Both the position numbers and the translations under genes were made by a program. Below the pieces are notes generated by a model. The model worked only from the letters and a program-made list of their open reading frames with translations, made no database searches and was not told the DNA's origin. Below are positions 1 to 38,805 of a DNA stretch of 38,805 bases, piece after piece (the first letter of the stretch is position 1; each line of letters begins with the position of its first letter). The DNA comes from Chloroflexota bacterium (lineage in GTDB: Bacteria > Chloroflexota > Dehalococcoidia > Bin125): assembly GCA_026707335.1 (NCBI GenBank), contig JAPOXB010000054.1, positions 1 to 38,805 of the forward strand, in the 5' to 3' direction.

Positions 1-60
1 GCCCCCGCCCCCCCCCGCCCCCGCCCCCCCGCGCCCCCCCCCCGGGGGGGTTTTGGTTTT
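1..60. other. Low-complexity C/G homopolymer-rich contig end, probable sequencing or assembly artefact
   Basis: Runs of C interrupted by single G, then ggggggg ttttggtttt; unlike the rest of the window. Confidence 0.6.
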
Positions 61-85
61 GTGGCGGGGCCCGCGACCGCCGAGA

Positions 86-194
86 CCTCACCCCCTGTCC
101 CCCTCTCCATCTGAACGGTGGAGAGGGGGGACGTGGGCGCGGGCGCTGGGGCTCCGATCCCCTCTCCCTGGGGAGAGGGTTCGGGTGAGGGGGA
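86..194. repeat. REP-like nested palindromic intergenic element
   Basis: CCCCCTCTCCA(99-109)/TGGAGAGGGGG(119-129), CCTCTCCC-tg-GGGAGAGG around 161-178, and outer cctcacccc / ggtgagggg arms. Confidence 0.5.
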
Positions 195-302
195 CCAACG
201 CGCGCGACCATCCCCATCCACCGGCCGTCCACGCCGGCCGTCCACACCGGCCATAAGCGACGACGGCGGCCGGCCCCTCGTTGCTACCCTCGCTGCACGC
301 CG

Positions 303-3300
303 ATGTTCACCCATCTCCATACGCACACCGAGTTCAGCCTGCTCGACGGCCTCGCCAAGATCGACGGGCTCATGGAGCGCGCCCGGGGGCTGGGGCAGGA
401 GGCCCTGGCGATCACCGACCACGGCAACCTCTACGGCGCGATCGACTTCTACAAGGCGGGGCGGCGGGCGGGCGTGCACCCCATCCTGGGCATGGAGGCC
501 TACGTCGCGCCCGGCAAGATGAGCGAGCGCGACGCCGCCGCCCGGGTCACCGCCCACCACCTCACCCTGCTGGCGATGAACAACACGGGCTGGCGCAACC
601 TCGTCGCGCTGTCGACGAAGGCGCACCTCGAGGGCTTCTACCACAAGCCCCGCGTCGACCGGGAGTGCCTCAGCGCCCACAGCGAGGGCCTCATCGTGCT
701 CTCCGGCTGCCCCTCGGCCGAAGTCCACCGGGCGCTGTACGAGGCGCGCGACGCCGACGCCCTGGCCACCGCGCGTTGGTACCGCGAGGTGTTCGGCGAC
801 CGCTACTACGTGGAGTTGCAGAACCACCACGACCCCAAGTTCACGCCCATCATCCCCAAGCTCGTCGAACTGGCGCGGGAGTTGGAGCTGCCGCTGGTCG
901 CGACGCACGACTCGCACTACACGGCCCCCGAGGACGCCATCAGCCACGAGGTCCTGCTCTGCATCGGCACCAACGCCACGATGGACCAGGCGGACCGGTT
1001 CAAGCTGGACGGGCACGACTTCTACCTGGCGAGCGAGTCGGAGATGGTGGAGCGCTTCCCGGAGCTGCCGGAGGCGCTGCGCAACACGGTCGCCATCACG
1101 GAGCGCTGCGACGTCGAGCTGACCTTCAACCGCCTGCAACTGCCCGACCCCGATCTGCCGCCCGGCACGACCGCCCAGCAGCACCTCGCCGACCTCAGCG
1201 CCGCCGGCCTCCAGCAGCGCTACGGCACGCCCACGCCGGCCCACATCGAGCGCCTGCGGTACGAGCTGAGCGTCGTGGAGGAGACGGGCTTCGCGGAGTA
1301 CTTCCTCATCGTGCGCGACTTCGCGCAGTTCGCGCGCCGGCAGCGCATCGCCATGGGCGTGCGCGGCAGCGCCGCCGCCAGCATCATCCTCTACTGCCTC
1401 GAGATCACCGACATCGACCCGATCGCCCACGACCTCGTCTTCGAGCGCTTCCTCAACGTCGAGCGGCGCGAAATGCCCGACATCGACATGGACTTCGCCG
1501 ACGACCGCCGCGACGAGGTGATCCGCTACGTCGCCGACAAGTACGGCCACGACCGCGTGGCGCAGATCATCACCTTCGGCACGCTGGGCGCGAAGGCCGC
1601 CATCCGCGACACCGGCCGCGCCCTGGGCATGACCTTCGGCGCCGCCGACCGCATCGCGCGGCTGGTGCCGGCGCAGTTGAACATCACGCTCGACGCCGCC
1701 CTCACGGGCAGTCAGGAGCTGCGCAGCGCCTACGACTCGGAGGCGGACACGAAGAAGCTCGTCGATCAGGCGCGGCAGCTCGAGGGCGTCGCGCGGCACG
1801 CCGGCACGCACGCCGCGGCGGTGGTCATCGCGCGCGAGCCGCTGATCGAGAACGTGCCGCTGCAGCGCCCCGTCCGCGCCGAGGCCGGCGACGAGAGCGC
1901 CATCCCCATGACCCAGTGGGCGATGAACCAGTGCGCCGAGATCGGCCTGCTGAAGATGGACTTCCTGGGCCTCACCAACCTCACGATCCTCGAGGCGGCG
2001 GTCGCCATCGTGGAGGACGAGACCGGCGAGCGGCCCGACTACGTGAGCCTGCCCGACGGCGACCCGGCCGCCTTCGCGATGCTGGCGCGCGGCGAGACGT
2101 TCGGCGTCTTCCAACTGGAGTCGGCCGGCATGCGCCGCTACGTGCAGGAGCTCAAGCCCACCCGGCTGTCCGACCTGGCGGCCATGGTGGCGCTGTTCCG
2201 TCCCGGCCCCATGGAGCACATCCCGCGCTTCATCCGCTCGAAGCACGGCGAGGAGGCGATCAGCTACCCCCACCCCGACCTGGCCGAGATCCTCGACCCC
2301 ACCTACGGCGTCATCGTCTACCAGGACCAGGTGCTGCAGATCGCGCGCAAGTTCGCCGGCTACACGCTGGGCCAGGCCGACGTCATGCGCAAGGCGATGG
2401 GCAAGAAGGACGCCGACGTGATGCAGGCCGAGCGCGGCCGCTTCGTGCAGGGGGCCGAGGCGCTGGGCTACGGCGCCAGCGAGGCCAACACCGTCTTCAA
2501 CCTGGTCGAGCCGTTCGCCGGCTACGCCTTCAACAAGGCGCACGCCGTGTGCTACGGCAGCATCGCCTACCAGACCGCCTACCTGAAGGCGCACCACCCC
2601 GTCGCCTACATGACGGCCGTGCTGCGCCACGCAAGCGGCGCCTCGGACCGCGTGGGGCTGGCCGCGGTCGAGTGCGCCCGGCTCGACATCCCGCTGCTGC
2701 CCCCGGACATCAATCGCTCCGGCGCGACCTTCCAGCCCGAGGCCCTGGCCGGCGAGCGGCAGGGCATCCGCTTCGGCCTCGCCAACGTGAAGAACGTGGG
2801 GCAGGGCGCGATCGAGGCGCTGATCGCCGAGCGCGACGCCGAGGGCGCGTTCGCGTCGCTGGAGGACCTCTGCCGCCGCAGCGACCTGCGCGGGCTGAAC
2901 AAGCGCTCGCTGGAGAGCCTGATCAAGGCGGGCGCGCTCGACGCGCTCGTCGCGCGGGGGCCCGCTCTGGCCGGCATCGACCGCATCATGCGTCTGGCCC
3001 AGCGCGAGCGGGAGCTGCGCGAGAGCGGCCAGACAACGATGTTCGACCTCTTCGGCGACCAGGTGGACACGCCCCGCCCGGCGCTCGGGCTGGAGGACGT
3101 CGCCGACGCCGACGTCACCAGCGCCGAGCAGCTCCAGTGGGAGAAGGAACTGCTGGGTACCTACGTGTCCGCGCACCCCTTCCAGCCCGCCAACGCGGCC
3201 CTGCAGCCCTACGTCACCCTGGCCGCCGGCGAGGTCCGCGCGGAGCACGAGGGTCAGGACGTCGTCCTCGCGGGCGTGGTCACACTGGTGCGGCAACTCA

Positions 3301-3992
3301 CGACCCGGAAGGGCCAGCCGTTCGCGGCGGTGGAGATCGAGGATCTCACGGGCGCGGTGGAGGTCACCGTCTGGCCCGACCTCTACGCCGAAAGCCGCGC
3401 CCTCTGGCAGGACGGGAACACCATCCTTACGCACGCGCGCGTGCGCATGCGCGGCGACCGCCTCACCGTCTCGGTTGAGCACGCGACAATCTGGGAGCAG
3501 ACGCCCGACGGCGGCCGCCTGCGCGAGGACCCGGCGACCTGGGACATGAGCGCGCGCCCGTCGCGCCGGCCGCCGTCGTCGCGCCGCAACGGCGACGCCG
3601 GCGGCGACGTCCGATCCGCCCCTCGCCCAACAAACGGCGCCGGCGCCGCGCCGCCGGTCTCCCCGGCCCCGGCCGCCGTCGCACCGCCGGCGTCGCCCCC
3701 GCCCTCGCCCCCGCCTGCGGCCGAGCCCGCGCCCGCGTTGCAGGTGCGCCTGCACGAGACCGACGACGAAGACGCCGACCGGGTGCGGCTGCACGAGATC
3801 CTGCGCCTCGTGCGCGAGGCGCCCGGCGCCGACCACGGCTACCTCACGATCGTGGGCCTGGGCGAAACCGTGACCCTGACGCTGCCCGACTGCAACGCCA
3901 ACTTCGCGCTCGTCGAGTCGCTGCGGCGCGCCGTGGACGAGTTCGGCGCGGCCGAGATCGAGGCGGCCCCCGTCGCGGTCGCCGGCGGCTGA
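303..3992 (+). CDS. dnaE: DNA polymerase III subunit alpha
   Basis: PHP N-terminus MFTHLHTHTEFSLLDG, polymerase motifs (GVRGSAAASII, PDIDMDFADDRRDEVI, FNKAHAVCYGSIAYQTAYLKAHHP), OB-fold region, Pro/Ala-rich linker and C-terminal domain. Confidence 0.97.
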   Translation: MFTHLHTHTEFSLLDGLAKIDGLMERARGLGQEALAITDHGNLYGAIDFYKAGRRAGVHPILGMEAYVAPGKMSERDAAARVTAHHLTLLAMNNTGWRNLVALSTKAHLEGFYHKPRVDRECLSAHSEGLIVLSGCPSAEVHRALYEARDADALATARWYREVFGDRYYVELQNHHDPKFTPIIPKLVELARELELPLVATHDSHYTAPEDAISHEVLLCIGTNATMDQADRFKLDGHDFYLASESEMVERFPELPEALRNTVAITERCDVELTFNRLQLPDPDLPPGTTAQQHLADLSAAGLQQRYGTPTPAHIERLRYELSVVEETGFAEYFLIVRDFAQFARRQRIAMGVRGSAAASIILYCLEITDIDPIAHDLVFERFLNVERREMPDIDMDFADDRRDEVIRYVADKYGHDRVAQIITFGTLGAKAAIRDTGRALGMTFGAADRIARLVPAQLNITLDAALTGSQELRSAYDSEADTKKLVDQARQLEGVARHAGTHAAAVVIAREPLIENVPLQRPVRAEAGDESAIPMTQWAMNQCAEIGLLKMDFLGLTNLTILEAAVAIVEDETGERPDYVSLPDGDPAAFAMLARGETFGVFQLESAGMRRYVQELKPTRLSDLAAMVALFRPGPMEHIPRFIRSKHGEEAISYPHPDLAEILDPTYGVIVYQDQVLQIARKFAGYTLGQADVMRKAMGKKDADVMQAERGRFVQGAEALGYGASEANTVFNLVEPFAGYAFNKAHAVCYGSIAYQTAYLKAHHPVAYMTAVLRHASGASDRVGLAAVECARLDIPLLPPDINRSGATFQPEALAGERQGIRFGLANVKNVGQGAIEALIAERDAEGAFASLEDLCRRSDLRGLNKRSLESLIKAGALDALVARGPALAGIDRIMRLAQRERELRESGQTTMFDLFGDQVDTPRPALGLEDVADADVTSAEQLQWEKELLGTYVSAHPFQPANAALQPYVTLAAGEVRAEHEGQDVVLAGVVTLVRQLTTRKGQPFAAVEIEDLTGAVEVTVWPDLYAESRALWQDGNTILTHARVRMRGDRLTVSVEHATIWEQTPDGGRLREDPATWDMSARPSRRPPSSRRNGDAGGDVRSAPRPTNGAGAAPPVSPAPAAVAPPASPPPSPPPAAEPAPALQVRLHETDDEDADRVRLHEILRLVREAPGADHGYLTIVGLGETVTLTLPDCNANFALVESLRRAVDEFGAAEIEAAPVAVAGG

Positions 3993-4082
3993 CGCCGCGG
4001 CGCGCTCGGCGCCGCCGCCCGACCGGTACACTCAGCGGACCGGCGCTTTGTTCGGATGCGCTCGCAGCCTCCGGGAGCAGCC

Positions 4083-5145
<1,063 letters not shown>

Positions 5146-5162
<17 letters not shown>

Positions 5163-6108
5163 CCGGCTGCTGGACTGGCTGTCCCCGCCCGCCGCCCTGC
5201 TGGGCGAGTCGGAGGATCCCGCCGTGGCCGAGGCGCGCATCCGCCGCGAGGTGCGCGCGATCGAGATCCGGGCCCGCACCGCCCTGCGCGAGCGCATGAC
5301 CGGCGACTTCCGCAGCGCCTTCCGCGGCCGCGGCCTGGAGTTCGCCTCGATCCGCGCCTACACGCCCGGCGACGAAGTGCGCCTGATCGACTGGAACGTC
5401 ACCGCCCGCCGCGGCGCACCGTACGTCAAGGAGTTCGTCGAGGAGCGCGAGCGCACGCTGTTGATCGTGCTCGACGTCAGCCCCTCTGGGGCCTTCGGGA
5501 CGACCGGCCGCAGCGTGCGCCGCTTCGCGGTCGAGGTGGCGGGGCTGCTGGGTTTCTCCGCCGCCGCCAGCAACGACCGCGTCGGCGCGATCGCCTTCAG
5601 CGACCGCACGGAGTACCTGCTGCAGCCCGCCCGCGGCGACGCGCACGTCCTGCGCCTGCTGCACGACCTGCTGCACCTCCGGCCGCGGGGCGGCGGCAGC
5701 GACCTGGGCGGGGCGCTGGAGCACGCCGCGCGCACACTGCGCGGCGGCAGCATCGTGGCGGTCATCTCGGACTTCCAGGGCGACGCCGCAGAGGCCGGCG
5801 ACTGGCAGCCTGCCCTGCGCCGGCTCGCCGTCGCGCACGACGTGCTGGCGCTGCACGTGCACGACCCCGCCCAGGCCCGGCTGCCCGACGACGGCCTGCT
5901 GACCATCGAGGACGCCGAGTCGGGCCGCGTCGTCACCGTCGACCCGGCCGCGATCGGCGACGACTTCGCCCGCGAGGACGCCCGCCGCGGGCAGGCCGTC
6001 CGGCGGCTGCTCCGGGCCAGCGGGGCCGACTACCTCTCGCTGCCCAGCGACGCGCCCGCCGCCCCCGCCCTGGCCAGGCTCTTCCGCCTGCGGACCCAGC
6101 GCCGATGA
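5146..6108 (+). CDS. DUF58 domain-containing protein
   Basis: GRGLEFASIRAYTPGDEVRLIDWNVTARRGAPYVKEFVEERERTLLIVLDVSPS; overlaps the moxR 3' end. Confidence 0.9.
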
Positions 6109-7091
6109 GCCCCCGGCGGCTGGCCGTCGCGCTGCTGGGACTCGTGGCGCTGCTCGCGCTGGGGGCGCCGTCGGCCGCCGCGCAGGCGCCGCCGTCGCCG
6201 CTGCCGCCCGGTGTGGCCGTCGGCGTCGAGGTGGAGCGCGAGGGCGACACCATCGGCGACCCCGTGCGGCTCACGGTCGTCGTCACGCACCCGCCCGGGG
6301 GCGAACTGCTCGTGCCCCCGCCCGAGGGTCCGATGGGCGCGCTGGAGCCGGCGTCGCCGGTCGTGACGCGCGACACGACGGCCGACGGCCTCACCCGCGT
6401 CACGCTCGTCTACGAGACGCGCGCCTTCGCGACCGGCCCGCTGCCGCTGACGCCGCCCGCGCTCTCCTACCGCCGCGACGGCCTGACGACCGCGATCCAG
6501 CCCGCCGGACGGATCATCGACGTGCGCTCGCTGCTGCCTGCGGACGGGTCGGCGGCGCCCCGCGGCCTGAAGCCGGCCGAGCAGGTCGGGGCGACGGGTT
6601 TCCCGACCGTGCCGGTCGCCGTGGGCGGATCGATCGCCGCGCTGCTGCTCCTTGCGGTGGGGGTGACCCTCGCCCGGCGGCGGCGGCCGGCGCCACCGGC
6701 GACCGCCGCTCCCGGCCCCGGGGCGCTGGCCGGCCGCGACCTCGATGCGATCGCCGGCGCCGGCCTCCTGCCCCACGCCGTCGACGAGTTCTGCGCGCGG
6801 ATCAACGGCGCCGTGCGCGGCTATCTGGCCGCGCGCTACGGCCTGCCCGCGCTGAACCTGACCGCGTCGGAACTGGCCGAGCGCCTGGCCCGCGCCGGGG
6901 CCGACGCGGGCACGGTGCAGCGCGTGCGCAGCCTCTGTCAGGCCTGCGATGGCATCGCCTACGCCGGCTCGACGCCCAGCGCGGCCCGCGTCGCCCGCTA
7001 CCTCGACCTGGCCCAGGCCATCGTGCGGGAAGGCCCGGCCCCCGCCGCCGCACCGGCCGGCCCCACCGCCCCTGCGAGCGAGGTGCAGTGA
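6105..7091 (+). CDS. BatD-like/DUF4381-like membrane protein
   Basis: Signal peptide, beta-rich ectodomain, single TM (VAVGGSIAALLLLAVGVTLARRRR), ATGA overlap, position in Bat-type operon. Confidence 0.6.
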   Translation: MSPRRLAVALLGLVALLALGAPSAAAQAPPSPLPPGVAVGVEVEREGDTIGDPVRLTVVVTHPPGGELLVPPPEGPMGALEPASPVVTRDTTADGLTRVTLVYETRAFATGPLPLTPPALSYRRDGLTTAIQPAGRIIDVRSLLPADGSAAPRGLKPAEQVGATGFPTVPVAVGGSIAALLLLAVGVTLARRRRPAPPATAAPGPGALAGRDLDAIAGAGLLPHAVDEFCARINGAVRGYLAARYGLPALNLTASELAERLARAGADAGTVQRVRSLCQACDGIAYAGSTPSAARVARYLDLAQAIVREGPAPAAAPAGPTAPASEVQ

Positions 7092-8047
7092 TGCGCTTCG
7101 CCGACCCGGAACTGCTGGTCCTGCTGGCGCTGCTGCCGCTGTTCGTCTGGCTGCTGCGCCGCGACGGCCGACGTCATCCGGCCAGCCTGCGCCTGCCCAG
7201 TTTGGCCGCGCTGCCCGCCGCGGCCCGCGCCGGCGGCCGCTCGTGGCGGACGCGCACCCTGCCCTGGCTGCCCGTCCTGCGGCTGGCCGCCGCCGCGCTG
7301 ATCATCATCGCCCTCGCGCGCCCGCAGACCGCCGACGCCGAGGCCAGCACCACCGCCGAGGGCATCGACATCGTGCTCGCGATCGACACCTCGCTGAGCA
7401 TGGTGCAGGAGTCGATCGGGGACGAGCGGCGGATCGAGGCGGCCCGGCGCGTGGCCCGCGACTTCATCGACCGGCGCGGCGCCGACCGCGTGGGGCTGCT
7501 CGTCTTCGAGTCCCGCACGCTGGTCCTCAGCCCGCCGACGCTCGACCTGGACGCCATCGACCGCCTGGTGGCCGACACGATGCGCACCGGCCTGCTGCCC
7601 GGCGGCACCGCCGTCGGCCTGGCGCTGGCGAAGTCGGTCGACCTGCTGCGCGAGTCGGACGCGCCCAGCCGCATCGTCGTGCTGCTCACCGACGGCGAGG
7701 ACAACGTGCGCACCGTGCGCCCCGTCGACGCGGCCGGCATCGCCGAAGCGCTGGGCGTGCGCGTCTACACCATCGCCATCGCCGACCCGGGCGCCTACCA
7801 GGGCGTCGTCGATGAGCTCGCCCTGCGGTTCATCGCCGACCGCACGGGCGGCGAGTACTTCCGCGCCTCCGAGCCCGGCGACCTGGAGGCCGCCTACGCC
7901 GCCGTCGACGCCCTCGAGCGGGCGCGGCTCGACACGGAGGAGTTCACCGTCTTCCGCGAGCGCATGCCCTGGTTCCTCATCCCCGCGATGGCGCTGATCC
8001 TGCTCGAGTTGCTGGGCCGCGCCACCTGGTGGAGGCGCGCGCCATGA
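7091..8047 (+). CDS. VWA domain membrane protein (BatA-like)
   Basis: N-terminal FADPELLVLLALLPLFVWLLRR, MIDAS motif VLAIDTSLSM, LLTDGEDN, C-terminal TM. Confidence 0.88.
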   Translation: MRFADPELLVLLALLPLFVWLLRRDGRRHPASLRLPSLAALPAAARAGGRSWRTRTLPWLPVLRLAAAALIIIALARPQTADAEASTTAEGIDIVLAIDTSLSMVQESIGDERRIEAARRVARDFIDRRGADRVGLLVFESRTLVLSPPTLDLDAIDRLVADTMRTGLLPGGTAVGLALAKSVDLLRESDAPSRIVVLLTDGEDNVRTVRPVDAAGIAEALGVRVYTIAIADPGAYQGVVDELALRFIADRTGGEYFRASEPGDLEAAYAAVDALERARLDTEEFTVFRERMPWFLIPAMALILLELLGRATWWRRAP

Positions 8048-9903
8048 GCCTCGCACCCCTGCCGCCCCTCGCCCTCTCCCCGCTGACACAGTTCGGCGAC
8101 CCCGCCCTGCTCACGCTGCTGCTGCTCGGGTTCCTGGCGGGCGGCCTCTCGCTGCGCATCCTGCGCCGGCGCGCGCTCCGGGTGACGCGGCTGCTGGACC
8201 GGGGCGGCGGGCGCGTGCTGGCGGGCGCCGACCCCCGGCGCGACCTCTGGAAGTTCGGCCTGATCAGCCTGGTCGTGGTGCTGCTCGCGCTCGCCGTCGC
8301 CCGGCCGCAGTTCGGCGAGCGCACGCGGACGCTGGAGCAGCAGGGCGTCGCGATGGTCGTCGCGCTCGACGTGTCGCTCAGCATGGCGGCGCAGGACACC
8401 GCCCCCGATCGCATGCAGGCTGCCCAGACGGAGCTGGCGGGACTGCTCGACCGGATGTCGGGCGACCGCGTCGGCCTCGTCATCTACGCGGGCGAGGCGC
8501 TGGTGCGCTTCCCGCTCACCCGCGACCTGACCGCCGCCCGCGATCTGATCGGCGCGATGCAGCCGGGCGAGCGGCTGGTGCAGCCGGGAACCGACGTCGC
8601 GGCGGCCATCACGCAATCGCTGGCGCTGCTGGAGACGACCCCCTCGCGGACGCGCGTGATCCTGCTCGTCGGCGACGGGGAGAGCCTGAGCGGCGACGCC
8701 CTCGCCGCGGCACGGATGGCGGCGGCCGCCGACGTGCACATCTTCACGGCCGGCGCCGGCAGCGAGGCGGGCGCCACGATCCCGGTGGTCAACCGCAACA
8801 CGACCGAGACGGTCACGAAGATCGACGCCCGCACCGGCGAGCCGGTCATCACCCGCCTCGACAGCGCGGCGCTGACGGCGCTGGCCGACCGGGGGCGGGG
8901 GCGCTTCGTGCGGCTGGACCAGCCCGGCGCCCTCAGCGACCTCGCCGCCGACTTCGAGGCGCTGGAGGCGTCGCGCTTCCACGTCACGACCGAGCGGCAG
9001 CCCCGCGAGCGCTTCCAGATCGCCCTCGCGCTGGCCCTGGCGCTGCTGCTCATCGAGCCGCTGATCGCGGCGCGCGCACCCCGGCGGGCGTCGCCGGTCG
9101 CGGCGCGCGTCCGATGGCTGCGGCGGCGGCGGCTGCTGTTCGCGGGGCTGCTGCCGATCGTCGCGCTGCTGGCCGCGTCGTGCGGTGACTTCGCGGCCGA
9201 GCGCAACGCGGCCGGGACCGCCGCCTTCGACGAGGGCCGCTTCGCCGACGCCGCCGTCGCCTACCGCGAGGCGCTCGCGGCCGAACCCGGCGACGCGCGC
9301 CTGGCCCTGAATCTGGGCCGCGCCCTGCACGCCCTCGCGGAGTACGACGCCGCCGTCGCGGCCTCGCGCCGCGCCCTCACCACCCACGACGACGCCCTGG
9401 CCGCCCGCGCCTACTACCAGATCGGCGTGCACCACTTCGCGCGGGACGACCTCGTCGCGGCGCGCAGCGCCTACATCGAGGCGCTGCTGCTCGACCCCTC
9501 GGACGCCGACGCCAAGCTGAATCTGGAGATCGTGAACCGGTTGCTGGCGGCGCTCGCTCCGCCTCCGGCGGCGGAGGACGGGACGCCGGGCTCGGGCGAG
9601 GGCGACGGCGGCGGCGCCGAGGGCGGCGGCGGGCGGGGGCCCGGCGCGGACGGTGATGACTCCCCGGTCGACACCGCGCCCGGCCGGCTGGCGGGCCGCG
9701 CCGACGTCCCCGGCGAGGACGACCAAAGCCTGGACGCCGGGCCGGCCGCGGAGGCCCTGCGGGAGGCGATCCAGGCCTTCGACCGCAACAATCCCACGCT
9801 CGAGGAGGCGCTGGCGATCCTCGAGGCCCTGCGCGCCATCGAGGAGACGCGGGGCGCGTCGGGCATGCTGGGCGTCGAGGTGGCCGGCCAGGACGACTAC
9901 TAG
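8044..9903 (+). CDS. VWA plus TPR membrane protein (BatB-BatC-like fusion)
   Basis: MIDAS motif ALDVSLSMAAQD, LVGDGESLSGD, then an internal TM/lipobox and TPR-like repeats (AAGTAAFDEGRFADAAVAYREALAAEPGDARLALNLGRALHALAEYDAA). Confidence 0.88.
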   Translation: MSLAPLPPLALSPLTQFGDPALLTLLLLGFLAGGLSLRILRRRALRVTRLLDRGGGRVLAGADPRRDLWKFGLISLVVVLLALAVARPQFGERTRTLEQQGVAMVVALDVSLSMAAQDTAPDRMQAAQTELAGLLDRMSGDRVGLVIYAGEALVRFPLTRDLTAARDLIGAMQPGERLVQPGTDVAAAITQSLALLETTPSRTRVILLVGDGESLSGDALAAARMAAAADVHIFTAGAGSEAGATIPVVNRNTTETVTKIDARTGEPVITRLDSAALTALADRGRGRFVRLDQPGALSDLAADFEALEASRFHVTTERQPRERFQIALALALALLLIEPLIAARAPRRASPVAARVRWLRRRRLLFAGLLPIVALLAASCGDFAAERNAAGTAAFDEGRFADAAVAYREALAAEPGDARLALNLGRALHALAEYDAAVAASRRALTTHDDALAARAYYQIGVHHFARDDLVAARSAYIEALLLDPSDADAKLNLEIVNRLLAALAPPPAAEDGTPGSGEGDGGGAEGGGGRGPGADGDDSPVDTAPGRLAGRADVPGEDDQSLDAGPAAEALREAIQAFDRNNPTLEEALAILEALRAIEETRGASGMLGVEVAGQDDY

Positions 9904-9913
9904 CCCGAAGGCC

Positions 9914-12583
9914 TCACTCGGCGGGCGCGGCGGGAACGGGCAGCCGGAGCACGCGCCGCACGAGCCGCCCGCGCAGCGCCCGCCAGGCGGCGAGGGCCTG
10001 CGCGTGGTGCGACTCCGGCAGCGCCCCGGCCGAGAAGCGTTCGCGGGTGTAGGTGTCGGCCAGGCGGCGCGTGGCCTCCGGGTCGCGCACGGCGTCGCCC
10101 AGCGCGGCCGCGTACTCGCGCGGCGTGTTGGCCGGGTCGACGCGCAGGCCGCCCCAGCGGGACAGGCGCTGCGTCGACGTCCACAAGCGTTCCACGGGCG
10201 TCTGCCCGCGCAACGAGAACTGCCACGCCGCGGCCCCGCTGCCGGTCAGCAGCAGCAGCGCCAGAGCGAGCGCCAGCGGCGCCAGCACCCACCAGGTCAG
10301 GGGATTGAAGCCGGTGTCGCGGGCGAAGCCCTCCTGTTCGAGTTGCTGGCTCAGCTCCTCCAGCGAGAGGAACTCGCCGAACGGGTCCAGCAGCGGGTCG
10401 TACAGCGGACCGGAGTCGCCCAGCAGGTCGGAGGCGAACGGCCGCAGGCGCTGCTCGGCGATGCGCTGCCCCGCGATCCCCGCGAACCCCTCCGTCACCA
10501 CCGGCGGCGTGGGGTCGAAGTCCACCCAACCGTACTCGGGGAAGAACACCTCCACCCAGCTGTAGCCGTGCAGCCCCCGCACGATGAAGGTGCCGGTGCG
10601 CGGATCGAAGTTGTCGTCCGTCAGGACGTAGCCGGTGCTCACGCGGGCGGGGATGCCCAGCGTTCGCAGCAGCACGGCCATCGCGCTGGCGTGGTAGTCG
10701 TAGTAACCGCCGATGGGCAGCCCGTCGGCGTCGCGATTGTCGAACAGCCACCAGGTGACGGCGTCGGTCCGCGCCGGCGGGAGAGCCACGTCGCGCGTGA
10801 AGGGGTACAGCAGCCGCGGCGTCCCGTCCGACCCCAGCAGCACCTCGCCGTCGTCATCGCGCAGCGGCGTGCAGCAGAGATAGCCCTCGATGGCGGCCGC
10901 GGCGTCGTAGCGGGACGCGACCCCGCCGACGATGCTCGCCGCCAGGCTCTCCAGCCGGCCCAGGCTGCGATCGTCGAGGTCGCCCGGCAGTTGCAGATAG
11001 CGCTGGCGCACCCAGAACGGGTACTCGCCGCCCGACCGCCGCAGTTGGTTGATGGAGGCGGACGACACGGAGCCCCTGACCTCGTACGTGAAGCCCGCGC
11101 GCACGGGCTCCGAGGGGTGCACGCGCAGCACGTCCGGCTCCAGCGGCCGGTTCTCCAGGTCCAGCGCCAGCAGCTCGCCGTCGTCGCCGACCTCCGAGCC
11201 CACCGGCACCCAGCCCTCGGGGATCACGTCGGCGGAGAACGATTCCCCGGCCTCCTCGCGGTCCGCGATCTCCCGCGCCACGCCCGCCAGCTCCCGCGGC
11301 GCGGCCGCCGCCGATCCCTCGATGTCGAGCCGGACGGCGCCCGGGGCCGTCTGGTCGATCGTCACCTCGCGGCTGATCTCCCGCGGCAGGCCGAAGGTGA
11401 AGAGAACCCGCGCCGACTGCTCCACCGACACCCGCGCGACCACGTCGCGGCGCGCCTCGTAGACGCTCTCGTCCTCGCCGCCGAAGGAGCCCTGCGAGAC
11501 GGGCTTGGTCGTGACCACCGAACTCTGCTGCCAGCCGCGCGTCGTGTAGTGGTCGTAGCTCGCGCCGCGCAGCAGCCCCACCTCAGGCGCGTCGACGCGC
11601 ACCACGATGCCCTGCCCCGGGTTGATGTCCCCTTGCAGGATGAAGTTGGAACTGAAGCTGTGGATCGGCACGCCCCGCTTGGAGTCGATGCCGCCGAAGA
11701 GGCGCTCCATGTCGAGGCTCAGCTCGTCGAAGGGATCGGCGATGCCGCTCCAGACCGCCGTCAGGGGCTCCACGCGGTCGGGCCGCGGCAGCGCGCGGCT
11801 GACCACGATCAGGGCCAGCACGGCCAGCAGCGTGACGCCCAGGAAGCTCAGGCTGATGAAGTCGGGGAACGGCGTCCCGCGGCTGCGCCAGCGCCCCATC
11901 CGCGCCAGCAGACCGGTGCGCATGACAAGCAGCGCCGCCCCGATCGCGAAGAAGGCGAAGTGCAGATCCCACTGCCGGCCGCCCAGGTAGCTGACGTTCA
12001 CCGCCAGCAGCGTCCCCAGCAGGATCAGCAGCGGCCAGGGATTGCGGCGCCGCAGCACCAGCAGCGTGGCCGGGAAGGTCGCCAGCCAGACGGCCGCGAC
12101 GACGAAGAACACGAACGGCACGTTGTCCGTCGTGATGCCGTCGTTGAAGGCCTGCGTGAACCAGTCCTCCAGGCGGAAGCGCAGGTCGATGAAGCGCTCC
12201 CAGAACCAGGCCTGGCCCGTGAAGTGCTCCATGCCGAGCATCTGCCAGCAAACGACGACCACGCCCAGCGCGAGGCCGATCGCGTAGGCCGCGGTCCAGT
12301 GCAGCCGGCGCGCCGCCAGCGGCACCGCCGCAACCAGCGCCAGCAGGGCCGTGACGCGCACGTCGGGCATGCCGTCGACCCAGTTCGCCGCGTGGATGGA
12401 GTCGGACACGGCGATGATCACCAGCAGCAGGATGCCCAGCGTGACCGCGGCCTCCATCAGGCGCCACGGCCAGCGCTCCTGCGTCGTCTGCTGCTGCCCG
12501 GGCGCGACGGCGCCGCGGATCAACGCGGCCGGCGAGAGGTTCGCCGCGGCGGCGACGTCGGCGAGGGGCAGACGCGAACTCAT
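9914..12583 (-). CDS. TgpA-like multi-TM protein with a transglutaminase-fold domain (catalytic residues apparently substituted)
   Basis: N-terminal TM helices, core ASAMAVLLRTLGIPARVSTGYVL...SWVEVFFPEYGWVDFDPTPP, C-terminal TM and DUF4129-like region; ATGA overlap with the upstream gene. Confidence 0.85.
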   Translation of the reverse strand: MSSRLPLADVAAAANLSPAALIRGAVAPGQQQTTQERWPWRLMEAAVTLGILLLVIIAVSDSIHAANWVDGMPDVRVTALLALVAAVPLAARRLHWTAAYAIGLALGVVVVCWQMLGMEHFTGQAWFWERFIDLRFRLEDWFTQAFNDGITTDNVPFVFFVVAAVWLATFPATLLVLRRRNPWPLLILLGTLLAVNVSYLGGRQWDLHFAFFAIGAALLVMRTGLLARMGRWRSRGTPFPDFISLSFLGVTLLAVLALIVVSRALPRPDRVEPLTAVWSGIADPFDELSLDMERLFGGIDSKRGVPIHSFSSNFILQGDINPGQGIVVRVDAPEVGLLRGASYDHYTTRGWQQSSVVTTKPVSQGSFGGEDESVYEARRDVVARVSVEQSARVLFTFGLPREISREVTIDQTAPGAVRLDIEGSAAAAPRELAGVAREIADREEAGESFSADVIPEGWVPVGSEVGDDGELLALDLENRPLEPDVLRVHPSEPVRAGFTYEVRGSVSSASINQLRRSGGEYPFWVRQRYLQLPGDLDDRSLGRLESLAASIVGGVASRYDAAAAIEGYLCCTPLRDDDGEVLLGSDGTPRLLYPFTRDVALPPARTDAVTWWLFDNRDADGLPIGGYYDYHASAMAVLLRTLGIPARVSTGYVLTDDNFDPRTGTFIVRGLHGYSWVEVFFPEYGWVDFDPTPPVVTEGFAGIAGQRIAEQRLRPFASDLLGDSGPLYDPLLDPFGEFLSLEELSQQLEQEGFARDTGFNPLTWWVLAPLALALALLLLTGSGAAAWQFSLRGQTPVERLWTSTQRLSRWGGLRVDPANTPREYAAALGDAVRDPEATRRLADTYTRERFSAGALPESHHAQALAAWRALRGRLVRRVLRLPVPAAPAE

Positions 12584-13839
12584 GCCAGCGCCCCCACTCC
12601 GGCGCGGCCCGGCGTGCCCGCCGCGGCGTCGAGCGCCTCCGCCAGGAAGTCGCCCTGCGCGACGAGATTGGTCTGCACGCCCGAGGCGCGCAGGGTCGTC
12701 CACGCCTCCTCACCGCCCGCGCGCCCGCCGAACGAGGCCGCGTCGATCAGCACGGCCGCCACCTGCACGCCGCGCTGGGCCAGCGCGCGGATACCGTCGC
12801 AGGCCCGCCGATCGCTGGCGGCCGTGATCACGATCACCGTCGTGTGCCGCCCCCAGCGGGGCGACTGCTGGGCCAGCAGCGTGGAGATGGGCACGTCGCC
12901 GACGGGCTGCGCTACCGCCAGGTCCTCCAGCATGCGGGTCAGCTGCTGATTGCCCCGGTCGGCGTCGATCAGGCGGAAGCGGTCGGCGAACATCATCATG
13001 CCCACCGATCGGTTCTGCCCCAGGAAGAGCCGCGCGATGGAGGCGGCGGCGGTCACCGCGTACTCCACGGTGGCCTCGTCGTCCGTCCCCGCGTGGTCGC
13101 TGCGGTTCATGTCCAGCACGATCCACAGCTGCGAGGCCGGGTCCAACTCGAACGTCTTCACGTGCAACCGGCCGGTGCGCAGCGTGCTGGGCCAGTGGAT
13201 GCGATTGACGCTGTCGCCGGGGGCGTACTCGCGCAGGCCCGATGCGTTGGGCGTCACGTAGTGGGTGCGGCGGCGGAAGCGCCCCTCGCCGGGCAGGTTG
13301 GCCGGCGGCACGCTGTAGCGGGGCAACTCCTCGGCCCGCGGGTAGACGAGCAACTGCTGCGGCCCGCCGAAGGTCATGCTCTTGTGGAACAGGTCGAAGG
13401 GGTCGCCGGCGCGGACGTGCACCGGGCCCAGCGTGAACAGGCCGCGGCGGCGGCACTCGGTGTCGACGCGCCACTGCCGGCGCGCGCGCCCGCCCAGGCT
13501 GACGACGTGCTCCGCCTGATGCTGCGGCAGGTCCGACTCCTCCTCGACCTCCAGCCAGTACTTGCCCAGGCGCGAGCGGTTGGTGACCTGCAGCTGCTCG
13601 GTGATCGTCTGGCCCACCTGCACCCGCTCCGAGTCGCGGCGCATGCGCACCTGCAAGCCGCGGCTGCTCAGCCAGGTCCACATCGCGGCCGCGATGAGGC
13701 CGAAGAGCAGCAGGTAGCCCAGCCGCAGCGGCAGCCAGAAGTTCGTCGAGAAACCGATGCCGAAGACCACGAGGGTCAGGATGGTGACCAGGGTTAGCGA
13801 TCGCCGCCGGCCGAACGTCGCACCGTAGAACCGGCGCAT
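12580..13839 (-). CDS. DUF58 domain-containing protein
   Basis: SGLREYAPGDSVNRIHWPSTLRTGRLHVKTFELDPASQLWIVLDMNRS; two N-terminal TMs. Confidence 0.9.
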   Translation of the reverse strand: MRRFYGATFGRRRSLTLVTILTLVVFGIGFSTNFWLPLRLGYLLLFGLIAAAMWTWLSSRGLQVRMRRDSERVQVGQTITEQLQVTNRSRLGKYWLEVEEESDLPQHQAEHVVSLGGRARRQWRVDTECRRRGLFTLGPVHVRAGDPFDLFHKSMTFGGPQQLLVYPRAEELPRYSVPPANLPGEGRFRRRTHYVTPNASGLREYAPGDSVNRIHWPSTLRTGRLHVKTFELDPASQLWIVLDMNRSDHAGTDDEATVEYAVTAAASIARLFLGQNRSVGMMMFADRFRLIDADRGNQQLTRMLEDLAVAQPVGDVPISTLLAQQSPRWGRHTTVIVITAASDRRACDGIRALAQRGVQVAAVLIDAASFGGRAGGEEAWTTLRASGVQTNLVAQGDFLAEALDAAAGTPGRAGVGALA

Positions 13840-13846
13840 GCCGCGC

Positions 13847-14800
13847 TCAACTCACACCCACCCGCGCGCCCGGGACGGGCACCCGGTCCAGCACGTCCTC
13901 CACCACCGTCAGCGAACTCACGCTGCGCACCTGCGCCGAGGGGCTGATGATGATGCGGTGCCCCAGCGTCGAGTAGGCCAGCTCTTTGACGTCGTCGGGC
14001 GTGACGTAGTCCCGGCCGGCGAGCAGCGCGGCGGCCTGCGAGGTGCGGAACAGCGCCAGCGACCCCCGCGGCGACGCCCCCAGGTAGGCCGCGTCGTGCT
14101 GCCGCGTCGCCGAGGAGATCTCCACGATGTACTGCTTGATCAGCGGGTCGACCCAGACGGCCCGCACGGCCTCCTGCAGGCCGTTCAGCGCCTCCGGGTC
14201 GGTCACCGCCTCCAGCGAGTCGATCGGGTGGGCCGTCTGCTGCCCCTCCAGCACGGCGATCTCATCGTGCGATTCGGGGTAGCCCAGGTGGATGCGCATC
14301 AGGAAGCGGTCCAACTGCGCTTCGGGCAGCGGGAAGGTGCCCTCGTACTCGATCGGGTTCTGAGTCGCCATGACCATGAACGGGCGGGGCAGCTCGCGCG
14401 TCACCCCGTCGGTCGTGATCTGGCGCTCCTCCATCGCTTCCAACAGCGCCGACTGCGTCTTGGGCGTGGCCCGGTTGATCTCGTCGGCCAGGGCGATCTG
14501 GGCGTAGATGGGGCCCGGCCGCCACTCGAAGTCGCCCGACTTCTGGTTGTAGATCGAGACGCCGGTCACGTCCGACGGCAGCAGGTCGGGCGTGAACTGG
14601 ATGCGGCTGAAGCCGCAGCCCGTCGAGACGGCCAGCGCCCGGGCCAGCATCGTCTTGCCGGTGCCGGGCACGTCCTCGACCAGCAGGTGCCCGTCGCTGG
14701 CCAGAGCCAGCACCGCGCGCCGCACCTCGGCCGACTTGCCCAGGATGACGCGCTCGACGTTGGTCGTGATTTCACGCAGCGTGGCCTGCGGATCGTCCAT
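13847..14800 (-). CDS. MoxR-family AAA+ ATPase
   Basis: Walker [16 protein letters not shown], Walker [61 protein letters not shown]. Confidence 0.95.
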
Positions 14801-14937
14801 CCGAACCCCCTGCTCCCCTAGCCCGCGAGCGGAGCCGAGCATAGCAGTACGGCGCGCCTGAGGCCCGGCGCGCTCCTCGGTCCGCCGTTGTGACTACGCG
14901 CGCCGCCTCTATCCTGGATCTGTCGGCGGGACCAGGG

Positions 14938-16089
14938 ATGAGCGCAGCCGTGTCCCCACGCCGGCTCGCCGGCCTCGCACTCCTCGCGCTGTGCGGCGCC
15001 CTCCTCGCGAGCGCCTGCTTCATCGACGGGACGGGCGTCGGCCCTTCGCCCGACGATCCACCGGCCGCCGCCGAGGCCCAGCCCGCCGCGTCCGCGGAGA
15101 GCGCCCCCCGGCAGGGAACCGCCGCTGGCCTGGCGCCCGAGGCCCGCAGCGACCCCGCCGAGACGACCGACGCGCCCGCCGACGCGTCATCCCCGCCCGA
15201 GGCTCAGCCCGCAGCGGAGCCCGCGCCCGCGCTCCACGCGGCGATCTTCGTGGAGCCGCGGGAGGTCCGCCCCGGCGAGGTCTTCGTCGTCGCGGTCGAT
15301 GCGACGAACGCCTCGGCGGCCTCGGTGGCGCTGGGCGGACAGTTCGTGTCGCTCGCCCGCGAGGGCGACCGCTTCTACACGATCCTGCCCGTCGCATTCG
15401 CGCAGCCGGCGGGACCGCTGCCGATCATCGTGGCCGTCGCCGACATGAACGGCGGCCTCGCCGTGCAGCAGTTGATCGAGGTGCAGGTCCAGGCGGGCGA
15501 GTTCCCCGTGGAGCCCGTGCAGCTCGACCCGGCGCTGTCGCGGCTGCTGGACCCGGACGTCGTGGCCGAGGATCGCGCCGTGCGCGAATCGGTGCAGCGC
15601 GTGCGCTCGCCCGAGCGCCTCTGGGACGGGTACTTCCGCGAGCCGACCCAGGGGGTGCTCACCTCGACCTTCGGGTTGCTGCGGTCGTACAACGGCGCCG
15701 ACCCGACGGACTACCACAGCGGCCTCGACTTCGCCGCGCCGCGCGGCACCGACGTCGTCGCGGCGAACGCCGGCGTCGTCGCCTGGACCGGCGAAACCGA
15801 GCGGCGGGGGCGCGGCGTGATCATCGATCACGGGCACGGCGTGTTCAGCAGCTACTGGCACCTCGCCGTGGTCGACGCGACGCCGGGGACGCCGGTCGCG
15901 CCCGGCACGATCATCGGCCGGGTGGGCAACACGGGACTCTCCACCGGCTCCCACCTGCACTGGGAGATCACCGTGTACGGCGTGCCCGTCGACCCGCTGC
16001 CCTGGCTGCGGGAGCTCGAAGTCCCCGACCCCCTGGCCCGGTTCGACCCCGCGCGGGCGGTCAATGCCGGGCCCGCGGCGTCCCCCTGA
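14938..16089 (+). CDS. M23-family peptidase, Sec-type putative lipoprotein
   Basis: RRLAGLALLALCGALLASAC signal, YHSGLDFAAPRGT and GLSTGSHLHWEI zinc motifs. Confidence 0.9.
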   Translation: MSAAVSPRRLAGLALLALCGALLASACFIDGTGVGPSPDDPPAAAEAQPAASAESAPRQGTAAGLAPEARSDPAETTDAPADASSPPEAQPAAEPAPALHAAIFVEPREVRPGEVFVVAVDATNASAASVALGGQFVSLAREGDRFYTILPVAFAQPAGPLPIIVAVADMNGGLAVQQLIEVQVQAGEFPVEPVQLDPALSRLLDPDVVAEDRAVRESVQRVRSPERLWDGYFREPTQGVLTSTFGLLRSYNGADPTDYHSGLDFAAPRGTDVVAANAGVVAWTGETERRGRGVIIDHGHGVFSSYWHLAVVDATPGTPVAPGTIIGRVGNTGLSTGSHLHWEITVYGVPVDPLPWLRELEVPDPLARFDPARAVNAGPAASP

Positions 16090-16169
16090 CCGGATCGGGA
16101 GAGGGAAGCCGAGTACCATGGGATCGGGCGGCGGCGCGAAGCGCGCGCCGCTCCGCCCCGGGCCGGCCC

Positions 16170-17288
16170 ATGTGCATCCCCACGACGACCGCCCGCCACC
16201 GCGCCCTGCGCCGCTTCAGCCGGCGCAGGCTGCTGGGCGCGCTCGGGGGGGCGGGCGCGGGCCTGCTCCTGGCCGCCTGCAGCGGCGGCGAGGACGAGCC
16301 CGGCGTCACCGTCGATGTGCCGGGCGACGACGACCCGGCCGAAGAGCCGATGGCGGAGGCGGCGGCGCAGGCGGAGGGGGCCGACGACGAGGCGCAGAGC
16401 GCGGCCGAGGAAGAGTCGCCGGGGCTGGAGGCCGAGCCGCTGATCTGGGTCGAGCCGCGCGAGGTGCAGCAGGGCGCGGCCTTCATCGTCGCGAGCGACG
16501 CCCCGGGGGCGGGATTCGCCTCGGTCGCCTTCGGCGGCCAGATCCTCTCCATGCAGCGGGAGGGGTCGCGCTTCTACGCCATCCTCGGCATCGACGCGCT
16601 GGCGCCCGTCGGCCCGATCCCGCTGATCATCTCCATCGCCGACGGGGCCGGCGACCCGGCCGTGCAGCGCGAGACCCTGATCGCGGTGCGGGACTCCGAG
16701 TGGCAGACCGAGGTCGTCCAACTGGACGAGGAGAACCGCTCCCTGCTCGACCCGAACGTCACCCGGCAGGACACGGAGACGCGCGGGCCGTTCCTGCGCA
16801 GCCGCAGCAGCGACCGCTTCTGGCACGACATCTTCGACCCGCCCGCCGCCGGCGTGATCACCTCGGGCTACGGGCTGCTGCGCTCGTACAACTACCGCCC
16901 GCCCAGCGAGTACCACGCCGGCGTCGATTTCGCCGGCGCCGTCGGCGACACGATCGTCGCGCCGAGCGGCGGCGTCGTGCTCTGGGGCGGCCAGACGCAG
17001 CGCCGGGGCAACGGCCTGATCGTCGATCACGGCGCCGGCGTCACGTCGGGCTACTACCACCTGTCCGACTTCGCCGTCACGCCCGGGCAGGTCGTGCAGC
17101 CGGGCCAGTTCCTCGCCCGGATGGGCGCGACCGGCCTGGCGACGGGGCCCCACCTGCACTGGGAGATCGTCGTGCAGGGCGTGACGGTGAACCCGGTGCA
17201 GTGGATCCGCACGCTGGGCTTCCCGAGCCCCACACAGGAATTCGACCCGCTCGACGCCCTACCGGCCCGGCTCGAGATCCCCGGCTGA
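16170..17288 (+). CDS. M23-family peptidase, Tat-type putative lipoprotein
   Basis: SRRRLLGALGGAGAGLLLAAC signal, YHAGVDFAGAVGD and GLATGPHLHWEI zinc motifs; paralog of the upstream gene. Confidence 0.9.
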   Translation: MCIPTTTARHRALRRFSRRRLLGALGGAGAGLLLAACSGGEDEPGVTVDVPGDDDPAEEPMAEAAAQAEGADDEAQSAAEEESPGLEAEPLIWVEPREVQQGAAFIVASDAPGAGFASVAFGGQILSMQREGSRFYAILGIDALAPVGPIPLIISIADGAGDPAVQRETLIAVRDSEWQTEVVQLDEENRSLLDPNVTRQDTETRGPFLRSRSSDRFWHDIFDPPAAGVITSGYGLLRSYNYRPPSEYHAGVDFAGAVGDTIVAPSGGVVLWGGQTQRRGNGLIVDHGAGVTSGYYHLSDFAVTPGQVVQPGQFLARMGATGLATGPHLHWEIVVQGVTVNPVQWIRTLGFPSPTQEFDPLDALPARLEIPG

Positions 17289-17316
17289 CGCCCACGGCGG
17301 CGCCATCGTGGGGGCG
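17289..17316. terminator. Hairpin filling the gap between convergent stop codons
   Basis: CGCCCACG ... CGTGGGGGCG inverted repeat (one bulge) between the M23 and rsmE stops; no clear T-run. Confidence 0.4.
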
Positions 17317-18120
17317 CTAGCGCGGCGGCGGATCGCGGCGCGGGGAGGGCTGCGGCAGCGTGCGCAGCGCCAGCGCCGTCTGCACGACGGCGAGCGCCAC
17401 CATGCCGGCGGTCTCGGCGCGCAGCGGCCGCGGACCCAGGGTGACCGGCGCCCAGCCGCCGTCGGCGGCGGCCTGGGCCTCCTCGGCGCTGAACCCCCCC
17501 TCCGGCCCCACGACGATCTGCACGGTGTGCAGGTTGGGCACGTGCGCCGCCGCGTCGGGGATGGTGCGCTCCGGCTCCAGCGCCGAGGACATCACCCGCA
17601 GCGTGCCCGGCTCCACCGGCTCCGACAGCAGGTCGAGTACCTCGATCGGCTCGTGCACGGCCGGGCGCTGCTCGCGGCGGCACTGCTCGGCCGCCTCGGT
17701 GATCAGCCGCTTCCAGCGGCCCAGGCGCTCGCTGCTCTTGCCCCGCGTCAGCGAGCGCGCCGCCCGCACCGGGCGGATCTCCGACGCCCCCAGCTCCGTC
17801 GCCTTCTCGACCAGCAGGTCGAAGCGCTGGGGGCGGATCAGGCTGGGGCAGAGTTCGATGCGGGGCGGCGGATCGGGCCGGGTGGGACGGGAGTGCAGGA
17901 TCTGCGTCTGCACCGTGTCCCGCGTCACGCGGCTGACCTCCACCTCGTGCAGCGCCTCGGCGTGGATCACCTCCAGCCGATCGCCGCGCCGCAGCCGCAG
18001 CACGCGCCCCAGCCGTCGCACCAGCGATCCCTGGATCAGCAGGCGCGCGCCATCGATCGCGGCCGGGTCATCCACGAAGACCCGCGGGACGAATGACTTC
18101 GAGGCCGCGCCACTCACCAT
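17317..18120 (-). CDS. rsmE: 16S rRNA (uracil(1498)-N(3))-methyltransferase
   Basis: LLVEKATELGASEIRPV, RWKRLITEAAEQCRRE, VVGPEGGFSAEE, LGPRPLRAETAGMVAL. Confidence 0.95.
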   Translation of the reverse strand: MVSGAASKSFVPRVFVDDPAAIDGARLLIQGSLVRRLGRVLRLRRGDRLEVIHAEALHEVEVSRVTRDTVQTQILHSRPTRPDPPPRIELCPSLIRPQRFDLLVEKATELGASEIRPVRAARSLTRGKSSERLGRWKRLITEAAEQCRREQRPAVHEPIEVLDLLSEPVEPGTLRVMSSALEPERTIPDAAAHVPNLHTVQIVVGPEGGFSAEEAQAAADGGWAPVTLGPRPLRAETAGMVALAVVQTALALRTLPQPSPRRDPPPR

Positions 18121-19063
18121 CGCTGTGCACCTCCGACGGCCGCAGCGGCTGCCCGCCCATGGTCGTGCCCGCGAGGGCGTTTGTCACGCGTGAGAACTGC
18201 GGCGCGATGATGCCGCCCAGCAGGCAGCGGCCCCCGGGCCGCACGCCGGCGAGCAGCGCCGGCAGGACCCGCACGATCACGCCGGCCCTGATGTTCGCCA
18301 CGACCACATCGTACGGCGCGCCGCCGATCGGTGGGGCGTCGGCCTGGGCCACGGTCACGCCGTCGAGGCCGTTCAGCGCGACGTTGCGCCGCGCCGCGGC
18401 CACCGCTTGCGGATCGAGGTCGAGCGCCAGCACCGCGGTCGCGCCCAGCCGGGCGGCGGCGCAGGCCAGCACGCCCGACCCCGTCCCGAAGTCGAGCACC
18501 CGGTCGCCCGGACGGACGGTCCGCTCCAGCGCGGCCAGGGCCATCCGCGTCGTGGGATGGTCGCCCGTCCCGAAGGCCAGCCCCGGCTCCAGGTCGACGA
18601 CGACCTCGCCCGCCCGCGGCGTCTCGGCGCTGGGCCGCGGTCGCAGCAGCAGCCGGCCGATGCGCAGCGGCCGCAGATGGCGATGGAAGGCCGTCTCCCA
18701 CTGCGAGCGTCGCAGCGCCTCGAACCGCAGCCGGTCGGCGTCCGCGCCGCGCCCGGCGTCCCGCAGCAGCCGCCGCAGCCGCGCCAGCGCGTCGTCGAAC
18801 CGCGCTGCTGCCACATAGCACCGCACCGACGGCTGCGTCGCGGCGGGCGGCCCGTCCGGTGGCGGCGCGACCGGCGCCACGTCCGCCGGCTGCCGGACCG
18901 GCCACTCGACGACGACTCCCGCCGGGGTCACCCGCTCGAACAGGGCCGCCACCGGCTCCACCTCGCCGGCGGGCACGGCCAGCGAGATCCGCCACCACGC
19001 CTCCTCTGCGACGGGGGAGACGGGCGCGCCGCCGGCGTCGCCGGGGTCAGGCGCCGAACGCAT
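18068..19063 (-). CDS. prmA: Ribosomal protein L11 methyltransferase
   Basis: [56 protein letters not shown]. Confidence 0.92.
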
Positions 19064-20162
19064 CCTTGATTCGCGAGAAGAAGCCGCGGCCGTTGCTCCG
19101 CGTGGCCTCGTCGAGCACGCCATCGAGTTGCTCGAAGAGGTCGCGCTGGGCGGCGCTCAGCTTCGTCGGCACCTGCACATCGACGCCGACCAGCAGGTCG
19201 CCGCGCGAGCGGCCGCGCAGGTGCGGCACGCCGCGCTTGCGGATGCGGAAGACGGACCCAGCCTGCGTGCCGGCGGGGATCTCCAGCTCCTCCGCGGGGT
19301 CATCGAGGGTAGGCACCTCGACCGCCGTGCCCAGCGCGGCCTGGGCCACCGTGATCGGCATCGTCACGCGCAGGTCGTCGCCGTCGCGCTCGAAGAGGTC
19401 GTGCGGCCGGACGCGGAAGTCGACGTAGAGGTTGCCGCGCGGACCGCCGCGCTGTCCCGCGTCGCCCTCGCCGCTGAGCCGCATCTGGGAGCCGTTATCG
19501 ACGCCGCCCGGCACCTTGACCTGCAGCCGCCGGTTGCGGCGCTCGCGCCCCAGCCCGCCGCAGTTGCCGCAGGGGTGCGTCACGATCGACCCCTCGCCGG
19601 CGCAGCGATCGCAGGCGGAGACGTTGACGAACTGGCCGAAGACGCTGCGCTGGACGCGGCGCACCTCGCCGCTGCCCTGGCACTGCGGGCAGGCCTCGGG
19701 CGGCTGGCCGGGCTCGTGGCCGGCGCCGCCGCAGACCGTGCAGTCCTCCAACCGGCTGACGCGGATCTCCTTCTCGACGCCGAAGACGGCCTCCTCGAAC
19801 TTGAGCTCCTGGCGCAGGCGCAGATCGTCGCCGCGGATGGGGCCGCGCGACGCGCCGCGGCCGCCGAAGAACGCATCGAAGATGTCGCCGAAGCCGCCGA
19901 AGTCGAACCCCTCGAAGCCGCGCGACGGGCCGAAGTCGGCGTTCGGCCCGTACTGGTCGTAGCGCGCCCGCTTCTCGGGGTCAGAGAGGATCTCGTAGGC
20001 CTCGCCGACCTCCTTGAAGCGCTCGGTCGCGTCGGCCGCCTTGTTGCGGTCGGGGTGGTACTGCATCGCCAGCTTGCGGAAGGCGCCCTTGATCTCCTCC
20101 GCCGTGGCGGAGCGATCGACGCCGAGCACTTCGTAGAAGTCGCGCTTGCTGGCGGCGGCCAT
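19047..20162 (-). CDS. dnaJ: Molecular chaperone DnaJ
   Basis: J domain with HPD (QYHPDRNK), four CxxCxGxG-type zinc motifs ([32 protein letters not shown]). Confidence 0.98.
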
Positions 20163-20233
20163 GATTCGCAATCGTAGCGGAGCGGCGCGAGCGGGCCCCG
20201 CCGCCGCTCAGCCGATCCGCGGCCCGGCGGTCG

Positions 20234-22171
20234 CTAGACCTCCCGGAACTCGCCCTCGACGGTGCCGGCCTCCTCGCCGGCCCCGTCGGCGCCGTCGGTA
20301 CCGTCGGGTCCGGCCGACTGCCCGTCGGCGCCCGGAACGCCCTCCTCACCGGGAGGCGGCGCGCTGCTGGCGTAGATCTTCTCGCCCACCTTCATCAGGG
20401 CCGCGTTCAGCTCGTCGAGCGCCGTGCGGATGGCGTCGGCGTCGGGCGTCTCCGCCGCCAGCGCCTCGCGCACGGCGGCGATCTTCGCCTCGACCTCGCC
20501 CTTCAACTCGTCGTCGATCTTGTCCTCTTGCTCGGCCAGCATCTTCTCGGCGCGATAGGCCGACGAATCGGCGATGTTGATCAGCTCGACGCTCTCGCGG
20601 CGCGCCTTGTCCTCCTCGGCGTGCAGCTCGGCGTCGCGCCGCATCTGCTCGACTTCCTCCTCCGCCAGGCCGGAGGCCGCCTGGATGGTGATCTTCTGCT
20701 CCTTGCCCGTGCCCTTATCGACCGCGGCGACGTTGAGAATGCCGTTGGCGTCGATGTCGAAGGTGACCTCGATCTGCGGCATGCCGCGCGGCGCGGGCAG
20801 GATGCCGTCGAGCACGAACTTGCCCAGCGACTTGTTGTCGGCGGCCATCTCGCGCTCGCCCTGCAGGACGTGGATCTCGACCTGCGGCTGGTTGTCGGCG
20901 GCGGTCGAGAAGACCTGGCCCTTGCTGGTCGGGATCGTGGAGTTGCGCTCGATCAGGGATGTGCGCACGCCGCCCAGCGTCTCGATGCCCAGCGTCAGCG
21001 GCGTCACGTCGAGGAGCAGGACGTCCTTCACGTCGCCCTTGAGCACGCCGGCCTGGATGGCGGCGCCGATCGCGACCACCTCGTCGGGGTTGACCGATCG
21101 GTTCGGCTCGCGGCCGAAGAACTCCTGCACCTTGGCCTGCACGAGCGGCATCCGCGTCTGGCCGCCCACCAGCACGACCTCGTGCACCTGCGCGGCCGAG
21201 ACGCCCGCGTCGGCCAGGGCGGCCTTGCAGGGCCCCAGCGTCGACTCCACCAGGTCCTCCGTGAGCTGCTCGAGCTTGGCCCGCGAGAGGGGGATGTTGA
21301 AGTGCTTGGGGCCGCTGGCGTCGGCCGTGATGTAGGGGAGGTTGACCTCGGTGGTCTGCGTGCTGGAGAGCTCGATCTTGGCCCGCTCGGCGGCCTCCTT
21401 GAGCCGCTGCAGGGCCATCCGGTCCTCGCGCAGGTCGATGCCCTGCTCCTTGCGGAACTCGTCCACCAGGAAGTCGATCACGCGCTGGTCGAAGTCGTCG
21501 CCGCCCAGGTTCGTGTTGCCGTTGGTCGATTTGACCTGGAAGGTGCCCTCGCCGATCTCCAGGATCGAGATGTCGAAGGTGCCGCCGCCCAGGTCGTAGA
21601 CGGCGATGACCTGCTCGTCCGTCTTCTCCAGGCCGTAGGACAGCGCCGCCGCCGTCGGCTCGTTGACGATGCGCAGCACGTTGAGCCCGGCGATCTTGCC
21701 GGCGTCCTTGGTGGCGTTGCGCTGGCTGTCGTCGAAGTAGGCGGGGACGGTGATCACCGCCTCCGTCACGCTCTCGCCCAGGTAGGCCTCGGCGTCGGCC
21801 TTCAGCTTCTGCAGGATCATCGCCGCGATCTCGGGCGGGCCGTAGGCCTTGCCGCTCATCTTCACCCAGGCGTCGCCGTTGTCGGCATTCGCGATCTCGA
21901 AGGGCAGCAGCTTCGCCGCCGCGCGCACGATGGAGTCGTCGTAGCGCCGCCCCATCAGCCGCTTGACGCTGAAGATCGTGTTGTCCGGGTTGGTGATCGC
22001 CTGGCGCTTGGCGACGGTGCCCACGACGCGCTCGTCGTCCTTGCTCATCGCCACCATCGAGGGCGTCGTGCGGTTGCCCTCCTGGTTGGGGATCACGATC
22101 GGCTCGCCGCCCTCCATGACGGCGACGACCGAGTTGGTCGTGCCCAGATCGATACCGATGACGTTCGCCAT
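20234..22171 (-). CDS. dnaK: Molecular chaperone DnaK
   Basis: [44 protein letters not shown], full-length Hsp70. Confidence 0.99.
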
Positions 22172-22216
22172 GAGTCTGCCTTCCTTGCCGGCCGGGCCGT
22201 CTCGCCCGCCGGAGAT

Positions 22217-22816
22217 TTACTCGCCGTCGCTGTTCTCGTTCTCGTCCGCGTCGCCGTGCCCCACGACCACCAGCGCCGGCCGCAGCACGCGCGTGCCCAG
22301 CAGGTATCCCTTGCGCACCTGCTCCAAGACTTCGTTGTCGGGGCCGGGGGCGCGGCCCACCGCCTCGTGGTACTGCGGGTCGAAGGGCTGGCCGGCCGCC
22401 GCGATCGGCTGCACCCCCAGGCGCTCCAGCACCTGCACGAGGTCCTTGCGGATCAGGGCGATGCCCTCCGCCCAGGCGCCGGGATCCTCTTCGCGGTTCG
22501 CCTCGAACGCGCGATCGAAGTTGTCCACCACCGGCAGCAGCGACAGCAGCAGCCCGGCGGTGGCCTGCGCCGCCCGCTCATCGACCTCGCCGGCGCTGCG
22601 CCGCTTGAGGTTCTCGTAGTCGGCGCGCGCCCGCTTCCAGGCGGCCAGATGCTGCTCCGACTCCGCCCGCAGGCGCTCGACATCCAGCAGCGCCGCCTCC
22701 AACGTGGCGGCCGGCTGGGCGTCGGCGTCCTCGGGCGGCGCGCCGGGGTCCGCGCCGTCCGATCGCGCGTCGGGCGGCTGGGGCCCGGCGGGCCCCTCTG
22801 CATCCGTGGTCGTCAT
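22217..22816 (-). CDS. grpE: Nucleotide exchange factor GrpE
   Basis: RARADYENLKRRSAGEVDERA, LLPVVDNFDRAFEA, FDPQYHEAVGR, VRKGYLLGTRVLRPALVVVG. Confidence 0.96.
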   Translation of the reverse strand: MTTTDAEGPAGPQPPDARSDGADPGAPPEDADAQPAATLEAALLDVERLRAESEQHLAAWKRARADYENLKRRSAGEVDERAAQATAGLLLSLLPVVDNFDRAFEANREEDPGAWAEGIALIRKDLVQVLERLGVQPIAAAGQPFDPQYHEAVGRAPGPDNEVLEQVRKGYLLGTRVLRPALVVVGHGDADENENSDGE

Positions 22817-23835
22817 CCGTAAACCCGGTCCATCATCTCTTCGAGCAGCCCGCTCAGGTAGCGCACCGTCGCGACGCCGCGGCCGTAGCGCATCCGCGTG
22901 GGCCCGACGAGCGCGACGTAGCCCGACATGTCGGCCTGGTCGCCGTACGGCGCGACGACCACCGAGCACTGGTGGAGTTCGTCGGCCGGGTTCTCGTCGC
23001 CGATCATCACGCTGACCCCGGCGCCGCCCAGCGACTCCGGGGGCACGACGCGGTCCGTCGCGCGCTGGTCCACCAGCGACACGATGTCGAGCATGCCGCG
23101 GTGGTCGCGCTGGAATTCGGGCTGGCCCAGCATGCCGGCCACGCCCTCCACCCGGACGGCCGCCTCCCGCGCCGACTCCTCGTTGAGGATGCCGGTCAGG
23201 GTCTCGATCATGCGCTGCTCGGTCACGTCGTCCGCCGACGGGTCGCGGCGCAGCTCCGTCACCGTGCGGCCCGACACCCGCTCGTTGAGGCGCGCCGCCA
23301 GCACGCTCAATTCGGCCTGCTCGAACGGGCTGTCGAGGGGCACGAGCTGCTTCAGCACGCGCGCCTCCCGCAGCACGACGACCAGCAGCGCGAGGATCTC
23401 GTTGAGGCCGATCAGTTCCAGGTGCTTGACCTGCAGCTCGCGCGAGCGCGGCGGCGAGACCAGGGCCAGCAGCCCCAGCGATCGCGCCAGCAGCCCGGCG
23501 GCCAGATCCGCCCACTCGTCGAGCTCGGGCGCGGCCTGGAAGAACTGATGGCGGATGGTCGCCTTCTCGTCGCCGGGCAGGTCGGCCTGCCCCATCAACG
23601 ACTCCACGTACATCCGGTAGCCCCGGTCCGAGGGCACCCGCCCGGCGGAGGTGTGCGGCTGCTCGAGCAGCCCCTCCTCCTCGAGCGCCTGCATCTCGTG
23701 GCGGATCGTGGCGGGGGAGGCGGGCACGCCGTACTTGTCGTGGATGGTGCGCGAGCCCACGGGCGCGGCCGTCTCCACGTACTCGCGCACGATGATTCGC
23801 AGGATGCCGGCGCGTCGATCGGTGACCGCAGCCAT
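22813..23835 (-). CDS. hrcA: Heat-inducible transcription repressor HrcA
   Basis: RRAGILRIIVREYVETAAPVGSRTI, GVPASPATIRHEMQALEEEGLLEQPHTSAGRVPSDRGYRMYVE; preceded by CIRCE. Confidence 0.97.
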   Translation of the reverse strand: MAAVTDRRAGILRIIVREYVETAAPVGSRTIHDKYGVPASPATIRHEMQALEEEGLLEQPHTSAGRVPSDRGYRMYVESLMGQADLPGDEKATIRHQFFQAAPELDEWADLAAGLLARSLGLLALVSPPRSRELQVKHLELIGLNEILALLVVVLREARVLKQLVPLDSPFEQAELSVLAARLNERVSGRTVTELRRDPSADDVTEQRMIETLTGILNEESAREAAVRVEGVAGMLGQPEFQRDHRGMLDIVSLVDQRATDRVVPPESLGGAGVSVMIGDENPADELHQCSVVVAPYGDQADMSGYVALVGPTRMRYGRGVATVRYLSGLLEEMMDRVYG

Positions 23836-23851
23836 CGGGCCTCTCCATCCG

Positions 23852-23878
23852 TTAGCACTCTCGACATGAGAGTGCTAA
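23852..23878. promoter_or_regulatory. CIRCE operator (HrcA binding site)
   Basis: Perfect TTAGCACTC-N9-GAGTGCTAA. Confidence 0.98.
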
Positions 23879-23890
23879 CTTCGCAATAGA

Positions 23891-23920
23891 AGGCTAGCAG
23901 CGCCCCGCCCAGGAGGTCAA
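23891..23920 (-). promoter_or_regulatory. Sigma70-type promoter of the hrcA operon
   Basis: Minus strand TTGACC-N18-TAGCCT immediately upstream of CIRCE. Confidence 0.6.
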
Positions 23921-24015
23921 TCGAACGTGTCAGAACGTGGAGATCCGGCCGCCGCGGCCCCCTCTGACGACTGCGCCGCTTGGCCGTCGCGCGCCGGGAC
24001 GGCACACTGCTAGAC

Positions 24016-25221
24016 ATGCCGGACGAACCCCGCCGCGTCGTGATCACGGGCGTCGGCGCGATCAGCGCCGCCGGCCACGACCCGCCCGCCGTCTGGGAGG
24101 CGCTGCTGACGGGCAAGCCGGCGCTCACGCCGCTCCCCGGCGACGCCTTGGATCGCCCCGCCGTCGCGGCACGGATCGCACACTACGACGGCCCGGCCGG
24201 CGTCCCGGCCGACTTCACCGCCCGGCTCAGCCGCGCCTCGCAGTTCGCCCTCGACGCCTCCATCCAGGCCGTCGCCGACGCCCGCATCGGCTTCAACGCC
24301 GAGAACGCCTACGCGGTCGCCTCGCTCATCGGCTCCGCGCACGGGCCCGACCCCGCCGGTCCGCCCGCGCCCCTGTTCAGCGCCGGGCTGGCGGGCGCGA
24401 GCACGGGCCTGAACATCGCCGGGCCCAGCTACGCGATCGACGCCGGCGCGGCCTCCGGCTTGGTCGCGATCCATCAGGCGGCGGAGATGGTGCGCAGCGG
24501 CAGCGTGCGGGCGGCCCTGGCGGGCGGCGCCGACGCCCCCCTGCGGCCGGAGGTGCTGGCCGCCTACGAGGCCCGCGGCCTGCTCTCGTCGCAGGCGACC
24601 GCCACCGCCCAGCGCCCCTTCGACCTCCTGCGCGACGGCATGGTCCTGGGCGAAGGCGCGGCCGTGCTGCTGCTGGAGGACCGGGAGTTGGCCGTGATGC
24701 GCGGCGCCCACATCTACGGCGAGCTGATCGGCGGCGCCGTGACGGCCGGGCCGGCCGCCGACGGGGCGCCCCCCACCGACGTCGACATCGCCCGCCAGGC
24801 CGTCGGCCGCGCCCTGCGCGAGTCCGGCCACAGCCCGGGCGAGATCGACATGGTGTTCACGGCCGGCGCGGCCACCAAGGCCGGCGACGCCCGGGAAACC
24901 GACATCCTGGAGCGCTCCTTCGGGTCGCGCATCCTCGATATGTACGTGACCGCCACGACGCCGGTACTGGGCTACACCGTGGGGGCGAGCGGCGCCCTGG
25001 CGGCCGTCGCGGCGCTCTTCGCGCTGGCCGAGCAGATGGTGCCGCCGCATCCCGTCTACGCTGAGGCGGACCCGGACTGCGCCCTCGACATCACCGTCCG
25101 CGCGCAGCGGGACCACCTGCACGCGGCCCTCGTGAGCGCCTACGGATCGGCCGGGCAGAACGCTGCGCTGCTGATCGGCGCGCACCGGGCCGAGCCCGGC
25201 GACGAACTGCCGATGGCCTAG
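24016..25221 (+). CDS. Beta-ketoacyl-synthase-like protein lacking catalytic residues
   Basis: Thiolase-fold features MPDEPRRVVITGVGAISAAG, HQAAEMVRSGSVRAALAGGADAPL, LRDGMVLGEGAAVLLLE, VLGYTVGASGALAAVAALFAL, SAYGSAGQNAALLI; active-site Cys, both His and Lys not conserved. Confidence 0.8.
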   Translation: MPDEPRRVVITGVGAISAAGHDPPAVWEALLTGKPALTPLPGDALDRPAVAARIAHYDGPAGVPADFTARLSRASQFALDASIQAVADARIGFNAENAYAVASLIGSAHGPDPAGPPAPLFSAGLAGASTGLNIAGPSYAIDAGAASGLVAIHQAAEMVRSGSVRAALAGGADAPLRPEVLAAYEARGLLSSQATATAQRPFDLLRDGMVLGEGAAVLLLEDRELAVMRGAHIYGELIGGAVTAGPAADGAPPTDVDIARQAVGRALRESGHSPGEIDMVFTAGAATKAGDARETDILERSFGSRILDMYVTATTPVLGYTVGASGALAAVAALFALAEQMVPPHPVYAEADPDCALDITVRAQRDHLHAALVSAYGSAGQNAALLIGAHRAEPGDELPMA

Positions 25222-25245
25222 CCGGCCGGCGGAGGGACGAGCGCC

Positions 25246-25911
25246 ATGGACATCGCCTGGATCGGCCACGCGGCGTTCCGTCTGCGCGGACGCGAGGCCG
25301 CCGTCGTGCTGGACCCCTGCCCCTCGAGCACCGGCTTCCGGCTGGGCCGCCCGCAGGCCGACATCGTCACGATCTCCAACCCGGCCCCCGAACACGGCTG
25401 GGACCAGGGCGTCGGCGGCGAGCCGGTTCGCCTCGACGCGCCGGGCGAGTACGAGATCCACAACGTGCTCATCACCGGCGTCGTCACGAACGACCACGCG
25501 GCGGCCGCGGCGGACGATGATGAGGCGCCGGTGCGCAACGTCGCCTTCGTCGTCACGATCGACGACGTCATCGTCGCGCACCTGGGCGACCTGCGCGGGG
25601 AGCCCTCGCCGCGGGCGATGGAGGAGTTGAGCCGGGCCGACGTGCTGCTCGTGCCGGTGGGCGGCAACGGCCGCCTCGACGCGAAGGCCGCCGTCAAGGT
25701 GGCCGGCGCGATCGACCCCCGCCTCGTCATCCCGATGCTGCACAAGGTGGGCCCCGAGACGGCGTCGCTGGACACCGTCGACAAGTTCCTCAGCGCGATG
25801 GGCCTGAGCGCGGAGGGCGGCGGCGCCCCGCTCGACAACCACATCAACGTGACGCGGGGCGGCCTGGGCGAGCACACGGCCGTGCAGGTACTCGCCCCGC
25901 GGGGCGACTGA
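25246..25911 (+). CDS. MBL-fold (COG2220/UPF0173-like) protein with degenerate metal motif
   Basis: MDIAWIGHAAFRLRG start, DIVTISNPAPEH, APGEYEI, VIVAHLGDL, PRLVIPMLHK. Confidence 0.75.
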   Translation: MDIAWIGHAAFRLRGREAAVVLDPCPSSTGFRLGRPQADIVTISNPAPEHGWDQGVGGEPVRLDAPGEYEIHNVLITGVVTNDHAAAAADDDEAPVRNVAFVVTIDDVIVAHLGDLRGEPSPRAMEELSRADVLLVPVGGNGRLDAKAAVKVAGAIDPRLVIPMLHKVGPETASLDTVDKFLSAMGLSAEGGGAPLDNHINVTRGGLGEHTAVQVLAPRGD

Positions 25912-25947
25912 GCGAGCCGGGGAATACCGGGGAGGAGCCGCGACGCC

Positions 25948-27213
25948 CTAGGCGTCGGCGGTCGCCAGCGACTCCAGGAACTCCGAGTTGGACTTCGTCC
26001 GCGAGAGCCGGTCGAGCAGGCGCTCGGTGGGCTCGGTCGAGCTGCCGTTGCTGCTCAGCATCGACATCATCCGGCGCAGCAGCCACATCTTCTGCAGCTC
26101 GTCGCCGTTGAGCAGCAGCTCCTCGCGGCGGGTGCTGCTGGCGGCGATGTCGATCGCCGGGTAGATGCGCCGCTCGGCGAGGCGGCGGTCGAGCCGCACC
26201 TCCCAGTTGCCGGTGCCCTTGAACTCCTCGAAGACCACGTCGTCGAGGCGGCTGCCCGTATCGACCAGGCAGGTGGCGATGATCGTCAGGCTGCCGTTGT
26301 CCTCGGCCTTGCGGGCGGCGCCGAAGAAGCGCTTGGGCGGGTACAGCGCCACCGGGTCGATGCCGCCCGAGAGCGTGCGCCCGCTGGTCGGCATCTCCAG
26401 GTTGTAGGCCCGCGTCAGCCGCGTGATCGAATCGACCAGGATGACCACGTCGCGGCCGCACTCCATCAGCCGCTTGGCGCGCTCCAGCGCCATCTCCGCG
26501 ACCCGCGTGTGGTCCTCGACCGGGTCGTCGAAGGTGGAGGCGAAGACCTCGCCGCGCACCTGACGGCGCATCTCGGTGACCTCCTCGGGCCGCTCGCCGA
26601 TCAGCACGACCATCAGGTGCACGTCGTTGTAGTTCGAGGCGATGCCGTTGGCCAGCGCCTGCAGCAGCATCGTCTTGCCGGCCTTGGGCGGCGACACGAT
26701 GAGCCCCCGCTGGCCGCGGCCCATGGGCGCGATCAGGTCCACCAGCCGCCCCGAGAGCTCCGTGGGGTCGTCGGTCTCCAGCATGAAGCGCTCGTTGGGG
26801 AAGACGGCGGTGAGATTCTCGAAGTGGGGGCGCTTGAACGCCTCCTCGGGGCTCATGCCGTTGAGGGCGTCGACGCGCAGCAGCCCGTAGTACTTCTCGC
26901 CGTCCTTGGGCGCGCGCACCTGGCCGGTGACGTAGTCGCCCGTGCGCAGCCCGAAGCGGCGCACCTGCGACTGCGAGACGTAGACGTCGGTGTTCGTGGG
27001 CAGCAGCGACTCGCCGCGCAGGAAGCCGTAGCCGTCGTCGACGATGTCGATCACGCCGCCGGCGAGGATGTGGCCTTGTTTCTCGCTGTGCGCCTGCAGC
27101 AGCTTGAAGACGAGGTCCTGCTTGCGGAGCCCGCCGACGCCGGGGATCTCCAGCTGCCGGGCCCGTCCGAGGAGTTCTTCCCGTGTCAGGGATTCGAGTT
27201 CAGCGATATTCAC
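25948..27213 (-). CDS. rho: Transcription termination factor Rho
   Basis: [66 protein letters not shown] start ([20 protein letters not shown]) preferred over the longer ORF. Confidence 0.96.
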
Positions 27214-27309
27214 GCTTCGTGAACCTTCACCAGCCGGCGCTGCGGCGGTGCTGCATCCGATGGGTCGGAAGGGGTGCGGCGGTCGCCTTGCGACCGATCC
27301 GCTATGTCG

Positions 27310-27339
27310 ATAATAGTCCCAAAAACGGGCGGATGGCAA
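27310..27339 (-). promoter_or_regulatory. Putative rho promoter
   Basis: Minus strand TTGCCA-N18-TATTAT upstream of rho, in a local AT-rich patch. Confidence 0.5.
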
Positions 27340-27369
27340 GTGCCATGCCGAGGGCCCGGAACGAACCGC

Positions 27370-28059
27370 TCAGCGGCCGGCGGCCGACTCGGCGCGCTCG
27401 CGCCGCTGCGCCTGCGCGCGATCCCAGTCGGCGAGGAAGGAGGCGATGCCCTTGTCGGTCAGCGGATGCTGGAGCATGGCCTGCAGCACCTTGAAGGGCA
27501 GCGTCGCGATGTGCGCCCCCACGGCCGCGCAGGCGCTCACGTGGCCCACGTGCCGCACGCTGGCCGCGATGACCTGGGCCGGGCTGTGGTAGCGGTCCAG
27601 CATCTCGACGATCTCCGCCACTAGAGAGACGCCGTCCTGGCCGATGTCGTCGAGCCGGCCGATGAAGGGGCTCACGTAGGCGGCGCCGGCGCTGGCCGCC
27701 AGCAGCGCCTGGTTGGTGGAGAAGATCAGCGTCGTGTTGACGCGGATGCCCTCGCCGCTGACGCGGCTGATCGCCTCGAGGCCGGCCCCGTCGATCGGGA
27801 TCTTGACGACCACGTTGGGATGCCAGCTCGCGATCTCGCGCGCCTCCGCGACGAGTTCGTCGGCGCCGCGGCTCACGCACTCGGCCGAGATCGGCCCGTC
27901 GACGATGGCCGCGATCTCCTGCACCCGCTCCTTGTAGGAGCCGGCCCGGTCGCTCACCTTGGCGAACAGCGAGGGGTTGGTGGTCACCCCGTCGCAGACG
28001 CCCCAGCGGACGGCCTGCCGGATCTCCTCGCTATCGGCGGTGTCCAGAAAGATCCGCAT
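27370..28059 (-). CDS. Transaldolase / fructose-6-phosphate aldolase family (TalC/MipB-like)
   Basis: MRIFLDTADSEEIRQAV, DGVTTNPSLFAK, VVVKIPI, RVNTTLIFSTNQALLAASAGAAYVSPFIGRLDDI. Confidence 0.93.
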   Translation of the reverse strand: MRIFLDTADSEEIRQAVRWGVCDGVTTNPSLFAKVSDRAGSYKERVQEIAAIVDGPISAECVSRGADELVAEAREIASWHPNVVVKIPIDGAGLEAISRVSGEGIRVNTTLIFSTNQALLAASAGAAYVSPFIGRLDDIGQDGVSLVAEIVEMLDRYHSPAQVIAASVRHVGHVSACAAVGAHIATLPFKVLQAMLQHPLTDKGIASFLADWDRAQAQRRERAESAAGR

Positions 28060-28138
28060 GGGGGGTTCCCTTCCCAACGGCGGCCTGCCGCCGCCTGCGC
28101 CGGCCATGGGTCCAAGGCTGCCGGGGCCGACGAATCGC

Positions 28139-28618
28139 TCAGAACGGCTTGCTGATCGAGAGGGCGGTCATCAGCACCACCAGCGCCAGCATCAGTGTAC
28201 CGAAGACCAGCGGCCCCTTGTCGGCCAGCGTTTCACGTAACTCGTCGCTCACCTCGCCGCTGTGCTGGGCTTGCAGGGCCAGCAGCCGCGCCCGGCGCAA
28301 CCCGGCCGCCATGCCCGGCAGGCAGATGAACAGGGCGCCCAGGTAGATCAACTCCACGGCCAGCAGCCAGCCCGTCTCGATGGGGTCGACGTGGTCGGCG
28401 ACGATCGCCCAGACGACGCCGGTCACGCCGGTCAGGATCATGCCCGGGAGCAGCACGCCGGCCTGGTTGCGGCCGGCCTCCTGGAAAGCGTAGACCTGCC
28501 GCTGCACGTCGTCGCTGTTCCAGGCGCGGTAGAGGGGCAGCATCGTCGCGCCCAGCCCGGCCAGATAGACGAACAGCGACAGCATGTGCAGCAGGCGGAA
28601 TATCTGGTCGTCGCTCAT
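28139..28618 (-). CDS. DUF2269-like integral membrane protein
   Basis: Four predicted TMs, LHMLSLFVYLAGLGATMLPLYRAW, GMILTGVTGVVWAI. Confidence 0.6.
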   Translation of the reverse strand: MSDDQIFRLLHMLSLFVYLAGLGATMLPLYRAWNSDDVQRQVYAFQEAGRNQAGVLLPGMILTGVTGVVWAIVADHVDPIETGWLLAVELIYLGALFICLPGMAAGLRRARLLALQAQHSGEVSDELRETLADKGPLVFGTLMLALVVLMTALSISKPF

Positions 28619-28671
28619 GGCCTGCTCACGCTCGGGAGGGCTCGCTCAGGCGGCGGGCCGCGGGGCGGCGA

Positions 28672-30324
28672 TCAGGAGCGGCTCGCCGACGCCGGCACGC
28701 CCGCCGCGAGCGGCCGGCCCGCGCCTTCCCGGCCCGCCAGCGCGGCGTCCATGAACGCGGCGAAGAGCGGGTGCGGCCGGCCGGGCCGGGAGCGCAACTC
28801 GGGATGGAACTGCGAGCCCATCATGAAGGGGTGGTCGCGCAACTCGGCGATCTCGACCAGGCGGCCGTCGGGCGAGACGCCGCTGGCGCGCAGCCCGGCC
28901 CCATCGAGCGCCTCCCGGTAACGGTTGTTGAACTCCCAGCGGTGCCGGTGCCGCTCATCGACGGCGGCCGCGCCGTAGGCGGCCCGCGCCCGCGTCCCCT
29001 CGACCAGGTGGCAGCGATAGTGCCCGAGCCGCATCGTGCCGCCCAAGTCCGTTACGTCCTCCTGCTCGGAGAGCAGCGAGATGACCGGCGCGGGCGTCTG
29101 CTCGTTGAACTCGGTCGAGGTCGCCTCGGGCTCGCCCAGCACGTTGCGGGCGAACTCGATCACCATCTGCTGCATGCCGCGGCACAGGCCGAGGTAGGGC
29201 AGGCCCGTCTCGCGGGCGAAGCGCGCGGCGGCGATCTCGCCCTCCGCGCCGCGATCGCCGAAGCCGCCCGGCACGATGATGCCGGCCACGCCGTCCAGCT
29301 CGGCCGCCACGTCGCGCGTCTCCAACTCCTTCGACTGCACCCAGCGCACGTCCACGTCCACACCGCGCTCGACGCCGGCATGGATCAGCGCCTCGCGCAC
29401 GGAGAGGTAGGAGTCGTGCAGCTCCACGTACTTGCCCACGATGGCGATCGTGCAGTGGCCCGACGGGTTGCGCAGGCGCTGCACCCAGCCGCGCCACTCG
29501 GCGAGGTCACGCTCCGCGGCGGGCAGCGCCAGCTTCTCGACGACGAGGTCGGAGACGCCGGCGTCGTCGAGCACCTGCGGCACCTGGTAGATGCTGGGCA
29601 TCGTCTCCAGCGGGATCACGGCGCGCTGCTCGACGTCGCAGAAAAGCGCGATCTTGGCCTTGATGCCCTCGTCGACGGGCATCTCTGCGCGGGCGATGAT
29701 CAGGTCCGGCTGCAGGCCCAGCGAGCGCAGGGTGCGCACGGAGTGCTGCGTGGGCTTGGTCTTCAACTCCCGCGAGGCGCGCAGGTAGGGCAGCATCGTG
29801 ACGTGAATCGAGAGCGTGTCCTCGCGCGCCTCCTCGGAGCGGATCTGACGCATCGCCTCCAGGAAGGGCTGGCCCTCGATGTCGCCGATGGTCCCGCCCA
29901 CTTCGATGATCAGCGCGTCGGCCCCGGCCGCCTTCGCCAGCCCGCGCACGCGCGACTTGATCTCGTCGGTGATGTGGGGAACGGTCTGGATCGTCCCGCC
30001 CAGGTGGACGCCGCGGCGCTCCTGCTCGATCACGGCCTGGTTGATCTGCCCCATCGTGACCGAGGAGGCGCCGGTCAGGTCCTCGTCGAGGAAGCGCTCG
30101 TAGTGGCCCAGGTCGAGGTCGGTCTCCGCGCCGTCGTAGGTCACGAAGACCTCACCGTGCTGGTAGGGCGACATCGTGCCGGGGTCGACGTTGAGGTAGG
30201 GGTCGAGCTTCTGGACGGTGACCGACAGGCCGCGGCTCTTGAGCAGTTTCGCGAGGGAGGCGGTGCTGATGCCCTTGCCGACCGAGCTGACCACCCCGCC
30301 CGTGACAAAGATGTACTTCGGCAT
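28672..30324 (-). CDS. pyrG: CTP synthase
   Basis: MPKYIFVTGGVVSSVGKGI, LDPYLNVDPGTMSPYQHGEVFVT, GAT domain YLGLCRGMQQMVIEFARNVLG. Confidence 0.98.
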   Translation of the reverse strand: MPKYIFVTGGVVSSVGKGISTASLAKLLKSRGLSVTVQKLDPYLNVDPGTMSPYQHGEVFVTYDGAETDLDLGHYERFLDEDLTGASSVTMGQINQAVIEQERRGVHLGGTIQTVPHITDEIKSRVRGLAKAAGADALIIEVGGTIGDIEGQPFLEAMRQIRSEEAREDTLSIHVTMLPYLRASRELKTKPTQHSVRTLRSLGLQPDLIIARAEMPVDEGIKAKIALFCDVEQRAVIPLETMPSIYQVPQVLDDAGVSDLVVEKLALPAAERDLAEWRGWVQRLRNPSGHCTIAIVGKYVELHDSYLSVREALIHAGVERGVDVDVRWVQSKELETRDVAAELDGVAGIIVPGGFGDRGAEGEIAAARFARETGLPYLGLCRGMQQMVIEFARNVLGEPEATSTEFNEQTPAPVISLLSEQEDVTDLGGTMRLGHYRCHLVEGTRARAAYGAAAVDERHRHRWEFNNRYREALDGAGLRASGVSPDGRLVEIAELRDHPFMMGSQFHPELRSRPGRPHPLFAAFMDAALAGREGAGRPLAAGVPASASRS

Positions 30325-30381
30325 CAACTCGCTTGTACGCGCCCCGCGACGGCGATTCGACCGTCTGTTCTAGTGGGAATC

Positions 30382-30684
30382 CTATGGGCCGCCCGAGGGC
30401 GTGTCAACGCGGCGGGCCGGGTTCTCCACCGGCGAATCCACGCCCGCGCCCCCCTGCAGATTGACGATAAACTCCACCTCGTCGCCGTCGTGCAGCGTGC
30501 GGTCGGATTCGGACTGCTCGTTGTTGACGATGGCCGCGATGGCCTCCGCGTCCTGCTCGCTGAAGCCCTCCGCCGCGACGATGTCCGCCACGGTCATCCC
30601 CTCGCGCCATTCCACGTCGAAGCTCGGCTGCTTCGTCTTCGACAGCGCCACCAGCGTCGTAAACATGCGCACGTGTACCGGCAC
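30382..30684 (-). CDS. ThiS/MoaD-like beta-grasp sulfur-carrier-like protein with C-terminal extension
   Basis: MPVHVRMFTTLVAL..., VADIVAAEGF, IAAIVNNEQSESDRTLHDGDEVEFIVNLQGG followed by about 25 further residues. Confidence 0.65.
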   Translation of the reverse strand: MPVHVRMFTTLVALSKTKQPSFDVEWREGMTVADIVAAEGFSEQDAEAIAAIVNNEQSESDRTLHDGDEVEFIVNLQGGAGVDSPVENPARRVDTPSGGP

Positions 30685-30708
30685 GATGGTCCTCCTCCCG
30701 CCGAGATA

Positions 30709-31653
30709 CTAGCCGCCCGCCGGCCCCGGCGGTGTTCCCGCCGCCGGCGCCGCCAGGGCCGCCTCGGCCCGCAGCGCCGACTCCAGCGACCGCGCCCCCG
30801 CCTCCCGGCCGCCGCCGACCACGTCGCCGCCGCCGGGGAAGGGGAACAGCGTCGCGAAGCGGGAGAGGGCGAGCGCCAGCGCCGCCGCCGCCTCGGCGAG
30901 GGGCGCCGCCTCCGCGACCCCCTCCGCCGCCGCCTGCCGGAAGAAGCGCGCCGCCTCGCCCGACGCGGCCGCCAGCGCCTGCGCGGCCCGCGCGTGGCCG
31001 GTCGCGTCGATCTCGACCTGCGACCGCAGGAGCGTCACCCAGTCGCGCAGCCGCTCGGCGCGGTCGGCGTCGCGCTGGTGCGTCGCCGCGCGCCGCACGA
31101 GCGTGGCCGTGTCCGCGGGGCCCTTCGCCATCGCCGCCTCGGAAATGACGACCGCCAGCCAGTCCGCGCCGGGCGCCGGCAGCCGGTCGGCCCGCAGCCA
31201 GCCGCCGACCTCCTCGCTCAGCGGCCCATCGACCCGGTAGGCGCGGCGCGCGCCGTCGTAGGCCACCAGCAGGCCGAAGTCGCCGCCCGCCACGCCCGAG
31301 GCCGCCGCCGCGCGTCCGTCGGCCAGGGCGCGGCGCAGCCGCCAGCCCAGCCGCCGTCCCAGCAGCAGCGAACGGCCCGATCGCAGATCCCACACGTCGA
31401 CGCGGGCGCGCAGGCCCAGCAGCGCCAGGTCGCCGGCGAGGGTGGAGAGGTCGCGGGGAGAGTCCGCGCCGGCCGCGAAGGCCGGACCCCCGGTTGCGGC
31501 CGGCGGCCACGGCAGGCGGAACGCCTCGCCGCTGACGGCGCCGACGCGCGCCGCGTCGTGCGGCAGCCCGGCCGCGCGCAGCAGTCCCTGCAGGCACCCC
31601 AGCAAGGGATTCCAGTTGTATTCGTAGCGGGCGGGCGGCGCGTCGGGCTGCAC
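30709..31653 (-). CDS. Uncharacterised protein, possible BtrH/C39-like papain-fold N-terminus
   Basis: NWNPLLGCLQGLLRAAGLPHDAARVGAVSGEAFRLPW and GLLVAYDGARRAYRVDGPLSE...DWLAVVIS resemble C39-like/BtrH_N architecture; Ala-rich helical C-terminus. Confidence 0.45.
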   Translation of the reverse strand: MQPDAPPARYEYNWNPLLGCLQGLLRAAGLPHDAARVGAVSGEAFRLPWPPAATGGPAFAAGADSPRDLSTLAGDLALLGLRARVDVWDLRSGRSLLLGRRLGWRLRRALADGRAAAASGVAGGDFGLLVAYDGARRAYRVDGPLSEEVGGWLRADRLPAPGADWLAVVISEAAMAKGPADTATLVRRAATHQRDADRAERLRDWVTLLRSQVEIDATGHARAAQALAAASGEAARFFRQAAAEGVAEAAPLAEAAAALALALSRFATLFPFPGGGDVVGGGREAGARSLESALRAEAALAAPAAGTPPGPAGG

Positions 31654-31724
31654 CCGAGAAGCGTAGCCAGCCCGTGCTAGCCTGCCGACCGTCGGCCCAC
31701 GGGCCGTGGGGAGGTCCGGGGCCG

Positions 31725-33029
<1,305 letters not shown>

Positions 33030-33060
33030 GCCCGCGCGGGCGTGCCGGGGAAGGAACGTG

Positions 33061-33738
33061 ATGGACGACGTGCGCTCCCTGCTCCTCGTCCCCGCCGACC
33101 CCGACGGCCTGCCGGACCTCGGTTCGGATCTCCCCGACGCGACCCTCGTCGACCTCATGCACACCGACGCGGGCGGCCACGACGCGGCCGTCGCCGCCAT
33201 CGCGACGCTGCGCGCCGCCGGTCATCGGGTCTACCTGCACACCCGCGGCCCGCAGTCGCCCGACCTGCGCGACGAACTGCTCGCGACCCTGCGCGACGGC
33301 GTCTACGGCGTGTCGCTGCCCGGCGTCGTGCACACCGATCAGTTGCGCTTCGCCGACTCGCTGCTGGAGGACGTCGAGGGGCGCGCCGGGATCGAGCCCG
33401 GCCTCACCGCGCTGGGCCTCTGGATCGAGAACGCCGCCGCGCTGGGCCGGGCCGGCGCGCTGGCCGCCGCGAGCAGTCGCCTGACGTGGCTGGGCGTCGC
33501 GACGGCCCCGCTGGCGATGGAGCTGGCGGTGGACGCGCCCGCCCCCGCCCTGCTCGACCACGCCCGCGCGGCCGTCGTCTTCGCCGCGCGGGCGTCGGGC
33601 CTGCCCGCCGTCGAGGGCCTCCCCCTGCCCGCCCTCCCCCCGCACGACGCCGCCCTGCGCGCGCACGGCCTGCGCGGCCGGCTCACGCGCCATCCATCGG
33701 AGGTGGCGGGGCTCAACGCCGCCTTCCCGTCGGGGTGA
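33061..33738 (+). CDS. Degenerate HpcH/HpaI/CitE-like protein
   Basis: Colinear with the CitE at 35218-36114: RSLLLVPADPDG, YGVSLPGV, LGLWIENAAAL, AASSRLTWLGVA, LRGRLTRHPSEVAGLNAAFPSG. Confidence 0.65.
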   Translation: MDDVRSLLLVPADPDGLPDLGSDLPDATLVDLMHTDAGGHDAAVAAIATLRAAGHRVYLHTRGPQSPDLRDELLATLRDGVYGVSLPGVVHTDQLRFADSLLEDVEGRAGIEPGLTALGLWIENAAALGRAGALAAASSRLTWLGVATAPLAMELAVDAPAPALLDHARAAVVFAARASGLPAVEGLPLPALPPHDAALRAHGLRGRLTRHPSEVAGLNAAFPSG

Positions 33739-34035
33739 GGGGAGTCCGCCCTGACGCACGCCATTCGATCCGGGGCGCTCATAAGAACCCTTCCTGGGTA
33801 GTCGGGTCGATGCGACAATTGCGGGGTGACTCCAACCGAGGCGCGCTCCGACGATGATCTCACCGCCAGCATCGAACCCTGACGCCTCAGACAGCGCATT
33901 GAGCATCTTGAGGTCGCCGCGGCGTACCTCGATCTCGCTCAGCATCACCACCGCCAAGCGTCCCCGGATGACAAGGGCCGGCTCGCGGCAGCCGTCAACG
34001 ATGCGCGGAGCGAACTAAGTTCACTGAACCAAGAA

Positions 34036-34890
34036 GTGAGGGGCCCCATCTGGCCGCGCCGCCGGGCGTCAGGCGCCGGCACCAAGGACCCGGAGAAGGA
34101 GTGCCTCGTCTTCATCGATGAGTGTGGGTCGCACACAGTCAACGTCCGCAGGGGGGAATTCGGCGCCTTCTGCTTGGCGGCAGTCCTGGTCGCGGCCGAG
34201 GCGTACGGTGCGTTCTGCGACCGCTGGAATCGTTGGAAGGAAGCCACCTGGGGATCTAGTCGCGTCGAGACTCACGAGCCTGATGTTCGACGTCGGAATG
34301 GGCGATTCTGGTGCGGCGGCGATCGGACCGAGCAGGCGCAGTTGGTAGAGAGTCTCGGCCGCGAACTCGCGGCGCTTGAGTTCACAGGGATCGTCGTCGT
34401 CGTTCGGCGAGACGCCTACGCGAGCGAATTCGGACAGGACTCAATGGACACGAGCCTGCCGAGCCACGTCTACCTGGTGGCGCTCGATTTCCTCTGCGAG
34501 CGGATCGCGTTGGCTCTGCAGACAGAATTTGCGGGTGCCCGCGGTCGTCTCATCGCAGAATCGCGAGGCCCGAAAGAGGACGCACAACTCCAGCAGGAGT
34601 TCGTCAGGCTCCACATCGACGGGACTTCGTACATCCACCCCAGTTGGATCCGGCGACAGATGTTCCCGGGAATCCTCTTCCACCGGAAGCAGGACTACAT
34701 CCCAGGCCTTGAAGTGGCGGACCTGCTCGCTCGGCCGTGCGGTGAGAAGGTTCTCGACCCGAAGTCCGATCCAGAGCGCTGGGCAGAGTTGTCCCCCAAG
34801 CTGTGCAGTCGCCGGGAGACGGCGCACAGCCCCCTTGGGCTGAAGATCGTTCCTTGGGACGATGATTTCGAGGGCCTGATTAAAAGCTAA
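34036..34890 (+). CDS. DUF3800 domain-containing protein
   Basis: CLVFIDECGSH near N-terminus, DYIPGLEVADLLARP near C-terminus; lower GC than neighbours. Confidence 0.8.
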   Translation: MRGPIWPRRRASGAGTKDPEKECLVFIDECGSHTVNVRRGEFGAFCLAAVLVAAEAYGAFCDRWNRWKEATWGSSRVETHEPDVRRRNGRFWCGGDRTEQAQLVESLGRELAALEFTGIVVVVRRDAYASEFGQDSMDTSLPSHVYLVALDFLCERIALALQTEFAGARGRLIAESRGPKEDAQLQQEFVRLHIDGTSYIHPSWIRRQMFPGILFHRKQDYIPGLEVADLLARPCGEKVLDPKSDPERWAELSPKLCSRRETAHSPLGLKIVPWDDDFEGLIKS

Positions 34891-34920
34891 AGGGGCAGTC
34901 CCTCGCAGGACCCCCCCTTT
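34889..34920. terminator. Hairpin at the DUF3800 stop codon
   Basis: AAAGGGG-ca-GTCC-ctcgca-GGAC-ccc-CCCCTTT inverted repeat. Confidence 0.5.
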
Positions 34921-34991
34921 CGCCGACCGGGCGATGCCCAGCCCACTTGAGGGCATCCTACCACAATCTCGGGGCCTCGGGAACATGGTCC

Positions 34992-35012
34992 AGGACGCAG
35001 AAACGGCGTCCT
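34992..35012. repeat. Intergenic hairpin
   Basis: AGGACGC-agaaacg-GCGTCCT, 7-bp perfect stem. Confidence 0.5.
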
Positions 35013-35041
35013 CACGGCGCGACACTAAGGATGAACGTCCT

Positions 35042-35061
35042 TGAGTGAACCGCTTCACTCA
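35042..35061. promoter_or_regulatory. Perfect 8-bp palindrome, candidate operator or RNA hairpin
   Basis: TGAGTGAA-ccgc-TTCACTCA upstream of the CitE-ACAD-MaoC genes. Confidence 0.45.
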
Positions 35062-35217
35062 GAACATGCTTCTTTCCCCACCCGACACTCACTATCGCCC
35101 GGACAACGTCTAGTTGAGGCCCCAGAACGTCGAGTTTCGCTGCATCAGACCCGACGAGGCTCCAGCCGACGCCTGCCCGGAGGCCCGCACGCCGCCCGAC
35201 CGCTATCCTGCCGCCCC

Positions 35218-36114
35218 ATGACCGCACCCATCCTGCGCAGCATGCTCTCGGTGCCCGGCAACCAGCAGCGCTTCATCGACAAGGCGCTGAACGTCCCGGC
35301 CGACATCCTCTGCTTCGACCTGGAGGACTCCGTCGCCTGGGACGACAAGCCCGCCGCCCGCGACACCGTGGCCGCCGCGCTGCCCCGCTTCGAGGCCCGC
35401 GGCCGGCTGCTCTGCGTGCGCATCAACGGCCTCGACACCGGCCTCGCCGAGCACGACCTGGCGGCGATCGTGGGGCCCAGCCTGGACGTCGTGAACCTGC
35501 CCAAGGTGATCGACGCGGGCACGATCCGGCAGGTCGACCACTACCTCACGCTGCTGGAGCGCACCCGCGGGCTGGAGCCGGGCGGTATCCGCCTGATCCC
35601 CTGGATCGAGACCGCCGCGGCGGTGGTCCACGCCTACGAAATCTGCGCCGCCTCGCCGCGCATCCTCGGCGTCACCTTCGGCGCCGACGACTACGCGACC
35701 GACAGCGGCGTCGTGCGCACGCCGGAGGCCGCCGAACTCAACTACCCGCGCGCCGTCACCAGCAACGCCGCGGCGGCGGCCGGCGTCGTGCCCATCGACA
35801 CGCCCACGACGGAGTTCCGCGACCTAGCCAAGTTCGAGCGCGACCTCACCGCCGCCCGCCACCTGGGCTACCGCGGCAAGTTCTGCATCCACCCCACGCA
35901 GGTGGAGATCGCCAATCGCGTTTTCGCGCCCAGCGACGACGAGCTGGCCTGGGCGCGGCGGATCATCGACGCCTACGAGGCCGGCAAGGCCGAGGGACGC
36001 GGCGCCATCGCCCTGGACGGCGAGATGATCGACGACCCGCTCGTCGACCGCGCGCACCAACTGCTTGACTGGACGCAGCGCGTCGCCGCGCGCGACGCTC
36101 AGCTGGGCCGCTAG
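35218..36114 (+). CDS. HpcH/HpaI aldolase / CitE-family acyl-CoA lyase
   Basis: RSMLSVPGNQQRFIDKAL, CFDLEDSVAWDDK, CVRINGLDT, VVNLPKV, WIETAAAVVHAYEI, VTFGADDYATDSG, GKFCIHPTQVEIAN. Confidence 0.95.
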   Translation: MTAPILRSMLSVPGNQQRFIDKALNVPADILCFDLEDSVAWDDKPAARDTVAAALPRFEARGRLLCVRINGLDTGLAEHDLAAIVGPSLDVVNLPKVIDAGTIRQVDHYLTLLERTRGLEPGGIRLIPWIETAAAVVHAYEICAASPRILGVTFGADDYATDSGVVRTPEAAELNYPRAVTSNAAAAAGVVPIDTPTTEFRDLAKFERDLTAARHLGYRGKFCIHPTQVEIANRVFAPSDDELAWARRIIDAYEAGKAEGRGAIALDGEMIDDPLVDRAHQLLDWTQRVAARDAQLGR

Positions 36115-36140
36115 GCGGCCCGGCCGACCCACCCGAGAGG

Positions 36141-37337
36141 ATGCCCGCGATGCCTTCAGCGAGCGACGTGCGCGAGATCATCGCCGGCGACGGCGAGGTC
36201 GGCGCCGACATCGTGCGGACGGTGCGCCGCTGGGTCGATGAGCAGGTCATCCCCAGCGCCGCCGCGCTCGAGCACGCCGGCGCGTTCCCCGCCCAGTTGC
36301 ACCGCGACATGGTGGACATGGGGCTCTACTCGATCACCTTCTCGCCCGACTACGGCGGTCTGGGCCTCTCCTACGAGACCTACTCGGCCGTGATCGAGGA
36401 GATCTGCCGGGGCTGGATGGGCCTGGGCGGGATCATCAACGGCAACAGCATCGACGGCTACGCCCTGGAGTCGTGGGGGACGGAGGAGCAGAAGCAGCGC
36501 TTCCTGCCCGGCCTGGCCAGCGGCGAGGTGCAGGCGGCCTTCAGCATCACCGAGCCGAACGCCGGCACCGACGCGCAGGCCATCCGCACCACCGCCGTCC
36601 GGGACGGCGACGACTACGTCGTCAACGGCAACAAGCTCTTCGTCACCAACGGCGACCGGGCCGGCGTCTTCCTGACGATGGTGAAGACGGACCCCGACGC
36701 CCAGCCGCGCCACCGGGGCATCAGCGCCCTGCTCGTCGAGCGGGACACGCCGGGCTTCAGCACCGGCCGCCTGATCGACAAGCTGGGCTACAAGGGCCCC
36801 GGCACGACGGAGCTGTTCTTCGAGGACGCGCGCGTGCCGGCACGCAACCTGCTGGGCGGCGTCGAGGGACGCGGCTTCAAGCAGATGATCGGCGCGCTCG
36901 AGATCGGGCGGATCAACGTCGCCTCGCGGGCGGTGGGGGTCTCGCAGGCCGCCTTCGACGATTCGATCCGCTACGCCCAGCAGCGCGAAACGATGGGCGT
37001 GCCCATCGCCCGGCACCAGGCGATCCAGCTCAAGCTGGCCGACATGGCGACCAAGATCCGCGCCGCCCGGCTGCTCACCCGCGACGCCGCCCGCAAGAAG
37101 GACAGCGGCGCCCGCGCCGACCTCGACGTGGGCATGGCCAAGCTCTTCGCGACCGAGGTGGCGCTGGAGTGCACCATGGAGGCGATGCGCGTCCACGGCG
37201 GCATCGGCTACACGACCGAACTCTCGGTGGAGCGCTACTACCGCGACGCGCCGCTGATGGCCGTGGCGGAGGGGACCAACGAGATCCAGCGCATCGTCAT
37301 CGCGCGGCGGCTGCTGGAGTTGTACGAGATCGACTAG
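36141..37337 (+). CDS. Acyl-CoA dehydrogenase
   Basis: QAAFSITEPNAGTDAQAIRT, FVTNGDRAGVFL, VHGGIGYTTELSVERYYRDAPLMAVAEGTNEIQRIVIARRLL. Confidence 0.95.
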   Translation: MPAMPSASDVREIIAGDGEVGADIVRTVRRWVDEQVIPSAAALEHAGAFPAQLHRDMVDMGLYSITFSPDYGGLGLSYETYSAVIEEICRGWMGLGGIINGNSIDGYALESWGTEEQKQRFLPGLASGEVQAAFSITEPNAGTDAQAIRTTAVRDGDDYVVNGNKLFVTNGDRAGVFLTMVKTDPDAQPRHRGISALLVERDTPGFSTGRLIDKLGYKGPGTTELFFEDARVPARNLLGGVEGRGFKQMIGALEIGRINVASRAVGVSQAAFDDSIRYAQQRETMGVPIARHQAIQLKLADMATKIRAARLLTRDAARKKDSGARADLDVGMAKLFATEVALECTMEAMRVHGGIGYTTELSVERYYRDAPLMAVAEGTNEIQRIVIARRLLELYEID

Positions 37338-37384
37338 AGGGCCGCGCCGGGCGACGGCCGGGCGCGCCGCCGGGGAGGGACGCC

Positions 37385-37858
37385 ATGCCGACCAAGGAGG
37401 GCTTCGGCCGCTACCTGGAGGACTTCCGCGTGGGCGAACTGATCGAGCACTGGCCGGGCCGCACCATCACCGAGGCCGACGATGTGCTCTTCTGCATGCT
37501 GACGATGAACCACCACCCGCTGCACTCCGACGCGAAGTACGCCGCCGACACGCAGTTCGGGCAGCGCATCGTCGCCGGGCCGCTGGTCTACAGCCTCGTC
37601 TTCGGCATGACGGTGCCCGTCGTCAGCGGCAAGGCGATCGCCAACCTGGCGACGTCGGAGATGCGCCATCTGGCGCCCGTCTTCCACGGCGACACGCTCT
37701 ACGCCCGCACGGAGGTGCTCGCCGTGCGGGACTCGAAGAGCCAGCCCGACCGCGGCATCGTCACCGTCAAGACCGAGGGCGTCAACCAGAAGGGCGCCGT
37801 GGTCCTGGAGTTCCAGCGCGCCGTCATGCTGCCCAAGCGGTCGGCGGCGGCGGAGTAG
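37385..37858 (+). CDS. MaoC-family hydratase (hot-dog fold)
   Basis: RYLEDFRVGELIEHWPGRTITEADDVLFCMLTMNHHPLHSD, FGQRIVAGPLVYSLVFGM, hydratase-2 style motif. Confidence 0.92.
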   Translation: MPTKEGFGRYLEDFRVGELIEHWPGRTITEADDVLFCMLTMNHHPLHSDAKYAADTQFGQRIVAGPLVYSLVFGMTVPVVSGKAIANLATSEMRHLAPVFHGDTLYARTEVLAVRDSKSQPDRGIVTVKTEGVNQKGAVVLEFQRAVMLPKRSAAAE

Positions 37859-37894
37859 TCCGTCACCCCAACGCGGGCCCGACTCGGTGGTGCT

Positions 37895-38530
37895 ATGGGA
37901 CGTGTCTACATCTACGGAGACGAGTCGGGCGACTTCCGCTTCGATCAGGACCCCTCCGCGTCGACCTACTTCCTGGTGGCGACAGTTACGACGCGGACGA
38001 ACGCGGTTGCTCACGCGCTACTCGACCTTCAGCAGGACCTGCTGCACGAGGGCTTCCCGGTCGGGGCCGGCTTTCATGCCTACAACGATGACCACCCTGT
38101 TCGAACGAGGGTCTTCGAGACCCTCGCGCGCCACGACTTCCGCATTGACGCCACGATTCTCAGGAAAGATCGTGCTCACGAACACATTCGCGGCGACAAC
38201 CTTCGTTTGTGGAAGCTGACTTGGTACTTCCACCTGAACTTCCTCGTGCCACGGGCGCAGCGCGGCTCCGATTCGCTGCTCGTGTCAGCGGCGGCGCTGA
38301 GCACGAAGATGTCGAGGAAGGACGCGCGCGCCGCAATCGAAGACATCGTGGCGCAAGTCCGGGTGGGTCCGGCCGTCGCCGCACTGCCCCCGGCTTCGTC
38401 GAGTTATGGCCTGCAGGCCGCCGACTATTGCGCCTGGGCGATCCAGCGGAAGTGGCAGAGCGAGAAGGACGACTACTACCGGCTGATCAAGTCGAAGATC
38501 AAGAGCGAGTTCGCGATGTTTGGGAAGTAG
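37895..38530 (+). CDS. DUF3800 domain-containing protein
   Basis: VYIYGDESGDFRF N-terminal motif, SSSYGLQAADYCAWAIQRKW C-terminal motif. Confidence 0.88.
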   Translation: MGRVYIYGDESGDFRFDQDPSASTYFLVATVTTRTNAVAHALLDLQQDLLHEGFPVGAGFHAYNDDHPVRTRVFETLARHDFRIDATILRKDRAHEHIRGDNLRLWKLTWYFHLNFLVPRAQRGSDSLLVSAAALSTKMSRKDARAAIEDIVAQVRVGPAVAALPPASSSYGLQAADYCAWAIQRKWQSEKDDYYRLIKSKIKSEFAMFGK

Positions 38531-38709
38531 GCGGAGCGGCTATCCCTAGGGGAAGGGCACCCATGGCACCCGTTTCGCCGCCCCTGTTCAACCATCCTCA
38601 GTTTGACATGGTGGAGATGTCCTGTCGACCTACTGCGCGGCACTCGCCGCCGCGACGGCCTCCGCGATCGCCCGGTCGGCCCAGCCCCGCACCTCCGGCG
38701 CGCCCGCCG

Positions 38710-38805
38710 CTAGCGGATGTTGCGCAGGCGCGGGTCGAAGGCGTCGCGGACGCCGTCGCCGACGAAGTTGAAGGCCATCACGAGCAGGATGATCGCGATC
38801 GCCGG
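38710..38805 (-). CDS. ABC transporter permease, DppC/OppC type (C-terminal 31 residues, truncated by window)
   Basis: Reverse translation [31 protein letters not shown]. Confidence 0.9.

Follow-up and report, generated by a model that had tools for sequence, protein, structure and literature searches.

SpoVAD is a thiolase-fold protein that binds dipicolinate, and the chain length factor (CLF) is a ketosynthase (KS) paralog without the catalytic Cys. The CLF constitutes the KS-beta half of the KS-CLF heterodimer (PMC10132072). Absence of the whole catalytic set is unusual for a ketosynthase-fold protein. Here we describe such a protein, KS0, encoded by the ORF at 24016–25221 of a 38,805-nucleotide window (the whole stretch of DNA analysed) from a Dehalococcoidia genome of 2.64 Mb in 265 contigs. 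The features of the locus are the following:

24016–25221, + strand: KS0, FabF-type ketosynthase homolog of 401 aa, non-catalytic with strong support (ORF, domains, alignments, model)
25246–25911, + strand: MBL-fold protein (PF13483, E = 1.6e-35), 24 bp after KS0, with HxHxDH degraded to NxAxEH
23852–23878, no strand: perfect CIRCE operator TTAGCACTC-N9-GAGTGCTAA between hrcA and KS0, with 0 expected by chance
22813–23835, − strand: hrcA, divergent from KS0 (neighbourhood annotation)
22217–22816, − strand: grpE, syntenic in relatives; start inferred, the longest in-frame ORF beginning further upstream
20234–22171, − strand: dnaK (neighbourhood annotation)
19047–20171, − strand: dnaJ (neighbourhood annotation)

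The KS0 ORF is uninterrupted, and its product matches the N- and C-terminal ketoacyl-synthase domains of Pfam (PF00109 and PF02801; E = 1.7e-32 and 1.1e-17) along the full length expected of FabF / KAS II enzymes, but lacks their catalytic set (Cys-His-His triad, Lys, Glu). The top NCBIfam model is fabF (TIGR03150), which scores 218 bits and thus falls short of the equivalog cut-off of 493.75, and the top PDB sequence match is Synechocystis FabF (1e5m; phmmer, E = 1.2e-52). The ACP_syn_III domain (PF08545) that marks FabH / KAS III was not matched. An AlphaFold2 model built from the 20 KS0 orthologs alone (pLDDT 73, pTM 0.83) resembled the FabF fold with a TM-score of about 0.85, and a second one, with f66 (see below) and FabF sequences added, reached pLDDT 89.3 and pTM 0.92 and was placed by Foldseek on FabF structures with TM about 0.9 and rmsd about 2.5. 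The FabF sequences in its alignment mean that the second model is no independent proof of the fold, but the first agrees with it, and KS0 is predicted with high confidence to have the FabF fold. The KS0 locus gave no match to anti-phage defence systems in PADLOC, and the accessible portions of the literature on inactive KS paralogs and hrcA-fabH links, mainly non-subscription papers, yielded no description of KS0.

Alignment of the KS0 orthologs of 20 genomes of the order with a reference set of 18 Dehalococcoidia FabF-type KSs located the replaced and the newly fixed residues (all on the + strand):

24448–24450, + strand: Ala145, catalytic Cys column; Gly in 17/20 and Ala in 3/20 orthologs, Cys in 18/18 FabF
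24748–24780, + strand: residues 245–255, KS0-specific motif GPxxDGxxPTD replacing FabF loop 2 (alignment)
24862–24864, + strand: Ala283, first catalytic His column; Ala in 20/20 orthologs, His in 18/18 FabF
24958–24960, + strand: Thr315, active-site Lys column; Thr or Ser in 20/20 orthologs, Lys in 18/18 FabF
24973–24975, + strand: Tyr320, second catalytic His column; Tyr in 18 orthologs, Phe in one and His in one, His in 18/18 FabF
25000–25002, + strand: Ala329, conserved active-site Glu column; Glu gone in 20/20 orthologs, present in 17/18 FabF
25048–25050, + strand: His345, newly invariant; His in 20/20 KS0, Thr in 18/18 FabF

Cys, the first His, Lys and Glu are thus lost in all 20 orthologs and the second His in 19, the exception being the KS0 of the sister genome G001. 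The initial annotation had read both His replacements at the codons listed above, and the alignment bears this out; it was also right that the glycine-rich scaffold motifs are intact. Its loss of the nucleophile stands, but not the position: MAFFT and phmmer alignments assign the Cys column to Ala145 rather than to Gly144 (24445–24447). Similarly, the active-site Lys is indeed absent, but its column lies five residues before the second His, not two to four. None of the sequence alignments restores a Cys-His-His triad in KS0, nor does the canonical one occur in any ortholog of the order.

The losses extend beyond the catalytic residues. The loop-2 Asp (Asp265 of E. coli FabF), highly conserved across KSs (PMC7138838), is replaced by Gly245 in KS0 and by Gly in 20/20 orthologs. 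A Lys of the ACP-docking helix, present in 18/18 FabF and corresponding in our own alignment to Lys65 of E. coli FabF, has given way to Trp in most KS0s and to Asp in the window's copy; K65 mutants of E. coli FabF show reduced ACP crosslinking (PMC7138838). Moreover, KS0 lacks about 20 residues after residue 110 relative to FabF. The new motif has seven residues invariant in 20/20 KS0s (G245, P246, D249, G250, P253, T254 and D255), its segment 248–252 being modelled with low confidence, and the positions invariant only in KS0 include His109, Arg223, Asp249, Gly250, Thr254, Arg260, Tyr310, His345 and Asp366. Such KS0-only invariant residues indicate new constraint, not decay. A non-catalytic KS0 is strongly supported; the protein would be a paralog of FabF with the thiolase fold retained, presumably as a dimer, and would be incapable of forming an acyl-enzyme, of decarboxylating malonyl-ACP and of docking ACP in the manner of FabF.

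KS0 is conserved throughout the order as sampled here, namely in 20 incomplete Dehalococcoidia MAGs of one family, every one of which has exactly one copy, with 50–78% identity to that of the window. In a search with a KS0 profile the order genomes gave E-values of 1e-172 or better, whereas the top matches from an outgroup of 148 class and 301 phylum genomes, which samples rather than exhausts these taxa, reached about 1e-72; the gap implies that, among the genomes sampled, KS0 proper is seen in this order only. A contig scan with the single KS0 protein gave no match, and an alignment-based scan with narrow patterns returned order members only. Between close relatives the dN/dS of KS0 is 0.06–0.14 (Nei-Gojobori), and between the window's genome (G000) and G001 it is 0.215, comparable to the catalytic FabF of the same pair (0.195; HrcA 0.115, DnaK 0.116, MBL-fold protein 0.141). 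KS0 is therefore under purifying selection. The earlier suggestion that the fold is maintained and the gene not decaying is supported by the single copy in 20/20 genomes, the FabF-like dN/dS (about 0.06–0.22 overall), the newly invariant residues and the predicted FabF fold. A lone decayed copy is ruled out by conservation in 20/20 genomes.

The genomic setting is equally constant. The initial annotation had noted that KS0 is divergent from the heat-shock operon, and hrcA-grpE-dnaK-dnaJ indeed run in the opposite direction, an arrangement kept across the order: KS0 is followed by the MBL gene in 19/19 relatives extracted and, in the 18 with a contig long enough to include hrcA, is divergent from it, and CIRCE is present in 18/18 relatives whose sequence covers the region. 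The hrcA-CIRCE-KS0-MBL arrangement is thus constant, with 0.4–1.3 kb of additional DNA between KS0 and MBL in some relatives. With 16 bp to the start of hrcA and 137 bp to KS0, CIRCE is positioned as an hrcA operator. A promoter and terminator scan of 23700–26000 found neither. Further upstream in the window (4056–9903) lies a BatA/BatB-like set of a MoxR AAA ATPase and VWA/TPR proteins.

The neighbour of KS0 belongs to PF13483 by sequence (E-value as listed) but lacks the HxHxDH motif and the downstream His ligands of the metallo-hydrolases in this family; its nearest solved relative, TM0207 (1vjn), reads SHQHFDH at the site of SNPAPEH in the window. Among the order MBLs the first His is kept in 0/20 (always Asn or Arg), the second in 1/20, and the His of GDLGH and that of PMHY in 0/20 each, whereas class homologs keep these four in 9, 8, 10 and 9 of 10, respectively. 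The His and Asp of HLGD are retained in the order. Given the loss of metal-ligand His residues, the MBL neighbour has probably lost its metal site too. In family f17, the MBLs at L115 and L119 (G035 and G069) have lost some ligands (SVHDRAH, SHSDPAH, HLGA/HLGG), which indicates that loss in the MBL family occurred more than once. The MBL of G001 (L038 8971–9693) carries a proline-rich insertion at residues of about 90–120.

In other families of the class, hrcA and an MBL gene frequently stand close together and divergent, and the gap between them may hold FabH, an ECF sigma factor or nothing; FabH followed by an MBL with its ligands is a frequent arrangement. By coordinates, FabH is near MBL in 14 of the 23 FabH-bearing genomes present in both searches. 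A small membrane protein sometimes accompanies FabH in this slot; BioY-like is a guess, as it has no NCBIfam match at 1e-10. Of the five genomes of family f66 with a visible locus, three have hrcA-FabH-MBL without a KS and two, G149 and G481, have hrcA-FabH-KS-MBL:

L218 6296–9392 and L219 5387–8421 (G149 and G481): FabH-KS-MBL row, divergent from hrcA
L218 7483–8712 and L219 6519–7754: KS between FabH and MBL
L172 3915–8843 (G011:C13, a genome of the window's order, not of f66): fabG-fabD-KS-KS-acpP, its two KSs being tandem, catalytic and FabF-type

The f66 KS resembles KS0 in its slot between hrcA and MBL, in its Cys replaced by Gly, in the loss of the first His (Tyr in f66) and in its grouping in the trees; it differs in that it keeps the Lys, the second His and a full-length loop, has FabH upstream and has a downstream MBL with its ligands. 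KS0 and the f66 KS fell on one side of a branch supported at 96/94 in one tree, there together with the KS of L037 (G035), and at 99/94 in a second tree with other sampling, from which the L037 KS was omitted because of its very long branch. The long branches of KS0 and the f66 KS themselves mean that the grouping might be partly an artefact, and support for it is good but not final. The L037 protein (G035:C9 49211–53371) is a Dehalococcoidia KS with Cys replaced by Ala and the first His by Ser, and ORFs resembling P450, ferredoxin and enoyl-CoA hydratase are its neighbours. The f66 KS is plausible as an intermediate towards KS0. In the window's order PF08545 detected FabH in 0/20 genomes, and a FabH protein query against the order gave just one weak 26-bit partial match, which raises the question of how fatty acid synthesis starts there. 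One order genome has the fatty-acid gene set fabG-fabD-KS-KS-acpP listed above, and a tandem catalytic KS pair is also present on G000:C53, in the window's genome. The idea that KS0 replaced FabH in position, prompted by the frequent presence of FabH in this slot, is weakened by the occurrence of FabH, KS and MBL together in the two f66 genomes.

As catalysis and FabF-like ACP docking appear to be gone while fold and selection are intact, we infer that a binding or scaffold role is the most likely one for KS0; the new binding or regulatory role put forward in the initial annotation is likewise a hypothesis. We accordingly favour, with some reservation, the reading that KS0 is a pseudo-ketosynthase, i.e. 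a former companion-type KS that is now retained for binding or as a scaffold rather than for catalysis. On the simplest account, a FabF paralog would have entered the FabH-MBL gene set divergent from hrcA, between FabH and MBL, and lost its nucleophile, reaching a state resembling the f66 KS; in the window's order the rest of the active site, FabH and the MBL ligands would then have been lost, the order of these events being itself a reconstruction. KS0 would act most likely as a homodimer, perhaps through the 245–255 motif, His109 and His345, and the adjacent MBL-fold protein may work with it. Since an MBL gene commonly lies beside hrcA in the class where no KS is present, the pairing of KS0 with MBL might reflect position alone. 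It is a speculative extension, in our view doubtful, that both are former enzymes, disarmed in one and the same lineage, that now form a non-catalytic regulatory or sensor complex tied to hrcA/CIRCE and couple membrane-lipid synthesis to stress across the order.

The best surviving alternative, although we hold it to be unlikely, is that KS0 serves as a CLF-like subunit, pairing with a catalytic FabF in trans, such as one of the tandem KSs, to form a heterodimer, and shaping initiation or chain length. The KS-CLF heterodimer provides the precedent, and the absence of a partner KS that the initial annotation reported holds within the window but not beyond it: two f66 genomes have FabH directly upstream of the counterpart, which moreover keeps Lys and the second His, and catalytic FabFs lie elsewhere in the window's genome, so that such a partner role is possible. 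Nevertheless, no KS gene adjoins KS0 among the order-genome neighbours checked, the tandem catalytic KSs are already paired with each other, and KS0 lacks the CLF-type Gln and is shortened after residue 110, a segment that presumably corresponds to the chain-length-setting part of the actinorhodin CLF. Less probable still is a new enzyme in which His109, His345, Asp249, Asp255, Arg260 and Tyr310, invariant specifically in KS0, would form a replacement active site; the number of polar residues invariant only in KS0 and a selection as strong as that on FabF speak for it, but the searches made found no known thiolase-fold enzyme with such a residue set. A functionless relic persisting slowly by chance in a well-placed operon, which the absence of catalytic residues from KS0 and MBL alike might suggest, is strongly disfavoured and very improbable in view of 20/20 intact copies at 50–78% identity to the window's, dN/dS far under 1, new invariant residues and an intact predicted fold.

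The steps from enzyme to non-enzyme are testable, given the order-wide single copy, the FabF-like selection, the putative f66 intermediate and the seemingly disarmed neighbour. Compared with FabF / KAS II (TIGR03150), KS0 shares homology over the whole length, a predicted fold at TM about 0.9 and the glycine-rich scaffold motifs, but has the Cys, both His, Lys, Glu and loop-2 Asp replaced, is about 20 residues shorter and scores 218 against the 494-bit cut-off. Like the CLF of type II PKS, KS0 is a FabF-type paralog without the nucleophile; however, it has no adjacent KS-alpha, either in the window or in relatives, where hrcA and MBL flank it and the gaps were examined, and it has neither Gln at the Cys site nor a PKS cluster. 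Instead, its locus is single-copy, conserved and beside hrcA. SpoVAD belongs to another family and another setting, but offers the likeness of a thiolase fold that serves binding instead of catalysis.
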